Assembly (NCBI RefSeq): GCF_010500215.1
Contig: NZ_JAAGOY010000004.1
Location: forward strand, 558,001 to 622,000
Direction: 5' to 3'
DNA: 64,000 nucleotides
DNA from: Aliiroseovarius sp. PrR006
Lineage (GTDB): Bacteria > Pseudomonadota > Alphaproteobacteria > Rhodobacterales > Rhodobacteraceae
How positions within the stretch are numbered: the first letter of the stretch is position 1; the number at the start of each line of letters is the position of its first letter. The position numbers were made by a program, and so were the translations under genes. Shown here piece by piece: positions 1 through 64,000 of the stretch. The notes below the pieces were generated by a model that ran no database searches, was not told the origin of the DNA, and was given only the letters and a program-made list of their open reading frames with translations.

Positions 1-2
1 TG

Positions 3-701
3 GGCCATGTGGGGCATTTTTCCGAGTACCAGTTGGATGTGGCCGCTATGATGGCGTTGGCCGAAGAGCTGGGCCTGCCCCGCCCCTTCGTTCTTGTCGG
101 GCATTCTATGGGCGGCTGCATCGGATTGCGGTCGCTGCACGAGGGGTTGGACGTGAAAGGCGCCTGTTTCAGCGCGCCTATGTGGGGCATCACCATCGCC
201 TCGGCCCTGCGTCCCATCGCCTGGGGCTTGTCTTGGGCGCTTCATCAGACCCCGTGGAAGCTGATGTTGACCCCCGGCACGGCGCGCAAAACCTATGTCG
301 ATATTCAGCCGTTTGAAGACAACATGCTGACCACCGACCCCGAGATGTACGCGCTGATGCAATTGCAAGCCAGCGCACGTCCTGAATTGACTTTGGGTGG
401 CCCGACGGCGGGCTGGCTCTACGCCGCCCTGCGTGAGACCACAGAGCTGACGAAACTGCCCGCGCCCAGCACGCAAACCGTGACCTTCCTGGGCACGCAA
501 GAGCGCATTGTGGAATCGGAACCGATCCACGAGTTGATGGGACGGTGGCGTGAAGGTCGGCTGGACCTGATGCAAGGCTGCGAACACGAAGTGCTGATGG
601 AGGCCGAGCCGATCCGGGCGCAGGTCTACGACGCCATTCACCTGCTGGCGGATACCAACGGAAATGCAAGCGAAGCTTTATTAGTTGCGCAGACACAATG
701 A
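3..701 (+). CDS. alpha/beta hydrolase (lysophospholipase-like), 5' end cut by window edge
   Basis: Serine hydrolase of the alpha/beta fold, probably acting on lysophospholipids or related esters (PldB-like). The visible part contains the nucleophile elbow G-H-S-M-G-G at about residue 33. Near the C-terminus are a segment suited to the acid residue (FLGTQERIVES) and the likely catalytic His in GCEHEVLME. The frame is open to the first bases of the window, and the N-terminal strands that normally precede the elbow are missing, so the true start lies upstream. A GTG at position 9 is in frame but too late to be the real start. The gene converges on pgi with only 11 bases between the stops. The family is clear; the substrate cannot be read from the sequence. 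Confidence 0.8.
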   Translation, partial: GHVGHFSEYQLDVAAMMALAEELGLPRPFVLVGHSMGGCIGLRSLHEGLDVKGACFSAPMWGITIASALRPIAWGLSWALHQTPWKLMLTPGTARKTYVDIQPFEDNMLTTDPEMYALMQLQASARPELTLGGPTAGWLYAALRETTELTKLPAPSTQTVTFLGTQERIVESEPIHELMGRWREGRLDLMQGCEHEVLMEAEPIRAQVYDAIHLLADTNGNASEALLVAQTQ

Positions 702-712
702 CTTATCCGTCA

Positions 713-2323
713 CTATTCACCCAACTTCTCAATCAAAGCGCGCGTGGACCCATCCAGCGCATCCGCAGGCGCATCTCCGCTGAGAACTGGTGCTAAGGCG
801 ACAGCAAGTTCCTTGCCCAACTCCACACCCCACTGGTCAAACGAGTTGATACCCAGCAGAACGCCTTCCACAAAAACACGGTGTTCGTAGAGAGCGACGA
901 TCGCACCTAGGATCTCAGGAGTGAGTTTGGAGTAGAGCAATGTGGTCGAGGGACGGTTTCCGGGGAAAACGCGGTGGGCGGCTTGACGCTCCAGCTCGCC
1001 CCCTTCAAAGCCTTTCGCTTGCATCAACGCACGTGCCTCGGCCAGGCTGCGACCCGTCATCAAGGCCTGCGACTGTGCCAGACAGTTGGCCACCAACAGC
1101 TGATGCTGATACGCCAAATCGGGCTCGTGCCCCTCTGCCCCCACCATGAACTCGCACGGGATGATATCGGTACCCTGATGGATCAACTGATAGAAAGCGT
1201 GCTGGCCATTCGTGCCCGGCTCGCCCCAGACAACGGGGCCAGAGGGCAGATCCAGTGCGGCTCCATCCAAGGCCACGCGCTTGCCGTTGCTCTCCATCTC
1301 AAGCTGCTGAAGGTAGGCTGGTAGACGTGCCAACCGCTGTTCGTACGGCAAAACCGCACGGGTCGCATGACCGCAGACCTGACGGTGCCAGAACCCGACC
1401 AAGGCCAGCATCAGCGGCATGTTCGCGCGGCCCTCGGCGTTCTGAAAATGCAGGTCCATCGCGCGTGCGCCCATCAGCATCTGATCAAACCTGTCGGCCC
1501 CGATGGCGATCATCAGAGACAAGCCAATCGGCCCCCACATGGAATAGCGCCCGCCAACCCAGTCCTCAAAGCCAAAGACACGCTCGGCGGCGATGCCCCA
1601 TTCGGCCGTTTTCTCCAAATTCGAGGACAGCGCGGCAAAATGCAGACCCACCGCATCCGCAGTCACGTCACGCAGTAACCAATCGCGGGCCGTGGCGGCA
1701 TTGGTCATGGTTTCAATGGTCGTGAAGGTTTTTGAGGCCACCATGATCAGCGTTTCCGCCGGGTTTAGCCCACGCAAAACATCCGCAATCTGCGCCCCGT
1801 CCACGTTCGAGACGAAATGCACCCGCGGCCCATCGTGATAGGGCGACAGCGCCTGCGTGGCCATCGCGGGTCCAAGATCCGAGCCGCCAATGCCGATATT
1901 CACCACATCCCGAAAGCGCCCGCCCCCGGGCGCGCGGATCTGACCCGCGCGCAGGCGCGTCGCGAAATCCCGCATCCGGGCAAGCGTGTCGCGGACGCCG
2001 TGCATGACATCTTCCCCGTCCACGTACACCTCGGCCTCGGGTCCCGCGCGCAGGGCCGTGTGCAGCACCGCACGGCCTTCGGTCACATTGATCTTGTCGC
2101 CACCGAGCATCTGATCGCGTCGCTCCGCCACCTCTGCGTCATCCGCAAAGGACAACAAAAGCTCTACCGCCCGATCATCCAGCCCCGTTTTCGACCAGTC
2201 GAAATACAGGCCTGCACCATCAGAACTATATCTCGTCGCCCGGTCGGGGTCCGCGTTGAACAGGTCGGTCAGACATGTTTCGGTTAATGTTTCGTTATGC
2301 GCAATCAGCTTATCAATGGTCAT
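713..2323 (-). CDS. pgi: glucose-6-phosphate isomerase
   Basis: Interconverts glucose 6-phosphate and fructose 6-phosphate in the cytoplasm. The 536 residues match the usual 530-550. Both family signatures are visible: DWVGGRYSMWGPIGLS near residue 255 and FDQWGVELGKELA near residue 500; the N-terminal part carries NIGIGGSDLGP. It is the last gene of the minus-strand run zwf-pgl-pgi, 32 bases after pgl. In Rhodobacteraceae, which use mainly the Entner-Doudoroff route, Pgi is expected to return hexose phosphate to Zwf, so the grouping makes sense. Confidence 0.97.
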   Translation of the reverse strand: MTIDKLIAHNETLTETCLTDLFNADPDRATRYSSDGAGLYFDWSKTGLDDRAVELLLSFADDAEVAERRDQMLGGDKINVTEGRAVLHTALRAGPEAEVYVDGEDVMHGVRDTLARMRDFATRLRAGQIRAPGGGRFRDVVNIGIGGSDLGPAMATQALSPYHDGPRVHFVSNVDGAQIADVLRGLNPAETLIMVASKTFTTIETMTNAATARDWLLRDVTADAVGLHFAALSSNLEKTAEWGIAAERVFGFEDWVGGRYSMWGPIGLSLMIAIGADRFDQMLMGARAMDLHFQNAEGRANMPLMLALVGFWHRQVCGHATRAVLPYEQRLARLPAYLQQLEMESNGKRVALDGAALDLPSGPVVWGEPGTNGQHAFYQLIHQGTDIIPCEFMVGAEGHEPDLAYQHQLLVANCLAQSQALMTGRSLAEARALMQAKGFEGGELERQAAHRVFPGNRPSTTLLYSKLTPEILGAIVALYEHRVFVEGVLLGINSFDQWGVELGKELAVALAPVLSGDAPADALDGSTRALIEKLGE

Positions 2324-2355
2324 ACTATTCCCCGGGGGCAGGCTTTCGCCCGCGT

Positions 2356-3030
2356 TTATTCCGCCCAGTGTACCGTCATGTCTGACATCACGGCTTTCAC
2401 CGGCGCGAGTCGAGCGTGCTTTTCGGCCATCGCCTTGTTCAGCGCATCGCGTTTCACGGCACCCAAGATCAAAAGGTGTTTAGACATTGCGCCGTTCAAA
2501 ATCGGCGCGGTCAGCGTCACGCGCGGTTCGTCCGCGCCGGGTGCCCGCATGGGCAGCAAAGGCGGCGCGTGACGGGACAACGCCTCGTCCAGATGATCAG
2601 CGCCCGGAAACAGGCTGGCGGTGTGCATGTCCTCGCCCATGCCCAACAACACGACCGAGATCGGCGTGAGCGCCTCGATCCCTTGCGATAGCGCAGGCAA
2701 GGCGTCTTCCGGCCGCGGATTATCTGCGTAAAGCGGCACCAGATTGGCTTTGGCGGCGTGGCCAACCAGCAGGCGTGATCGCAGAAGCGCCGTGTTCGAC
2801 CGCGGGCTGCTTTCCGGCACCCAGCGTTCGTCGGTCAAGAGCACATCAACCCGCGCCCAATCCAGATCTACCGCGCTGAGCGCGTCAAAGACAGGCCCCG
2901 GCGTCGTCCCGCCAGGCACCGCCAGCGAGGCGCGCTCTTCATGATCCAACATTTGCGTCAGCTCGGACGCCAGCACATCGGCCAAGTCCAGCATCATCAT
3001 GTCGCGATCTGCATACTCAATCAGGTTCAT
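2356..3030 (-). CDS. pgl: 6-phosphogluconolactonase
   Basis: Hydrolyses 6-phosphogluconolactone, the product of Zwf, to 6-phosphogluconate. The 224 residues fit the DevB/NagB-like family. Seen are LAVPGGTTPGPVFD near residue 40, the DERWVP motif near residue 68 and GMGEDMHTASLFPGA near residue 135, a variant of the family motif G-x-G-x-D-G-H-T-A-S-L-F-P. Its ATG overlaps the zwf stop by four bases (ATGA), which implies translational coupling with the enzyme that makes its substrate. Confidence 0.95.
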   Translation of the reverse strand: MNLIEYADRDMMMLDLADVLASELTQMLDHEERASLAVPGGTTPGPVFDALSAVDLDWARVDVLLTDERWVPESSPRSNTALLRSRLLVGHAAKANLVPLYADNPRPEDALPALSQGIEALTPISVVLLGMGEDMHTASLFPGADHLDEALSRHAPPLLPMRAPGADEPRVTLTAPILNGAMSKHLLILGAVKRDALNKAMAEKHARLAPVKAVMSDMTVHWAE

Positions 3031-4481
3031 TCGCGAATCTCCCTCCAGCGACGGCCATCTTTATGCAGCAGCATAAGTGCCTCTTCCGGCCCGGTCGAGA
3101 ACGGGTCATAGCTGATGGGCTTGTCGCGGCGATACTCCCAACCTTCGATGATCGGATCAGTCCAGGCCCAAGCGGCCTCGACCTCGTCCCCACGCATGAA
3201 CAGCGTCTGGTTGCCGCGGATCACATCCATGATCAACCGCTCGTAAGCATCTGGCGAATCGGCGATTTCTTCCCCCAGAGCCTCGGCGAATGTCATATCC
3301 AAAGGCACGTCGATCAGGCGCATTCCACCCGGCCCCGGTTCCTTAATCGTGACCTTCAGGTCCATACCTTCGTTGGGCTGCAGTCGGATCGAGAGCTCGT
3401 TCGCGGACTGGCCGGTGTCTGCTTCGAAAATCGAGTGTGGCGGTTCCTTGAAACGCACGACAATCTCGGACATCCGCGCCTTCAGGCGTTTACCTGTGCG
3501 AAGATAAAACGGTGTCCCGTTCCAGCGCCAATTCGAGATATGCAGCTTCATCGCCACGAAGCTTTCTGTCGCACTGCTGTCGGTTTCCGCATCGGTCAGA
3601 TAGGACGCAACCTCGTCATCGCCCGCATACTGCCCGCGCACCAGATCTTCCGGTGCGACTGGATCCAAGGCGCGAATGATTTTCAACTTCTCATCCCGCA
3701 CCGCATCCGAATCGAACTTCGACGGTGGCTCCATCGCGGTCAGACACAGAAGCTGCATCAGGTGGTTCTGCACCATGTCGCGCATCGCACCCGATTTGTC
3801 ATAATACCCGCCCCGCCCTTCGACGCCGACGGTCTCAGCCACGGTGATTTGGATGTGGTCGACGTATTGGGCGTTCCAGAGCGGCTCGAACAGCATGTTG
3901 CCAAAGCGCAGCGCCATCAGATTCTGCACCGTCTCTTTTCCAAGATAGTGGTCGATGCGATAGATTTGGCTTTCGTCGAAATGCTCGGCTAGCGTGGCGT
4001 TCAGCGCGCGCGCTGTTTCGATGTCGTGACCAAAGGGTTTTTCCACCACGATCCGGGCTTCCGGCCCAGCGATCCCCTTCGTGTGAAGGCGTTCGGCAAT
4101 CGGCCCAAATAGGCTCGGCCCGACCGAGAAATAGAACGCCTGTACCCGATCCAGATGGCTTTTGGCCTTCAGCTCGGCCCAGCCGTCATCGCCCATCGCG
4201 TCCACTTGCACATAGAACAGCGTCTCGCGAAACGCGGCCAGCGTGTCAGGATCACATTTGCGCTTGGACACGAAGCTGCGCACGGCCTCTTCCACGAAGT
4301 CTCGAAAGCCCTCGTCATCCATTTCACTGCGCGCCGCGCCAATGATGCGTGCCCCTTCGGGCATCTGCCCATCGCGGAAGCGCCGATAGAGGCCGGGCAG
4401 GATTTTGCGGCGTGACAGGTCGCCCGTCCCGCCAAAAATGACCAGATCAAAAGGATCGACCGGAATAACACGCGAGACCAT
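3027..4481 (-). CDS. zwf: glucose-6-phosphate 1-dehydrogenase
   Basis: Oxidises glucose 6-phosphate with NAD(P)+, the entry to the Entner-Doudoroff and pentose phosphate pathways. The 484 residues are full length. The N-terminal Rossmann motif GGTGDLSRRK lies near residue 16 and the active-site motif RIDHYLGKE near residue 177. It is first in the operon zwf-pgl-pgi. A perfect 12-bp palindrome lies 17-28 bases upstream of the ATG, where a repressor could block transcription or initiation. No edd or eda gene is present in the window. Confidence 0.97.
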   Translation of the reverse strand: MVSRVIPVDPFDLVIFGGTGDLSRRKILPGLYRRFRDGQMPEGARIIGAARSEMDDEGFRDFVEEAVRSFVSKRKCDPDTLAAFRETLFYVQVDAMGDDGWAELKAKSHLDRVQAFYFSVGPSLFGPIAERLHTKGIAGPEARIVVEKPFGHDIETARALNATLAEHFDESQIYRIDHYLGKETVQNLMALRFGNMLFEPLWNAQYVDHIQITVAETVGVEGRGGYYDKSGAMRDMVQNHLMQLLCLTAMEPPSKFDSDAVRDEKLKIIRALDPVAPEDLVRGQYAGDDEVASYLTDAETDSSATESFVAMKLHISNWRWNGTPFYLRTGKRLKARMSEIVVRFKEPPHSIFEADTGQSANELSIRLQPNEGMDLKVTIKEPGPGGMRLIDVPLDMTFAEALGEEIADSPDAYERLIMDVIRGNQTLFMRGDEVEAAWAWTDPIIEGWEYRRDKPISYDPFSTGPEEALMLLHKDGRRWREIRE

Positions 4482-4497
4482 CAGGAACTCCAGTTAT

Positions 4498-4509
4498 GTT
4501 AGCGCTAAC
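4498..4509. promoter_or_regulatory. palindromic operator candidate upstream of zwf
   Basis: GTTAGCGCTAAC is a perfect 12-bp palindrome with a central CG, the architecture typical of LacI-family operators. It ends 17 bases before the zwf ATG on the minus strand. LacI-type regulators of central sugar catabolism are common in alphaproteobacteria, but no regulator gene is nearby and the name of the factor cannot be deduced. Confidence 0.55.
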
Positions 4510-4559
4510 TATTTCACTCACCGGCCTTCTAACCGCTTCGTTCGCATAAGTCTAGCATC

Positions 4560-4577
4560 CTTGTGACGGGTCACAAG
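4560..4577. repeat. 18-bp perfect inverted repeat between zwf and speB
   Basis: CTTGTGAC-GG-GTCACAAG, with 8-bp arms and a 2-bp spacer. It lies 23 bases past the stop of the agmatinase gene and about 80 bases upstream of the zwf ATG. No T-run follows on the minus strand, so it is a poor intrinsic terminator. It may be a second operator for zwf; TTGTGA within it, with TAGACT 16 bases further on, could even be the minus-strand promoter. Confidence 0.4.
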
Positions 4578-4599
4578 CAAAGTCGGTTGGGAAGCGGCG

Positions 4600-5550
4600 C
4601 TATCCCGCCATCACGCACAGCAGTTCGAACATGATCGAAGCGCCCAGATAGGCTGTCGCACCGCTGGGATCAAAGGGGGGCGAAACTTCGACCAGATCGG
4701 CGCCAACAATGTTTAGCCCTTGAAGGGCGCGCACAACCTGAAGCGCTTGATAGGAATTCGGGCCGCCTACCTCGGGCGTACCGGTGCCCGGCGCGAAGGC
4801 AGGATCAACAAAATCAATGTCATAGCTAACATAAGTCGCACCCTGCCCAGCGATCTCGCGCGCCTCGGCCATTACATCATCCACCCCGCGGGCGTGGAAT
4901 TCTTCGACGGGAATCACCCGGATGCCCACACTGTCGGCGAAGTCGCGATCTTCGTTGTCATAAGCGGTGCCGCGAATGCCGATCATCACCACGCGTTTGG
5001 GGTCCAAAAGGCCTTCTTCCACCGCGCGGCGGAAGGGTGTTCCATGAGTGTACATGGTGCCATCGAAATACGAATGAAACAGGTCTGTATGGCTGTCAAA
5101 ATGCACCATCCCGACCGGCCCATCCTTGGCCAGCGCACGCAGAATCGGCAGGGCGCACAGATGGTCGCCCCCTCCGGTCAACGGACGGATGCCTGCAGCA
5201 TGGACCCGGGCATAGAATGCCTCCATCCGTTTCAGGCTGTCCATGACATCTGCAGGATTCGGGGCCACATCGCCAAGGTCTGCGCAATTCATCACCTCAA
5301 ACGGGCGCACACCTGTCGCGCCGTTTTGGGCCCGTATCATGGTGGACATATCGCGCAGCTGGCGCGGGCCGTGACGTGGACCCGGGCGGTTGGTGGTGCC
5401 TCCGTCCCAGGGCGCTCCGATCAGACCGACCTGCACGTCAGAGAATCGCGGGTGGTCGAAATCCACATATGGCAGCCGCATGAAGGTCGGCACGCCCGCA
5501 AAACGCGGCAGATCAAAGCCTGAAACGGGGGTGAAAAACGGATCTGACAT
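4600..5550 (-). CDS. speB: agmatinase/arginase-family ureohydrolase
   Basis: Hydrolyses a guanidino compound to urea and an amine; agmatine to putrescine is the usual assignment. The 316 residues contain the ureohydrolase metal ligands: GGGDHLCALP near residue 127, FDSHTD near residue 151 and SYDIDFVDPAFAPGTGTPE near residue 243. The family usually has FDAHTD, so FDSHTD is a slight variant. A paralogue lies at about 39.2-40.1 kb. Members of this family also act on guanidinobutyrate or guanidinopropionate, so substrate specificity is open. Monocistronic by position. Confidence 0.85.
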   Translation of the reverse strand: MSDPFFTPVSGFDLPRFAGVPTFMRLPYVDFDHPRFSDVQVGLIGAPWDGGTTNRPGPRHGPRQLRDMSTMIRAQNGATGVRPFEVMNCADLGDVAPNPADVMDSLKRMEAFYARVHAAGIRPLTGGGDHLCALPILRALAKDGPVGMVHFDSHTDLFHSYFDGTMYTHGTPFRRAVEEGLLDPKRVVMIGIRGTAYDNEDRDFADSVGIRVIPVEEFHARGVDDVMAEAREIAGQGATYVSYDIDFVDPAFAPGTGTPEVGGPNSYQALQVVRALQGLNIVGADLVEVSPPFDPSGATAYLGASIMFELLCVMAG

Positions 5551-5619
5551 GGCGGCCTCCCTGCTGTTTGAGAGGACGCTAGCGAGTTAGATCCGCGCCG
5601 TCATGCGAAATCCGACAGA

Positions 5620-6204
5620 TCAGGCGTCGAGTTCCGTATCCCAATACAGAAAGTCCATCCAACTGTCGTGCAAATGTCCCGGCGGGAACTTGCGCCCAAC
5701 ATTGCGCAGCTCTTCTGCCGTTGGCTGGCGCGCGGGCTTGCGCAAGGTCAGCCCCGAATGCCGCAAGGGCTTCGAGCCCTTCTTCAAGTTGCACCGCTGA
5801 CAGGCGGCCACGACGTTTTCCCAACTGGTCACGCCCCCTGCGGCCCGTGGCACCACGTGATCAAAGGTCAAATCGCCCTTCGCGCCGCAGTACTGACAGC
5901 AAAATTCATCCCTTAAAAACAAATTAAAGCGCGTGAAGGCCACGCGCTTTTGAGGTTTCACATAGTCTTTCAGAACCACAACCGAGGGGATCTTCAGCTC
6001 GATCGACGGGCTTCTGACCACCTCGTCATACTCAGCCAAAATATTGACCCGGTCCAGAACCGCCGCTTTCACGGCCTCCTGCCAAGGCCACAGAGACAGC
6101 GGATAATAGGACAAGGGCCTGAAATCCGCGTTTAGCACCAAGGCCGCGTGCCGTTTGACACCCCCGCCTTCCCGTACAAAGTCAGTTCTGAAGTCTCCAT
6201 CCAT
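5620..6204 (-). CDS. HNH endonuclease-domain protein
   Basis: The 194 residues include a C-terminal HNH fold: CQYCG near residue 99, LTFDHVVPRAAGG with the catalytic His, then NVVAACQRCNLKKG. The paired CxxC motifs would bind a structural zinc. The N-terminal half (ALVLNADFRPLSYYPLSLWPWQEAV) is the conserved extension of a widespread group of stand-alone bacterial HNH proteins. No restriction, phage or intein genes are beside it, so its biological role is unknown. It probably has its own promoter at about 6272-6300. Confidence 0.8.
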   Translation of the reverse strand: MDGDFRTDFVREGGGVKRHAALVLNADFRPLSYYPLSLWPWQEAVKAAVLDRVNILAEYDEVVRSPSIELKIPSVVVLKDYVKPQKRVAFTRFNLFLRDEFCCQYCGAKGDLTFDHVVPRAAGGVTSWENVVAACQRCNLKKGSKPLRHSGLTLRKPARQPTAEELRNVGRKFPPGHLHDSWMDFLYWDTELDA

Positions 6205-6247
6205 GACGCATCCAATCCTCGCCCGTCTACATCCTCAATCGGTTGTC

Positions 6248-6302
6248 GGGGCGGGGACACCCGCCCCATGCTTATAGGTTGACTATATATTGATAAGACA
6301 AC
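6248..6302 (-). promoter_or_regulatory. putative promoter and 5'-terminal hairpin of the HNH gene
   Basis: Read on the minus strand, TTGTCT and a TATAA-type -10 (+ strand 6272-6277) are about 18 bases apart. Just downstream, around the expected transcription start, is a perfect 8-bp hairpin GGGGCGGG-N4-CCCGCCCC (6248-6267), which would sit at the very 5' end of the message. It has no U-run, so it is unlikely to be an intrinsic terminator for the esterase gene upstream. Confidence 0.4.
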
Positions 6303-6384
6303 CTTACAACCCCAACATATGGGGTCACCAGCGGGATAACATCGGATTATCTCAGGGATGTGACAGGCGGCGGGCCAGATGTGA

Positions 6385-7068
6385 TCAGTTGGCGGCTTGG
6401 GCCGGGGTCATCCCCAGATTGTCCAGCATGAAGCTGAGCGCGACCGACAGACCGTCCATCGCGATCCCGTGGCCGGTGCCCTTCATGATGAAGCCATAAG
6501 TTTCAAACCCCGCAGCCTGCAGCACTTCGCCGCTTTCGCTGAAATGCCCCGGAGGCACCATGTCATCCTGATCGCCATGCACCAGCAGGATCGGCAGTTT
6601 CGACACCACGTTTTCGGCGAATTGATCAGGCTCCAACATCCGGCCCGAGAACGCGACCAACCCGGCAATCGGCTCTTCCCGGCGAGGCAGCACACGCAAA
6701 GACATCATCGTGCCTTGCGAGAAGCCGAAAACGATCAGCTGTGAAGGCTCAATGCCTTCATCTTCCAGTACCTGATCTAGGAACGCGTTGATGTCGGCCG
6801 TTGCCATCTCAACGCCGCGCATGCTGTCTTCTTCCGACGAGCCGTCCAGCCACGGGATTGGGAACCACTGGTATCCCATCGGGTTGCCCAAGCATTTCTC
6901 GGGCGCGTCAGGGGCGATGAAGGTGGTGTCGGGCATGTGCTCAGACAAAGGATCAGCCAGCCCCAGCAGGTCAGCGCCATCTGCGCCATAGCCGTGCAAA
7001 AACACCACCACCGATTTCGTGGTGCCCGAGGCCGCTTCGCGCCGTTTGCTTTCCAAGATGCGGGTCAT
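6385..7068 (-). CDS. phospholipase/carboxylesterase (alpha/beta hydrolase)
   Basis: The 227-residue cytoplasmic esterase resembles YpfH and the acyl-protein thioesterase-like carboxylesterases. It shows the oxyanion region FLHGYGADGADL near residue 23, the nucleophile elbow GFSQGT near residue 115, the acid in HGDQDDMVPP near residue 165 and the catalytic His in GTGHGIAMDG near residue 200. Its ATG overlaps the stop of the upstream DNA glycosylase gene by four bases, so it is the last gene of cbiD-cobK-glycosylase-esterase. Natural substrate unknown. Confidence 0.85.
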   Translation of the reverse strand: MTRILESKRREAASGTTKSVVVFLHGYGADGADLLGLADPLSEHMPDTTFIAPDAPEKCLGNPMGYQWFPIPWLDGSSEEDSMRGVEMATADINAFLDQVLEDEGIEPSQLIVFGFSQGTMMSLRVLPRREEPIAGLVAFSGRMLEPDQFAENVVSKLPILLVHGDQDDMVPPGHFSESGEVLQAAGFETYGFIMKGTGHGIAMDGLSVALSFMLDNLGMTPAQAAN

Positions 7069-7706
7069 TCGCCTATCCCTTCGCGTTCTGTTTCCATGCG
7101 GTAATAGGCCCAGAGCAACCGCGCCGCAACGCCCCTGTTGGGGGACCAGTCCTGCGCCATGGCACGCATCGCCTTTTCCTTGGGCCGCTCGGGCAGATCA
7201 AACAGCCGTTTGGCGGCTTCTTGCAGGGCCAAATCGCCTGCCGGGAAGACATCCGCGCGGGCCAATGCGAACAGCGCATAGATCTCGGCCGTCCACATCC
7301 CGATCCCCGGCACGGCGGTCAGGGTCTTGATCACTTGATCCGAGGGCAGATCATGCAGCGCCGGATAGTCGATCCCGGCACGGGCCAAGGCCTTGGTATA
7401 GCGAATTTTCGGGCGCGACAGGCCCACATCTGCCAGATCCTGATCACTGGCGCGGGCGACGTTGTCGGTGTCGTCAAAACCAGCCTCCTGCACCCGCCCC
7501 CAGATCGCCGCTGCTGATGCGGTCGAGACCTGCTGCCCCACGATGGCAAACATCAGGGCGGAAAACCCGTCCGGGCGCAGCCGCAGAGGGATCTCGTCCA
7601 GATGATCGAAAATGGGCTGAAAGCGCGGTTCAAGCACGCAAAGCTCTCGTGCCTCACGTTGCAAACAGTCCTGCCCGTGGATCATCGTTTCAACTGTGAC
7701 AGCCAT
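7065..7706 (-). CDS. DNA-3-methyladenine glycosylase II-like (HhH-GPD)
   Basis: Base-excision repair enzyme removing alkylated purines. The 213 residues contain the helix-hairpin-helix LTAVPGIGMWTAEIYA near residue 130, followed by the catalytic Asp region in FPAGDLALQEA near residue 157. It lacks the N-terminal Ada/AraC module of large AlkA fusions, so it is the short, Mag1-like form. It overlaps cobK by 25 bases and the esterase gene by 4, so it is cotranscribed with cobalamin genes; no functional link is known. Confidence 0.88.
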   Translation of the reverse strand: MAVTVETMIHGQDCLQREARELCVLEPRFQPIFDHLDEIPLRLRPDGFSALMFAIVGQQVSTASAAAIWGRVQEAGFDDTDNVARASDQDLADVGLSRPKIRYTKALARAGIDYPALHDLPSDQVIKTLTAVPGIGMWTAEIYALFALARADVFPAGDLALQEAAKRLFDLPERPKEKAMRAMAQDWSPNRGVAARLLWAYYRMETEREGIGE

Positions 7707-8413
7707 TCCAGCGCCTCTTCAGGGGTTTCCACGCGATCACACTCGGGCAATGCGGGGCGATTCAGCATCACGACAGGTAAGCCCAACTGGCGCGCGGCCA
7801 ACAGCTTAGCGCTGGTCGGACCACCCGCGTTTTTGCTGACCAGATGAGTGATGCGATAACTGCGCAGTGTTTCCAACTCTTCCTCCAGCGAGAATGGAGG
7901 ACGCCCTACGATCCAGTCCCCCTCATAGGGAAAAGGATCATCCGTCGCATCCACGCGGCGGCAAAATAGCGTCCGCCCTTCGGCCAAATCCGCCCAATCC
8001 GAGACCGATGCCGCCCCGGTCGCCAGCAGCACGCACGCTCCGGACGGGATATGTTCTGAGGCTTCGCCGGGATGGTCGATCAAATGCCAGTCATCGCCGG
8101 TTTCCGCATGCCACTCACACCTCAACAACCTCACGTAAGGCACTGATAATTCGCTTGATATCTGAATACTTCGAGAGGAAATCCGCGCTGCGAAGGGATG
8201 CGTCGCGTCGACCACTGCATCAAATTCATTTGTGATCACAAGGTCTCGCTGCGCGGTTTCTCCCCCAAAGCCACCGACACGTGTCGGCACGGGATACGAT
8301 GCAGGCGCGCGCGTCGCGCCCGCGAGCGACGCCAGCACATCCTGCCCATGATCGGCCAGCAGTTTTGCCAAGGCGCGTGCCTCGCCCGTTCCAGCCAACA
8401 GAAGAATCTTCAC
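7682..8413 (-). CDS. cobK: cobalt-precorrin-6A/precorrin-6A reductase
   Basis: Reduces the precorrin-6A macrocycle with NADPH during cobalamin synthesis. The 243 residues begin with the dinucleotide-binding segment ILLLAGTGEARALA and include the family segments DATHPFAARIS near residue 90 and HLVSKNAGGPTSAKLLAAR near residue 193. The ATG overlaps the cbiD stop by four bases. It follows cbiD directly, as expected since the CbiD and CobK steps are close in the pathway. Confidence 0.92.
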   Translation of the reverse strand: MKILLLAGTGEARALAKLLADHGQDVLASLAGATRAPASYPVPTRVGGFGGETAQRDLVITNEFDAVVDATHPFAARISSRSIQISSELSVPYVRLLRCEWHAETGDDWHLIDHPGEASEHIPSGACVLLATGAASVSDWADLAEGRTLFCRRVDATDDPFPYEGDWIVGRPPFSLEEELETLRSYRITHLVSKNAGGPTSAKLLAARQLGLPVVMLNRPALPECDRVETPEEALEWLSQLKR

Positions 8414-9462
8414 TGCGCCTGTGCGATGATCTCGCCCTTTCGGTCGATCACGACAATGTCCACAGAAATCGGCGCGCCACGCAGGATTTGGACTGCTTGC
8501 TCCCGCGCCTTTTCGGCGATCATGGATGACATCACTTCTCCATGCTTTTCAAAAGCTTGCAGGGCTGTATTCATGCCTGAAACCTCGGGGTCATTCAGCC
8601 AATCTGCCAGCACATCAAAATCCACCTGACTACGCCCCGAATGCAAATCCCGCGCGCCCTGCGCCAGCTTTGTCAGCTTGCCAATGCCGCCACCGATGGT
8701 CACCCGGTCAATCGGATTGCGCGCCAGATATTTCAGCATCCCACCCGCGAAATCGCCCATGTCGATCATGGCCCCGTCAGACAGGCTAAACAGCTCCTGC
8801 ACCACCTTTTCCGAGGTCGCCCCGGTGCAGCCCGCAACTTGGGTCAGCCCCTCGGCCCGCGCCACGTCAATGCCCCGGTGGATCGACGCGATCCACGCTG
8901 AACAAGAGAACGGGCGAACAATGCCCGTGGTGCCCAAAATGGACAGCCCGCCTTTGATCCCAAGCCGCGGGTTCCATGTCTTTTCCGCCAGTGCGGCGCC
9001 ATCCTCGACCGAGATGGTAACAATCACATCGGCGGCTTGCTCATATGTCACAGCGGCTTCGTGCACGACGCCCTTGATCATCTGGCGCGGCACCGGGTTG
9101 ATCGCAGGCTGGCCTACAGGAATCGGCAGGCCGGGTTTTGTCACCGTGCCCACGCCCTCTCCGGCCACGAAGAACACGCCCTGTCCCGGCTTGGCAGGCG
9201 CCACACGCGCCCGGATTACCGCACCATGCGTCACATCTGGGTCGTCGCCTGCATCTTTCACAATGGCCGCCTCTGCCCATGTGTCGCCCGCAATCAGGTC
9301 GTAAACCAGAAAATCCGGCGTTTCCCCACGCGGCAAAGTAATTGTCACACGCGCCGGGGATCCCTGCCCCCAAAACGCATCCAATGCGGCCTTCACCGCG
9401 GCCGTGGCACAGGCGCCCGTGGTCCAGCCACGGCGCAGTTTCTGAGGGTCGGTCTTTTCCAT
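8410..9462 (-). CDS. cbiD: cobalt-precorrin-5B C1-methyltransferase
   Basis: Methylates C1 of the ring-contracted cobalt-precorrin-5B. The ATG at 9462 gives 350 residues, the usual family length; the frame stays open 72 codons further upstream, but that part is low-complexity and would run under the divergent cobA start. Diagnostic is the N-terminal LRRGWTTGACATAA, and GGGIGKLTKLAQG lies further on. CbiD is usually regarded as an anaerobic-pathway enzyme, yet it is found in many Rhodobacteraceae. First gene of the minus-strand unit cbiD-cobK-glycosylase-esterase and divergent from cobA-cobB. Confidence 0.92.
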   Translation of the reverse strand: MEKTDPQKLRRGWTTGACATAAVKAALDAFWGQGSPARVTITLPRGETPDFLVYDLIAGDTWAEAAIVKDAGDDPDVTHGAVIRARVAPAKPGQGVFFVAGEGVGTVTKPGLPIPVGQPAINPVPRQMIKGVVHEAAVTYEQAADVIVTISVEDGAALAEKTWNPRLGIKGGLSILGTTGIVRPFSCSAWIASIHRGIDVARAEGLTQVAGCTGATSEKVVQELFSLSDGAMIDMGDFAGGMLKYLARNPIDRVTIGGGIGKLTKLAQGARDLHSGRSQVDFDVLADWLNDPEVSGMNTALQAFEKHGEVMSSMIAEKAREQAVQILRGAPISVDIVVIDRKGEIIAQAQ

Positions 9463-9559
9463 CCCAACGACTATAAGCGCGCAAATCCGCGCCGCCAATC
9501 CGTTCTGTGAGGTCGCAGTTACGCTTTTCGACCGCGACCAACAGGTGCATAAGGGGCGC

Positions 9560-10429
9560 ATGACTGACTCGCATGCACAAACCGTCCCTGTTTTGCCCGG
9601 CCATGACTGGCCCACGCTGGAACCCGGCTGGGTTTGGCTGTGTGGCGCTGGCCCCGGAGATCCCGGCCTTCTGACCATTCACGCGGTGAATGCGCTGATG
9701 CAGGCGGATGTGATCGTGCATGACGCTCTGGTCTCGCCGGAAATCCTCAGTTGGGCGCGCCCCGAGGCCGAGGTCATCTATGCTGGTAAGCGCGGCGGAA
9801 AGCCCTCGGCCAAGCAACGCGACATCTCGCTAAGACTGGTGGATCTGGCCCGCGAGGGCAAACGGGTGTTGCGCCTGAAGGGCGGCGATCCGTTTGTCTT
9901 CGGACGTGGCGGTGAAGAGGGGCAGACGCTTGTGCAACATGGCGTACCAATCCGCATCATTCCGGGCATCTCAGCCGGGATCGGCGGGCTGGCCTATGCC
10001 GGAATTCCCGTTACCCACCGCGATGTGAACCAATCCGTGACCTTCGTCACCGGCCATGACCAGTCGGGCAATGCCACTGGATCCTTGGACTGGCCGTCAA
10101 TCGCGCGCGGCTCACAAGTCATCGTTATTTATATGGGCATGAAGCATCTGGAGCGTATCCGGTCCGAGCTGATTGCTGCCGGTCGCGGTGAGGATGAGCC
10201 CGTCGCCATCACCATGAACGCCACGACACCTGATCAGCGTGTGCTAGAAACCACCCTTGCCACCTGCGTTGAAGACGCGGATCGCGAAGGTATTGGTGCC
10301 CCTGCGATCATCTGTGTGGGACGCGCGGTATTGATGCGGCAAGCACTGGACTGGCAAGCGCTGGCCGCAGGGCTGGAACCGCGCAACACCGATCCACTGG
10401 GCCGTGGTCGCCCGGCCGAGGATCGCTGA
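9560..10429 (+). CDS. cobA: uroporphyrinogen-III C-methyltransferase
   Basis: Uses S-adenosylmethionine to methylate uroporphyrinogen III at C2 and C7, giving precorrin-2 and committing tetrapyrrole to cobalamin (and siroheme). The ATG at 9560 is preceded by AAGGGG at 9551-9556 and gives 289 residues, longer than minimal SUMT by an N-terminal tail of about 25 residues. Motifs are WLCGAGPGDPGLLT, DVIVHDALVS, KRGGKPSAKQRDI and LRLKGGDPFVFGRGGEE. The stop overlaps the cobB ATG by one base. No CysG-type dehydrogenase domain is fused. Confidence 0.95.
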   Translation: MTDSHAQTVPVLPGHDWPTLEPGWVWLCGAGPGDPGLLTIHAVNALMQADVIVHDALVSPEILSWARPEAEVIYAGKRGGKPSAKQRDISLRLVDLAREGKRVLRLKGGDPFVFGRGGEEGQTLVQHGVPIRIIPGISAGIGGLAYAGIPVTHRDVNQSVTFVTGHDQSGNATGSLDWPSIARGSQVIVIYMGMKHLERIRSELIAAGRGEDEPVAITMNATTPDQRVLETTLATCVEDADREGIGAPAIICVGRAVLMRQALDWQALAAGLEPRNTDPLGRGRPAEDR

Positions 10430-11706
10430 TGTCCGCGCCAACCGGCTTGATCCTGTCCGCGCCCTCGTCTGGCAGTGGCAAAACCACCCTGACCCTTGGC
10501 CTTTTGCGCGCCCTATCGCGCCGTGGCGTCGATGTCAGCGGTGCGAAATCTGGCCCGGACTATATCGACCCCCGTTTTCACGCCGCAGCCTGTGGGCGCG
10601 AATGCCCCAACCTGGACGCTTGGGCTATGGGACCGGCGCGGTTGCACGATCTGGCGCGCTCTGGCTCCGAACTTCTGCTGATCGAAGGGGCGATGGGGCT
10701 GTTTGACGGTGCGCCCCCGGAAGGGCGTGGCGCGACGGCGGATCTGGCGCGCGTGTTCGGACTTCCAGTTGTTCTGGTGGTCGATTGCGCCCGTCTTGCA
10801 CATTCGGTCGCTCCGCTGGTGAACGGTTTTGCCCAACACGACCCAGACGTGCGCGTTGCGGGCGTCATCCTGAACCATGTGGGCAGCCCACGCCACGAGG
10901 CGATGCTGCGCGCCAGCCTTCAGGACAGCCTGATCCCGGTTCTGGGTGCCGTGTATCGTCAGTCGGGGCTTGAGCACCCCTCGCGCCACTTGGGTCTGGT
11001 CCAAGCCGAAGAGCATCCCGATCTGCAAGCCTATCTGGACCGCGTCGCGGATGTGGTCGAGGCCGCAATTGATCTGGACGCACTGGTTGCATTGGCCGGA
11101 TATACGACCGAGGCTCCCGGCGCCGCAAACCGCCTGACACCTCCGGGCCAGCGGATCGCAGTCGCTTCGGACAAAGCGTTCGCCTTTGCCTATCCACACA
11201 TCTTATCCGATTGGCGCGCTGCTGGGGCCGAGGTGCTGCCCTTCTCGCCGCTGGCTGACCACGCCCCTGCCCCGGACGCCGATTTCATCTTCCTACCCGG
11301 CGGTTACCCTGAACTACACGCGGGCAAGCTGGCCGCGGCGCAGACGTTCAAACAAGGGATGCACTCCGCAACCTGCCCGATCTATGGCGAGTGCGGCGGC
11401 TATATGGCTCTTGGCCGCGCGATCACAGACAAGACCGGTGAACGTCACGAGATGCTAGGACTCCTGGGGCTGGAGACCAGCTTTGCACAGCGCAAGCTGC
11501 ATCTCGGATATCGGGCATTGCACGCCGCCGAAGGCCCGTTCGCCGGGAATTGGAACGCGCACGAGTTCCACTATGCCACCACGCTTCTGGCTGAAGGCGC
11601 ACCTCTGTTCGACGCCACAGATGCCGAGGGGCGTGCTCTTGCGCCGATGGGATTGATTGAGGGCCACGTCTCGGGCAGCTTTGCCCACCTGATCGACCGG
11701 GTTTAG
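10429..11706 (+). CDS. cobB: cobyrinate a,c-diamide synthase
   Basis: Glutamine- and ATP-dependent amidation of the a and c carboxylates of cobyrinate or its hydrogenobyrinate analogue (CobB/CbiA). The 425 residues have an N-terminal P-loop SSGSGKTTLTLG near residue 11, the acidic site KSGPDYIDPRFH, and a C-terminal class I glutaminase domain with the nucleophile Cys in PIYGECGGYMALG near residue 325 and a distal His in EGHVSGSFAH. Translation is probably coupled to cobA. About 50 bases past the stop, weakly paired GTTTCC/GGAAAC arms may form a poor terminator. Confidence 0.95.
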   Translation: MSAPTGLILSAPSSGSGKTTLTLGLLRALSRRGVDVSGAKSGPDYIDPRFHAAACGRECPNLDAWAMGPARLHDLARSGSELLLIEGAMGLFDGAPPEGRGATADLARVFGLPVVLVVDCARLAHSVAPLVNGFAQHDPDVRVAGVILNHVGSPRHEAMLRASLQDSLIPVLGAVYRQSGLEHPSRHLGLVQAEEHPDLQAYLDRVADVVEAAIDLDALVALAGYTTEAPGAANRLTPPGQRIAVASDKAFAFAYPHILSDWRAAGAEVLPFSPLADHAPAPDADFIFLPGGYPELHAGKLAAAQTFKQGMHSATCPIYGECGGYMALGRAITDKTGERHEMLGLLGLETSFAQRKLHLGYRALHAAEGPFAGNWNAHEFHYATTLLAEGAPLFDATDAEGRALAPMGLIEGHVSGSFAHLIDRV

Positions 11707-11811
11707 AGCGTTTCCACAACCGGCTGGATTTCACGTCGCGCGGAAACGATTTAACTGCGACATCAGCCCACATTCAGGGGTACAATTTCGCTCTGGTCAA
11801 AGCAGGCATGC

Positions 11812-13053
11812 ATGGATACGCATATGCGCATGACCGATGCGATCCTGACACCTACCGACGACGCGCGCGCCAAGCGCAATGTGACTATCCTTGTGCTTGC
11901 GCAGGCCATTCTGGGCGCGCAGATGCCAATGATCTTCACCATGGCTGGCCTGGCCGGGCAATCGCTTGCGTCAAACCCCTGCTGGGCGACCTTGCCGATT
12001 TCTCTGATGGTGGGCGGATCGATGATCTTTGCCAACCCGGTGGCATGGGTCATGCAAACCTTCGGACGACGCATTGGGTTCTGGCTGGGCACACTGGGCG
12101 GCTCGGTCGGGGCCGCGATCAGCGCTTATGGCCTGATGCAGTCGGATTTCACGATCTTCCTGATCGGCTCGTTCTTCATGGGCCTGTATCAATCAGCTCA
12201 AGGGTTCTATCGTTTTGCGGCGACCGACACGGCCTCGGCCGAATTCCGGCCCAAAGCAATTTCCTATGTCATGGCGGGCGGTCTAGCCTCGGCCATTATC
12301 GGGCCGCAACTGTTCAACCTGACCAACGACGCAATGGTCGTGCCCTTCCTTGGTGCCTATCTGACAATCATTGTAATCAACCTTCTAGGATCGCTTCTGT
12401 TTCTGGGTCTGGACATTCCCAAGCCCGAAAAACCAAGCGAAGACGCCCCCAAGGGCCGCACCCGGATGGAGCTTCTGCGGGATCCGGTGATTGCCGTCGC
12501 GATCATCTGTGGGATGGTGTCCTACGCGCTGATGAACCTTGTCATGACTTCGACCCCGCTGGCGGTTGTCGGTTGTGGGTTTGAAACCGACATGGCAGGT
12601 AATGTCGTCACCGCGCACGTGCTGGCGATGTTCGTCCCCAGCTTCTTCACCGGCCACCTGATTGCCCGCTTCGGCACTCGTTTGGTCATCGCCGCTGGCT
12701 TGGCCATTCTGGGCCTCGCCGGGATCGTCGCCCTGCAAGGGGTCGAGCTTGAGAACTTCTTTATCGCGCTGGTCTTGCTGGGCGTTGGCTGGAACTTCGG
12801 CTTCATTGGTGCCACGTCAATGCTGGCAGGCGCACACGCGCCCGAGGAACGCGGACGCGTTCAGGGCATGAACGACATGATCGTCTTTGGCTGCGTGACC
12901 GTGGCTTCGCTGGCATCCGGTGGGCTGATGAACTGCTCGGGTGGTTCAGCAGTGGAAGGCTGGAGCGCCGTGAACATCGCCATGGTGCCCTTCCTTGCGC
13001 TGGCCGGTGCCTCGCTGATCTGGCTCATGATGCGTCCAGCCGACGAGGCCTGA
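11812..13053 (+). CDS. MFS transporter
   Basis: Predicted 12-helix inner-membrane carrier of 413 residues with a central cytoplasmic loop near residues 205-225 (PKPEKPSEDAPKGRTR). The helix 2-3 loop holds a degenerate MFS signature (QTFGRRIGFWLG). Substrate cannot be deduced. It follows cobB on the same strand after 105 bases, but no cobalamin link is shown. An ATG at 11824 or 11830 is also possible as the start; 11812 keeps the longest N-terminus. Confidence 0.8.
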   Translation: MDTHMRMTDAILTPTDDARAKRNVTILVLAQAILGAQMPMIFTMAGLAGQSLASNPCWATLPISLMVGGSMIFANPVAWVMQTFGRRIGFWLGTLGGSVGAAISAYGLMQSDFTIFLIGSFFMGLYQSAQGFYRFAATDTASAEFRPKAISYVMAGGLASAIIGPQLFNLTNDAMVVPFLGAYLTIIVINLLGSLLFLGLDIPKPEKPSEDAPKGRTRMELLRDPVIAVAIICGMVSYALMNLVMTSTPLAVVGCGFETDMAGNVVTAHVLAMFVPSFFTGHLIARFGTRLVIAAGLAILGLAGIVALQGVELENFFIALVLLGVGWNFGFIGATSMLAGAHAPEERGRVQGMNDMIVFGCVTVASLASGGLMNCSGGSAVEGWSAVNIAMVPFLALAGASLIWLMMRPADEA

Positions 13054-13132
13054 CCCCTCCAGCCCCTTTTTCGGCTGTCGCTCCTGCTCGGAATCGCTAA
13101 ACAGCGGAAAATTCTGAATAAGGGACATGGAA

Positions 13133-14407
13133 ATGAGTCGCGACATCACTCAGACCGACTATAAATTCGGGCCCGGGCAGGCGCTTGTGGGTGCACAAAT
13201 GCTGTTCGTAGCCTTCGGGGCGCTTGTGCTGGTACCCCTCTTGACCGGACTTGACCCAAGCGTGGCTCTGTTCACGGCTGGCATCGGCACGTTGATCTTC
13301 CAGATCATCACACGCGGCAAGGTTCCCGTCTTTCTGGCCTCTAGCTTCGCTTTCATCGCGCCGATCATTTACGGCGTGCAAACCTGGGGCCTTCCTTCCA
13401 CCTTGGGCGGTCTGGCCGCAGCAGGTCTGTTCTATGTGGTGATCAGCTTTGCCATCCGCATCTGGGGCTCGGACTGGCTGCACCGCTATCTGCCGCCTGT
13501 TGTGGTCGGTCCGGTGATCATGGTCATTGGTCTTGCGCTGGCCCCAGTGGCTATCAACATGGCAACCGGCGTTGCAGGTGACACGCAGATCATGCCGAAA
13601 CCCTATGCGCTGATCTTGGCCGCTGTTTCGCTGGGCACTACCATGCTGATCGCGATCCGTGGACGTGGCATGGTCAAAGTTGTTCCGATCATCTTCGGCG
13701 TCATCGCAGGCTACGTTGCGGCTTTGATCCTTGGCGCCATCACCGGTGAAAGCCTTGTGAGCTTCCAAAGCTTCTCGGATGCGGCGTGGTTCGCCGTTCC
13801 CGGTTTCGTCGCGCCCGAGTTCAACATGGCTGCAATCCTGTTCATCCTGCCCGTCGCCATCGCGCCTGCGATTGAACATTTCGGAGACGTCATGGCCATC
13901 AGCTCGGTCACTAAGAAGGACTATCTGAAAGAGCCGGGCATCCAGAACACCATGCTGGGCGATGGTCTGGCCACCGTGTTCGCCGGTCTGGTCGGCGGCC
14001 CGCCCAACACCACCTATTCCGAGGTCACCGGCGCTGTCACCCTCACCCGCGTCTTCAACCCCGCCGTGATGACCTGGGCCGCGATCTTCGCGATTGCGCT
14101 GGCTTTTGTGGGCAAGGTCTCGGGCGCGCTGGGGACCATTCCGATGCCCGTCATGGGTGGCATCATGATCCTGATGTTTGGCATGGTAACTGTGGTTGGC
14201 TTGACTGTGCTGGCGCGGATTGGTGCGGATGCGCTGACCAACAGCCGCAACATGGTGATCGTGTCGACCGTTCTGGTGGTCGGAATCGGCGGGTTGTCGA
14301 TCCCGTTCGGCGGCGGCTTTACCCTGGCGGGCATTGGTCTGGCGGGTGTCGCTGGCGTGATCCTGAACTTGATCCTGCCCAAGGAAGCCGAGCATATCGA
14401 GGCCTAA
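13133..14407 (+). CDS. uraA: uracil/xanthine permease (NCS2/SLC23 family)
   Basis: Proton-coupled nucleobase importer in the inner membrane. The start at 13133 is chosen because AAGGGA (13120-13125) is seven bases upstream; an ATG at 13127 would be only one base from it. This gives 424 residues. Visible are [21 protein letters not shown] at the N-terminus, [20 protein letters not shown] with the conserved Glu/His region near residue 245, and the NCS2 motif [20 protein letters not shown] near residue 285. The motif and the uracil-type core favour uracil over xanthine. A strong terminator follows. Confidence 0.92.
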
Positions 14408-14424
14408 ACCAGCCCTATGTCAGT

Positions 14425-14455
14425 AAAAACGCGCCCAGAAACGGGCGCGTTTTTT
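14425..14455 (+). terminator. intrinsic terminator after uraA
   Basis: Stem ACGCGCCC / GGGCGCGT with the 6-base loop AGAAAC, followed by six T residues. An A-run on the 5' side makes it usable on the minus strand too, for the convergent SLC13 gene. Confidence 0.92.
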
Positions 14456-14495
14456 GCTTTTGGGCCGAGCACTCTGCCCTGACCAGCGCACTGCC

Positions 14496-16379
14496 CTAGA
14501 AGACTACGTTCAGCATGATCAGCGAGACGAGCAGGAACAGGATCGTCATGATCCCCCCGCTTTTCACGAAATCCATCACCTTATAGCCCGCCGGCCCCAT
14601 GATCAGCGCATTCACCTGATGGGTCGGGATGATGAACGAATTCGAGGTCGAGATCGCCACCGTCAGCGCGAAAATCGCCGGATTGGCCCCCGCGGCCACC
14701 GCAATGGACACCGATAAGGGGACCAAAAGAACCGTTGCCCCAACATTGGACATGACCAATGAAAACACCGTCGCCAGAATAGCGACACCTGCCTGAAGCG
14801 ACCAGATCGGCCAGCCATCCAGCACCGTCAAAATCTGTTGCGCAATCCATGCGGCCGTCCCCGTGTTTTGCACCGCCTGCCCCAGTGGGATCAGGCTGGC
14901 CAATAAAAACACCGTGTTCCAGCCAACCGCGTGATAGGCCTCGTCAATACTCAGAACCCGTGTCAAAACCATTCCCACAGCGCCGGTCAGCAGACACAGC
15001 GACAGGCGCACATCGGTGAACAGGATCAGTGACAGCGAAATCAGGAAGAAGAACAAGGCCCAGTTGACCTTGTGTGGCCGAAGCTCCTCTTGCGGGAAGT
15101 CGGCGGTCACCACGATAAAATCCTGATCGCGCTTCAGCCGCGTCAGGTTATCCCAACGCGTATGCGCCACCAGCATATCGCCCGCCTGAAAGGGGACCAA
15201 ACCGATCTGTGTCGCCTCGTGATCTTCCGTTTTCACATGGCTTAGGGTTTCCTCGCCACGATGGATCGCCATAAGCCCCAGCCCATAGGTTTTCCGCAGC
15301 AAAATGTCCCGAGGGCTTTTGCCAATCAGCTTGGAATCCGGCGGGATGACCAGCTCGGCTACACCGGCATTCGTCTGTGCAAACTCTTCGATAAACACAT
15401 CCAGATCCGGGCGAACCGTCAGACCATACCGCTCGGCAAAGTCGTGCACCGCGTGATCGCTGCCAATAATTGCCAAGCGGCACGGCGCGGCGATCTCGGC
15501 GGTTAGGATCTGGATCATCGACGCTTTGCCGCGATAGAAGGTCGAGATGATGTAGATATTGTTCTCGTTGTTGATGTCGGCAAGGATCTGCCCGACCAGA
15601 GGGCTGTCGGCAGGCACATCCACTTCGAACACCTGCGCGTGAAGCCCATAGACACGCTCAAGATACTCGGTCGTTCCCTGCCCCGAGCTTGGCTCGATCG
15701 GATCGGACGACCCCGGCAGCACCCAGCGGCCCAGAACAAGAAAATAAATAATCCCTGTCGCGATCAGCGCAGCGCCAATTGGGGCGACAGAAAATAGCCC
15801 GAAGGGTTCCATTTTCAGCTCGTCCGGCAGGCCTTCATTCGCGGTCAGGATCAGGTCGTTCAGCAGGATCAAAGGCGACGAGCCAACCATGGTCATCGTA
15901 CCCCCAAGGATCGCACAGAATCCCATCGGCATCAGCAACCGACTAAGCGGAATGCCCGAGCGCACAGAAATCCGGCTGACCACCGGCAGGAACAGCGCCG
16001 CAGCACCGACGTTTTGCAGAAAGCTTGATATGAAGCCGACGGTCCCCGACACGATAGGAAGCACGCGAGCCTCGGACGTGCCGCCATGTTTCAATATGGC
16101 GGCCGCGACCTTGTTCATGATCCCGGTGCGATCCAGCCCCGCCCCCACAATCATCACCGCGATGATCGAAATCACGGCGTTGGATGCGAACCCGTCAAAC
16201 AGGTGATTAACGTCGGCCAAGCTTTCGAGCCCCGGCAGATAACTCAGGATGCCAACAGTCACCAGAACAAGCAAAGCTGCCAAATCTATTCGAATAATCT
16301 CGGATACAAATAGAAAAACGGTAAATCCCAGAAGGCCCAGAACGACCCCCATCTCTGTCGTAAATACTATGGCGTCCAT
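14496..16379 (-). CDS. SLC13-family permease with two RCK_C (TrkA-C) domains
   Basis: The 627-residue membrane protein has about six helices before residue 215, two soluble RCK_C-like segments around residues 235-300 and 320-400 (for example VFEVDVPADSPLVGQ and ELVIPPDSKLIGKSPRDI), then a second membrane half ending at residue 627. This is the CitT/YfbS arrangement of Na+/dicarboxylate or sulfate symporters with an inserted regulatory domain. The conserved SNVGATVLLVPL and STSNSFIIPTHQVN segments are present in the C-terminal half. Exact anion unknown. A TATTAT -10 on the minus strand (16439-16444) and a 7-bp GC hairpin (16405-16436) lie upstream. Confidence 0.88.
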   Translation of the reverse strand: MDAIVFTTEMGVVLGLLGFTVFLFVSEIIRIDLAALLVLVTVGILSYLPGLESLADVNHLFDGFASNAVISIIAVMIVGAGLDRTGIMNKVAAAILKHGGTSEARVLPIVSGTVGFISSFLQNVGAAALFLPVVSRISVRSGIPLSRLLMPMGFCAILGGTMTMVGSSPLILLNDLILTANEGLPDELKMEPFGLFSVAPIGAALIATGIIYFLVLGRWVLPGSSDPIEPSSGQGTTEYLERVYGLHAQVFEVDVPADSPLVGQILADINNENNIYIISTFYRGKASMIQILTAEIAAPCRLAIIGSDHAVHDFAERYGLTVRPDLDVFIEEFAQTNAGVAELVIPPDSKLIGKSPRDILLRKTYGLGLMAIHRGEETLSHVKTEDHEATQIGLVPFQAGDMLVAHTRWDNLTRLKRDQDFIVVTADFPQEELRPHKVNWALFFFLISLSLILFTDVRLSLCLLTGAVGMVLTRVLSIDEAYHAVGWNTVFLLASLIPLGQAVQNTGTAAWIAQQILTVLDGWPIWSLQAGVAILATVFSLVMSNVGATVLLVPLSVSIAVAAGANPAIFALTVAISTSNSFIIPTHQVNALIMGPAGYKVMDFVKSGGIMTILFLLVSLIMLNVVF

Positions 16380-16404
16380 CCAACTCCCACTCTCGAAACC
16401 TCAG

Positions 16405-16444
16405 GGGCGCCCGAAACTGGCGGGTCCGAGGCGCCCTATAATAC
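16405..16444 (-). promoter_or_regulatory. putative promoter and 5'-UTR hairpin of the SLC13 gene
   Basis: On the minus strand a TATTAT -10 (+ strand 16439-16444) is followed by GGGCGCC...GGCGCCC (16405-16411 and 16430-16436), a 7-bp stem with an 18-base loop near the expected start of the message. The rest of the 230-base gap up to the PilZ-like gene holds nothing else I can identify; a T-run at 16488-16494 is not preceded by a clear stem. Confidence 0.35.
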
Positions 16445-16609
16445 GTGATAGGATCCAGTCTGGACCGGACCCAAGAGCGCTGTCATGTATTTTTTTGGAA
16501 TTTCGGGGCATTAGGGCAGAAATTTTGGATTAGCGCGTTGGCCCCAGTCGCCATCGAAAGCAGCGCACCAGAAATCGAGGTTAGGACAACAACTGGGTAA
16601 ACACCCCGT

Positions 16610-17569
16610 TCACTTTGGCTCGTGGGATTGATCGTGCTCCTTGAATGCACGCTCTGCCATCGCGCTTGGACAATACTTACCGCACCCCTCATGGCAGCCA
16701 CTGCGATAGCAGGGTATCGTGTTCTTTTCTAAACCGCTCCCCTCCATAGTCGATTGACTTCTCTCAACAACGTCAGCGACCGTAGCCTGTGGAATGCGTT
16801 TCTTAAATTGGATCCCGGCGAAATACTCATTCTTCCATCTGATCTTTCCGCGACAAGCATGGCCGCAGAAATAGAGGTCTACACAAGCATCCTGCGTGTG
16901 GATTGGTGCGGCCTCGATCTTCATGCCGTTCCGGTTGATGTCGACGATCCGTGTTATCGTACAACCACTCTTAATACTTACCAACACCGGCGTGTTGCAT
17001 ACTTCCCGTTTGGCACGACCGCGCAGGCCAATCCGGGCCAAGAGTGCGGCCAGGAGTGTCAGAAACCCCAGTACGCCACCGCTCAGCACAATCGGGTCTC
17101 CCGCACCACCTCGCTCGCCCGCCTGCCCTTCGCTTGGCAGATGGCGAAGGACGAGCGGTTTGCGCTGACTACCAGCTACCTCGGTTGAGGGAACAAACTC
17201 GCATCCGAAAACAACGGTAAGAAGCTCGAGCTCTTCTCGCAGAGACGATAGGTGCGACGCAAGCTGAGCATCGTTGCCAGACTGCGCCACTGCCCGATCC
17301 AATGCAGCGGCAATCGCACCCAGCGCATCCGAAGGGCTGACCACTCCGACGGGCATATTGAAGTCGCGCACGCGTTTGATGTGTTGGGATAAAGACGAGA
17401 TCAACCGCTTTGTCGCGACTGCGTCCACGAAGTGTGGTGCACCTTGAGTTTGAGAATAAGCCACCTGAAGTTTGACCACATCGCGACAGATCTGCACGTC
17501 GTTCGCCAGCGCTTTTGATATCCAAAGACCGCAAAACAAAGAGACGAGAAAGGCAAATCTGCGTTGCAT
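16610..17569 (-). CDS. membrane protein with periplasmic helical domain and PilZ-like domain
   Basis: Not matched to a named protein. The 319 residues read as: signal sequence or first helix (1-22), a predicted periplasmic helical region (23-158), a transmembrane helix near 160-181, then a PilZ-like beta-barrel at about 184-260 with basic residues (RGRAKR), DINRNG in place of the usual D/N-x-S-x-x-G, and GKIRW...AGIQF. PilZ domains bind cyclic di-GMP, so it may sense the nucleotide inside while sampling the periplasm. The tail has four Cys at 287, 292, 296 and 300 (C-x4-C-x3-C-x3-C), a possible metal site. Twelve Cys in total is unusual. Base use looks less GC-rich than the neighbours, suggesting an accessory gene. 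No partner gene adjoins it. Confidence 0.6.
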   Translation of the reverse strand: MQRRFAFLVSLFCGLWISKALANDVQICRDVVKLQVAYSQTQGAPHFVDAVATKRLISSLSQHIKRVRDFNMPVGVVSPSDALGAIAAALDRAVAQSGNDAQLASHLSSLREELELLTVVFGCEFVPSTEVAGSQRKPLVLRHLPSEGQAGERGGAGDPIVLSGGVLGFLTLLAALLARIGLRGRAKREVCNTPVLVSIKSGCTITRIVDINRNGMKIEAAPIHTQDACVDLYFCGHACRGKIRWKNEYFAGIQFKKRIPQATVADVVERSQSTMEGSGLEKNTIPCYRSGCHEGCGKYCPSAMAERAFKEHDQSHEPK

Positions 17570-17630
17570 AGTGCAACCAGCATCTCAGAAGAGAATTACC
17601 AAACTGATAATTCTGCCAAGAGCGGTGGAA

Positions 17631-17903
17631 TTATCCCACGCGTCCCGAACGACCACCGCGACGCTTGGGGGGCGCTGCGTCTTCCAATGCGGCGCGCAGA
17701 ACTTCGGTCATCGGGTGATCCGGTGCCTTGGGTCCATAGTGCGCAAGCAACGTCTTGATCCGCTCAGGCTGAGGCATCTCGTGATCTTCAAACAGCGCCC
17801 AGTCCAGAAAGATCGACCGACATTCACCGGGGGTGATCCCCTCGATGACATAGCTGTCACGGATCAAGCCGCGCTGGTCGATGGCGTCGATAAGGTTCGT
17901 CAT
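17631..17903 (-). CDS. small hypothetical protein downstream of glnE
   Basis: A 90-residue acidic protein with a basic tail (PPKRRGGRSGRVG). I recognise no domain. It starts 18 bases after the glnE stop on the same strand, and its start has an upstream AGGA-type ribosome site, so cotranslation with glnE is likely. The stretch ITPGECRSIFLDWALFEDHEMPQPERIKTLL looks like a compact helical fold. Real rather than spurious because of its coding-like composition and operon position. Confidence 0.65.
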   Translation of the reverse strand: MTNLIDAIDQRGLIRDSYVIEGITPGECRSIFLDWALFEDHEMPQPERIKTLLAHYGPKAPDHPMTEVLRAALEDAAPPKRRGGRSGRVG

Positions 17904-17921
17904 TTGGTCCTCCGGCGGGCC

Positions 17922-20717
17922 TTACCCGGGCGGGTTGGCCAGCACCTCATCAATGGCAAGGGCCGCAGCCCGCGCCTTTTCCTCCAGATCCTCGATCAGG
18001 GCAGCCTCACTCTCGGCCCCGGTCTCGCGTAGTAGCAGATCCTGACCGCCCTGCCCCAAAGCTTCAAGGTCCAAAGGACCGTCCGACAAAAGTTTGGACG
18101 CGGCCTGCAATCGCCACATTAGGTCATGGGATTGGGCCAGAGATCGCGCCTGACCGTCAGAAAACCAATCAATGGCGACACCCTGAGCGATTTGCTTGCC
18201 CGGTTCACGCGGTGTGTTCTTAGACAAGAGCGCGGCGGCCTGTGCCACAAGTTCAACATCCTGCAGGTGGCCCTCGCCCAGCTTGGCGTCCAGCGCGCCC
18301 CCGGCTTGTTTCGCGTCCGCGATGCGATTGCGCATCTCGATCACATCCGCAATCACTTTGACCGGGTCGCGCTCGCCAGCCAAAACTTCGGCCCGCGCGA
18401 TCTCGTAATCCTTGGTCAGCCCTTCCGGCCCCGCCACAACTCGTGCGCGCGTCAGAGCTAGATGCTCCCACGTCCAGGCCTCGTCCCGTTGATAGGCTTT
18501 GAAGCTTTCGATCGAGGTCGCTACCGCCCCTTGCCGCCCCGAAGGGCGCAGGCGCATGTCGACCTCGTAAAGCCGCCCTTCGGCCATTGGCGCAGACAGC
18601 GCGGTCAGGAAAGCCTGTGTAAGCCGCGCATAGTAAGGCCGGGTTGCCAAGGGGCGACGCCCGTCCGACATATCCTCGCCTTGCGGGTCATAGATGATGA
18701 TCAGGTCGAGATCCGAGGTCGCCGTCAGCGACCGTGCTCCCAGCGACCCCATGCCAATGATCACAGCCCCTGCCCCCGGTGGCGTGCCGTGTTTCAGGGC
18801 GAAATTATCGACGACAACGGGCCAGAGCCCGCGAATGATCGCATCCGCCAAGTCGGTATACTGCGTGCCAGCCTCGCACGCAGGGATCAGTCCGCGCAGG
18901 AAATGCACGCCGATACGGAAGTGCCATTCCTTCATCCAGCGTCGCGCGCCATCCAGCTTGGCTTCGTAATCTGGCGCTTTGTCCAGACGTGCGGCCAGTT
19001 CGGCCTCAAGCGCGTCGCCACCGGGCCATGGTTCGAAGAACCCGCCACCGATCACGGCGTCCAGAACCTGCGCGTTGTGGCCCAGATAGGCAGCGAGCGC
19101 GGGGGCTGTCGCGGCGATGTCGACGATCAAATCGACCAGCGTCGGGTTGGCTTCGAATAGCGAGAAAAGCTGCACGCCTGCGGGCAGACGCTTTAAGAAG
19201 CCATCAAACTGGATCAGCGCATCATGCGGGCGTGGTGCATCGGCCAGACGGGCCAGCAGATCGGGCTTCAGGCGATTGAAAATCTCGACCGCACGGGCCG
19301 AGCGCAGACAGGGATAGGTTTCCCAGCGCGCCACGATCTCGGCCTCGCTTTCAGACAGTTCGCGGCTGTCTGCCGTGGAACCGTCAGGTGCAAAGAAGCC
19401 CTCGGTGACCTCGTGTACTTCTGCCAGAGCATCATGGATGCGGGTTTTCAGCGCTTCCGTGTCGCCCTCGCCCATCATCCGGGCCAGACGATCGAATTCG
19501 TCGTCAGTTTTGGGCAGGTTATGGGTCTGCGCGTCACGGAACATTTGGACGCGGTGTTCGACCTCGCGGTGGAAGCGATAGTGGCCGGTCAGGATCTCAG
19601 CCACGTCGGTCGGAATCCAGTCCTTTGCGGCCAAGGCCGCCAAACCGGGCACGGTTTCGCGCATGCGAAGCCCTTCGTCGCGCCCTCCTGCGATGATCTG
19701 GCGGGTCTGGGTGAAGAACTCGATCTCGCGGATGCCACCACGGCCCAGCTTCATATCATGGCCGGGCAGCGTGATGTCACCATGCAGCCCCTTATGCTCA
19801 CGAATGCGCAGGCGCATGTCATGGGCGTCTTGAATGGCGGCGAAATCCAGATGTTTACGCCAGATGAACGGGCGCAGACGGGTCAGATAGGCCTCGCCTG
19901 CTGCGATGTCGCCGCCACAAGGGCGCGCCTTGATGTGGGCGGCGCGTTCCCACGTACGCCCAAGGCTTTCGTAATAGCGCTCTGCCGCCTCCATCGAGAC
20001 GCAGACCGGCGTCACAGACGGGTCCGGGCGCAGCCGCAGGTCGGTTCGGAAGACATAGCCGTCTTCGGTCAACTCCGAGAGCATCGTGCTCATCTTGCGG
20101 GTGGCGCGGACGTGGCTGGCGCGGGCCTCGTGAAAATCCGCGCCCTCGAACCGGCTGTCATCAAACAGCATGATCAGATCAATGTCCGAGCTATAGTTCA
20201 GCTCGTGTGCGCCCATCTTGCCCATGGCAAGTGCAACCATGCCGCCAGCGGTTTCGACGTCATTCTCGGTCATCCCGGGTAGCTTACCGCGCCGGATTTC
20301 GTTGCCAACTTGGAAGGTCATGGCCGTATGGGTGGCGAAATCCGCGAGATCGGTCAGCGCACCGGTAACTTGCTCCAGCTGATACACGCCTGCCAGATCG
20401 GCAAGCCCTGTCAGAAGCGCGATGCGCTGTTTGGCAACGCGCAGCGACGTGCGCAGCGCACTGTCGCTGTCGCGGTTCATGTCCTGCATGGCGGCGGAAA
20501 TGGCGTCTTCCGGCGCGATGCTCAGCGCCTCGCGCAGCCAATCCGCCTGCTTCTCCATCAACCCTTTCAGATAGGGCGAACAGCCTGCAGCCCCAGACAA
20601 CACCCCGCGCAGATCCGGCGTCAGATCCGCAAACAGCGCGTCGATATCCGCGGCGGGTTCAGCCTCGTAGGCGATCGGAGTGCGGGTGATGCGGGCGGCG
20701 AAAGAAGTCTGGCTCAT
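17922..20717 (-). CDS. glnE: bifunctional glutamine synthetase adenylyltransferase/deadenylyltransferase
   Basis: Adds AMP to and removes it from glutamine synthetase, tuning nitrogen assimilation under PII control. The 931 residues carry two nucleotidyltransferase domains: AMGKMGAHELNYSSDIDLIM near residue 170 (deadenylylating half) and GMGSLGARSLTATSDLDLIII near residue 655 (adenylylating half), each with the paired D-x-D. The helical GlnD-PII-type domains lie after each. Transcribed from a promoter shared by divergence with the YbaK-type gene. Confidence 0.95.
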   Translation of the reverse strand: MSQTSFAARITRTPIAYEAEPAADIDALFADLTPDLRGVLSGAAGCSPYLKGLMEKQADWLREALSIAPEDAISAAMQDMNRDSDSALRTSLRVAKQRIALLTGLADLAGVYQLEQVTGALTDLADFATHTAMTFQVGNEIRRGKLPGMTENDVETAGGMVALAMGKMGAHELNYSSDIDLIMLFDDSRFEGADFHEARASHVRATRKMSTMLSELTEDGYVFRTDLRLRPDPSVTPVCVSMEAAERYYESLGRTWERAAHIKARPCGGDIAAGEAYLTRLRPFIWRKHLDFAAIQDAHDMRLRIREHKGLHGDITLPGHDMKLGRGGIREIEFFTQTRQIIAGGRDEGLRMRETVPGLAALAAKDWIPTDVAEILTGHYRFHREVEHRVQMFRDAQTHNLPKTDDEFDRLARMMGEGDTEALKTRIHDALAEVHEVTEGFFAPDGSTADSRELSESEAEIVARWETYPCLRSARAVEIFNRLKPDLLARLADAPRPHDALIQFDGFLKRLPAGVQLFSLFEANPTLVDLIVDIAATAPALAAYLGHNAQVLDAVIGGGFFEPWPGGDALEAELAARLDKAPDYEAKLDGARRWMKEWHFRIGVHFLRGLIPACEAGTQYTDLADAIIRGLWPVVVDNFALKHGTPPGAGAVIIGMGSLGARSLTATSDLDLIIIYDPQGEDMSDGRRPLATRPYYARLTQAFLTALSAPMAEGRLYEVDMRLRPSGRQGAVATSIESFKAYQRDEAWTWEHLALTRARVVAGPEGLTKDYEIARAEVLAGERDPVKVIADVIEMRNRIADAKQAGGALDAKLGEGHLQDVELVAQAAALLSKNTPREPGKQIAQGVAIDWFSDGQARSLAQSHDLMWRLQAASKLLSDGPLDLEALGQGGQDLLLRETGAESEAALIEDLEEKARAAALAIDEVLANPPG

Positions 20718-20825
20718 ATGCGCAAATTGCGCCGAGCAGCGGGGCGGGTCAACATGGGAAAGCAGCTTGCGACCATTAGACTTGAATGGATAGTGTCAGG
20801 CGAAACGTCGACGACAGGAGCCTCC

Positions 20826-21293
20826 ATGTCCAAAAGCCTGAAACGGGTTAAAGCCGCCTTAGAAGACGCTGGCATCGCCGCGGGCGTGATCGAAATGTCC
20901 GAGGGCACCCGCACCGCCGCAGATGCCGCCCGCGCTTGCGGCTGCGAGATTGACCAGATCGCCAAGTCGATCATCTTTCGCGGCGAGACCTCGGGCCATG
21001 TGGTGTTGTTTCTAACCGCTGGCGGCAATCAGGTGGATGCCGAGAAGGCCTCGGCGTTGGCCGGCGAGCCTCTGGGCAAGGCGGACGCCAAATTGATCCG
21101 CGCCGAGACCGGGTTTGCCATTGGCGGCGTGTCCCCGGTCGGGATGACCAGTCCGGTCCGCGCCTTCTATGACGCGCGCCTTCTGGAATTTGATGAGGTC
21201 TGGGCCGCTGCGGGCACCCCACGGCATGTATTCCCTGCCGCACCAAGCGATCTGATCCGCATTTGCGGCGCGCAACCGGGGGACTTTACCTGA
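20826..21293 (+). CDS. YbaK/EbsC-type aminoacyl-tRNA deacylase
   Basis: Likely hydrolyses mischarged aminoacyl-tRNA (Cys-tRNA-Pro or a related species). The start at 20826 has AGGAG at 20816-20820 and gives 155 residues. Seen are the catalytic Lys region QIAKSIIFRG near residue 45, the FLTAGGNQVD strand, and GGVSPVGM near residue 103, the GxxxP motif of the family. The exact trans-editing specificity varies among YbaK relatives. Confidence 0.85.
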   Translation: MSKSLKRVKAALEDAGIAAGVIEMSEGTRTAADAARACGCEIDQIAKSIIFRGETSGHVVLFLTAGGNQVDAEKASALAGEPLGKADAKLIRAETGFAIGGVSPVGMTSPVRAFYDARLLEFDEVWAAAGTPRHVFPAAPSDLIRICGAQPGDFT

Positions 21294-21296
21294 GCG

Positions 21297-21776
21297 TTAG
21301 CCGCAGCCCGACCCGGCTGCCTGCGTCAGAAGCGTCAGCAGACGCAGGAACTCGCTTTGATCCTCAGACGAGAGCTGCTCCAGCATCTCTTTATTCTGCT
21401 CACCGATGATGCCGAAGATGCTGGGCATCAGCGCCCGGCCCTCTTCGGTCAGAAACACGCGATGGGTGCGCCGCGACTGTTTGTCCTGCTTGCGTTCGAC
21501 CAGCCCCTGCTTCTCAAGCGCATCCAGCGCACGCGAAACCGTATACCCCGCCAGCCTCAACCCGTCCCCAATTTCGGTCTGGCTGGCGCCCTCTTTCTCG
21601 GTCAGGGCCATCAAAACAATGAAGTGATCCATCTTTAGCCCGTGGGCCTTCAAGCGCGCCTGCATCTGGGTTTCGGTCATACAAGCTAACCGTTGCAGCA
21701 TCCAGCCAGCACTGGTGGTGCGTGTAAGATGCGCCTGATCGCGCAATGTCGGGTGCATTGTGTCGGGTTGTTTCAT
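21297..21776 (-). CDS. MarR-family transcriptional regulator
   Basis: A 159-residue winged-helix repressor. The ATG at 21776 is chosen because GAGGTG lies just upstream; the frame is open for ten more codons without a ribosome site. The domain contains GASQTEIGDGLRLAGYTVSRALDALEKQGLVERKQDKQSRRTHRVFLTEEG, cited here only as the wing region (residues 75-125). It is divergent from a cytochrome b561 gene, with two identical 12-bp palindromes between them, the natural candidates for its operators. Confidence 0.9.
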   Translation of the reverse strand: MKQPDTMHPTLRDQAHLTRTTSAGWMLQRLACMTETQMQARLKAHGLKMDHFIVLMALTEKEGASQTEIGDGLRLAGYTVSRALDALEKQGLVERKQDKQSRRTHRVFLTEEGRALMPSIFGIIGEQNKEMLEQLSSEDQSEFLRLLTLLTQAAGSGCG

Positions 21777-21831
21777 GGTCACACCTCGGCGGGTTTGTCG
21801 CGGCAACTGGCCACAATATATGCGGCATCAT

Positions 21832-21843
21832 TTGCAATTGCAA
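21832..21843. promoter_or_regulatory. MarR operator candidate, copy 1
   Basis: TTGCAATTGCAA, a perfect 12-bp palindrome between the divergent marR and cytochrome b561 genes. An identical copy starts 29 bases further on. Confidence 0.65.
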
Positions 21844-21860
21844 CTTTCTGCTTGCTATAT

Positions 21861-21872
21861 TTGCAATTGCAA
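21861..21872. promoter_or_regulatory. MarR operator candidate, copy 2
   Basis: Second exact TTGCAATTGCAA, 29 bases (nearly three helical turns) from the first, on the cytochrome side. The twin sites flank a TATATT segment and lie where both divergent promoters would have to be. Confidence 0.65.
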
Positions 21873-21909
21873 GTATCGTGACAGCAGTAACCAGCGAATG
21901 AGAAAAGCC

Positions 21910-22440
21910 ATGAAACGCTATCACCCCCTCCTTGTCGCCCTGCACTGGCTTGTTGCCCTGATGATCATCGTCGCCTTGGTCATGGGCTCGAATGTTCTTG
22001 CAGCCCTGCCGAATGATCACCCGGATAAAATGTTCAGCCTTCGTGGTCATATGTCGATTGGAATTACCGTTGGCATTCTGATGGTCGTACGCCTCGTCAC
22101 ACGCTTGCGCAGCACGCACCCACCAAAAGCGGATACCGGAAACGGCTTTCTGAACTTCGCCGGCACCGCGGCCCATTGGGTGCTGTATATCCTCATCTTC
22201 CTGATGGTCGCCAGCGGCCTCGGCATTTCAATCGGCGCCGGGCTGCCCGACATCGTGTTCTTTGGATCTGATGCCCCTCTGCCCGAGAGCTTCGACCACC
22301 TCGCCCCACGCGCAGCACATGGTGTCATATCAAAACTTCTAGCCCTGACCATTCTGGCCCATATCGCGGGCTGGGCGTATCACCAATTCAAGCTGAAAGA
22401 TGGGCTTATCAGCCGGATGTGGTTCGGTCCGCGCAGCTAA
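21910..22440 (+). CDS. cytochrome b561-family membrane protein
   Basis: Predicted four-helix diheme b-type cytochrome of 176 residues moving electrons in the inner membrane. Candidate heme ligands: His in YHPLLVALHW, FSLRGHMSIG, GTAAHWVLY and LAHIAGWAYHQF. The start at 21910 is chosen because AGAAAAG precedes it; an ATG at 21898 would add four residues. Divergent from marR with shared palindromes, so it is probably derepressed by that regulator's ligand. Electron partners unknown. Confidence 0.85.
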   Translation: MKRYHPLLVALHWLVALMIIVALVMGSNVLAALPNDHPDKMFSLRGHMSIGITVGILMVVRLVTRLRSTHPPKADTGNGFLNFAGTAAHWVLYILIFLMVASGLGISIGAGLPDIVFFGSDAPLPESFDHLAPRAAHGVISKLLALTILAHIAGWAYHQFKLKDGLISRMWFGPRS

Positions 22441-22460
22441 CCGCGCCAAAACCTCGACAG

Positions 22461-22487
22461 AAAGCCGCCGCGATTGGCGGCTTTTTT
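22461..22487 (+). terminator. intrinsic terminator after cytochrome b561 gene
   Basis: Stem AAAGCCGCC / GGCGGCTTT with loop GCGATT and six T residues. Confidence 0.92.
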
Positions 22488-22515
22488 CGTTTATATTCTG
22501 CCCCTTAATCAAATA

Positions 22516-22534
22516 ATGTAAAATACTTTCACAT
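22516..22534. promoter_or_regulatory. inverted repeat upstream of DUF2852 gene, copy 1
   Basis: ATGTAAA-ATACT-TTCACAT: 7-bp arms with one mismatch and a 5-bp spacer. Same design as the copy at 22575. No known factor is assigned. Confidence 0.5.
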
Positions 22535-22574
22535 TTCTCCTTGAACCCAACCATTAAGTCCCCATCTCTCACTC

Positions 22575-22593
22575 ATGTGAAAGGCATTCACAT
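22575..22593. promoter_or_regulatory. inverted repeat upstream of DUF2852 gene, copy 2
   Basis: ATGTGAA-AGGCA-TTCACAT: perfect 7-bp arms with a 5-bp spacer. The second copy of an arrangement starting 59 bases upstream, and 36 bases before the chosen ATG. Confidence 0.55.
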
Positions 22594-22628
22594 TCAAACG
22601 CAACACAGACAGAACGATGGAGACCGCA

Positions 22629-23141
22629 ATGAACACCGCCACCCACACCACCCATTACGACACCGCCCCCCGTGGTTGGTTCTCGCGCGCCGAGGCGTGG
22701 CTGGACGCACGTGGCAAAGGCGCTTGGATCGCCACCATGGTCGTCAGCTTCATCCTCTTCTGGCCCATTGGCCTTGCCCTTCTGGCCTATATGATCTGGA
22801 GCAAACGCATGTTTTCGAAATCCTGTTCTCACCGCCGCACACATGACAGTCAGGCTTGGCAGGACCGCCACATGTCGCACCGTCACGGATTTGCAACCTC
22901 GGGCAACTCGGCCTTTGACGCCTACAAGGCAGAAACCTTGCGCCGCCTGATGACTGAACAGGAAGCCTTCGAAGCCTTCCTCGAGCGTCTGCGCGCCGCG
23001 AAGGACAAGTCCGAGTTCGACCAATTCATGGAAGAACGCGCCGAAGCCGCCCGCAACTCAACCATTGACGAGCAGGAACTCGACGAAGACGTGACCGAGG
23101 ATGTCGAAATCTTGGATGAACCCAAGCACAAAAAGAAGTAA
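22629..23141 (+). CDS. DUF2852 family protein
   Basis: A 170-residue protein typical of Rhodobacteraceae; function unknown. N-terminal RGWFSRAEAWLDARGKGAW is followed by one predicted membrane helix (about residues 35-58, ATMVVSFILFWPIGLALLAYMIW), then a basic His-rich linker, a helical segment and an acidic tail ending in KHKKK. The ATG at 22629 has TGGAGA six bases upstream; an ATG at 22617 is in frame but has no ribosome site. Paired inverted repeats lie upstream. Confidence 0.8.
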   Translation: MNTATHTTHYDTAPRGWFSRAEAWLDARGKGAWIATMVVSFILFWPIGLALLAYMIWSKRMFSKSCSHRRTHDSQAWQDRHMSHRHGFATSGNSAFDAYKAETLRRLMTEQEAFEAFLERLRAAKDKSEFDQFMEERAEAARNSTIDEQELDEDVTEDVEILDEPKHKKK

Positions 23142-23164
23142 TACAGGCAAGAGTTCGCCTTCCC

Positions 23165-23187
23165 CCCGGCCCTTCCCAAGGGCCGGG
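23165..23187 (+). terminator. terminator-like hairpin after DUF2852 gene
   Basis: Perfect 10-bp stem CCCGGCCCTT / AAGGGCCGGG with loop CCC, followed by a mixed CTCTGTTTG tail. Strong hairpin but weak U-tract, so termination may be partial. Confidence 0.6.
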
Positions 23188-23221
23188 CTCTGTTTGCCCC
23201 AATAAAGATGCACACGACCCA

Positions 23222-23707
23222 ATGACCCAATCCTATGACCATCGCAGCAATTCCAACGGCGCAGGCCATTGGGGCTTGCCGGACCCGGACACGCAGGCCG
23301 AGTTCTATCAAGATGTAACGCTGAAGCGTCTGCTGGCGTGGTTCATCGATGTGGTGCTGATTTTTGGGATGTTCTTTTGCATCGGGATTTTGACCTTTGG
23401 AATTGGATTTTTCCTGTCGGGACTTGTCTATCTGGCGGTTGGCTTTGTCTATCGGATGACCACACTGACCAATAAGTCCGCAACCCTCGGGATGCGCCTG
23501 ACCGCGATCGAGCTGCGCCGCCATGATGGCCAACGCTTTGACCGCCAGACTGCCGCCCTGCACACGCTGGCCTATTACCTGTCGATGTCGACTTTCATTT
23601 TGCAGCTGATCTCAATCGTGATGATGTTCACCACTGCACGTGGTCAGGGTCTGAGTGACATGGTGCTGGGCACCGCGGCCATCAACCGCGCCTCTGAACG
23701 CCGCTAA
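23222..23707 (+). CDS. RDD-family membrane protein
   Basis: A 161-residue protein with the RDD hallmarks: KRLLAWFIDVVLIFGMFF, including the R-x3-F-x-D pattern near residue 38, and SATLGMRLTAIEL near residue 88. Three predicted helices. RDD proteins are membrane proteins of unclear transport role. It starts 80 bases after the DUF2852 stop and may be cotranscribed through the hairpin. Confidence 0.82.
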   Translation: MTQSYDHRSNSNGAGHWGLPDPDTQAEFYQDVTLKRLLAWFIDVVLIFGMFFCIGILTFGIGFFLSGLVYLAVGFVYRMTTLTNKSATLGMRLTAIELRRHDGQRFDRQTAALHTLAYYLSMSTFILQLISIVMMFTTARGQGLSDMVLGTAAINRASERR

Positions 23708-23724
23708 AGCCAAATCAAGCAAAC

Positions 23725-23759
23725 AAAGCCTCCGTTTACCCTGACAAACAACGGGGGCT
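23725..23759 (+). terminator. possible terminator after RDD gene
   Basis: AAGCCTCCGTT / AACGGGGGCTT, an 11-bp stem with one wobble pair and a 13-base loop. There is no T-run after it, so the call is tentative. Confidence 0.4.
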
Positions 23760-23818
23760 TGCCCGAAACCGCATGGTCGGGCTAGGCTCGTTCTGATTTG
23801 ACATGACTACGAGAGACC

Positions 23819-24676
23819 ATGCGCCATACACTTCCGCTTGCCCCTCAGTTCTATGTAACTGCTCCGCAGGAATGCCCCTATTTGGATGGGCGCATGGAGC
23901 GCAAGCTATTCACAGCCCTTCAGGGTGAGCATGCGGAAACACTGAACGATACCCTGTCCAAGCAGGGATTCCGCCGGTCGCAAAACGTCCTCTATCGCCC
24001 GTCCTGCGCTGAATGCTCGGCCTGTTTGTCTGCCCGCATCAGGGTGGCTGATTTCCAACCCAGCAAAAGCCAGCGTCGCACGGCCAAGCGCAATGCGATG
24101 CTTGAACGTCGCGCCCGCGCCCCGTGGGCCAGCGAAGATCAGTACGAGCTGTTCCGTCGCTATCTGGACACACGTCATGCCGAGGGTGGTATGGCTGATA
24201 TGGATGTGTTCGAATTTGCCGCGATGATCGAAGAAACCCCGATCAAAAGCCGCGTGATCGAATATGCCGAACGTGGCCCGGATCAGCTTCCCGGCGATGA
24301 CGCCACAGGTCCCTTGCGCGCAGTCTGCCTGACCGATGTGCTCGAAGACGGGTTGTCGATGGTCTATTCCTTCTACGATCCCGACTGGCATCGCAAATCC
24401 CTTGGTACCTATATGATCCTCGATCATATCGACATCGCACGCGAGGCGGGCCTGCCTTACGTCTATCTGGGCTATTGGGTGCCGGGCAGTCCGAAGATGG
24501 ACTATAAGGCCACGTTTTCGTCCATCGAGATCTATCGCGACAACCACTGGACGCCGCTGGTCACGGACGAGGATTACTCGGCCGAACTGCACCCCCTGTC
24601 CACAGATCCAATCGCGGAGCAAGTGGCCAGCATCACGCTGCCGGACACGGCCAGCAAGGTGCATCGCGAGGCCTGA
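23819..24676 (+). CDS. bpt: aspartate/glutamate leucyltransferase (N-end rule)
   Basis: Transfers Leu from Leu-tRNA to N-terminal Asp or Glu of proteins, marking them for ClpS/ClpAP degradation. The 285 residues are slightly long for Bpt. Seen are the N-terminal Cys motif [15 protein letters not shown] near residue 19, [16 protein letters not shown] near residue 58, and the diagnostic [18 protein letters not shown] near residue 216. It has the bacterial single-module form; arginyltransferase is an older name for the family. Confidence 0.92.
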
Positions 24677-24848
24677 TCAACTCGGAAAGCGTAGAGATTT
24701 GCTGCGACTGCACAAATCTTTGCCGCGAAATTCGGCAAATACCGAGTTTGCACGGGCCATATTTCCATAAATTGCGCCCAGACCTCCAATTTCAGACCGA
24801 AAATTACAAAATTTTCGCTTCCGCGACATTTTCTACGCGCTTTCGCTG

Positions 24849-24877
24849 TTGACGCCCCCGCTCACCGCTCATAATGT
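24849..24877 (+). promoter_or_regulatory. putative promoter of the ilvBH operon
   Basis: TTGACG (24849-24854) is followed by CATAAT (24870-24875; spacer 15) or TAATGT (spacer 17). Transcription would start near 24884 and run through the leader peptide and attenuator. The gap between bpt and this point (24677-24848) holds a 7-bp inverted repeat TTTGCCG/CGGCAAA but no gene. Confidence 0.5.
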
Positions 24878-24939
24878 CCCGCGCATATGTTGAAGAAGCC
24901 TTCAAGGATCCCCTTGGGCAAGAACATGGAAAAACTGCA

Positions 24940-24987
24940 ATGGGCAGCGTCCTAGTACTTGTTGGATATTGGCGCATGGGCCGGTAA
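24940..24987 (+). CDS. ilv leader peptide (attenuation)
   Basis: A 15-codon reading frame, M-G-S-V-L-V-L-V-G-Y-W-R-M-G-R, with five consecutive Val/Leu codons at 24949-24963. It ends 25 bases before the attenuator stem and 81 bases before ilvB. Ribosome stalling on these codons when Val-tRNA or Leu-tRNA is scarce is the classical way to prevent terminator formation. GGAAAAA upstream (24928-24934) is a modest ribosome site. An overlapping frame starting at 24927 lacks such codons. Confidence 0.8.
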   Translation: MGSVLVLVGYWRMGR

Positions 24988-25038
24988 CGGAACCATAATG
25001 GAACCCCATGCGCCCCCGAGATGATCGGGGGCTTTTTT
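24971..25038 (+). promoter_or_regulatory. ilvBH attenuator: alternative hairpins
   Basis: Terminator: CCCCCGA (25013-25019) / TCGGGGG (25025-25031) with six T at 25033-25038. Competing stem: GGCGCATGGG (24971-24980) pairs perfectly with CCCATGCGCC (25005-25014), which shares two bases with the terminator's left arm. The first segment lies inside the leader-peptide frame, so a ribosome running to the stop at 24985 would mask it and allow termination, while one stalled at the Val/Leu codons would leave it free. Confidence 0.8.
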
Positions 25039-25068
25039 GTGAGAAGCGCACGTGGAACGGAGAAGAAG

Positions 25069-26823
25069 ATGACACGTCAGATGACCGGAGCGAAAATGGT
25101 AGTTCAAGCCCTGAAGGATCAGGGTGTGGACACAGTCTTTGGCTATCCCGGGGGCGCTGTCCTACCGATTTATGACGAAATTTTTCAGCAGAACGACATT
25201 CGTCACATCCTTGTCCGTCACGAGCAAGGCGCGGTTCACGCTGCCGAAGGATATGCCCGTGCAACCGGCAAGCCTGGCGTAGTTCTGGTAACCTCGGGCC
25301 CTGGCGCGACGAACGCCGTAACCGGCCTGACCGACGCGCTTTTGGACTCGATCCCGCTGGTTGTTCTGACCGGTCAGGTTCCGACTTTCATGATCGGCAC
25401 CGATGGTTTTCAGGAAGCGGACACCGTAGGCATCACCCGCCCCTGCACCAAGCATAACTGGCTGGTGAAAGAGACCGACAAGCTGTCGGAGACAATCCAT
25501 CAGGCGTTCCACGTGGCCACCTCGGGCCGTCCGGGCCCGACGCTGATCGATATTCCCAAGGACGTTCAGTTCGCCACCGGCAGCTATACGCCGCCCGCCA
25601 AGACCGAAACCGGCCACTATCAGCCGCAGATACGCGGCGACATCGATGCGATCACCGAACTGGCCGAGCTGATGGAAACCGCGGAACGCCCGATCTTCTA
25701 TACGGGTGGCGGCGTGATCAACTCGGGCCCCGCAGCCAGCCAGCTGCTGCGCGAACTGGTGGACGCGACAGGCTTCCCGATCACCTCGACCCTGATGGGT
25801 CTGGGCGCCTACCCGGCCTCGGGCGAGCAATGGTTGGGCATGCTGGGCATGCACGGTCTGTACGAGGCCAACATGGCGATGCATGACTGTGACCTGATGA
25901 TCTGTGTTGGCGCACGTTTCGACGACCGGATCACTGGCCGCCTTGACGCGTTCAGCCCGAGCTCGAAAAAAGCGCATATCGACATTGATCCCAGCTCGAT
26001 CAACAAGGTGGTGCATGTAGACCTTCCGATCGTTGGTGATGTTGGCCACGTGCTGGAAGACCTGCTGAAGGTCTGGAAAGCGCGCGGACGCAAGACCAAC
26101 AAAAACGGTCTGGGCAAATGGTCCGAGCAAATCGCCGAATGGAAAGAGCGTCGCTGCCTGTCCTATCAGAGAACAGATAACGTCATTCAGCCGCAACACG
26201 CGCTGGAACGCCTCGAGGCGCTGACCAAAGACAAAGATCGCTATGTGGCCACCGAAGTGGGTCAGCACCAGATGTGGGCTGCCCAATTCCTGGGCTTCGA
26301 GGATCCGAACCGCTGGCTGACCTCGGGTGGTCTGGGCACGATGGGCTATGGCCTGCCGGCTTCGCTGGGCGCGCAGATCGCGCATCCCGACGCGTGTGTG
26401 ATCAACGTGGCGGGCGATGCCTCGTGGCTGATGAACATGCAGGAAATGGGCACCGCGGTTCAGTTCCGCGCGCCGATCAAGCAGTTCATCCTGAACAACG
26501 AACGTCTGGGCATGGTGCGCCAGTGGCAAGAGCTGCTGCACGGCGAACGCTACAGCCACAGCTGGTCGGAAAGCCTGCCTGATTTCGTCAAGCTGGCCGA
26601 GGCGTTTGGCTGCCAAGGCCGTCAGGTGTCTGACCCGGCCGAGCTGGACGACGCCATTCAGGAAATGCTGGACTATGACGGCCCGTTCATCCTGGACGTT
26701 CTGGTCGAAAAACACGCCAATTGCTTCCCGATGATCCCATCGGGCGCGCCGCATAATGACATGCTGATGGGCGAAGCCGAGACGCAGGGCGTTATCGGTG
26801 CCGCTGGCGCAACACTGGTTTAA
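25069..26823 (+). CDS. ilvB: acetolactate synthase large subunit
   Basis: Thiamine diphosphate enzyme condensing two pyruvates, or pyruvate and 2-oxobutyrate, as the first common step to Val, Leu and Ile. The start at 25069 follows GGAGAAG and gives 584 residues; the frame upstream runs through the attenuator and is not coding. Motifs: GYPGGAVLP near residue 23, [14 protein letters not shown] with the catalytic Glu near residue 50, and the TPP/Mg segment [11 protein letters not shown] near residue 445. Followed after 13 bases by the regulatory subunit. Confidence 0.96.
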
Positions 26824-26836
26824 GGAGGGCTTTTAA

Positions 26837-27397
26837 ATGTCTGCACTAAAAATCAAAAAAGGTTCCTCCCGCAAGTCGGCTTATGACCTACGTGACCCGA
26901 ACTCGGACATCGTCGAAAGCCACACTCTGGCCTGCGTGGTGGACAACGAAGCCGGTGTTCTGGCGCGCGTCATCGGTCTGTTTGCTGGCCGTGGATACAA
27001 CATCGAAAGCCTGACCGTGGCCGAGGTTGATCACGAAGGGCACCTGTCACGTATCACCATCGTCACCACCGGCACACCTGCCGTGATCGAACAGATCAAG
27101 GCGCAGCTGGGCCGCATCGTTCCCGTACATGAAGTGCATGACCTGACCGTCGAAGGCCCGGCAGTCGAGCGTGAACTGGCGCTTCTGAAAGTCGAAGGTG
27201 CCGGTGACAAACGCGTCGAAGCGCTGCGTCTGGCCGACATCTTCCGTGCCAACGTTGTCGACAGCACGCTGGACAGCTTTGTGTTCGAGATCACCGGCAC
27301 GACCGAGAAGATCGACGCCTTTGCCGAGCTGATGCGCCCTCTTGGCCTCAGCGAAGTGGCCCGCACCGGTGTGGCCGCCCTGCCCCGCGGCGTATAA
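26837..27397 (+). CDS. ilvH: acetolactate synthase small (regulatory) subunit
   Basis: Binds valine and confers feedback inhibition on IlvB. The 186 residues begin with an extension (SSRKSAYDLRDPNSDIVESH), then the ACT domain HTLACVVDNEAGVLARVIGLF...GYNIESLTVAEVD at about residues 30-65, then the C-terminal regulatory domain. A strong ribosome site AAGGAGGG overlaps the ilvB stop, which ensures balanced subunits. Confidence 0.95.
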   Translation: MSALKIKKGSSRKSAYDLRDPNSDIVESHTLACVVDNEAGVLARVIGLFAGRGYNIESLTVAEVDHEGHLSRITIVTTGTPAVIEQIKAQLGRIVPVHEVHDLTVEGPAVERELALLKVEGAGDKRVEALRLADIFRANVVDSTLDSFVFEITGTTEKIDAFAELMRPLGLSEVARTGVAALPRGV

Positions 27398-27418
27398 GTA
27401 CACCAGCAGAAAAAACAG

Positions 27419-27451
27419 ACGCCCGGTTGCATCAGCGGCCGGGCGTTTTTT
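27419..27451 (+). terminator. intrinsic terminator of ilvBH
   Basis: A stem of ten pairs including two wobble pairs, GCCCGGTTGC-ATCA-GCGGCCGGGC, followed by G and six T. Confidence 0.9.
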
Positions 27452-27491
27452 ATTGGCGGTGCACCCACCTACGAAAATCATGCACCCGGAA

Positions 27492-27520
27492 AGAAAAACG
27501 GGGTGCCCATCGGGCACCCC
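27492..27520 (-). terminator. intrinsic terminator of nrdJ (minus strand)
   Basis: Perfect 9-bp stem GGGGTGCCC-ATC-GGGCACCCC; read on the minus strand it is followed by CGTTTTTCTTT. It ends the nrdJ transcript 170 bases after the stop. The 27521-27688 stretch between terminator and stop has no gene. Confidence 0.85.
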
Positions 27521-27688
27521 AGTTTCACTGATAGGGCTCTTCATTGGTACCGCTCAGTGTTATTGCCTGCGGCCCTACCTGTGTCGGGGGCAAGCGCACC
27601 TGCCCCATGTTAGGATGGCGGGCATCCCCCGTACCCACCCTAACCTTGCCCGGGCCACCACTTGGGACAGGCGGCCCAGACGAAACCG

Positions 27689-30600
27689 TTAACTACAGCC
27701 CGTGGTCGAGCCGCAGGTGTTGCACTTCATGCACGTGCCGTTGCGCACCAGCGTATAGTTTCCGCACTCGCCGCAGGGATCCCCTTCGTACCCCTGCATC
27801 TTGGCCTTCGTGCGTGCGTCAATGGTGTTCACAGTGCCGGTTGAAACCGAGGTCTCGGTCACCGACATCTCGACCACGGCGGTGTCACCACCCGCCGTTT
27901 CCGGAACCAGAGTGTTCAACGTCGCCACGGGATCGGTTCCCGTCAGGGCCGTTCCACCCGCTTCGGCACCGCCCTGCAGCACCACCAGCTCTTGCGGCAG
28001 ACGCTTACGCAGATAGCCAGTCGAGCTAATTTGTTTCAGCACTTCCAAGGACTTAGTAGCTGCTGTCTCGGACGGTTCTTGAACGTTCGACACGCCCTCT
28101 TCCTCGCCACGGCCCAGATCATCGAAGGTCGCGCCTTGCGGTTTCACATGCGCCAGATCGGTGCGGTCCAGATAGGACACGGCCAGCTCGCGGAAGATGT
28201 AGTCCAGGATCGACGTCGCGTTTTTGATCGAGTCGTTGCCCTGCACCATCCCAGCCGGTTCGAACTTGGTGAAGGTGAAGGCGTCCACGAATTCCTCAAG
28301 CGGCACGCCGTATTGCAGGCCCACTGACACGGCGATGGCAAAGTTGTTCATCATCGCACGGAAGCCAGCGCCTTCCTTGTGCATGTCGATGAAGATCTCG
28401 CCCAGATTGCCGTCTTCGTATTCGCCAGTCCGCAGATAGACCTTGTGACCACCGACGATGGCTTTCTGGGTATAGCCCTTGCGGCGCTCGGGCAGCTTCT
28501 CGCGTCCGCGTGCGACCTCTTTGATCACCACTTTTTCGATGATCTTCTCGGCCAGCGTCACGGCCTTCTCGTGGGTCGAGCCCGAGGCCAGAATTTCTTC
28601 TGCTTCCTCATCATCCTCGACCAGAGCCGCGGCCAAAGGCTGGCTCAGCTTCGAGCCATCGCGATAGAGCGCATTGGCCTTCACACCCAGCGACCAGCTG
28701 AGTTCATAAGCCTTCTGGCAGTCCTCGATCGTCGCATCATTCGGCATATTGATCGTTTTCGAGATCGCTCCCGAGATGAAGGACTGCGCCGCGGCCATCA
28801 TGTGGATATGGCTGTCAACACTCAGGAAACGCTTGCCTTTTTTGCCGCACGCATTGGCGCAGTCAAAGACGTTATAGTGCTCTTCCTTCAGGAACGGCGC
28901 GCCTTCCAGCGTCATCGTGCCCAGAACGTGGTCGTTCGCGGCTTCGATGTCCTTACGGGTGAAGCCGAGGTGACGCAGCAGGTTGAACTCGGGATCGTTC
29001 AGCTTTTCTGCCGGAATGCCCAGAACGTTGGTGCAGAACTCCTCGCCCAGCGTCCACTGGTTGAAGACAAAGCGGATGTCGAAGGCGGAGGGCAAGGCTG
29101 CCTCGATCTTCTCGATCTCGTTCTGACCAAAGCCGTGACCGATCAGCGTGGTGTGGTTGATCGCAGGTGCGTTACCCATGGTGCCGTGGCCGACCGCATA
29201 GGCGATGATCTCTTCGATTTGCGCGCTGTCATAGCCCAGCTTTTCAAGCGCGGCAGGCACCGAGCGGTTGATGATCTTGAAGTAGCCACCACCGGCCAGC
29301 TTTTTGAACTTCACCAGTGCAAAGTCGGGCTCGATCCCGGTCGTGTCGCAGTCCATCACCAGACCGATGGTGCCGGTGGGTGCAATCACAGACACCTGCG
29401 CATTGCGGTAGCCGTGCTTTTCACCCAGCGCATAGGCTTCGTCCCACGCACCCATGGCCAGATCGACCAACTTGGCATCGGGGCAGTTTTTCATGTCCAG
29501 CGGAACCGGCTTCACGGCCAGATCCTGATAGCCTTCGCTGGCACCGTAAGCGGCGTTACGATGGTTCTGGATGACGCGCAGCATGTGTTCTTTGTTGCGC
29601 TCGTAGCCTTCAAAGGCACCCAGCTCGCCCGCAATCTCGGCCGACGTCGCATAGGCTACACCGGTCATAATCGCGGTCAGCGCGCCACAGAGCGCCCGGC
29701 CTTCGTCGCTGTCATAGCCATAGCCCATGTTCATCAGAAGGCCGCCAATATTGGCATAGCCCAGACCCAAGGTTCGGAAAACATAGGATAATTCCGCGAT
29801 CTCTTTCGACGGGAACTGCGCCATCATGACCGAGATTTCCAGCGTGATGGTCCACAGGCGCGTGGCGTGCATGTAGTCTTCGGCCTGGAATTGACCATCC
29901 TTCAAGAAGGTCAGCAGGTTCATCGAGGCAAGGTTACACGCCGTGTCGTCTAGGAACATGTATTCCGAACACGGGTTCGAGCCGCGGATCTGGCCGTCTT
30001 CCGGGCAGGTGTGCCACGCATTAACCGTGTCGTGGTACTGGATGCCGGGATCAGCACAGGACCATGCGGCGTGGCCAATCTGCTCCCACAAATCACGTGC
30101 CTTGATGGTCTTGGCGACAGTGCCGTCGGTGCGGCGGATCAGCTCCCAGTCTGCATCGGCTTCAACGGCTTTCAGGAAGCTGTCGGTGACGCGGACCGAG
30201 TTGTTCGAGTTCTGGCCGGAGACGGTGGCATAGGCCTCGCTGTCCCAGTCGGTGTCATAGGTCGGGAACTCGATCGAGCCAAAGCCCTGCTTGGCATAAT
30301 CCAGCACGCGCTTGACGTAAGCTTCTGGAATGGCGACCTTTTTCGCGGCGCGCACCGCGTCTTTCAGCGTCTCGTTTGTTTTGGGGTCATAGGCATCTTC
30401 TTCTTTGCCGTCCCATGCGCGGATAGCAGCGAAGATATGGTTCAGATGCTGTTCATGCATCTTCGAGCCAGCGACAAGCGAGGCCACCTTCTGCTCTTCT
30501 TTGACCTTCCAGTTGATGTATTCCTCGATATCCGGGTGGTCGGCATCGACGATCACCATCTTGGCTGCTCGACGGGTGGTGCCACCCGACTTGATCGCGC

Positions 30601-31396
30601 CAGCAGCGCGGTCACCGATTTTCAAGAAGCCCATCAGGCCCGAGGACTTGCCGCCGCCCGACAGCGGTTCATCCGCCGCACGGAGGGACGAGAAGTTAGT
30701 ACCAGTGCCGGAACCGTATTTGAACAGGCGCGCCTCGCGGACCCAAAGGTCCATGATGCCGCCGTCACCCACCAGATCGTCGCCGATTGACTGGATGAAG
30801 CAGGCATGCGGCTGCGGATGCTCATAGGAAGACTTGGAACGGGTCAGCTTGCGGGTTTTGTGATCGACATAATAGTGGCCCTGCGCAGGCCCATCGATGC
30901 CGTAAGCCCAGTGCAGACCGGTGTTGAACCATTGCGGGCTGTTCGGGGCGGCGCGCTGGCTTGCCAGCATGTGGCGCATTTCGTCGAAATAGGCACGGGC
31001 GTCTTCTTCGGTGGTGAAGTATCCACCCTTCCAGCCCCAATAGGCCCACGCACCAGCCAGACGGTTGAATACTTGCTTGGCCGACGTCTCGCCTCCGAAA
31101 CGCTCACCTTCGGGCAGGTCTGCCATCGCCTTCTCATCCGGAACCGAACGCCACAGGAATTCAGGAACGCCCTTTTCCTTGACCTTCTTCAAAACGGCGG
31201 GGACACCAGCTTTACGGAAGTATTTCTGCGCAATCACATCGGACGCCACCTGGCTCCAGCTTGTCGGCACTTCGCAGTCGTCCAGTTTGAAAACGATGGT
31301 GCCATCTGGGTTGCGAATTTCGGACGCCGTCGTGGTGAAATCCAGCTCTGAATACGCGCCCTGCCCCGATTTTGTGAATTTGCGTTCAATCTTCAT
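27689..31396 (-). CDS. nrdJ: vitamin B12-dependent (class II) ribonucleotide reductase
   Basis: Reduces ribonucleotides to deoxyribonucleotides using adenosylcobalamin as radical source, with or without oxygen. The 1235 residues match the long alphaproteobacterial NrdJ. Features: [10 protein letters not shown] near residue 233, [11 protein letters not shown] near residue 395, [21 protein letters not shown] near residue 477, [20 protein letters not shown] near residue 675, and a C-terminal Cys-rich end (CGECGNYTL...[14 protein letters not shown]) that supplies the redox thiols or a zinc site. It depends on the cobalamin whose synthesis genes lie 20 kb away. Paired NrdR boxes about 200 bases upstream imply nucleotide-responsive repression. 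Confidence 0.95.
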
Positions 31397-31598
31397 TGTG
31401 CCCTGTCCAGTCCCTTTAGTCGTCCCTTGCGGCCCGTCAGCGCAAAGGATCTGCCCTTTTCGATCAAATTTCGTGCTAGTCGAAGAGGCTGAGGATAAGG
31501 CACAGGATTATCGCCGAGCGCTGCACACCTTCAAAGTGACGCACCCTAGAAACTTCAAAATCGAAGCATAGCCCCTGTTTCACCCTACCAACCGCGGC

Positions 31599-31614
31599 CC
31601 ACTATATGTTGTGG
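31599..31614 (-). promoter_or_regulatory. NrdR box 1 upstream of nrdJ
   Basis: CCACTATATGTTGTGG closely fits the NrdR consensus acaCwAtATaTwGtgt over its core. It lies 203 bases upstream of the nrdJ ATG and includes a TATAGT -10-like element on the minus strand. Confidence 0.65.
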
Positions 31615-31630
31615 CCCTTTCGACTAGCCC

Positions 31631-31646
31631 CCACAATCTGGCGTAG
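31631..31646 (-). promoter_or_regulatory. NrdR box 2 (degenerate) upstream of nrdJ
   Basis: CCACAATCTGGCGTAG keeps the key C4, A6, T9 and G13 of the NrdR box. It starts 32 bases (three turns) from box 1, the standard spacing of NrdR pairs. Confidence 0.45.
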
Positions 31647-32089
31647 TCGCCCCTATACCGTCAACGATAAATTAAGAGATATCCCCAACTCTTTTCTGTT
31701 GACGCATTTGCTTGCACAATGCTCGGAAGTCGCTCGGTTGATTCTCACTTTACTCTACCCTGGCGAGAAACCTTCTTTTGCTAGCGAATTGGCTGACTTA
31801 CGCTTCAAACACTACATATTGCTTGAAGCGATGGCATTCCCCACTAGCGATAGCGTCTTGTCGGGGCCCGTGCCGTTTTCGTGACACACCGACACGCATC
31901 TTGCTTACACATGCAGCGAATCTAACAGGCTTCACAGGTCAAACGCTTCAGAAACCGACTCACATGTTGGCGCAAATACCGAGGTGCAGAATTAGGGAAA
32001 CGAAGGATCCTGTCGCATAGAGACCCCCACATATAGTGGCATGGGTCGCCACCGGAAGTTCTCTAACGACGAACTCTTTTGTAGAAGAG
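31647..32089. other. gene-free, AT-richer stretch between nrdJ promoter and tRNA-Pro
   Basis: About 440 bases with no convincing coding region. It contains an 8-bp inverted repeat CGCTTCAA/TTGAAGCG with a 14-base loop at 31801-31830 and a short palindrome CCACATATAGTGG at 32027-32039. No copy of the tRNA 3' end is visible, so I see no attachment-site duplication. Function unknown. Confidence 0.5.
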
Positions 32090-32166
32090 TGGTCGGGACG
32101 GCAAGATTCGAACTTGCGACCCCCTGTACCCAAAACAGGTGCGCTACCAGACTGCGCTACGCCCCG
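32090..32166 (-). tRNA. tRNA-Pro (anticodon TGG)
   Basis: Minus-strand cloverleaf of 77 bases with encoded CCA. Acceptor CGGGGCG/CGTCCCG, D stem GCGC/GCGC, anticodon stem CCTGT/ACAGG around loop TTTGGGT (anticodon TGG), and T arm GCAAG-TTCGAAT-CTTGC are all paired. Reads CCA (and other CCN) proline codons. Confidence 0.97.
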
Positions 32167-32238
32167 AACGCCTCTTCCTTACCGATGTGTTTCGGCAATG
32201 AAAAGAGAGAATTCCCCACAAAATGAAATGTTGGGCGA

Positions 32239-32745
32239 TTATTCTGAAACCGCTGCATCACACGGCCAAGCGGCCATTGCCTGATCAAAGGCGGGATGCC
32301 TCAACTCGCTGCCTTCGGCGATCCCAAGTCGCACAGTCAGCCCCCCGTTCAGTTCAAGCACAGCACTGACGCCCTGCCCTCCGTCGATCGGCGTTGTGTC
32401 GTGCGGGATCGCATTCTCGTGTATCCGCGACACGGTCCCATCAGGCTGAATAAATATCATATCGAGCGCGATCAGAGTGTTCTTCATCCAGAAGCTGACC
32501 TGTTGAGGTTTCTCGAACAGGAAAAGCATTCCATGGGTGGCGGGCATCGCTTCGCGGAACATCAAACCTTGAGCCCGCTCATTTGGGTCATCCGCCACCT
32601 CGACTGTAAAGGTTGCTTGCCCCCAGTTGCCCCGAACAGAGATGCGATCAAACTGGCACTCTGCAGCTTCTGCCCACCCTACGCTCAGAACTGCGGAAAA
32701 AATTGCGCAACAGATGATCCCCCCCGTGCGCAAAGATGGGATCAA
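32239..32745 (-). CDS. DUF192-family secreted protein
   Basis: Small secreted or periplasmic protein of unknown function. Start taken as TTG at 32745, which overlaps the stop of the cold-shock gene (TTGA) and gives about 168 residues opening with a signal sequence ([21 protein letters not shown]); an ATG at 32778 is the alternative but would run 37 bases into the upstream gene. DUF192 features: [44 protein letters not shown], cited here as residues 65-110. Cotranscribed with the cold-shock gene. Confidence 0.78.
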
Positions 32746-33287
32746 GATGTGGTCTCGTCGTCGACAGCCGCATCCCAAGCGTGAACGGAAACCGCCATCT
32801 TGCCACGCTTCCCGTCAGCTGCGCGAATGCTGATCGCTTCCCCGGGCTGAAGATCGGCAAGACCCGACCGGCGCAGAACCTCGATATGGACGAAAATATC
32901 TTCGGAACTGCCGAACGCATTGGCGAACCCAAATCCCTTGGCCTTGTCGAACCATTTTACGCGGGCGGGCTCCATGTCTCCGATGCTGTCGGGATCGACC
33001 AGCCCCTCGACAATCTCTTCTAGCTGATGGACGTCATCCCCTTCCGGGGGCGCAATCGACAAAACGCTGATCGCCTGATAGCCACGATCCGTGGCCTGAA
33101 CGGTGATTTCGATGCTGGATCCGTCGGCGACAGAGCTTTGGCCAAAATTGCGCAAAACATTGGCGTGCAACAGAATATCTGCCCCACCTTCATTCGCAAC
33201 TACAAACCCGAACCCCTTGTTCGGATCGAACCATTTGACCTGCCCTTGCACCACTTCCGGCGCGCGGGCATCACCCATCTGCGACAT
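32742..33287 (-). CDS. cold-shock protein with two cold-shock domains
   Basis: A 181-residue RNA/ssDNA-binding protein. Two complete CSDs are visible: first at about residues 12-80 ([15 protein letters not shown]) and second at about 110-178 ([18 protein letters not shown]), separated by an acidic linker. The start at 33287 is chosen because AGAGGT lies just upstream; the frame is open ten codons further. Double-CSD proteins are common in alphaproteobacteria and may act as RNA chaperones or transcription antiterminators. Confidence 0.9.
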
Positions 33288-33401
33288 ATCAACCTCTAGC
33301 ACATTTCGTCCCCACATTTACTATTGGGGCGTTTGCAGGGGCGACGCAAGCCCCGCAACCCTGTATTTTTGGATAGGTAAAGACCAAAAGCGGTAAGATT
33401 A

Positions 33402-34007
33402 TCAGGGATTCAGCCGCTCAATCGTCCAGTTCTGATCCTGCCCAGAGCGCGTCCAGCGGAAACGGTCATGCAACCTGAATGCACCATCTGCCCAGAACTC
33501 GATTTCGACAGGTTGGATACGATATCCACCCCAAAAATCAGGGCGTTGAGGGGTTGGGCCGTGCTGTGCTGTCACCTTCGCAACCTTGGCCATCAAACTC
33601 GCGCGCGACGACAGGGGTTGGCTCTGCCGAGACGCCCAGGCACCAAGTTTGCTTTTCAGAGATCGTGACGCAAAGTAATTGTCGGCCTGCACGCCTTCTT
33701 CGCGGGTTACGGTTCCACGCACGCGAATTTGGCGCCTGAGACTTTTCCAGTGCATAACGAATGCAGCCTTCCCAGCCTGTTCGATTTCCTGCGCTTTGAC
33801 CGAGCCATAATTCGTGTAGAAAACGAACGCGTCGTCTTCGATGTCTTTCAGAAGCACCATCCGCGCATTGGGCAGACCATCTGCATCGACGGTCGAAAGC
33901 GCAATCGCATTCGGATCGTTCAATTCATTTTTTTCGGCTTCGGCCAACCAGTGTCGCGCAATGACAAACGGGTCGTCGCCTGCAAAAATTCCGTCACGTT
34001 CAGACAT
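33402..34007 (-). CDS. pdxH: pyridoxamine 5'-phosphate oxidase
   Basis: FMN enzyme that makes pyridoxal 5'-phosphate, the last step of B6 synthesis and salvage. The 201 residues contain the FMN-binding segments [29 protein letters not shown], quoted here as residues 48-76, and the C-terminal WSRSGQ-type end ([20 protein letters not shown]). Full-length for the family. Divergent from fabI. Confidence 0.93.
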
Positions 34008-34165
34008 TTGCTTTCCCTCTCACTCGGTTCATCTTTGCATGAACCCACCCGATAACTTGGCCAAATCCCGCCATTTCACAAGCACATAGCGCCATGCCGG
34101 ACTTGAAGACGTACCGTCAATCGCATAAACGGTCTTAACGCAGTATCGCGGGACGAGGAATATTT

Positions 34166-34984
34166 ATGTCGACCGAATTGATGAAGGGAAAGCGTGGCCT
34201 GATCATGGGGCTCGCAAATGATAAATCCATTGCATGGGGAATTGCGAAGGCCTGTGCCGACGCCGGCGCCGAGCTTGCCTTTTCCTATCAAGGTGAGGCT
34301 CTGAAAAAGCGGGTTGGACCGCTGGCAGACCAGCTTGGTTCGGACATTGTTCTGGAATGCGATGTGGCAGATCAGGCGTCGATTGACGCGCTGTTTGCCG
34401 AGTTGGAGAAGAAATGGGGCAAGCTGGACTTCATCGTCCATGCCATTGGTTTCTCAGACAAAAACGAGCTTCGCGGCCGTTACGTCGACACCAGCCCCGA
34501 GAACTTCCGCATGACGATGGACATCTCGGTCTACAGCTTCACAGCTGTTGCGCGCCGCGCGGCTGATCTGATGACCGATGGTGGCTCAATGCTAACGCTG
34601 ACCTATTACGGTGCCGAGCAGGTGATGCCGCACTACAACGTCATGGGCGTGGCCAAAGCCGCGCTGGAAGCGTCTGTGCGCTATCTGGCCGAGGATCTGG
34701 GCAAGGACGGCATCCGCGTGAACTCGATTTCAGCGGGTCCGATCAAAACACTGGCTGCCTCGGGCATCGGTGATTTCCGCTATATCCTGAAATGGAACGA
34801 GCTGAATTCGCCCCTTCGTCGCAATGTGTCCATCAACGATGTGGGCAATTCGGCGCTGTATCTGTTGTCCGATCTGGGGTCTGGAGTGACCGGTGAGACC
34901 CATCACGTAGACGCAGGGTACCACGTGGTCGGCATGAAAGCCGTCGATGCGCCTGACATCGACGTGACCACCGGCCGCAAGTAA
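34166..34984 (+). CDS. fabI: enoyl-[acyl-carrier-protein] reductase (NADH)
   Basis: Last reduction of the fatty-acid elongation cycle and target of triclosan-like inhibitors. The 272 residues have the short-chain dehydrogenase fold with LIMGLANDKSIAWGIA near residue 12, the FabI-specific active site Tyr near residue 149 (MPHY) with Lys seven positions later (GVAK), and SAGPIKTLAASGI near residue 189. Start has GAGGAA upstream. Followed after 12 bases by gpt. Confidence 0.95.
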   Translation: MSTELMKGKRGLIMGLANDKSIAWGIAKACADAGAELAFSYQGEALKKRVGPLADQLGSDIVLECDVADQASIDALFAELEKKWGKLDFIVHAIGFSDKNELRGRYVDTSPENFRMTMDISVYSFTAVARRAADLMTDGGSMLTLTYYGAEQVMPHYNVMGVAKAALEASVRYLAEDLGKDGIRVNSISAGPIKTLAASGIGDFRYILKWNELNSPLRRNVSINDVGNSALYLLSDLGSGVTGETHHVDAGYHVVGMKAVDAPDIDVTTGRK

Positions 34985-34996
34985 GGAGCGCACGTC

Positions 34997-35518
34997 ATGA
35001 GCGATCATCGTCTTCCGCATGAAAAAGGGTTCCACATCAGCTGGGATCAGATCCACCGCGACAGCCGCGCGCTGGCGTGGCGATTGGATGGTCAGGGTCC
35101 AGATGATGGTGCGTGGCGTGCCGTTGTTGCGATCACCCGTGGCGGCATGGCCCCTGCCATGATCGTCAGCCGCGAATTGGACATCCGCACTGTGGATACG
35201 ATCAGCGTCAAATCCTATCACGCAGGTGGCGGCAAAGCTGACCAACAGAGTGAGGCTCAGGTGCTGAAATCTCCGGATGCCGCGCTGATGGGCGACGGCG
35301 AAGGCATTCTGATCATTGATGATCTGGTAGACAGTGGCAAAACGCTGGAACTGGTCCGCGAGATGTTCCCCAAAGCGCATTTTGCAACGGTTTACGCCAA
35401 ACCGAAAGGTCGCCCGCAGGTGGACACCTTCATCACCGAAGTCAGTCAAGACACTTGGATTTTCTTCCCCTGGGACATGGCCCTGCAATATGTAGAGCCC
35501 TATCGCGGAACAGACTAA
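34997..35518 (+). CDS. gpt: xanthine-guanine phosphoribosyltransferase
   Basis: Salvages guanine and xanthine with PRPP. The 173 residues show the PRPP-binding motif [14 protein letters not shown] near residue 103 and [10 protein letters not shown] near residue 46. Immediately downstream of fabI with an AGGAG ribosome site; the pair probably forms one message ending at the strong terminator that follows. Confidence 0.9.
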
Positions 35519-35535
35519 GCAGCTCTGATAGAAAC

Positions 35536-35565
35536 AAAAAACCCCGGCCTAGCCGGGGTTTTTTT
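35536..35565. terminator. bidirectional terminator between gpt and the DUF4167 gene
   Basis: Stem CCCCGGC / GCCGGGG with loop CTA, seven T on the right and six A on the left, so it serves both convergent genes. Confidence 0.95.
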
Positions 35566-35585
35566 CTTGCCAATTCGATGGCGAA

Positions 35586-36176
35586 TTACTCGGCAGCTTC
35601 GCCGGACGGATCGGTCGCCTTGGGCGCCGGGTCTTGTGCGGACTCAGACGACTTAGCCTCGTCTTTGCGGGCCGGTTTGCGTGGCTTGCGGGCGCGTGTC
35701 GGCTGGCGACGCGGCTTGCTTTCAGGCGTTTCAACCAGACCATTATCACCGTCATCCGCGATATCGGGCTGTGGCGATTGTGACAGATCGGGCTGATCAC
35801 CTTCCCCCGGTACTGGTTGGTCTGGTGCTGTATTGGCCTGAGCTTCAGCACGCTCGGCACGTGCATCCTTGTCACGCTGCTGACGTTCACGATTCTGCTG
35901 ATCGGCCTGCTGACGGCGGGTCTCGATCTCGCGTTGCGCTTCGCCCAACAGACGCGTGTAATGCTCGGCATGTTGCTGGAAGTTTTCACCAGCCACACGG
36001 TCGTTCGACAGGAACGCATCGCGCGTCAGCTGATTGTATTTGTCGATAATCTGCTGCGGCGTTCCGCGCACCTTCCCCTCGGGACCCGAGCTATCAAACA
36101 CACGGTTGATGATGTTACCCGGGTTGTTCCGGTTGCGGTTCGACTTATTGCGCGAACGTGATTTCGACGATCTCAT
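35586..36176 (-). CDS. DUF4167 family protein
   Basis: A 196-residue, mostly disordered protein. The conserved N-terminal part (RNNPGNIINRVFDSSGPEGKVRGTPQQIIDKYNQLTRDA, about residues 15-55) is the DUF4167 domain; it is followed by a Gln/Arg-rich coiled segment (residues 75-115), an acidic stretch, and a Lys/Arg/Pro-rich block near residues 155-175. Function is not established. It lies downstream of prmC, 240 bases away, so probably has its own promoter. Confidence 0.85.
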   Translation of the reverse strand: MRSSKSRSRNKSNRNRNNPGNIINRVFDSSGPEGKVRGTPQQIIDKYNQLTRDAFLSNDRVAGENFQQHAEHYTRLLGEAQREIETRRQQADQQNRERQQRDKDARAERAEAQANTAPDQPVPGEGDQPDLSQSPQPDIADDGDNGLVETPESKPRRQPTRARKPRKPARKDEAKSSESAQDPAPKATDPSGEAAE

Positions 36177-36418
36177 ATAAAGTATCCGGTCTCAGCACAG
36201 TCTTGCGGCATTTGCCGCGCTGTTGTCTCGGTCACTGACCGCAAAGCAGCCGGATGATCCGATTTTAGGGCTTGTTCCCAGCGGCGGTCCAAGTGGACTG
36301 CGGCGCTGATACCCTTGCTAATCATGTGGCCCGAGAAAACACAAGCCTTATATGGAATATTTGCCAGATTTGGCGGTATTTCGCGCCAATCATCACGGTT
36401 TAGGACACAGGTTGAAGG
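36177..36418. other. intergenic region between prmC and DUF4167 gene
   Basis: About 240 bases with no gene. TTGGCG-N8-CGCCAA at about 36373-36392 is a weak inverted repeat. It presumably contains the prmC terminator region and the promoter of the DUF4167 gene, but neither is clear. Confidence 0.4.
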
Positions 36419-37264
36419 CTAGGCCCCCTTATACCCCGAGGCCGCCACAACACGATCCTTCCCCCCCAGATCCTGATGCACGACGACCGTCGTAAACCCG
36501 GCGGCACGGCAGAGCTCTGACACAGCGTGACCTTGTAGATGCCCAATTTCGAGCAGCAATCGCCCCTCCTCGGCCAGATGGTTCGGCGCTGCTTGGATAA
36601 TAATCCGATAGGCGTCCAGCCCGTCACCGCCAGGGGTCAGCGCCATATGTGGCTCCCAATCGCGCACCTCGGGGGACAGTTGGGTCATTTCGTCTTGGGT
36701 GATGTAAGGCGGATTCGAGACAATCAGATCAAACCGCGCATCCACCACAGGTTCGAACCAGCTTCCAGAATGGAACACAACACGATCAGATACGCCAAGT
36801 AGGTCTGCGTTACGTCCGGCCACGGCCAGAGCAAGCTCAGAAAGATCCACCCCCTGCCCTGTCGCATTGGGACGTTCCGCCAGCAAGGACAACAGGATAC
36901 AGCCTGATCCTGTCCCAAGATCCGACACCGTTTCAAAAGGTGCCGACAGGGCCAGATCGACCAAAAGCTCGGTATCCGGACGCGGGTCCAGCACGTCGGG
37001 GGTCACAATGAAATCCCGCCCGTAAAACGCGCGCCGTCCGACGATTTGGGCGACGGGCTGGCGGGCGACGCGGGCCTCGATGGCCCGCTCGAACGCAGCT
37101 GCCTGATCCGACGTCACATCGTCATACAGCACCAAGGTCAGGCGACTCCGCTCCACCCCCAGCGCATAGGCCAGCAAAATACGCGCGTCACGCGCCGGAT
37201 CGTTGATCCCGGCTTCGCGCAACCTCGCGACAGCCCCGGCCAGCAACACCGCCCCGGTCGTCAC
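36419..37264 (-). CDS. prmC: release factor N5-glutamine methyltransferase
   Basis: Methylates the Gln of the GGQ motif in RF1 and RF2. The 281 residues have an N-terminal helical domain, the SAM-binding motif [16 protein letters not shown] near residue 115 and the catalytic NPPY ([13 protein letters not shown]) near residue 183. The ATG overlaps the prfA stop by four bases, coupling the modifier to one of its substrates; the other, prfB, is also in this window. Confidence 0.95.
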
Positions 37265-38316
37265 GCGTCCAGATCCGCCAGCTGAGCGGCTTGGGCTTCA
37301 GCGGTCAGAGCATCCACAATCTCGTCAAGATCGCCACCCATGATCTGATCCAGCTTGTATAGCGTCAGGTTGATCCGGTGATCGGTCATACGGCCCTGCG
37401 GGAAGTTATAGGTTCGAATCCGTTCCGACCGATCCCCCGATCCGACTTGCGATTTCCGATCCGCCGCGCGTTCGCTATCAACGCGCTGACGCTCCAGATC
37501 ATAGAGCCGTGTTTTCAGAACCTGCATCGCGATCTCGCGGTTACGGTGCTGCGATTTCTCGGAACTGACCACCATGATCCCCGTGGGCAGGTGGGTAATG
37601 CGCACGGCCGAATCCGTCGTGTTCACGTGCTGACCACCCGAGCCAGACGCGCGCATCGTGTCGATCCGCAAATCACCGGGTTCGATCTGGATGTCCACAT
37701 CTTCGGCTTCGGGCAGCACGGCGACCGTCGCGGCCGAGGTATGGATCCGCCCGCCACTTTCAGTTTCCGGCACGCGCTGCACGCGATGGACACCACTTTC
37801 ATATTTCAGCCGCGCAAAGACGCCCTCGCCTTTTACATGGACGGTAACCTCTTTTATGCCGCCAAGCTCGGACAGACTTTGTTCGACGATGTCAAAACTC
37901 CAACCGCGCGATTCCGCATAGCGCTGATACATGCGCAGAAGGTCTCCGGCGAACAAAGCTGCCTCGTCCCCGCCCGTACCGGGGCGGATTTCGATCATCG
38001 CGGGGCGCGCATCTGCCGCGTCCTTAGGCAACAGCGCCAGACGCATGGATTGCTCCATCTCGGGCAGGCGCTCGCGCAGGACGGGCAGCTCCTCCTCGGC
38101 CAGTTCCCGCATATCGGGATCGTCCATCATCAGCTCGGCCTCGGCAATGTCATCCAGAAGTCGCTGATAGCTGGCGATTTCATCCACCACCGGCTTCAGT
38201 TCGGCATATTCGCGCCCAAGCGCTGCAATTTCATCCCCCGACAGGCCTTCGGCCATGCGGGCTTCGAGATATTGAAAGCGCTCGGTGATCGCGTTGAGTT
38301 TTTCCATAGGAACCAT
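37261..38316 (-). CDS. prfA: peptide chain release factor 1
   Basis: Terminates translation at UAA and UAG. The 351 residues contain the codon-recognition tripeptide in [18 protein letters not shown] (P-E-T, the PxT type of RF1) near residue 188, and the catalytic GGQ in [19 protein letters not shown] near residue 232. Start at 38316 (M-V-P-M) by comparison with relatives; the next Met, three codons on, is possible. Confidence 0.96.
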
Positions 38317-38378
38317 GGGGATGGTGTCTATGATTACGGGGGTTTGGTCAAGGGGCGCGGGCGTGCTAGACTGCGCTC

Positions 38379-38675
38379 ATGACCTATCGTTTCGCGCTTC
38401 TCCTTGCGGTTCTGGCCACCCCGATCCATGCAGATGTGACCGGCCCCGGCGGCAAGGTGATTGATTGCTATTGCACCGACAGCACAGGTGGCCGGGTCGA
38501 ACTGGGCCAGTCGATCTGCCTGTATGTCGATGGGCGTGCTTTCATGGCCCGCTGCGAGATGAGTTTGAACGTCCCAATGTGGCGCGAAACCGGCGAGGGC
38601 TGTGTCTCAGCGCAAGGAACCCCGCAGCGCTTCATTCCACTGCCGAACTCGGTCTCCATTCACCCCAAGATCTGA
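38379..38675 (+). CDS. small secreted cysteine-containing protein
   Basis: A 98-residue protein with a signal peptide (MTYRFALLLAVLATPIHA, likely cleavage near residue 18). The mature part contains five Cys (30, 32, 47, 59, 75), including a CYC, so disulfides in the periplasm are likely. No family recognised; homologues of this size are frequent in Roseobacter genomes as unnamed proteins. Its 3' end overlaps the convergent DUF1499 gene by 69 bases. Confidence 0.65.
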   Translation: MTYRFALLLAVLATPIHADVTGPGGKVIDCYCTDSTGGRVELGQSICLYVDGRAFMARCEMSLNVPMWRETGEGCVSAQGTPQRFIPLPNSVSIHPKI

Positions 38676-39035
38676 TTTTCCGATCACCAGATGCGCGTGG
38701 ATGTGTAGGTTGTCTTCATCCTGCCAAATTCGCGTAACATCCGGAAAGCCAAAGCCACGCGAGCGGGTCACGAAGCTGTTGCCATTGTCCGTAGCGATTT
38801 CGATGGTACGCGGAGTTTGGCGCACTATGCCCAGTAAATTGACCAGCGCATCCTTGGGAAGATCTGACAGAGGCAGCACGTATTTCGCCCCGCCGGGCAT
38901 CCTGTGAACACCAGCTGCATCGGGTCCGGGTTTGGAGGTAAACCGGTCCGCCTCGATCGGCACGAGCCGTGCATAGAGCGCAAGCGCCCCGGCAAGCACC
39001 ACAGGCACAGCAATTAGGATCAAGATCAGCTTCAT
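38607..39035 (-). CDS. DUF1499 family protein
   Basis: A 142-residue protein with an N-terminal membrane anchor or signal sequence (residues 1-22, LILILIAVPVVLAGALALYA) followed by the DUF1499 domain (TPRTIEIATDNGNSFVTRSRGFGFPDVTRI). Function unknown; members are generally small envelope proteins. The first ATG of the frame lies at 39035. The last 69 bases overlap the small secreted gene on the other strand. Confidence 0.75.
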   Translation of the reverse strand: MKLILILIAVPVVLAGALALYARLVPIEADRFTSKPGPDAAGVHRMPGGAKYVLPLSDLPKDALVNLLGIVRQTPRTIEIATDNGNSFVTRSRGFGFPDVTRIWQDEDNLHIHAHLVIGKSDLGVNGDRVRQWNEALRGSLR

Positions 39036-39181
39036 GAGGGCTCCTTGGGCAGTGTCGGCCAGATATAAGTTTGATACGTGCCGAAACAGCCCCCGGATCA
39101 GTATGACATCGCGTCAACTGCGACACGCCCGAACCGGGGGAACCGATCCGGGCGCTGCCTATTTTTCCTATGAATGAATAC

Positions 39182-40144
39182 TTATTTACGCTTGTTAAAC
39201 GCCCAGAGGTTCAAGATCTCCATCGCGATATGCGCCCCGGCGATCGCGGTCGCACCGGTCGTGTCGAACGGAGGTGACACCTCGACCACGTCGCCACCAA
39301 CGACGTTGATCCCGGCCAGATCGCGCAGGATGATTGACGCTTGGCCCGAGGTCAGACCACCCCAAACCGGCGTCCCAGTTCCGGGGGCGAAGGCCGGGTC
39401 CAGACCGTCGATATCGAAGGTCAGGTAAGTCTTGTTGTCACCCAGAATGGATTTGATCTTTTTGACCACGGCGGCGGGACCCGTTTCATGCACCTCGCGC
39501 GCGTCAATGATGTTCACGCCCAGCGTATCTTCATTGGTGGTGCGGATCCCCACCTGAACCGAGCGGCTGGGGTCGATCAGCCCCTCTTTCACCGCCTTGT
39601 AGAACATGGTGCCGTGATCCACGCGGCTCATATCATCATCCGGCCACGTGTCCGTGTGCGCGTCGAACTGCAGAAGGCTGAGCGGGCCGTGTTTCTTCAC
39701 ATGCGCCCGCAGAATCGGGAAAGTGATGTAGTGATCGCCCCCCAGCGTCAGGCACGCCGCATCCTGATCAAGGATCGAGGTGATGTGCGCCTCAAGCACT
39801 GCCGGAAATTGATCGATACGGGCATAATCAAAGGCCAGATCACCGTAATCCGCGACCGCAAACTCCGACAGAACATCGAAGCCCCAGCCATAAGCGGGAT
39901 CCGGGGATTGCAGGCTCGACGCATCGCGAATGGCGCGTGGGCCAAGGCGTGTTCCCGGGCGGTTTGTCACCGCTTGATCAAATGGAATCCCCGTGACGGC
40001 GATGTCTACATCGGACAAATCCTTGGTGTAGGTCCGACGCAAAAAGGACCGCACACCTCCAAAGGTGTTTTCAAAGGAAAGCCCTTTAAATCCTTCGCGT
40101 GTAATCGCGGTGTCCACCTGATCGGCGGCGTCTTCCAATGCCAT
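39182..40144 (-). CDS. second agmatinase-family ureohydrolase
   Basis: A 320-residue manganese ureohydrolase with GGDHYITFP near residue 115, FDAHTDTW near residue 140 and FDIDGLDPAFAPGTGTPVWGG near residue 230. The start at 40144 follows a strong AAGGAGG. Unlike the copy at 4.6 kb it keeps the canonical FDAHTD. It sits 66 bases downstream of an M20 amidohydrolase on the same strand, which may indicate breakdown of an acylated or guanidino compound; agmatine, guanidinobutyrate or guanidinopropionate are all possible. Confidence 0.85.
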   Translation of the reverse strand: MALEDAADQVDTAITREGFKGLSFENTFGGVRSFLRRTYTKDLSDVDIAVTGIPFDQAVTNRPGTRLGPRAIRDASSLQSPDPAYGWGFDVLSEFAVADYGDLAFDYARIDQFPAVLEAHITSILDQDAACLTLGGDHYITFPILRAHVKKHGPLSLLQFDAHTDTWPDDDMSRVDHGTMFYKAVKEGLIDPSRSVQVGIRTTNEDTLGVNIIDAREVHETGPAAVVKKIKSILGDNKTYLTFDIDGLDPAFAPGTGTPVWGGLTSGQASIILRDLAGINVVGGDVVEVSPPFDTTGATAIAGAHIAMEILNLWAFNKRK

Positions 40145-40210
40145 TTTGACCTCCTTGTTTGGAGGATGCCTAGCACAGCTCACGGCACGACGCCAGCAAT
40201 TTGATCATAT

Positions 40211-41374
40211 TTAAGCGAGGGGATTCAACCGCTCGACCAGACGGGCAAAAAAGCTGGATCCATAGGCCGCAACCTCGTCGTTGAAGTCGAATTTCGGATG
40301 ATGCACGCCCGGCCCGTCCCCTTGCCCCAAGAACAGATAGGCGCCGGGGCGTTCCTCCAGCATATAGGCGAAATCCTCGGCTCCCATCTCGCGGCCCGAG
40401 GCATCGTCAACACGGTCTGCCCCCGATATCTCGCGCGCAGCCTCTGCGGCCTTCGCCACTTCGGGCGCGGTGTTGATCATCGGCGGATAGCCCAGCTCAT
40501 AATCGATATCGACTTTCACACCGAAACTGGCCGCGTGCCCCTCCAAAATCTCGCGAATCCGCATCTCGACCATCTTGCGAACCTCGGGCGTGAAGGATCG
40601 GATCGTTGCCCCGAACCAGCCACTTTCCGGAATGACATTATCTGCCGTGCCCGCATGGATTTCCGTGACCGAGACCACAAGCTCATCGAGCGGACACAGG
40701 TTCCGGCTGACGATGGTTTGCAGCGCCTGCACCATTGCGACCATCGCGGGGATCGGGTCCACGCATTCATGCGGATAGGCACCGTGCCCGCCAACACCCG
40801 TCACCGTCGCGCGCAGCGTGTCCACCGCCGCCATCATCGGTCCGGGCGTGGTGACAAAGTGGCCCAGCTCGATCCCCGACATGGTGTGCAGGGCGTAGAC
40901 CTCGGAAATGTCAAATCGCGCCATCATACCCTCGTCGCACATGTACTTTGCGCCGCCAAAGTTCTCCTCGGCTGGCTGGAAAATCAGCGCGACCCGCCCT
41001 CGGAAATTACGAGTCTCGGCCAAATACCGTGCAGCACCCAGCAACATGGTGGTGTGCCCATCATGGCCGCAGGCATGCATCAACCCTTTGTTCTGCGACG
41101 CATAGTCCAGCCCGGTCAGTTCCTCCATAGGAAGCGCATCCATGTCGGCGCGCAGCCCGATGGTCGCCCCCTCTCCCTGCCCGTTAATGATCGCCACTAC
41201 GCCCGAAACACCGATCTGCTCGTGAATTTCATCAACGCCAAATTCACGCAAGCGGTCACAAACAAACGCCGCGGTCTGATGACACTCCAACCCAAACTCT
41301 GGGTTCTGATGCAAGTGACGGCGCCAGCCCTTCATATCTTCGTCAAAATCAGCGATACGGTTGATAACAGCCAT
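40211..41374 (-). CDS. M20-family amidohydrolase (hippurate hydrolase type)
   Basis: Metal-dependent hydrolase cleaving N-acyl amino acids or related amides. The start at 41374 has AGGAGGG five bases upstream, giving 387 residues; the frame is open 29 codons further, into the divergent mazG region. The two-metal site is visible: MHACGHDGHTTMLLGA near residue 95, the Glu pair in QPAEENFGGAKYM near residue 131, and LHTMSG near residue 156. A dimerisation domain follows. Likely cotranscribed with the ureohydrolase. Confidence 0.88.
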   Translation of the reverse strand: MAVINRIADFDEDMKGWRRHLHQNPEFGLECHQTAAFVCDRLREFGVDEIHEQIGVSGVVAIINGQGEGATIGLRADMDALPMEELTGLDYASQNKGLMHACGHDGHTTMLLGAARYLAETRNFRGRVALIFQPAEENFGGAKYMCDEGMMARFDISEVYALHTMSGIELGHFVTTPGPMMAAVDTLRATVTGVGGHGAYPHECVDPIPAMVAMVQALQTIVSRNLCPLDELVVSVTEIHAGTADNVIPESGWFGATIRSFTPEVRKMVEMRIREILEGHAASFGVKVDIDYELGYPPMINTAPEVAKAAEAAREISGADRVDDASGREMGAEDFAYMLEERPGAYLFLGQGDGPGVHHPKFDFNDEVAAYGSSFFARLVERLNPLA

Positions 41375-41424
41375 GGAGCCCTCCTGAATTGGGCTGAAGG
41401 TTTCCTGATTGAGGGGCAAATGCA

Positions 41425-42252
41425 ATGACCAAATCGTCCGACCAGCTTGTTCACGACCCAAATGGCGGCATGGATCGCCTGCGCGAGATCATGCGCCGTC
41501 TACGCGATCCAGAAACGGGCTGCCCCTGGGATATCGAGCAGGAATTCCGCACCATCGCGCCTTACACAATCGAGGAAGCCTATGAGGTCGCCGATGCCAT
41601 CGAGCGCGAGGCGTGGGACGAGTTGAAGGGCGAGCTGGGCGACCTGCTGTTCCAATCCGTCTTCCACGCCCAGATGGCCGAAGAAAAGGGGCTGTTCAGC
41701 TTTGACGATGTGGCCGACACGATGTCGGACAAAATGGTCGCGCGGCATCCGCATGTGTTCGGGGACGAAAACCGCGACAAGTCCGCTGAACAGCAGACCC
41801 GCGATTGGGAAACCATCAAGGCCGCCGAACGCGCCGCGAAGGCCCAGCAAGGCGTCTTGGATGGCGTGGCCATCGGCCTGCCCGCCCTGCTGCGCGCTGT
41901 GAAACTGCAAAAACGTGCCGCACGTGTCGGATTCGATTGGCCCGAGATCGGCATGGTCTTGGACAAAATTACCGAAGAAGCCCGCGAAGTGGCTGAAGCC
42001 CGAGATACATTGGGGCAAGATGAATTGCGCGAAGAAATCGGGGATCTTCTGTTCGTCGTTGCCAACCTCGCCCGGCATCTTGATGTCGAGCCCGAGGAAG
42101 CCCTGCGTCACGCCAACGCCAAGTTCGAACGTCGCTTCAAAGGCATCGAGCGCAGATTGGCCACTATGGGCAAAACCCCCGAAGAGTCCGATCTGGAAGA
42201 AATGGATGCATTTTGGGAAGCCGAGAAAGCCGCAGAACGGGCTGCGCAGTAA
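41425..42252 (+). CDS. mazG: nucleoside triphosphate pyrophosphohydrolase
   Basis: Hydrolyses non-canonical or damaged NTPs to NMP and pyrophosphate. The 275 residues hold two tandem MazG domains: the first at about 30-105 (CPWDIEQEFRTIAPYTIEEAYEV, E-x2-E motif) and the second near residues 160-235 (DKITEEAREVAEA...LREEIGDLLFVVANLARHLDVEPEEALR). This is the typical housekeeping MazG. Divergent from the M20 gene with a 50-base gap. Confidence 0.92.
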   Translation: MTKSSDQLVHDPNGGMDRLREIMRRLRDPETGCPWDIEQEFRTIAPYTIEEAYEVADAIEREAWDELKGELGDLLFQSVFHAQMAEEKGLFSFDDVADTMSDKMVARHPHVFGDENRDKSAEQQTRDWETIKAAERAAKAQQGVLDGVAIGLPALLRAVKLQKRAARVGFDWPEIGMVLDKITEEAREVAEARDTLGQDELREEIGDLLFVVANLARHLDVEPEEALRHANAKFERRFKGIERRLATMGKTPEESDLEEMDAFWEAEKAAERAAQ

Positions 42253-42290
42253 CCTGCGACATTTTCCCCGATAATTTTAATCAGGTATTG

Positions 42291-42311
42291 ACCCGAGCGA
42301 AAGACTCGGGT
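42291..42311 (+). promoter_or_regulatory. hairpin between mazG and fbpA-like gene
   Basis: ACCCGAG / CTCGGGT, a perfect 7-bp stem with loop CGAAAGA. Followed only by TTAAGCG, so it is a weak terminator for mazG; TTGACC overlaps it (42288-42293) and could be the -35 of the next gene, making the hairpin part of its leader. Confidence 0.4.
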
Positions 42312-42347
42312 TTAAGCGCCCCATCGAAACCGAAGGAGATCCGCGCG

Positions 42348-43364
42348 ATGAAATCTGTTCGCACGCTTGCCATGGCCCTTGTTGGCGCCACAGCCCTTAC
42401 CCCCGCCGCCGCAAGCGCTGACGAGGTGAATGTCTATTCTTTCCGTCAGCCCGAGCTGATCCAACCCCTGATGGACGCATTTCAAGAAGACACCGGCATC
42501 ACCGTCAACGTGGCGTTCCTGAAACAAGGCGTTGTGGAACGCCTTCAGGCCGAGGGCAAACGCAGCCCCGCCGACCTGATCATGACGGTCGACATCTCGC
42601 GTCTGGCCGGCGTGGTCGAAGCGGACCTAACCCAACCGGTCAAGTCGGACGTCCTGGAAGGCAACATCCCCGCTGCTTACCGTGATCCGGGTGACCAGTG
42701 GTTCGGCCTGACCTCGCGTGCGCGCATCATCTATGCCTCGAAAGACCGCGTGGCCGAGGGTGAAATCACCACTTATGAAGACCTTGCTGACCCGAAATGG
42801 AAGGGCCGCATCTGCACCCGTTCGGGCACCCACAGTTACACGCTTGGCCTTGTCTCGGCCCACCTGACCCACCACGACACCGCCGCAACCACCGCTTGGC
42901 TGGAAGGCGTGAAAGCCAACCTAGCCCGCAAGCCGCAGGGCAACGACCGCGCGCAGGTCAAGGCGATCTGGGCCGGCGAATGTGACATCTCGATCGGCAA
43001 TACCTATTACATGGGCAAGATGCTGGCAGATGAAGAGCAGAAAGCCTGGGCTGACAGCGTAAACGTCATCTTCCCGGTCTTCGAAGGCTCGGGCACCCAC
43101 GTGAACCTGTCGGGCATGGCGCTGGCCAAGCATGCGCCGAACAAGGACAACGCCATCAAACTGATGGAATTCCTGTCCTCGCCGAAAGCGCAGGAAATCT
43201 ATGCTTCACAGAACTATGAATACCCGATCGCACCGGGCACGCAGGCAGATGCCGTTGTCACCAGCTGGGGTGATTTCACCGCAGATGGCGTGAACCTGAT
43301 GGAAGTGGCTGGCAACCGTGCCGAGGCGCTGAAACTGGTGCAACAAGTCGACTTCGACGGCTAA
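42348..43364 (+). CDS. fbpA: Fe(3+) ABC transporter substrate-binding protein
   Basis: Periplasmic ferric-iron-binding protein. AAGGAGA precedes the ATG at 42348, giving 338 residues. The signal peptide runs to about residue 25 (MALVGATALTPAAASA), and the mature chain begins DEVNVYSFRQPEL. Near residue 222, IGNTYYMGKM has the adjacent tyrosines that bind iron in FbpA/AfuA-type proteins. No permease or ATPase gene follows; a terminator comes directly after, so it is an orphan binding protein. Confidence 0.88.
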   Translation: MKSVRTLAMALVGATALTPAAASADEVNVYSFRQPELIQPLMDAFQEDTGITVNVAFLKQGVVERLQAEGKRSPADLIMTVDISRLAGVVEADLTQPVKSDVLEGNIPAAYRDPGDQWFGLTSRARIIYASKDRVAEGEITTYEDLADPKWKGRICTRSGTHSYTLGLVSAHLTHHDTAATTAWLEGVKANLARKPQGNDRAQVKAIWAGECDISIGNTYYMGKMLADEEQKAWADSVNVIFPVFEGSGTHVNLSGMALAKHAPNKDNAIKLMEFLSSPKAQEIYASQNYEYPIAPGTQADAVVTSWGDFTADGVNLMEVAGNRAEALKLVQQVDFDG

Positions 43365-43385
43365 GCACCGTTCAAGATCACGAAG

Positions 43386-43417
43386 AAGGCCAAGACAGGA
43401 CTGTCTTGGCCTTTTTT
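43386..43417 (+). terminator. intrinsic terminator after fbpA-like gene
   Basis: AAGGCCAAGACAG / CTGTCTTGGCCTT, a 13-bp stem with a tight turn, followed by a T-run. The left A-rich flank could serve the convergent sulfotransferase-like gene too. Confidence 0.93.
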
Positions 43418-43430
43418 GTTCCAGAGCGCT

Positions 43431-44330
43431 TCATTCTTCGACAAGCGTGACGTCAGAGCGGCGGCGCAACAGCTCGAGATCGGACAAATACCGCGCCCTC
43501 AAGTTTTCCGCGTGATCGGGGTACAGCTGCACGAACGGACGCTCCGCCACTTTGTCCGCAAACGCGTCATAGATTGCGCGTTTCTCATCCCAGAAAAGCT
43601 TTTTCCCTGCACGCCGCTGACGTTGAATTTCGAACAAGGCTGCATCCGGGAAACTCATATTCGTGTACCCTTCGCTTGGCGTCAGACCAGCCAGACCCAG
43701 ATGGGGGCAGAGCAGTTCGAGCAACGCAAGGTCGTCACGTTCGCGTCGATATGGAACCACCAACAGCTTCTGGGGCTTCAGTTCCGCCAAGATGGCCTCG
43801 ACCACAGTCGGCCAGCCGCCTTCAAACTCTGCCTGACGATGACGCACGGCTTCATAACTGGGCATGACATGGGTTTCGGCCCGCTTCCGAAATGCGGATT
43901 CGAACAGAGAGTCATATGAGCGGATCATCAACATGACGTTGCCAATTTCCGCCGGATGAAGAACCATCCTTAGCAGGATCATCCGCTCGCGCACATTGGG
44001 ATAAAACCGTCCCTGTTCGAAGGAGATCATGCCACCAATAAAATTCTCTTCAGACAGGAGTGCCTGATGATATTCATCCGTATTGAGCACCGGCGCGAGA
44101 TCAGCGCGGTTCTTGGCAATCTGCTTTTTCAGCTGCTTTGGATCCCCCAACGCAGCGTGATCCAGATGTGTGCGCAACTGCCCATTCGGGACCCGACTAC
44201 GTTCCGGAAAACCAAGGCGCAAACCCTGCGCATGAAGTGCAGTCGCATTGGCACTTAGCACCATCTGAAAGGCTGTCGAACCGGTCCGGTGTGCGCCTAG
44301 GTGCAGATGCACTTCTCGAAGTTGTTTCAT
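43431..44330 (-). CDS. sulfotransferase-like protein
   Basis: A 299-residue protein with an N-terminal PAPS-loop-like motif HLGAHRTGSTAFQ (residues 9-21), similar to the 5'-phosphosulfate-binding loop of sulfotransferases, and a likely 3'-phosphate region LMIRSYDSLFESAF near residue 130. The family occurs widely in Roseobacters next to polysaccharide genes, but none is here. Sugar or capsule sulfation is a guess. It could also be an inactive relative; the loop lacks the usual Lys. Confidence 0.6.
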   Translation of the reverse strand: MKQLREVHLHLGAHRTGSTAFQMVLSANATALHAQGLRLGFPERSRVPNGQLRTHLDHAALGDPKQLKKQIAKNRADLAPVLNTDEYHQALLSEENFIGGMISFEQGRFYPNVRERMILLRMVLHPAEIGNVMLMIRSYDSLFESAFRKRAETHVMPSYEAVRHRQAEFEGGWPTVVEAILAELKPQKLLVVPYRRERDDLALLELLCPHLGLAGLTPSEGYTNMSFPDAALFEIQRQRRAGKKLFWDEKRAIYDAFADKVAERPFVQLYPDHAENLRARYLSDLELLRRRSDVTLVEE

Positions 44331-44375
44331 CGGGAAACCCTCACCTCTGGCACCTGATCCGCACGGTCCCCAGGC

Positions 44376-47225
44376 CTATCGCAGCATATCTTTCAAATAA
44401 TGCCCCGTGTGGCTTTCGGCCACTTTCGCCACCTGCTCGGGCGTTCCTTTGGCCACGACCGTGCCTCCGCCATCGCCGCCTTCCGGGCCGATATCGATGA
44501 TGTGGTCCGCGGTTTTCACCACGTCGAGATTGTGCTCGATCACCACCACAGAGTTGCCCTGATCCACCAACTCGTGCAGCACCTCGAGCAGTTTGCGCAC
44601 GTCCTCGAAATGCAGACCCGTGGTGGGTTCATCAAGGATATAGAGTGTGCGCCCGGTCGAGCGTTTGGACAGCTCTTTTGACAGTTTCACGCGCTGTGCC
44701 TCACCGCCGGACAGGGTCGTCGCCTGCTGCCCTACCTTGATGTAGCCAAGTCCGACGCGCATCAGCGCATCCATCTTATCCCGGATGGACGGCACCGCCT
44801 GAAAGAACTCTTGCGCATCTTCGACGGTCATATCCAGCACGTCGGCGATGGACTTGCCCTTAAACTGCACCTCTAGCGTTTCGCGGTTATAGCGCGCGCC
44901 CTTACAGGTTTCACATTGCACGTAGACGTCGGGCAGGAAGTGCATCTCGATCTTGATGACCCCGTCGCCCTGACACGCTTCGCACCGGCCACCCTTCACG
45001 TTGAAGCTGAAGCGTCCGGGCTTGTAGCCACGGGTCTTGGCTTCGGGCAGGCCCGCGAACCACTCGCGAATGGGTGTGAAAGCGCCTGTGTATGTCGCAG
45101 GGTTGGAACGTGGTGTGCGGCCGATGGGGCGCTGGTCAATGTCGATCACCTTGTCCAGATGCTCTAGCCCCTTGATGGTTTCACAGGGCGCAGGTGTCTG
45201 GCGCGCGCCGTTCAGACGCATCGAGGCGGTCTTGAACAGCGTCTCGATGGTCAGCGTGGATTTCCCGCCGCCCGACACACCGGTCACACAGACGAATTTG
45301 CCAAGCGGAAAGTCCACCGTCACATTCTTTAGGTTGTTCCCCGTGGCTTTCTTCACGGTGATCTTCTTACCATTCCCCTTGCGACGCTTCGCTGGGACCG
45401 CGATCTCGCGAACGCCGGTAAGATACTGACCTGTTACTGAATTTTCATTGTCTGCAATGTCCTTGGGCGTCCCTTGCGCGATGATTTCGCCGCCGTGCAC
45501 CCCGGCGCCGGGGCCGATATCCAAGACGAAATCGGCCTCGCGAATGGCTTCCTCGTCATGCTCCACAACGATCACCGTGTTGCCCTGATCGCGCAGGTTT
45601 TTCAGCGTGGTCAGCAGCCGGTCATTGTCGCGCTGGTGCAGCCCAATGGACGGCTCATCGAGTACATAAAGCACCCCTGTCAAGCCCGAGCCGATCTGGC
45701 TGGCCAAGCGGATGCGCTGACTTTCGCCGCCCGACAACGTGCCGGAATTTCGGCTGAGCGTCAGGTATTCCAACCCCACATTGTTCAGGAACCCCAGACG
45801 TTCGCGGATTTCCTTCAGGATCGCGCGCGCGATCTCGTTCTTTTGGGCGCTCAGATGATTGGGGGCGTCTTCGACCCAGGCCAAGGCCTCGCGGATCGAC
45901 ATTTCGACCACCTGCCCCACATGCAAAAGCTTCTCGCCCGACCCGATTTTCACGGCCAATGCTTCGTCCCGCAGACGATAGCCGCCACAGGCGCCACAGG
46001 GGCGGTTGTTCTGATAGCGCTCGAATTCCTCGCGGATCCAGTTCGAATCCGTCTCGCGATAGCGGCGCTCCATGTTGGGGATGACGCCTTCGAAGCTGCG
46101 CGTGACCTCGTAAACGCGCCCACCCTCATCAAAGCGGAATTTGATCTCTTCCTCGCCCGAACCATAGAGGAACACCTGCTGCACATGGGCAGGCAGGTCT
46201 TTCCATGGCGTGTTCTTGTCGAACTCATAATGTTTCGCAATCGATTCAATCGTTTGCAGGAAGTACGGCGACTTGCCCTTCCGCCAAGGCGCCAACGCCC
46301 CATCATAAACTTTCAGCGTCGCATCTGGCACCACAAGGCGTTCATCAAAGAACAGCTCTTTCCCCAGCCCGTCACATTCCGGGCAGGCCCCGAAGGGGGC
46401 ATTGAAGGAAAACAGGCGCGGCTCGATCTCGGGAATTGTGAATCCGCTTTCCGGGCAGGCAAAGTTTTCCGAGAAAGTGATGACCTCAGGGTCGCCCTCG
46501 CGCGGGGCGGTTTCGAAATGGGCAATTCCGTCGGCCAGATCCAGCGCGGTGCGGAAACTGTCGGCCAGACGTTGCTCCATCCCTTCGCGCACAACCACAC
46601 GGTCCACCACAACGTCGATATTGTGGCGGTATTTCTTGTCCAGCGTGGGCGGAGCGTCCAGCTCATACATCTCGCCATTCACCTTGACGCGCTGGAATCC
46701 CTTCTTCTGAAGCTCTTGAAATTCCTTGCGGTATTCGCCCTTCCGGTCGCGCACGATGGGAGCCAGAAGATAGGCGCGCGTGCCGTCTTCCATCTGCATC
46801 ACGCGGTCCACCATATCCTGCACCTGCTGCGCTTCGATGGGCAGGCCTGTGGCGGGCGAATACGGCGTCCCTGCGCGGGCAAAAAGCAGGCGCAGATAGT
46901 CGTAGATCTCGGTCACTGTACCGACGGTCGAACGTGGGTTCTTGGACGTGGTCTTCTGCTCGATAGAGATCGCGGGTGACAGCCCCGCGATGTGATCCAC
47001 ATCGGGTTTCTCCATCATATCAAGGAATTGGCGTGCATAGGCTGACAGGCTTTCCACATAGCGCCGCTGCCCTTCCGCATAGATCGTATCGAACGCCAAG
47101 GACGACTTGCCCGAGCCCGACAGGCCCGTGATCACCACCAGCCTGTCACGCGGGATGTCCACGTCGATGGATTTCAGGTTATGCTCGCGCGCTCCGCGGA
47201 CCTGGATTTCTTTCAACTCGGCCAT
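44376..47225 (-). CDS. uvrA: excinuclease ABC subunit A
   Basis: DNA-damage-sensing ATPase of nucleotide excision repair. The ATG at 47225 has GGGGGT upstream and gives 949 residues. Visible are Walker [11 protein letters not shown] near residue 32 and [10 protein letters not shown] near residue 645, ABC signatures LSGGESQRI near residue 495 and LSGGEAQRV near residue 835, and zinc-finger motifs CPECDGLG and CEACQGDG. Under SOS control through the GAAC-N7-GAAC box upstream. Confidence 0.97.
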
Positions 47226-47292
47226 TCTGACCCCCAATTCACACTTGCATAACGGTTAGGGCAAAGCCCGCGGCGAGACAATCGAAAAGTTA

Positions 47293-47307
47293 GAACATTA
47301 CGAGAAC
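47293..47307 (-). promoter_or_regulatory. LexA (SOS) box upstream of uvrA
   Basis: GAAC-ATTACGA-GAAC on the plus strand, that is GTTC-N7-GTTC on the uvrA strand, the alphaproteobacterial LexA site. It ends about 68 bases upstream of the uvrA ATG, where it would cover the promoter. Confidence 0.85.
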
Positions 47308-47329
47308 AAGCTAGCAGCCACTGGCGGGA

Positions 47330-47360
47330 TTGACTTTATATTCGCTTTTTTGAATATTTA
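47330..47360 (+). promoter_or_regulatory. putative promoter of the rhodanese gene
   Basis: TTGACT (47330-47335), 17-base spacer, then AATATT (47353-47358), with TATTTA just after. It lies about 80 bases before the ATG. Confidence 0.5.
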
Positions 47361-47437
47361 ATCCGTCAAAGAGTTGATCTGCGCGCCCGGTCCTCTATAT
47401 CCCTTCTCAAGACGCGAAAGCGAAATAGGAGCAAGAC

Positions 47438-47791
47438 ATGTTTGGTTTCATGATGGGCGGGGCGAAAATGGACCCGCGCGAGGCAGTCGCGAAAGTCCTA
47501 GCAGGCGAGATCAACCTGATCGACGTTCGCGACCACGGCGAAGTGCAGATGACCGGCAAAGCCAAGGGGGCCGTGGTGGTGCCGCTTTCGGTGATGCCGT
47601 TTCAGTGTGACCCGAAAGGCCCGGACTTCAACACGGACATCGACACATCAAAACCCGTGGCGCTTTATTGCGCGTCCGGCGCGCGTTCGGCGCAAGGCGC
47701 GCAGGTGTTGAAACGGTTGGGCTTTGACGAGGTCTATAACATCGGCGGGCTGGGTCACTGGCATCAGGCGGGCGGAGAGATCGCCCGCTAA
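47438..47791 (+). CDS. rhodanese-domain sulfurtransferase
   Basis: A 117-residue single rhodanese domain, cytoplasmic. DVRDHGEV near residue 29 marks the fold, and the active-site loop YCASGARS near residue 79 carries the persulfide-forming Cys. AGGAG precedes the ATG. A role in sulfur delivery or as a redox handler is possible; no partner genes are beside it. Confidence 0.88.
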   Translation: MFGFMMGGAKMDPREAVAKVLAGEINLIDVRDHGEVQMTGKAKGAVVVPLSVMPFQCDPKGPDFNTDIDTSKPVALYCASGARSAQGAQVLKRLGFDEVYNIGGLGHWHQAGGEIAR

Positions 47792-47817
47792 GCCCCCCTA
47801 CCCCTGACGATATTGAG

Positions 47818-47849
47818 AACCGCGCGGGCTTTGCCAAGCGCGGTTTTTC
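47818..47849 (+). terminator. intrinsic terminator after rhodanese gene
   Basis: AACCGCGC / GCGCGGTT with a 12-base loop and a T-rich tail (TTTTTC). Confidence 0.75.
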
Positions 47850-47878
47850 TTTGCCCCGCCGCTCATTCACCCTAAAGG

Positions 47879-47907
47879 TTGACTGATCAGCCTCGCCATG
47901 TTATTCA
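47879..47907 (+). promoter_or_regulatory. promoter of arsR-AHSA1 pair
   Basis: TTGACT (47879-47884), exactly 17 bases, then TATTCA (47902-47907). The expected transcription start is at about 47913, which is the A of an in-frame ATG. Confidence 0.6.
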
Positions 47908-47912
47908 TCCAT

Positions 47913-48254
47913 ATGGTTGAACGACAAGATACGGACCTTCTGTCCCCAGTTTTGAAAGCTGCGTCTGATCCGACACGCCGGTCCATCCTGACACTGCTCG
48001 CGCAGGAAGGACCGCTTCGGATCACCGATATCGCCGCGCGTTTTGACATCAGTCTGAACTCGGTCTCGAAGCACATCAAAGTGCTGGAAGCCGCTGGGCT
48101 GGTGACCCGGCGCACCGAATGGCGCGAACATCTAATAGAAGTTCAAATGGAGCCGCTTTCGCTTGTTGATCAATGGTTTAACGAACTCCGGTCAATCTGG
48201 GCATTGCGCCTGGATGCCCTCGAAGCTGCCTTGAAGGAGGACAACGATGCCTGA
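47913..48254 (+). CDS. ArsR-family transcriptional regulator
   Basis: A 113-residue winged-helix protein: LKAASDPTRRSILTLLAQEGPLRITDIAARFDISLNSVSKHIKVLE covers the ArsR helix-turn-helix, about residues 12-57. No metal-binding Cys is seen, and the AHSA1 partner suggests a non-metal ligand. The ATG at 47913 is preferred over one at 47898 because the promoter's -10 (47902-47907) overlaps the earlier one; the message would then be leaderless. Its stop overlaps the next gene by eight bases. Confidence 0.85.
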   Translation: MVERQDTDLLSPVLKAASDPTRRSILTLLAQEGPLRITDIAARFDISLNSVSKHIKVLEAAGLVTRRTEWREHLIEVQMEPLSLVDQWFNELRSIWALRLDALEAALKEDNDA

Positions 48255-48678
48255 ACTTTCCCTTGAGATCACCCGCCACATCCCGCACCCGCCCGAACGC
48301 GTGTTCGACGCTTGGCTGGACCCCAAGATGTTGGCGAAGTTCATGGTACCCGGCCCCGGCGTCACCGTTCCCGAAGCCAACGTAGATGCCAAAGTCGGCG
48401 GCCAATTTCTGATTATGATGCGCGTGCCGCAAGCAGGTGACCTGCCGCATACGGGTGAATACCGCGTGATCGACCGCGCCAATCAGCTGGCCTTCACCTG
48501 GGTCTCGCACAACAGCGCCGAGAATTCGGTCGTGACGCTGGACTTCGCCCCGAAAGACGGCGGCACTGACCTGACCCTGCGCCACGTGCGCTTTCCATCT
48601 GAGCAAAGCCGCGACGACCACAACGGCGGCTGGACACGTATTCTGGACGCTCTTGCCGGGCTCGAAGTCACGGCTTGA
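48247..48678 (+). CDS. SRPBCC/AHSA1-domain protein
   Basis: A 143-residue START-like fold protein with LEITRHIPHPPERVFDAWLDPKMLAKFM at the N-terminus and the C-terminal helix DDHNGGWTRILDALAGL. Such proteins bind small hydrophobic ligands. AAGGAGG lies before the ATG. Pairs of ArsR regulator plus AHSA1 protein are a recurrent arrangement, which suggests the protein acts on or carries the ligand sensed by the regulator; the ligand is unknown. Confidence 0.85.
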   Translation: MPELSLEITRHIPHPPERVFDAWLDPKMLAKFMVPGPGVTVPEANVDAKVGGQFLIMMRVPQAGDLPHTGEYRVIDRANQLAFTWVSHNSAENSVVTLDFAPKDGGTDLTLRHVRFPSEQSRDDHNGGWTRILDALAGLEVTA

Positions 48679-48692
48679 ACCCTCAAACACGC

Positions 48693-48723
48693 AAAAAGGC
48701 CGGGCGATTGACCCGGCCTTTTT
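48693..48723. terminator. bidirectional terminator between AHSA1 gene and lpd
   Basis: AAAAAGGCCGGG / CCCGGCCTTTTT with a 7-base loop; T-run on the right, A-run on the left. Confidence 0.93.
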
Positions 48724-48740
48724 CTTGAATTCACAACAGC

Positions 48741-50135
48741 TTACATGTGGATGACGCGATCGTAAGCGTCCAGCACGGCTTCGTGCATGCTTTCCGAGAT
48801 CGTTGGGTGTGGGAAGACTGTGTGCATCAACTCTTCCTCGGTGGTTTCCAGCGTTTTGCCGACCACATAGCCCTGGATCATCTCGGTCACTTCCGGACCA
48901 ACCATATGCGCACCCAGCAACTCGCCGGTTTTGGCGTCGAAGATGGTTTTGATCATACCCTCGGGGTCGCCCATGGCAATCGCTTTACCGTTGCCGATGA
49001 AGGGGAAGCGGCCGACTTTGATGTCATACCCTTGCTCTTTCGCCTTGGCTTCTGACAGACCGACCGAGGCCACCTGCGGGTGACAATAGGTACAGCCCGG
49101 GATGCTTTCCGGCTTCACCGGATGCGCGTGAAGACCCGCGATCAGCTCGGCCACCATGACACCTTCATGGCTGGCCTTGTGCGCGAGCCACGGTGCACCG
49201 GCGATATCGCCAATGGCATAGAGGCCGTCGACGCCCGTGCGGCAATGGGCGTCTGTTACAACATGGGTGCGGTCGATCTTCACGCCGAGCGCTTCCAGAC
49301 CCAAGCCTTCCACATTGCCGACGATGCCGACTGCAGAGATTACGGTATCAAACTCTTGCTTCTCAACTTTGCCGCCGACCTCGATATGGGCGGTGACTTT
49401 GCCTTTGGCGCGATCCAGCTGCTTGACCATGGCTTTCTCCATGATCTTCATACCTTGCTTGACGAAGGACTTCTTCGCGAAGGCCGAGATCTCGGCGTCT
49501 TCAACCGGCAGAACGCGGTCCATCACCTCGACCACGGTGGTGTCAGCGCCCAACGTATTGAAGAAGCTAGCAAATTCAATTCCAATCGCGCCCGAGCCGA
49601 TGACCAGAAGTTTCTTCGGCATGCGCGGCGGGTTCAGCGCGTGTTTGTAGGTCCACACCAGATCGCCATCAGCCTCAAGTCCCGGCAGTTCGCGGGCACG
49701 GGCGCCGGTGGCAAGCACGATGTTCTTCGCGGTCAGCTCTTCGGTGCCTTTTTCAGTTTTGACCGAGACCTTGCCCTTGGCGGGGATCGTTGCCTCGCCC
49801 ATCACCACGGTGACCTTGTTTTTCTTCATCAGGTGACCGATGCCGCCCGACAGCTGGGCCGCGACGCCGCGCGAGCGCTTTACGATGGCAGGCAGATCAT
49901 AGTCAATCTTGCCGGCAGACAGACCAAATTCCTTGGCGCGGTGCATCAGATGGAACACCTCAGCCGAGCGCAAAAGCGCCTTGGTCGGGATACAGCCCCA
50001 GTTCAGGCAGATACCGCCCAGATGCTCGCGTTCGACGATGGCCACTTTCTGGCCCAGCTGAGCGGCCCGAATGGCTGCAACATAACCGCCCGGCCCTGCG
50101 CCGATCACGATCGTATCATAACTCTGTCCTGCCAT
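48741..50135 (-). CDS. lpd: dihydrolipoyl dehydrogenase (E3)
   Basis: FAD/NAD flavoprotein regenerating lipoamide in the 2-oxoacid dehydrogenase or glycine cleavage complexes. The ATG at 50135 follows GGAGGAG and gives 464 residues. Motifs: IGAGPGGYVAA for FAD near residue 13, redox disulfide GGICLNWGCIPTKALL (C-x4-C) near residue 40, and IGSGAIGIEFASFF near residue 178. No E1 or E2 genes adjoin it, so it is probably shared or the partner of another complex. A 20-bp inverted repeat lies before it. Confidence 0.95.
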   Translation of the reverse strand: MAGQSYDTIVIGAGPGGYVAAIRAAQLGQKVAIVEREHLGGICLNWGCIPTKALLRSAEVFHLMHRAKEFGLSAGKIDYDLPAIVKRSRGVAAQLSGGIGHLMKKNKVTVVMGEATIPAKGKVSVKTEKGTEELTAKNIVLATGARARELPGLEADGDLVWTYKHALNPPRMPKKLLVIGSGAIGIEFASFFNTLGADTTVVEVMDRVLPVEDAEISAFAKKSFVKQGMKIMEKAMVKQLDRAKGKVTAHIEVGGKVEKQEFDTVISAVGIVGNVEGLGLEALGVKIDRTHVVTDAHCRTGVDGLYAIGDIAGAPWLAHKASHEGVMVAELIAGLHAHPVKPESIPGCTYCHPQVASVGLSEAKAKEQGYDIKVGRFPFIGNGKAIAMGDPEGMIKTIFDAKTGELLGAHMVGPEVTEMIQGYVVGKTLETTEEELMHTVFPHPTISESMHEAVLDAYDRVIHM

Positions 50136-50157
50136 CGGTGGCTCCTCCTCATCCAAG

Positions 50158-50177
50158 ATAGTTTGGCATTAAACTAT
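50158..50177. promoter_or_regulatory. inverted repeat upstream of lpd
   Basis: ATAGTTT-GGCATT-AAACTAT: perfect 7-bp arms with a 6-bp spacer, ending 23 bases upstream of the lpd ATG. Looks like an operator for an unidentified dimeric regulator. Confidence 0.5.
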
Positions 50178-50246
50178 TTCGTTCAACGGATCAATTACCT
50201 CAGCGAAACCCCGCTATTCGCTCAGCGAAAACCGGGAATATCGCCG

Positions 50247-50831
50247 TTATTCCTGCTCATCCTGCAGCTCATGAAGGATCTGACCATAGCCGCCATCGCG
50301 AATGAACGCATCTTCTTCAGCGCGACTATCGCGTCCAAGCGCCTGATTTCGATAAGGAAACCGCCCGAAACGACGAATGATCTCGCGGTGAATGCGGGCA
50401 TGAAGCGTATCCCCTTCCCCACGCGGATCAGACATGCGGTCCTGCATCAACTCGATGCAACGGTCCTGCATTGCCATCTCTTCACTATGCATGAAGGGCA
50501 TATAAAAGAATTGCCGGGTTGGCAGATCGATCTGCAAATCCAGCCCATTGTCGATCGCGCGCTCGGCACAAGCCAGTGCTGCGGCGTCCGTCGCAAAGGA
50601 CCGCGCATCACCGCGAAACATGTTGCGTGGGAACTGGTCTGTCAGGATCAAAAACCCCAACGCACCCTCAGCCGTGTCCTGCCAGTGGTCTAACGCACCG
50701 GCGCGGGCGGCCTCCCAACTTGGCAGGAACTTGTCCCGGATCGTGGAGTCGAGTTCGTCGGTACCGTTATACCAGCCCTCAGGCCCAGTATCGTCGACCC
50801 AGAAGCGGATGATATTCTGTGCAGTCGCCAT
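50247..50831 (-). CDS. DUF924 family protein
   Basis: A 194-residue helical protein with the DUF924 core: IRFWVDDTGPEGWYNGTDELDSTIRDKF at the start and GALGFLILTDQFPRNMFRGDARSFATD near residue 62. The family is widespread in proteobacteria with unknown function and tetratricopeptide-like helices. The ATG at 50831 follows AGGGAGG. Between lpd and this gene there is no obvious terminator; 70 bases separate the genes. Confidence 0.85.
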   Translation of the reverse strand: MATAQNIIRFWVDDTGPEGWYNGTDELDSTIRDKFLPSWEAARAGALDHWQDTAEGALGFLILTDQFPRNMFRGDARSFATDAAALACAERAIDNGLDLQIDLPTRQFFYMPFMHSEEMAMQDRCIELMQDRMSDPRGEGDTLHARIHREIIRRFGRFPYRNQALGRDSRAEEDAFIRDGGYGQILHELQDEQE

Positions 50832-50902
50832 GTCGTCCTCCCTACCCATTCACCCTAGCGGGGAGGGAGAACTCTGCAAGCCCCGTAAATGACTTCAGGC
50901 GA

Positions 50903-52162
50903 TCAGCTCTCTTCCTCTTCGTTGGCTTCTGCCTCGTCCGCCCAGAACTCTTGCGCCATGTCGACAGCCACAGGGGATGCGGCAGGCGCCATAGTTACAA
51001 ACGCACCGGTATCTTGGGGCGCAGGCGCCGAACGCTGGGTCGACCGCCACAGACCGTAAGCAAGCAAAGCAAGAAGCAGGACAGCCATATAGGACCAGAA
51101 GCCACTGGGACCGACCACGCCCATCACCCAGCCCGAGATGATCGGTCCGGCAATCGCGCCAATCCCGTTAATGAAGATCAGCCCTGCTGACGCGGCTGGC
51201 ATATCGTCCGGATCCAGGAAGTCGTTCACATAGGCCAGAAGCAGCGCGTAAAGCGGGTTGGTCATGCCGCCCATCAAAAAGGCTGCCGCCAGCAACACAT
51301 TATAGTCTGAAGACAGAAGCACCGGCAGGAACCCAGCCATAGCGGCCACAGCCGTAACGATCAGGATCAGGATGCGCCGGTCCATGCGGTCAGAGATCCA
51401 ACCGATGGGATACTGAAGCACCAGCCCGCCAATATAGAAGGTCGACACAAAGCCCGAAATCTGCGCGACGGTTAGCCCCGCCTGCTGTCCAAAGACCGAG
51501 GCCATGCCGAACTGTGCAGCAAACACGCCACCCAGAATGAAGAAGCCGACACAGCCCAGCGGCGAGATCGTGTAAAGCTCGCGCAGGCTCAGACCTTTGG
51601 TGGTTTCAAAGGCAGGGGTTGGGTTCACCGACAAGAGGATCGGCGCAAAGGCAATCGACACCAGCACCGAGGGAATGATGAACAAGATGAAGTCCTGCGG
51701 ATCCCCCAGCACCAGCAGACCCTGTGCCGCAATAATTCCGACCATCTGCACAAACATATAAAGCGACAACGCCTTGCCCCGGTTCGCGTTGTCGGCGGCG
51801 TTGTTCAGCCAGCTTTCCGCCGTGACATACACACCCGAGAAGCAGAACCCGACAACAACGCGCAGAAGCGTCCAGGCAATCGGATCGTTCATCGCCGGGT
51901 ACAGGATCAACACGGCTGAAATGAACGACCCCAGCGCCGCAAAGACCCGCACATGGCCGACACGGCGGATCATGGTCGGCGCCATGCGCGACCCGAACAG
52001 GAAGCCTGCGAAATAGCCAGACATGACAAGCGACAGCTCGAAGGTCGAGAACCCCTCAAGCCCACCACGAATACCCAACAGTGTGCCCTGCACACCGTTG
52101 CCAACCATTAAAAGCATGACGCCTAACAAAAGCGCCCAAGAGCTTGCCAGAACCTGAAGCAT
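50903..52162 (-). CDS. MFS transporter (YcaD-like)
   Basis: A 419-residue, 12-helix carrier. LLGIRGGLEGFSTFELSLVMSGYFAGFLFGS near residue 28 and GFCFSGVYVTAESWLNNAADNANRGKALSLYM near residue 105 resemble the YcaD/YfkF group. The acidic C-terminal tail (EFWADEAEANEEEES) is cytoplasmic. The ATG at 52162 has GGAGGG upstream. Substrate unknown. Confidence 0.82.
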   Translation of the reverse strand: MLQVLASSWALLLGVMLLMVGNGVQGTLLGIRGGLEGFSTFELSLVMSGYFAGFLFGSRMAPTMIRRVGHVRVFAALGSFISAVLILYPAMNDPIAWTLLRVVVGFCFSGVYVTAESWLNNAADNANRGKALSLYMFVQMVGIIAAQGLLVLGDPQDFILFIIPSVLVSIAFAPILLSVNPTPAFETTKGLSLRELYTISPLGCVGFFILGGVFAAQFGMASVFGQQAGLTVAQISGFVSTFYIGGLVLQYPIGWISDRMDRRILILIVTAVAAMAGFLPVLLSSDYNVLLAAAFLMGGMTNPLYALLLAYVNDFLDPDDMPAASAGLIFINGIGAIAGPIISGWVMGVVGPSGFWSYMAVLLLALLAYGLWRSTQRSAPAPQDTGAFVTMAPAASPVAVDMAQEFWADEAEANEEEES

Positions 52163-52254
52163 GGAACCCTCCGCCAATCCGAGAAGTTCAGTGTAGCCGA
52201 AGGCGCTGTCCGGAAAACGCTTTTTCGCGACCTAGTGGAGTCGCGTTCCGGCCT

Positions 52255-53316
52255 CTAAGCCCCCTTGGGCAGCAGAAGCGAGCTGTCGCCGTACGAAAAG
52301 AAGCGATATTTTTCTGCAATGGCATGGGTATAGACATCCCGCATCCGCTCGGTCCCCATCAAGGCAGAGACCAGCATCATCAGCGTGGATTTGGGTAGGT
52401 GGAAGTTGGTCATCAAGCCATCGGTGATTGAAAATTCAAAACCCGGAGTGATGAAAATGTCGGTCTCGCCGGTCCACGGCGCGATCTGCCCCTTCGCCAC
52501 TGCGGCGCTTTCGATTAGGCGCAATGCGGTGGTGCCCACCGGAATCACGCGCCCACCGGCGGCGAGGGTCGCGTTGATCTCGTCCGCCGCAGTTTGGCTG
52601 ACCTCGCCCCATTCGGCATGCATCTTGTGTTTTGAAACATCGTCGACCTTCACCGGCAAGAAGGTCCCCGCCCCCACATGCAACGTGACGTGGGTCAGAT
52701 CCACGCCCATCGCTTCGATCTTGGACAGCAAATCTGCATCGAAATGCAGTGACGCGGTTGGCGCGGCAACAGCACCTGTATTGCGGGCAAAAACGGTCTG
52801 GTAATCTTCGTTGTCTTGGTCGTCCGCCGCACGCTTGGCAGCAATATAAGGCGGTAGTGGCATCTTGCCGGCCTCAGCAATCGCAACATCAAATGCGTCA
52901 CCCACAAGATTGAACCGCAGCACCGCCTGATCATCGTCCCGCCCAAGGAATTCAGCGCTTAGCGCATCCGAGAACGCAATCACGTCGCCCTCTTTCAGCT
53001 TGCGCAGCGGCTTCGCCATAGCGTGCCATTGCCCTTGACCATCGGGCGATAGAAGCGTGACCTCGATATTCGCCACCCCTTCACCGGGCGCCTGCCCCGG
53101 ACGGGTGCGTGTGCCGAACAATCGCCCTGGAATGACTTTGGTGTCGTTCAGGATCAGCCGATCCCCCGGACGCAGCCAGCTGGTCAGGTCTCCGACATGA
53201 GCGTCGGTCAGAGTGTCTGGCGTCGCAACCAACAGGCGGCTGGCCGTGCGCGGACGCGCCGGGCGCGTCGCAATCAGATCTTCGGGCAGATCAAAGTCAA
53301 AATCACTGAGTTTCAT
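52255..53316 (-). CDS. queA: S-adenosylmethionine:tRNA ribosyltransferase-isomerase
   Basis: Adds the cyclopentene-ribose precursor to preQ1-tRNA, forming epoxyqueuosine. The ATG at 53316 gives 353 residues, the family length; two earlier in-frame ATGs have no ribosome site. Motifs: [18 protein letters not shown] at the start, [13 protein letters not shown] near residue 58, ASLHFD near residue 195, [16 protein letters not shown] near residue 213, and [13 protein letters not shown] near residue 302. Confidence 0.95.
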
Positions 53317-53352
53317 GGCCGCGCACATAGGTCCGATCTGGGAAAAGGTCAA

Positions 53353-56300
53353 TCATTCTGGTCGTGGGGGTGGGTCACGCCGGAAAATGTCGCGGAAGAA
53401 CCCCGGTGTCAGAATTGATAGCGGATTAACTGAAACCTCAGGAGATGTCGCCGTTCCACCCAGCCGGTAATTGAACCCGACAAGCCCTTCGCCCTTACGT
53501 GCAAAGATGCGGCCAGCAGAATTCACGACATAAAAGGGCGAGATCACCCCCTGCATCCGCAATTGCTCGGTCCCAAGATAGTAGTAACCATCCATTGAAA
53601 TGCCCATCGAATGCCCTGAGGCCGAGCTTTCATATATTGTGACCTTCTCGGGATCCAGTCGGAACCGCGCGTTCACATCACCAAACGGAATACCCTGCCC
53701 GCCCAATTGCTGTAAAAGTCCGATCACCGAAATCGCGGACAGAAGCTCGGCCATGGCCGGTGCGTCGTGAACACTGATATTGTCGGCAATGGAGAGGTTG
53801 CCTTCGTAAACACCTTTCCCACCTGCTGGCGTCAGGATTAGCTCCATCGTGCCGCCCCTTGCGGATTTGAACAGACCCGCTTCACGCATGACCGCACCCG
53901 CGTCGCGCGCGTTGATCCGGAACGCGGTGCCATTCGGCTGAGGGGCCGCAACACCCTGAATGACCGGCTTGCCCGAGACCCGCCCTTCGAACTGCCCCGA
54001 CAAGCCGGTGGGGCCGCTGGTCAGCGCAGCCTCGAACGGCGTCAGCACAATGCCTTCGGAAATGATCAGCCGGTCCAGCCTGAGATCAATCGGAGTTTGA
54101 CCCTGCGCTGCGCTTTGACCTCGGTTCACCCCAACCGTTGCGCCACGCAGGTCAATCGTGCCCCCGTTGACGCTTACAGCCACGGGCACGCCCACGCCAC
54201 GACCTGTCAGCGTCACCTGAGCATCTAACCACCCCCCCAACTTGACGCGATCAAACACGGCCGTGTCAAATCCGCCTTCAGGGTGCAGATTGACCCGCCC
54301 TGCTGCGGAAAGTCCGGGCGCTGTCACGGCAAGCTGATCGATTTTTGGCACCTGCCCAAGGTCCGCCGTCAGCGTGATCTGCCCTTCAGCATTTTTGCGC
54401 TTGGACCAGCCCAAGGCGGCGATGGACAGACCAACGCCCTTCAGATCCCCTTCGAGCGTCAGCCGTGGCGGCGCGTCCTTGACCAGCACAATTTTAAAGT
54501 CACCTCGCCCTTCGCCTTGAACCGTCCCTTTCGGAAGACCAACCTTGAAGACCTCCAGCGCCTTGAGGTTCAACGGGAAGCGTCCCGACACAGTTGATAT
54601 CTCGACCGCTTTACCATCCTCGAACGGCAGCTCCCAACGCCCTGAGACCGGAAGACCAGACAAGCTTCCCCTGCCCTCAAGGCTCAACTTAGCACCATCA
54701 AAGTGCATCGTCGCTTCGGGCAATTTCAACTGGTGACCTGGTACGATCTTGTCGCTTGCAACATTCCGCAAATCTGCGATCAGATCATACTGCATGGAAC
54801 CACGTGGCGGCTTGGGTTGCATCTGAACATCGACGCGTCCACGCACCGTTGCGCGTCCCGTGGCCATATCCGGACCCATCTTGCCGTCGCTCTTGCGAAA
54901 CACTTGGAACGGCTTCGCGTCCAGCAATTGAAGTGCGGTCGTCACCGGGCCCGAGACGGACAGGTCGACCTCGGCCGGAACGGGTCGAATTGGCAGGCTG
55001 GGATCAGCATCTGCCGGGCGCGGTTTGCCCATCTTCGGAATGACAAATCTTGTCCCACTGATATCCAGCGTGCCCGCAATCTGCCCGTCGATATCGCGCG
55101 GGCGCACGATGCCTTGATCTGCCACAACAGACAGCCGGCGACCTTCAATTACAAGCCTCCCATCTGCGCGCTCGATGGGCTGCATATCCTTCACCGCGCG
55201 GATCGTCATATCCTGATACGAGGCCGACACGTTCAAATGCGCCGGTGCACCCCCTTGTTTACGCCAGGCAATTGCGACATCCGTGAAGTGCCCCTCCGAC
55301 ACATTCTCGCGGATCCATTTTCTGACACGCGCACTTCGTGCCTCGGGCCACAGCGCAACAACCTGTTCGGGGGTGACTTTCTCGGCCCGGCTGTCAAAGC
55401 CCAAGGACCAGCCATCACGATCCGCCGAGATTCGCCCCGATCCCGCAATATGGCGATCTTCATGGGTGACATAGGCCTGCCCGATATCCACTTCAAAAGG
55501 ATCAAGACGCAAACGGAAGTCAGCCCCACCTTGTCCCAGTAGAACCGTGTCTTCGAACAGTTCGGATGGATTGACCTCGGCCTCAGACAATTGCACCTGA
55601 CCAATCAACTCGGTCGGCCAGCCGCCTGTCCAGCCGCGAAGATAGGCGTGTCCCTCGGCATTGGCCTGAACCCAGTCGGACGACAGCGACATTTCCGAGA
55701 AATCCATACGTTCCCGTTCGGGGTCATAGTCGATATCGACCCGACCGCCGTTGAAGCGCGCTGGTTTGGCACCGCCAGCGGGCGAAATCGCCCCCGCGCC
55801 AAATTCCAGAAACCCCGCCAGATCGGAGATCGCACCGTCATCATCCACAACCGTCAACAACTCGCCCGAGATCGGCGCGTCCACAATCCCAAGGAAGGTC
55901 AAAAGCGGCGTCTGCGCGGCGATGTCGGCGGAAAGAGCGTTCTTGAACCGCGCCGTGAACTCGGCCGCGGACGAGCTTTTGGCGCTTCGAAATTCCAGCA
56001 CCGTCTCGGCCAGCGTCTCGGTTTGATTGAAGACGTCAAAGGACACAGACATGCTGACATGTTGGGCATCCTGCGTGATAACCAGCGCCCCGTCCGTCAC
56101 CTGCCAAATCCGACCGGTGCGTGCATCCTCAAGCGTGATGGTCAGGGCATCTGCGCGGATGATGTCTGTATGAGATAAAGCACCGTCCGCGAAAACCTGA
56201 TCAATGCCATCAAGGACACTTGCGAAATCGCCGCTTGTTCCGACGCCTTGCCCGAAACTCAGTGCGAAAGCACCGTTCGCTTGTCGGCGCACGGTGATCT

Positions 56301-57054
56301 GCGCGCCAGACAACTCAAGCGTAGCGGGCTCGAACCGGCCTGACAGAACGGGCAAAACAAACACCGAGCCCTCGACCGCATTCAAGCGCCCGATTTCCAG
56401 CCCGGTCTCATCGCGCACGCCCAGATCGACCAGACGCAGCCGGGGCCGACCGTTTCCAGCAACCCCAAGTTCGATCCGCGACAGAGACAAGCCAACCGCA
56501 TCGGATTGGGCGTTCAGTCGCTCTTCAACACTGCGCGCCACCCAATCGGGCATCGCGACAACCCGACCCGTCACCGACATGGACACCAGCACCAAGAACA
56601 GAGCCAAAGCCCCGAACATCAAAACCGACCACACGCCCGTACGGCGTTTCAGTTTGCGGGGCGTTTTTCCTTTTGGTGCGGTAATGGGGGGAACTGCGGC
56701 GTCGGCGCTTGCCTTCGGCGTCTCACGAGACGGGGCAACATTAAGGCGCGCGGATTTGGGATCGGCGATATGAGGATTGTGTAGACTTGGGGCTTTCGAC
56801 TTTGCCACCGTCAGCTCGTTGGCCTTGGGCTTAGCAAGATTTTCAGACCGGCGCAGCTTTCTGAAACGCAGCAGAGCTTGCTCCAACAACCCACGCAACG
56901 GCATGCGGCGCGCACTGGCGGCCAGCACGGCGGCCTCGGCGCGTTCAATCGACACATCGTCAGGCGCATCATGACCCTGTGACGCCGCCTTCTGCGCACC
57001 CCCTTTCGGGGGCGCGCCAGTCAGGTCATCTTCTGGCGTGTTGTCACTGGTCAT
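53353..57054 (-). CDS. giant AsmA/YhdP-like protein
   Basis: A 1233-residue protein with a disordered cytoplasmic N-terminus of about 140 residues, one transmembrane helix near residues 140-165 (GVWSVLMFGALALFLVLVSMSV), then a long beta-rich periplasmic region. Its C-terminal part (QGVISPFYVVNSAGRIFARKGEGLVGFNYRLGGTATSPEVSVNPLSILTPGFFRDIF, residues 1175-1230) is the AsmA-like/YhdP C-terminal signature. Such bridge-like proteins are thought to move phospholipids between inner and outer membranes. Nearly abuts queA on the same strand. Confidence 0.85.
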   Translation of the reverse strand: MTSDNTPEDDLTGAPPKGGAQKAASQGHDAPDDVSIERAEAAVLAASARRMPLRGLLEQALLRFRKLRRSENLAKPKANELTVAKSKAPSLHNPHIADPKSARLNVAPSRETPKASADAAVPPITAPKGKTPRKLKRRTGVWSVLMFGALALFLVLVSMSVTGRVVAMPDWVARSVEERLNAQSDAVGLSLSRIELGVAGNGRPRLRLVDLGVRDETGLEIGRLNAVEGSVFVLPVLSGRFEPATLELSGAQITVRRQANGAFALSFGQGVGTSGDFASVLDGIDQVFADGALSHTDIIRADALTITLEDARTGRIWQVTDGALVITQDAQHVSMSVSFDVFNQTETLAETVLEFRSAKSSSAAEFTARFKNALSADIAAQTPLLTFLGIVDAPISGELLTVVDDDGAISDLAGFLEFGAGAISPAGGAKPARFNGGRVDIDYDPERERMDFSEMSLSSDWVQANAEGHAYLRGWTGGWPTELIGQVQLSEAEVNPSELFEDTVLLGQGGADFRLRLDPFEVDIGQAYVTHEDRHIAGSGRISADRDGWSLGFDSRAEKVTPEQVVALWPEARSARVRKWIRENVSEGHFTDVAIAWRKQGGAPAHLNVSASYQDMTIRAVKDMQPIERADGRLVIEGRRLSVVADQGIVRPRDIDGQIAGTLDISGTRFVIPKMGKPRPADADPSLPIRPVPAEVDLSVSGPVTTALQLLDAKPFQVFRKSDGKMGPDMATGRATVRGRVDVQMQPKPPRGSMQYDLIADLRNVASDKIVPGHQLKLPEATMHFDGAKLSLEGRGSLSGLPVSGRWELPFEDGKAVEISTVSGRFPLNLKALEVFKVGLPKGTVQGEGRGDFKIVLVKDAPPRLTLEGDLKGVGLSIAALGWSKRKNAEGQITLTADLGQVPKIDQLAVTAPGLSAAGRVNLHPEGGFDTAVFDRVKLGGWLDAQVTLTGRGVGVPVAVSVNGGTIDLRGATVGVNRGQSAAQGQTPIDLRLDRLIISEGIVLTPFEAALTSGPTGLSGQFEGRVSGKPVIQGVAAPQPNGTAFRINARDAGAVMREAGLFKSARGGTMELILTPAGGKGVYEGNLSIADNISVHDAPAMAELLSAISVIGLLQQLGGQGIPFGDVNARFRLDPEKVTIYESSASGHSMGISMDGYYYLGTEQLRMQGVISPFYVVNSAGRIFARKGEGLVGFNYRLGGTATSPEVSVNPLSILTPGFFRDIFRRDPPPRPE

Positions 57055-57250
57055 TTTTGCCTGTTGGACCGGCTCTTGCAGCCCCCTGTATTTTCCATCA
57101 TTCTGCCCAAAACATCGTGGCGGCGAAAGGCCTGAATATGGGTAAGTGCCCGGTTTCTCTCGCTTCGACCGGTATAAAACCGCAAAACACCTCGTGCTGG
57201 TTCAGATCCAGTTAAGGCTCTAACGGCTCTACGGAAGGAACTCCAGAAAC

Positions 57251-57736
57251 ATGACCCAGAACATGCCCGCAATTGGCGACATCGCGCCGGATTTCACACT
57301 TCCGCAAGACCAAGGCGCCCCGATTACCCTGTCGGATCTCGCGGGTGCGCCCGTTGTTCTGTTCTTCTATCCCAAAGACAACACCCCCGGATGCACCACC
57401 GAAGCGCTGGATTTCACGGCCTTGCTTGATGAATTTCAGGCACTTGGCGTGCATGTCTTGGGTGTGTCGAAAGACAGCCTGAAAAAGCACGAGAACTTCC
57501 GCGCCAAACACGCGCTTGGCATTCCACTTCTGTCCGATGCCGAGGGCGACGTCTGCGAACGCTATGGCACGTGGGGCGAGAAGAAGAACTATGGCCGCAC
57601 CTATATGGGCATCACGCGCACCACATTCCTGATCGGCGCCGACGGTCGCATCGCACAGGTGTGGGAGAAGGTGAAAGTGAAAGACCACGCCCAAGCCGTG
57701 CTGGACGCCGCGCGTGATCTGGCGGGCGACGCATGA
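57251..57736 (+). CDS. bcp: thioredoxin-dependent peroxiredoxin (BCP type)
   Basis: Reduces hydroperoxides. The 161 residues contain FYPKDNTPGCTTEALDFT near residue 37 with the peroxidatic Cys in PGCTTEA. The usual resolving Cys five residues later is replaced (E-A-L-D-F), so a one-Cys or other resolving arrangement is likely. The ATG of the next gene overlaps its stop by four bases. Confidence 0.92.
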   Translation: MTQNMPAIGDIAPDFTLPQDQGAPITLSDLAGAPVVLFFYPKDNTPGCTTEALDFTALLDEFQALGVHVLGVSKDSLKKHENFRAKHALGIPLLSDAEGDVCERYGTWGEKKNYGRTYMGITRTTFLIGADGRIAQVWEKVKVKDHAQAVLDAARDLAGDA

Positions 57737-58605
57737 TCGGCCTGTCCAAACCCTTGGCGCAAATGGCGGACGAGGTGCTGCGGACGGCCGATGGCCGTGA
57801 AAAGACCGCTTTGGCGCGTCGATATGCGGCGGAATGGTTTGCCGCGCGGGATGCCGGGCAGATCACCTCGCCCCTTCAGGATCGCGATGCGGTCATCGGA
57901 CAGGCGACGCCGCCGAATTTTCCGGCGCGTCCTGAGAAACCCGAACTGAAAAATCCTCGAGACGTCCCACGTCGTCGCCCCGGTTCGCCCGCAGGGCAGA
58001 TCGCACTTTTGCATGCTGTGGCTCATATCGAATTGAATGCCGTCGATCTGCATTGGGACATCATCGCGCGGTTTACCGACACGCCAATGCCCTTAGGGTT
58101 TTACGACGACTGGGTGAAAGCTGCTGACGAAGAAGCAAAACATTTCAACCTTGTAAGTGACTGCCTTGAGACGCTTGGCAGCCAGTATGGAGCCTTGGCG
58201 GCCCATGCTGGCATGTGGCGCGCGGCCGAGGATACGGCGACGGACATACTGGGCCGCTTGGCCGTGGTCCCGATGGTGCTAGAGGCACGCGGGTTGGACG
58301 TGACGCCCGGCATGATCGACATCTTCAAGAAGGCGGGACTGGACGACACGGTCGCCGCACTGGAAGTGATCTATGCCGAAGAGGTCGGGCATGTCGCCTA
58401 TGGGTCAAAGTGGTTCCATTTCCTGTGCGGACGCCACGAGCTGGACCCGAAAGAAACGTTTCACGAGCTTGTGCGCACCTATTTCCACGGAGCACTCAAA
58501 CCGCCTTTCAATGAAGAAAAACGGGCCGAAGCTGGCCTGCCGCCCGACTTCTATTGGCCACTGGCCGAGGAAACGCCAGACCGCCAGCGTGGAACACCGC
58601 GTTAA
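57733..58605 (+). CDS. DUF455 ferritin-like protein
   Basis: A 290-residue protein of the DUF455 family, with a ferritin-like four-helix core. Candidate iron ligands are AVAHIELNAVDLHWD near residue 97, DEEAKHF near residue 135, and IYAEEVGHVAYG near residue 215, an E-x6-H-type di-iron pattern. Function unknown; coupling (ATGA) to a peroxiredoxin suggests an oxidative role. Confidence 0.82.
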   Translation: MIGLSKPLAQMADEVLRTADGREKTALARRYAAEWFAARDAGQITSPLQDRDAVIGQATPPNFPARPEKPELKNPRDVPRRRPGSPAGQIALLHAVAHIELNAVDLHWDIIARFTDTPMPLGFYDDWVKAADEEAKHFNLVSDCLETLGSQYGALAAHAGMWRAAEDTATDILGRLAVVPMVLEARGLDVTPGMIDIFKKAGLDDTVAALEVIYAEEVGHVAYGSKWFHFLCGRHELDPKETFHELVRTYFHGALKPPFNEEKRAEAGLPPDFYWPLAEETPDRQRGTPR

Positions 58606-58650
58606 GCTCCTTAAATTCCCGCGATGGTGGAGCATTCACCCGTTTCTTGG

Positions 58651-58716
58651 TGCCAATTTGATCTGGGCAGGATTTCCTGACCACGCAAAGCCTGCCCAGT
58701 TTGCATCAAATCGGCA
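58651..58716. ncRNA. long imperfect hairpin, candidate structured RNA or terminator element
   Basis: Outer stem TGCCAATTTGAT (58651-58662) / ATCAAATCGGCA (58705-58716), one mismatch (a wobble on the minus strand); inner perfect stem CTGGGCAGG (58663-58671) / CCTGCCCAG (58691-58699); 19-base loop; five-base bulge TTTGC. In all 21 aligned positions over 66 bases between the DUF455 gene and the M23 gene. No U-run. The surrounding 58606-58874 gap has no gene. Strand and function unknown; ncRNA is only the nearest category. Confidence 0.35.
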
Positions 58717-58874
58717 GAAAATTGCCCGTTTCGACACGGCAAGCTGATGAATTTCCCAAATTTTCTTGCGTGAACGAAAGCTCCACGCTAAGCACCTCGG
58801 GTCTGACGGTGCGCCGGTAAGAGCACTCATTCGCCGCAGACAAGGGACGTAGGGAAGACACTGGGGTTTGCGCA

Positions 58875-60194
58875 TTGCATAACCATTTGATCGCCAAGAC
58901 CAATCATCTGCTCGAGCGGGTTTTTCCCGAGCAGCGCCTGTTCCTGAGATCAGAGGAAGGCACGCGATTCATTCGACTGTCTCCATTGACGCAAGCCTTG
59001 GGCTGGACCGGATCGGCCGCGTTCTTCGCCTGGTCGATTATCGCCACTGCCGTTTTGCTGATGGACTCGATCGGTTCGGGCAACCTGCGCGATCAGGCAC
59101 AGCGCGACAAACAGCTTTACGAACAGCGCGTGCAAACCTTGTCCGAAGAACGTGACACTCGCACCTCTGAAGCGATCGCCGCACAAGAACGCTTTAACCT
59201 GGCTCTGTCGCAGATCTCGGAAATGCAAAGCGAGCTTCTGGCGTCCGAAGAACGCCGCCGCGAGTTGGAAACCGGGATCGGGGTCATTCAGTCGACACTG
59301 CGCCGCACCATTGGCGAACGCGACGTGGCGAAGGGCAGCTTGGAGCAGGTTCTTGCGGAAGCCCGCGAAAACGCGGACAACGCAGCCCCGGGCACGACCG
59401 CCGTCGCCAGCAACGCAACGCTGACCTTCATGACCGAAGAACTGGCCCGCACCGCAGCCGAGCGCGACAAGGTCGCCGCCAGCGCCGCCGAGGCCGAGAA
59501 ATTCGCCCAGGATATGATGTACGAGGCGCGTCTGAAGCAAGAGCGCAACGACCAGATCTTCCGCCAGCTGGAAGATGCCGTGTCGATCTCGATGGAACCA
59601 CTGGACAAGATGCTCGCCAAGTCCGGCATGCCTGTCGACGACATTCTGGGCCAGATCCGCCGGAGCTATTCTGGTCAAGGCGGCCCCCTGACCCCGCTGA
59701 TCCTGTCCACCAGAGGCGAGGCTCCGGATCCGGACACTGAACGCGCCAACCGCATTCTGGGCGAGCTGGATCGCATGAACTTGTATCGCATCGCAGCCCA
59801 GAAGATGCCCTTCGGCATGCCTGTAAAGTCAGGTTTCCGCTTCACGTCGGGCTTTGGCGCCCGCTGGGGCCGGATGCATAATGGCACAGATTTTGCCGCC
59901 CCCATCGGCACCCCGGTCTATGCACCGGCAGATGGGGTCGTCATTCACGCTGGCTGGTCTTCGGGCTATGGCCGGCTTATCAAGATCCAACACGAATTCG
60001 GCGTCGAAACACGTTACGCCCATTTGTCGCGCATGAATGTGCAGAAAGGACAAAGGGTCTCGCGCGGGGATCGAATTGGTGATATTGGAAACAGCGGACG
60101 CTCGACCGGGCCGCATCTTCACTATGAAGTGCGCGTGGGCGGACGTCCGATCAACCCCATGATCTATATCAAGGCAGCACGCGATGTTTTCTAA
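58875..60194 (+). CDS. M23-family metallopeptidase with membrane anchor and coiled coil
   Basis: Probable peptidoglycan endopeptidase partnered with a bactofilin (LmdC-like). Reads as a short cytoplasmic N-terminus, one helix near residues 42-65, a long coiled coil (about 70-240), and a C-terminal LytM domain at about 330-430 with zinc ligands in MHNGTDFAAP (H-x3-D) and HLHYEV. Start taken as TTG at 58875, since no ATG lies upstream in frame; GGGG at 58863-58866 is the only ribosome site. Overlaps the bactofilin gene by 11 bases. Confidence 0.85.
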   Translation: MHNHLIAKTNHLLERVFPEQRLFLRSEEGTRFIRLSPLTQALGWTGSAAFFAWSIIATAVLLMDSIGSGNLRDQAQRDKQLYEQRVQTLSEERDTRTSEAIAAQERFNLALSQISEMQSELLASEERRRELETGIGVIQSTLRRTIGERDVAKGSLEQVLAEARENADNAAPGTTAVASNATLTFMTEELARTAAERDKVAASAAEAEKFAQDMMYEARLKQERNDQIFRQLEDAVSISMEPLDKMLAKSGMPVDDILGQIRRSYSGQGGPLTPLILSTRGEAPDPDTERANRILGELDRMNLYRIAAQKMPFGMPVKSGFRFTSGFGARWGRMHNGTDFAAPIGTPVYAPADGVVIHAGWSSGYGRLIKIQHEFGVETRYAHLSRMNVQKGQRVSRGDRIGDIGNSGRSTGPHLHYEVRVGGRPINPMIYIKAARDVF

Positions 60195-60720
60195 AAGCAA
60201 GATCAACGAGCCCGGCCCCAAGGCTGGCGACAAGGATACCAAACCCGCTGCGGCACCCGCCGCTGAGAAACCGGCCATCCCCCCCAAGGCGTCCACACCG
60301 CCCGTGCCGTCTTCGACCCCGAAAGCCAAACCGCCTGCATCGACATTGTCGTCTGACATCGTCATCAAGGGCGACATCAAGTCGACCGGCGACATCATCG
60401 TTGAGGGCACCGTGGAAGGTGACATCCGCGCCCACCAGCTGACCATTGGCGAAGGCGCCACCGTACGCGGCGAAGTGGTTGGCGACGACGTTGTGATCAA
60501 CGGTCGCATCATCGGCCGCCTGCGCGGCCTGAAGGTGCGCCTGACCGCCACCGCACGTGTGGAAGGTGACATCATTCACAAGACCATCGCCATCGAAAGC
60601 GGTGCGCATTTCGAAGGCTCGGTTCAGCGTCAAGACGACCCGCTGTCGGGTGGCGCGAAAAAAGTTCAGCCTCCGGCGGCTTCTGCCCCCGCTGCAGCCC
60701 CCGCTGCTGAAAAAGCCTAA
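60184..60720 (+). CDS. bactofilin (polymer-forming cytoskeletal protein)
   Basis: A 178-residue bactofilin: a proline/alanine-rich N-terminal tail (residues 1-55), the beta-helical DUF583 core at about 55-150 (DIVIKGDIKSTGDIIVEGTVEGDI, GEGATVRGEVVGDDVVINGRIIGRL), and an Ala-rich tail. It polymerises without nucleotide and positions envelope enzymes. Its overlap with the M23 peptidase gene fits the known partnership of bactofilins with LytM-type endopeptidases in alphaproteobacteria, where the pair shapes local cell-wall growth. Confidence 0.92.
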   Translation: MFSKSKINEPGPKAGDKDTKPAAAPAAEKPAIPPKASTPPVPSSTPKAKPPASTLSSDIVIKGDIKSTGDIIVEGTVEGDIRAHQLTIGEGATVRGEVVGDDVVINGRIIGRLRGLKVRLTATARVEGDIIHKTIAIESGAHFEGSVQRQDDPLSGGAKKVQPPAASAPAAAPAAEKA

Positions 60721-60749
60721 GTTCCGAAAATCCGGGACCATTCCAAAAC

Positions 60750-60774
60750 AAAGGCCGTCTGATGGGCGGCCTTT
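60750..60774 (+). terminator. terminator-like hairpin after bactofilin gene
   Basis: AAAGGCCG / CGGCCTTT with a 9-base loop; only three T in the stem end, followed by GCTATTTCTA, so moderate strength. Confidence 0.6.
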
Positions 60775-60797
60775 GCTATTTCTAGAGGTGCGTTGTG

Positions 60798-61586
60798 TCA
60801 GTCCTCGAACGACATGACCTTCTGGTATAGGTGCCATGTCGCATGCCCCAGGATAGGCAACACAATGAACAGGCCGAGAAACAGTGGCAGCATCGCCAAA
60901 ATCATCAACACCGTGACCAAAGCGCCCCAGAAAACCATCGGAACAAGGTTCTGCACCACGGACTGGAATGAATAGATCATGGCCGAGATGAAATCCATCT
61001 CGCGATCCAGCAGCATCGGCAGGCTACTTACGGTCAGGGCAAAGGCCACAAACGCCATAATACCACCAACGATGGTGCCCACGGTCAACATCGTGATCCC
61101 GTTGCTGTTCAACAGGGCATCCTGCCAGTTCGACGTGATATTGGTCATGGGCTGCAGCCCCATGAACAGCATGAACACGATATGTGCCACGAAGATCCAG
61201 AACAGAAAGCCCATGATCAGAACCATCGCGATCGACGGGAACTGTCGGTCTTTTTGGTTAAACACCACGCCGAGGATTTGCGCCCAATCGAGCGGCGCGC
61301 CTTTTTGCAAACGGCGGCTAACCTCGTACAGGCCGACGGCCAGAAATGGGGCCAGAAACGGGAAGCCAAAGGCGACGGGAATGATCCAATAACTTTGATC
61401 CATCACCTTGAACTCAAGAAACAGAACAATGCCGCCCAGCACGAAAAACAACGCGAAAAACAACCCGAAGGCTGGCGCGGTTTTGAAATCCTGAATTCCT
61501 GCTTTTAAGGCTGACAGCACATCCGAAATGGAAATGGATTGGATACTTGGCGGCGACGAGGCCTCCAAAGTGGTTGCGTCAGACAT
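60798..61586 (-). CDS. DUF2189 integral membrane protein
   Basis: A 262-residue membrane protein with about six helices. The start at 61586 has GGGAGG upstream; the frame remains open far upstream over the lytic transglycosylase gene, but that part is not coding. DUF2189 feature: VLSALKAGIQDFKTAPAFGLFFALFFV near residue 25 and GHATWHLYQKV at the end. Function unknown. Confidence 0.85.
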   Translation of the reverse strand: MSDATTLEASSPPSIQSISISDVLSALKAGIQDFKTAPAFGLFFALFFVLGGIVLFLEFKVMDQSYWIIPVAFGFPFLAPFLAVGLYEVSRRLQKGAPLDWAQILGVVFNQKDRQFPSIAMVLIMGFLFWIFVAHIVFMLFMGLQPMTNITSNWQDALLNSNGITMLTVGTIVGGIMAFVAFALTVSSLPMLLDREMDFISAMIYSFQSVVQNLVPMVFWGALVTVLMILAMLPLFLGLFIVLPILGHATWHLYQKVMSFED

Positions 61587-61848
61587 TTTTCCTCCCTGCA
61601 CGTATCTTATTTTTGTTCTCGCGCGCAGATCGAGTGTTGCGGGTGAATTTGCATCCGTCAAGTTTATGAACGCGTTAATCTTGCGTCTCAACGCGCTGAG
61701 GACAGCGATAAAATGGCCCGGGATCGGCGAAGCGAAAGAACAAAGGGTTGACCCGGATAGGGCGAACGGGCTTTCGTGCGATAGGTTTGACTGGCGCAGC
61801 CGCTTGCTCGCGGCAAAGCGCAGCATCTTGTGTGACGGGGATTTTGAC

Positions 61849-62652
61849 ATGCCATTTCTGAAAAAGCTCATCGCTGTTGGGGGCATCCTCTGCCTGACCT
61901 CGGGCGCAGCCATGGCCGCCAAATGCGGTAATACATCAGCAGGGTTCGAGGCTTGGAAGGCCGGCTTCGCCAAACAGGCGCAAAGGGCGGGTGTTGGCAA
62001 ACGTGGCCTTCAGGCCCTCGCCGCGACCCAATACTCATCCACCACCATCAGTGCCGACCGCAATCAGAAATCATTCCGGTACACTCTGTCCAAGTTCATG
62101 CAGATCCGAGGCTCTGCCACGATCGAGGCGCAGGGGCGCAAGCGCTTAGCGAAGAACCCGCAATTCTATCAATCGCTCGAAAAACGCTATGGTGTTCCGG
62201 CAGGTGTCCTGTTGGCAATCCACGGGATGGAAACCGGGTTTGGTGGTTTTATGGGCGACACGCCGGTTGTGTCCGCGATCACCACATTGGCCTACGACTG
62301 CCGCCGTTCTGATTTCTTCAAACCCCACGCGATTGGCGCGTTGAAACTAGTGGATCAGGGCACGATCACCAGCGCGACGCTTGGCGCCAAACATGGCGAG
62401 CTTGGTCACACCCAATTCCTGCCGGGCAACGCCGATAAATACGGGGTCGATGCCTCGGGCGATGGGCGCGTGGATCTGTACAATCTGGCAGATGCGATGG
62501 CCACCACCGCAAACTTCCTACGCAAGAAAGGCTGGAAGCGGGGCAAAGGCTATCAAGAGGGCCAACCGAATTTCCGCGTGATCAAGGAATGGAATGCGGC
62601 GACGGTCTATCAGCAGGCCATCGCGATCATGGCGGCGAATATCGACAGATAA
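61849..62652 (+). CDS. lytic murein transglycosylase (MltB-like)
   Basis: Cleaves the glycan strands of peptidoglycan with anhydro-product formation. The ATG at 61849 gives 267 residues with a signal peptide ending near residue 23 (CLTSGAAMAA). The SLT_2 fold has the catalytic Glu in AIHGMETGFGGFMG near residue 130, and HTQFLPGNADKYGVDASGDGRVDLYN near residue 190. It stands only 1.1 kb from the M23-bactofilin pair, another peptidoglycan-remodelling step in the same stretch. Divergent from DUF2189 gene across 262 bases with no other gene. Confidence 0.9.
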   Translation: MPFLKKLIAVGGILCLTSGAAMAAKCGNTSAGFEAWKAGFAKQAQRAGVGKRGLQALAATQYSSTTISADRNQKSFRYTLSKFMQIRGSATIEAQGRKRLAKNPQFYQSLEKRYGVPAGVLLAIHGMETGFGGFMGDTPVVSAITTLAYDCRRSDFFKPHAIGALKLVDQGTITSATLGAKHGELGHTQFLPGNADKYGVDASGDGRVDLYNLADAMATTANFLRKKGWKRGKGYQEGQPNFRVIKEWNAATVYQQAIAIMAANIDR

Positions 62653-62665
62653 CCCCCTGCTACAA

Positions 62666-62700
62666 CAAAGCCCCGGCCAGAGGGTCTGACCCGGGCTTTG
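62666..62700 (-). terminator. terminator-like hairpin between lytic transglycosylase gene and prfB
   Basis: CAAAGCCC / GGGCTTTG with a 19-base interior that can pair partly. Sits between convergent genes; lacks a clear T-run on either strand, so the call is moderate. Confidence 0.5.
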
Positions 62701-62720
62701 CTGAATCTCTCAGCGCGGGC

Positions 62721-63848
62721 TTAGTCCTCCGCGTTGGCCTCGGACCGCGATTTGCCGGCCACGTCTTGCGCCAGAACCGATGCCATGAATGCGTCCAGAT
62801 CGCCGTCCAGAACACCTTTGGTATCCGAGGTCTCGTGACCCGTACGCAGGTCTTTCACCATCTGGTAGGGCTGCAGTACGTACGAACGGATCTGGTTGCC
62901 CCAGCCCGCATCGCCCTTATTTTCATGCGCTTCGTTGATCGCGGCGTTCCGACGGTCCAGCTCCATCTGATACAGGCGCGATTTCAGCGCTTTCATGGCG
63001 ATGTCGCGGTTCTGGTGCTGCGATTTTTCCGAGCTGGTGGTGACAACGCCGGTCGGAAGGTGGGTGATCCGTACCGCCGAGTCCGTCGTGTTCACGTGCT
63101 GACCACCAGCACCGGACGAGCGGTAGGTGTCGATACGAATGTCGGACGGGTTTACCTCGATCTCGATATTGTCGTCGACCACGGGATAGACCCAGACCGA
63201 GCTGAACGAAGTGTGACGTTTAGCGGCCGAGTCATAAGGCGAAATCCGCACCAAACGGTGCACGCCGCTTTCCGATTTCAGCCAGCCATAGGCGTTGTGC
63301 CCAGAAATCTTATAGGCGGCAGATTTGATGCCCGCCTCTTCGCCTGCGCTTTCAGATTGAAGCTCGACCTTATAGCCGTGCTTTTCCGCCCAGCGGACAT
63401 ACATCCGCGCCAGCATGGATGCCCAGTCGCAGCTCTCTGTACCGCCGGCGCCTGAGTTGATTTCGAGGAAGGTGTCGTTGCTGTCGGCCTCGCCGTCCAG
63501 CAGCGCTTCTAGCTCGGCGGCGGCGGCCTTTTCGACCAGTGCCTTCAGCGATGCTTCGGCGTCCTCGACGACCTCTTCATCTTCTTCCATCTCGCCCAGT
63601 TCGATCAGGTCAATATTGTCCTGCATGTCCTGCGCCATGGATTTATAGCTGTTCACGCTGTCCAAAAGCGACTGACGTTCGCGCATCAGCTTTTGCGCCC
63701 GGTCGGGGTCATTCCACAGGTCCGGGTCCTCAGTCATCGCGTTGAATTCCTCAAGACGATGTTCAGCCGTTTCCCAACCGATCCGCTGCCGCAAAAGTGC
63801 CAGGGATTTTTCGATTGCATCAACGTTGTTCTGAGCCTCTGCCCGCAT
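62721..63848 (-). CDS. prfB: peptide chain release factor 2
   Basis: Terminates translation at UGA and UAA. The ATG at 63848 gives 375 residues. The codon-recognition loop reads [16 protein letters not shown] near residue 208 (S-P-Y where E. coli has S-P-F), and GGQ is in [20 protein letters not shown] near residue 245. The gene is continuous: no in-frame UGA early in the reading frame, so there is no programmed frameshift. Its modifying enzyme prmC and its partner prfA lie about 25 kb upstream. Confidence 0.95.
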
Positions 63849-63939
63849 GGGTGTGTTCCCTGTCCGAAATCTCGTCCCTCGCAATATCAACAGGGGCGCG
63901 GATGAGCAAGCGCGGATGGGATACCTGCCCCAATAGAAA

Positions 63940-63968
63940 GGGCTGCAGAGTTCGAACCCCTGCAGCCC
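63940..63968 (-). terminator. hairpin near right edge, probable terminator of an off-window minus-strand gene
   Basis: Perfect 9-bp stem GGGCTGCAG / CTGCAGCCC with an 11-base loop; on the minus strand it is followed by TTTCTATTGG. A gene ending just beyond the right edge would explain it. Confidence 0.5.
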
Positions 63969-64000
63969 CTTTGCTGTGTGAGTGGATTGAAAGAGAGCGG

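Follow-up and report, generated by a model that had tools for sequence, protein, structure and literature searches.

A branched-chain leader peptide and a near-invariant RNA stem upstream of ilvBN in Rhodobacterales

The ilvBN genes of Aliiroseovarius sp. PrR006 are very probably preceded by a ribosome-mediated transcription attenuator that senses charged tRNA-Val and tRNA-Leu and, in most relatives, also tRNA-Ile. The element was found in a window of 64,000 nucleotides, which is the whole stretch of DNA that was analysed, and all of its features lie on the plus strand. Reading of the sequence and comparison with relatives identified a leader frame with biased codons, a stop codon set inside a stem termed P1, an intrinsic terminator and a promoter-like site, together with their conservation. 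With such an element, the cell would probably make branched-chain amino acids only when short of them. Attenuators of this kind have been described before for alphaproteobacterial ilvB; the unusual part here is the near-frozen stem. A switch between two mutually exclusive hairpins, as usually pictured, fails to account for P1, because P1 is near frozen across alphaproteobacterial orders and barely touches, or never touches, the terminator. This raises a testable question, namely whether P1 works through base pairing or through its sequence. The leader family also suggests a function for the Rfam "sRNA" Atu_C8 and leads to the prediction that some Bcr/CflA-type transporters are under a V-rich leader peptide, a module that a conjugative plasmid and a betaproteobacterium also carry.

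Leader peptide and control codons upstream of ilvBN

The stretch 24849-25068 separates an arginyltransferase gene (23819-24676; NF002343 in the profile search) from ilvB-ilvN. ilvB (25069-26823) encodes the acetolactate synthase large subunit of 584 aa (NF006581, 1116 bits, cut-off 974), and ilvN (26837-27397) encodes the small subunit of 186 aa (NF008864, 218 bits, cut-off 119). At the start of the stretch there is a putative promoter, composed of a -35-like hexamer TTGACG (24849-24854) and, 15 nt past it, a -10-like hexamer CATAAT (24870-24875). A standard promoter scan, which takes spacers of 16-18 nt, did not report this pair. TTGAC is found upstream of the core described below in 66/66 relatives that have the core, and the spacer is again 15 nt in 53 of the 54 relatives with a -10 hexamer recognised by our own hexamer list. 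Nothing observed argues for a transcription start downstream of 24987, which the initial annotation had named as a refutation.

The initial annotation described a 15-codon leader with five branched-chain codons in succession, and direct reading confirms it. The frame runs from the ATG at 24940 to the TAA at 24985-24987 (24940-24987), encodes the peptide MGSVLVLVGYWRMGR and has homologous frames in relatives; its control codons GTC CTA GTA CTT GTT (Val-Leu-Val-Leu-Val) occupy 24949-24963. A second short frame with its ATG at 24927 (MEKLQWAAS, 24927-24956) is out of frame and overlaps the start of the leader.

No other short frame (8-40 codons) on either strand of the 64 kb has five successive V/L/I codons followed by a terminator ending within 110 nt. 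When the terminator condition was dropped, 2 short frames per strand had such a run, so that a chance codon run beside the ordinary terminator of the upstream gene has some precedent in the window, in frames that lack a terminator. It is nevertheless hardly credible: frame and terminator together were obtained in 0/1000 dinucleotide shuffles of 24677-25068 (the V/L/I run alone in 6/1000), and the core is conserved in 66/80 loci. A chance run or a bare terminator was therefore ruled out.

The codons of the leaders suggest a translated frame that senses amino acids. Val and Leu are present in all of the 66 parsed leaders and Ile in 59, and the longest V/L/I run is at least five codons in 55 of them. 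From the start of the peptide to its conserved end, V/L/I make up 51% of residues, compared with 22% in IlvB. A Shine-Dalgarno-like site precedes the frame in 65/66 leaders, although the script favoured starts having one. Rare codons are strongly preferred: GTA accounts for 94 of 174 leader Val codons and CTA for 40 of 94 leader Leu codons, whereas their shares in the ilvB genes of these loci are 4.6% and 1.4%, respectively. According to Elf and Ehrenberg (PMC1183508), the sensitivity of an attenuator is set by codon choice, and a CUA to CUG change in the Salmonella leu leader lowered it. The stop codon is less fixed than its surroundings. In 81 parsed cores it is TAA in 68, TGA in 12 and TAG in 1, while the neighbouring letters hardly change (the 81 are the 66 leaders plus 15 of 30 BLAST loci, the other 15, on the minus strand, being left out; some genomes are in both sets).

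Thus, as is expected of a ribosome-mediated transcription attenuator, a short, apparently translated frame encodes the product amino acids, and an intrinsic terminator lies between this frame and the structural gene. The initial annotation spoke of translational attenuation of branched-chain synthesis. The branched-chain leader, its conservation, the rare codons and the drifting stop codon bear out the idea, and ribosome-mediated transcription attenuation is the better term for it.

Similar systems have been described. An alphaproteobacterial ilvB leader peptide was reported by Vitreschak et al. 2004 (cited by Corbino et al. 2005, PMC1273637), and attenuation of Caulobacter ilvBN, whose leader has Ile and Val codons in tandem, by Tarleton et al. 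1994 (cited by PMC4117421); both, known here through the citing papers, likewise have branched-chain codons and a terminator before ilvB. The ilvB-II (Corynebacterium) and ilvB-OMG motifs, as described in PMC10272879, also have a uORF of branched-chain codons before ilvB and are ascribed to transcription attenuation, but they belong to other phyla and have other structures. In the same order, the Rhodobacterales cysS attenuator uORFC-8-2 has a leader peptide before a terminator, but, as presented in PMC8632094, with Cys codons, another gene and another structure. The main text of a Ruegeria pomeroyi sRNA paper contains nothing on ilvB; the terms ilv, attenuat, leader, acetolactate and terminator are absent from it.

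Conservation of the leader, stem P1 and the terminator

Conservation was analysed at 80 loci fetched by IlvB alone, which are the best 80 of 587 confirmed stretches and thus close relatives only. A pattern search found the leader-P1-terminator core at 66 of these 80 loci; conservation of the Val/Leu run was one of the checks proposed in the initial annotation, and all 66 leaders have V and L. The 14 loci without the core are 11 Paracoccus loci, L045, L094 and L096. At L045 a contig end cuts the locus, and the 3' half of the element is visible by eye. In all 11 Paracoccus loci of the set (L037, L041, L049, L055, L068, L076, L082, L087, L093, L106, L109), a script found no such leader or terminator in the 400 nt upstream of ilvB, which suggests an apparent loss of the leader in this genus. 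TTGAC is kept near ilvB in 11/11 of the Paracoccus loci. The two Amylibacter MAGs (L094, L096) have V/I/L-rich leaders, MIITVHIVVLAGPRAARKR and MINTVHIVVLVAPRTARKR, and a terminator just upstream of ilvB, in divergent sequence from which the usual P1 letters are absent.

A covariance model built from 73 leaders, the window's included (R1), matched 180/196 Rhodobacterales genomes at E <= 1e-4, covering 83/87 genera. Because bare terminators elsewhere reached E of about 1e-6, we also give the stricter count at E <= 1e-8, which is 174/196 genomes. The gene downstream was ilvB in all 22 of the best matches that were read. BLAST with the window's leader found it in 32/61 genomes of a wider spread. 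Seven R1 matches (L123, L124, L126, L144, L145, L179, L180) were dropped, as they proved on reading to be terminators without a leader.

P1 was noted in the initial annotation as a perfect 10-bp stem, and its 5' arm GGCGCATGGG (24971-24980), within the leader frame, is indeed the exact reverse complement of its 3' arm CCCATGCGCC (25005-25014). Two hairpins are nested inside P1 in the predicted fold: P1a (CCG-GUAA-CGG, 24981-24990), which carries the stop codon UAA in its loop, and P1b (24993-25001), a weak hairpin of 3 bp that differs among species. The terminator, reported earlier as a hairpin at 25013-25038, holds as such, but its stem starts at 25012 by the terminator scan: GCCCCCGA-GATGA-TCGGGGGC, with 8 pairs and a loop of 5, spans 25012-25032 and is followed by a T tract (T6, 25033-25038). 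P1 and the terminator share three bases in the window (25012-25014) rather than the two claimed. Of 73 aligned leaders, 72 have a P1 that extends 2 nt into the terminator and 40 one that extends 3 nt, and the two basal pairs of the terminator are possible in 73/73.

The stems differ in how they vary. In the terminator stem, 4 pairs have double changes, compared with 1.3 on average after shuffling (0/500 shuffles as high), and P1a shows double changes at 2 of its 3 pairs. P1 is paired in 94.8% of the alignment cells of the 73 leaders; three of its pairs are invariant, four show changes on a single side, and the remaining three deviate through unpaired cells alone, the outermost pair being unpaired in 32/73 leaders. 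Mean pairwise identity is 0.983 in the core of the 5' arm and 0.997 in that of the 3' arm, compared with 0.85-0.89 in the terminator arms, 0.62 in the V/L/I run and 0.43 in P1b. Covariation had been proposed as a check for both stems; compensatory change is seen in the terminator, and covariation cannot be demonstrated for P1 in ilvB leaders, because P1 hardly varies there. When MFS leaders, described below, were added (alignment A3, 25 rows), P1 had double changes at 5 pairs vs a shuffled mean of 3.0, with 41/500 shuffles as high, and its covariation score in A3 was reached by 28/500 shuffles, which is no clear support for covariation. As judged from these alignments, P1 is more invariant than pairing requires.

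The conserved, junction-like fold ahead of a terminator would also suit a metabolite-binding riboswitch, with P1, P1a and P1b as the aptamer and the frame as an incidental feature. We consider this highly improbable: the stop codon drifts in place among all three kinds, the leader codons are biased, and P1b, which would be part of any aptamer core, is just 43% identical.

In the minimum-energy fold of the whole leader, its 5' end (24892-24900) pairs with 25030-25038, that is, with the 3' arm of the terminator and the T tract. The A-rich ribosome-site region of relatives could pair likewise.

Stem P1 and termination in Rhodobacterales and Rhizobiales-type leaders

The attenuator would work as follows. 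When branched-chain amino acids are ample, the ribosome would pass the V/L codons and reach the stop codon in the P1a loop inside P1. There it would cover and unfold the 5' arm of P1, the terminator would form, and transcription would end near 25038. When Val or Leu is short, the ribosome would stall on the rare GTA and CTA codons upstream of P1, P1 would fold into a junction that abuts the terminator, and RNA polymerase would read through into ilvB. We infer the stalling, the direction of regulation and the weakening of termination by P1, which would take 2-3 basal pairs of the terminator and hinder it sterically or kinetically. A difficulty for this scheme is that the footprint of the ribosome may extend to the outer P1 pairs even when stalling occurs on the last Val.

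Folding agrees with this scheme in part. The predicted fold of the window's leader contains both P1 and the terminator. The partition function was calculated for 81 Rhodobacterales leaders and 5 Rhizobiales-type leaders with varied ribosome positions. With the RNA free from a point before the P1 5' arm, or from the second base of that arm, the basal pair of the terminator had a mean probability of 0.49-0.78 and the fifth pair 0.82-1.00 in the Rhodobacterales leaders; with at least three bases of the arm covered, these values were 0.98 and 0.99 or more. With exactly three bases covered, the P1 core still formed (0.93) beside the full terminator. The predicted effect of P1 on the terminator by pairing is thus in the right direction but partial. 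A thermodynamic two-state switch was weak in the 81 Rhodobacterales leaders and absent in the 5 Rhizobiales-type leaders. Accordingly, of the two-state attenuator proposed in the initial annotation, the leader and the terminator before ilvBN stand, whereas a clean two-state switch is weakly supported, since folding leaves most of the terminator in place; the term claims more than can be read from the sequence. The initial annotation was right to doubt how the stem disrupts termination. Steric or kinetic hindrance by a helix that abuts the terminator would be the simplest addition to the model. In ilvB-II, the antiterminator as described in PMC10272879 takes part of the terminator stem.

The Rhizobiales-type leaders were reached through Rfam. 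A scan of the whole window gave no above-threshold match at the leader, its sole match being a tRNA at 32093-32166. Near misses at the leader were Atu_C8 (RF02502), with 14.6 bits against a cut-off of 50, and Hrs1, with 12.6 bits on the other strand; two relatives scored 30.6 bits (L052) and 25.5 bits (L171) with RF02502, and L112 and L113 are further hits to it below the threshold. The weak matches of the window and L052 led to true RF02502 members. The member carried by genome G143 (98.8 bits) served as query for a BLAST search of plasmid records. It matched 16 of them, and each of the 4 that were opened was above the RF02502 cut-off (105-121 bits). Two of these 4 are ilvB leaders, and the other 2 precede an MFS gene. 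In Sinorhizobium meliloti Ak57 (L213), the RF02502 element lies before annotated ilvB and ilvN, and in Shinella (L215) directly before ilvB as read from the DNA, the leader being at about 2469-2600 in both; the leader peptides are MKNFAVILVVGRRMGRMV and MKNLTAIILVVGRRMGRVV, respectively.

The P1 letters of the Rhizobiales-type leaders, GCGCAUGGG/CCCAUGCGC, are those of the Rhodobacterales P1, and the nested hairpin again has the stop codon in or at its loop, although its stem differs from that of P1a. Together with the V-rich leader ending RRMGR.. and the ilvB downstream (L213, L215), these features suggest kinship, and by sequence Atu_C8 belongs to the ilvB leader family. The window's own leader, which does not reach the gathering threshold of RF02502 (50 bits), is related to Atu_C8 and is not filed as a member. 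In the literature searched, outside which most subscription papers lie, Atu_C8 was not found described as an ilvB leader; RF02502 is mentioned in PMC5913331, as far as the relevant part of that paper goes, merely as an item of a test list.

The two forms differ in the placement of P1, which overlaps the terminator in the window's leader and lies 3-7 nt from it, with no overlap, in the predicted folds of 5/5 Rhizobiales-type leaders. In 4 of these 5, the terminator has P = 1.00 at every tested ribosome position, and in the fifth 0.55-1.00. If the folds are right, base-pair competition cannot explain the family as a whole, because P1 and the terminator are separated in these leaders and the terminator is predicted to form.

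A search for the exact P1 pattern gave 7 of 289 genomes of the class: four matches are Rhodobacteraceae ilvB leaders, one is the G143 leader, and two (L217, L222) lie within long open frames and were dropped. The reversed control pattern was found in none of the genomes listed from the same search of 289. This rarity, with 5 of the 7 matches being these leaders, would fit a different role for P1, in which P1 and its nested hairpins form a sequence-specific antitermination RNA that acts on RNA polymerase directly or via a factor and is unfolded, and so silenced, by translation of the leader. The identity of the P1 arms (98-99.7%, against 85-89% in the terminator arms) and the recurrence of the same letters in Rhizobiales-type leaders, in which P1 stands clear of the terminator, also favour such a role. 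However, the P1 letters change in MFS leaders, at times to mismatches, and common descent or codon constraint could equally slow the change of P1. We know of no factor or RNA polymerase contact for P1. On balance we regard this role as rather improbable; it refines the attenuator model and does not replace its leader-peptide part. The same holds for its extension, a doubtful one, in which P1 would be a portable antitermination RNA and the Atu_C8 "sRNA" the terminated product of the same switch.

The terminated leader might instead be mainly a trans-acting small RNA, whose invariant stem would pair with targets or bind a protein. RF02502 is typed "Gene; sRNA" in Rfam, and the S. meliloti trp attenuator offers a parallel: it is an alphaproteobacterial leader-peptide attenuator whose terminated RNA persists (PMC7298713), and rnTrpL and its peptide peTrpL act in trans according to PMC7298713 and PMC10117765. 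It differs in its Trp codons, and the trans roles are those described for rnTrpL (PMC7298713). We think a mainly trans-acting role unlikely, even more so than antitermination by P1, since the V/L/I run, the rare-codon bias and the position before ilvB suit attenuation in cis.

Leaders before Bcr/CflA-type MFS genes

Besides ilvB, related leaders precede Bcr/CflA-type MFS genes at 22 loci in several alphaproteobacterial families (L118-L122, L125, L148-L150, L111, L171-L178, L211, L212, L214, L216). TIGR00710 (Bcr/CflA) was the best model for 22/22 of the proteins, 15 of them above the cut-off of 200.9 bits and 7 at 175-200. Leaders of this type before MFS transporters were not found in the literature searched, most subscription papers lying outside it. 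When R1 was run at E <= 1e-4 on the 289 genomes of the class, 9 matches fell outside Rhodobacteraceae, 6 before an MFS gene and 3 at bare terminators, and in 36 genomes of the order of G143 all 3 matches were before an MFS gene; the Atu_C8 locus of G143 itself also precedes one. Two R1 matches were present in 11 of the 196 Rhodobacterales genomes. In ten of these, which were searched again, the second match was before an MFS gene in 8 and at a bare terminator in 2; in the eleventh (G061) it was a bare terminator (L145). G542, for example, has one leader at ilvB and another at an MFS gene.

Records of a plasmid collection added 4 MFS leader loci, from Rhizobium gallicum, Phyllobacterium, Roseobacter denitrificans and Burkholderia cenocepacia. 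The window's leader matched 6 records, of which 2 were opened. On a Roseobacter denitrificans plasmid typed conjugative (L214), the leader lies at 2423-2533 and the gene is annotated "multidrug effflux MFS transporter". A Burkholderia cenocepacia replicon (L211) has a copy of the leader (55 bits) at 2459-2567 with an MFS gene, which suggests transfer between classes.

The V-rich run is looser in MFS leaders, with a mean V/L/I fraction of 0.38 and a longest run of 1 to 6. Control by a V-rich leader would suggest a transporter linked to branched-chain amino acids; alternatively, the leader may respond to a ribosome-stalling compound. The leader is not general at such genes, as R1 matched at 3 of the 30 best-matching MFS loci among 121 Rhodobacterales genomes. 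In a tree built from 46 MFS proteins, the label for presence of a leader changed 6 times (bootstrap 4-6), against 15.4 when shuffled (0/500 as low); L125, L205 and L208, missed by the motif, and three duplicate loci were left out of this tree, and the row of L184 is mostly unaligned, probably in a wrong frame. The spaced form of the leader is found in the 4 Rhizobiales records, at ilvB and at MFS genes, and in G143, and the abutting form likewise at ilvB and at MFS genes. The pairing of leader and transporter therefore arose or was kept in both forms, because each of them occurs at both genes.
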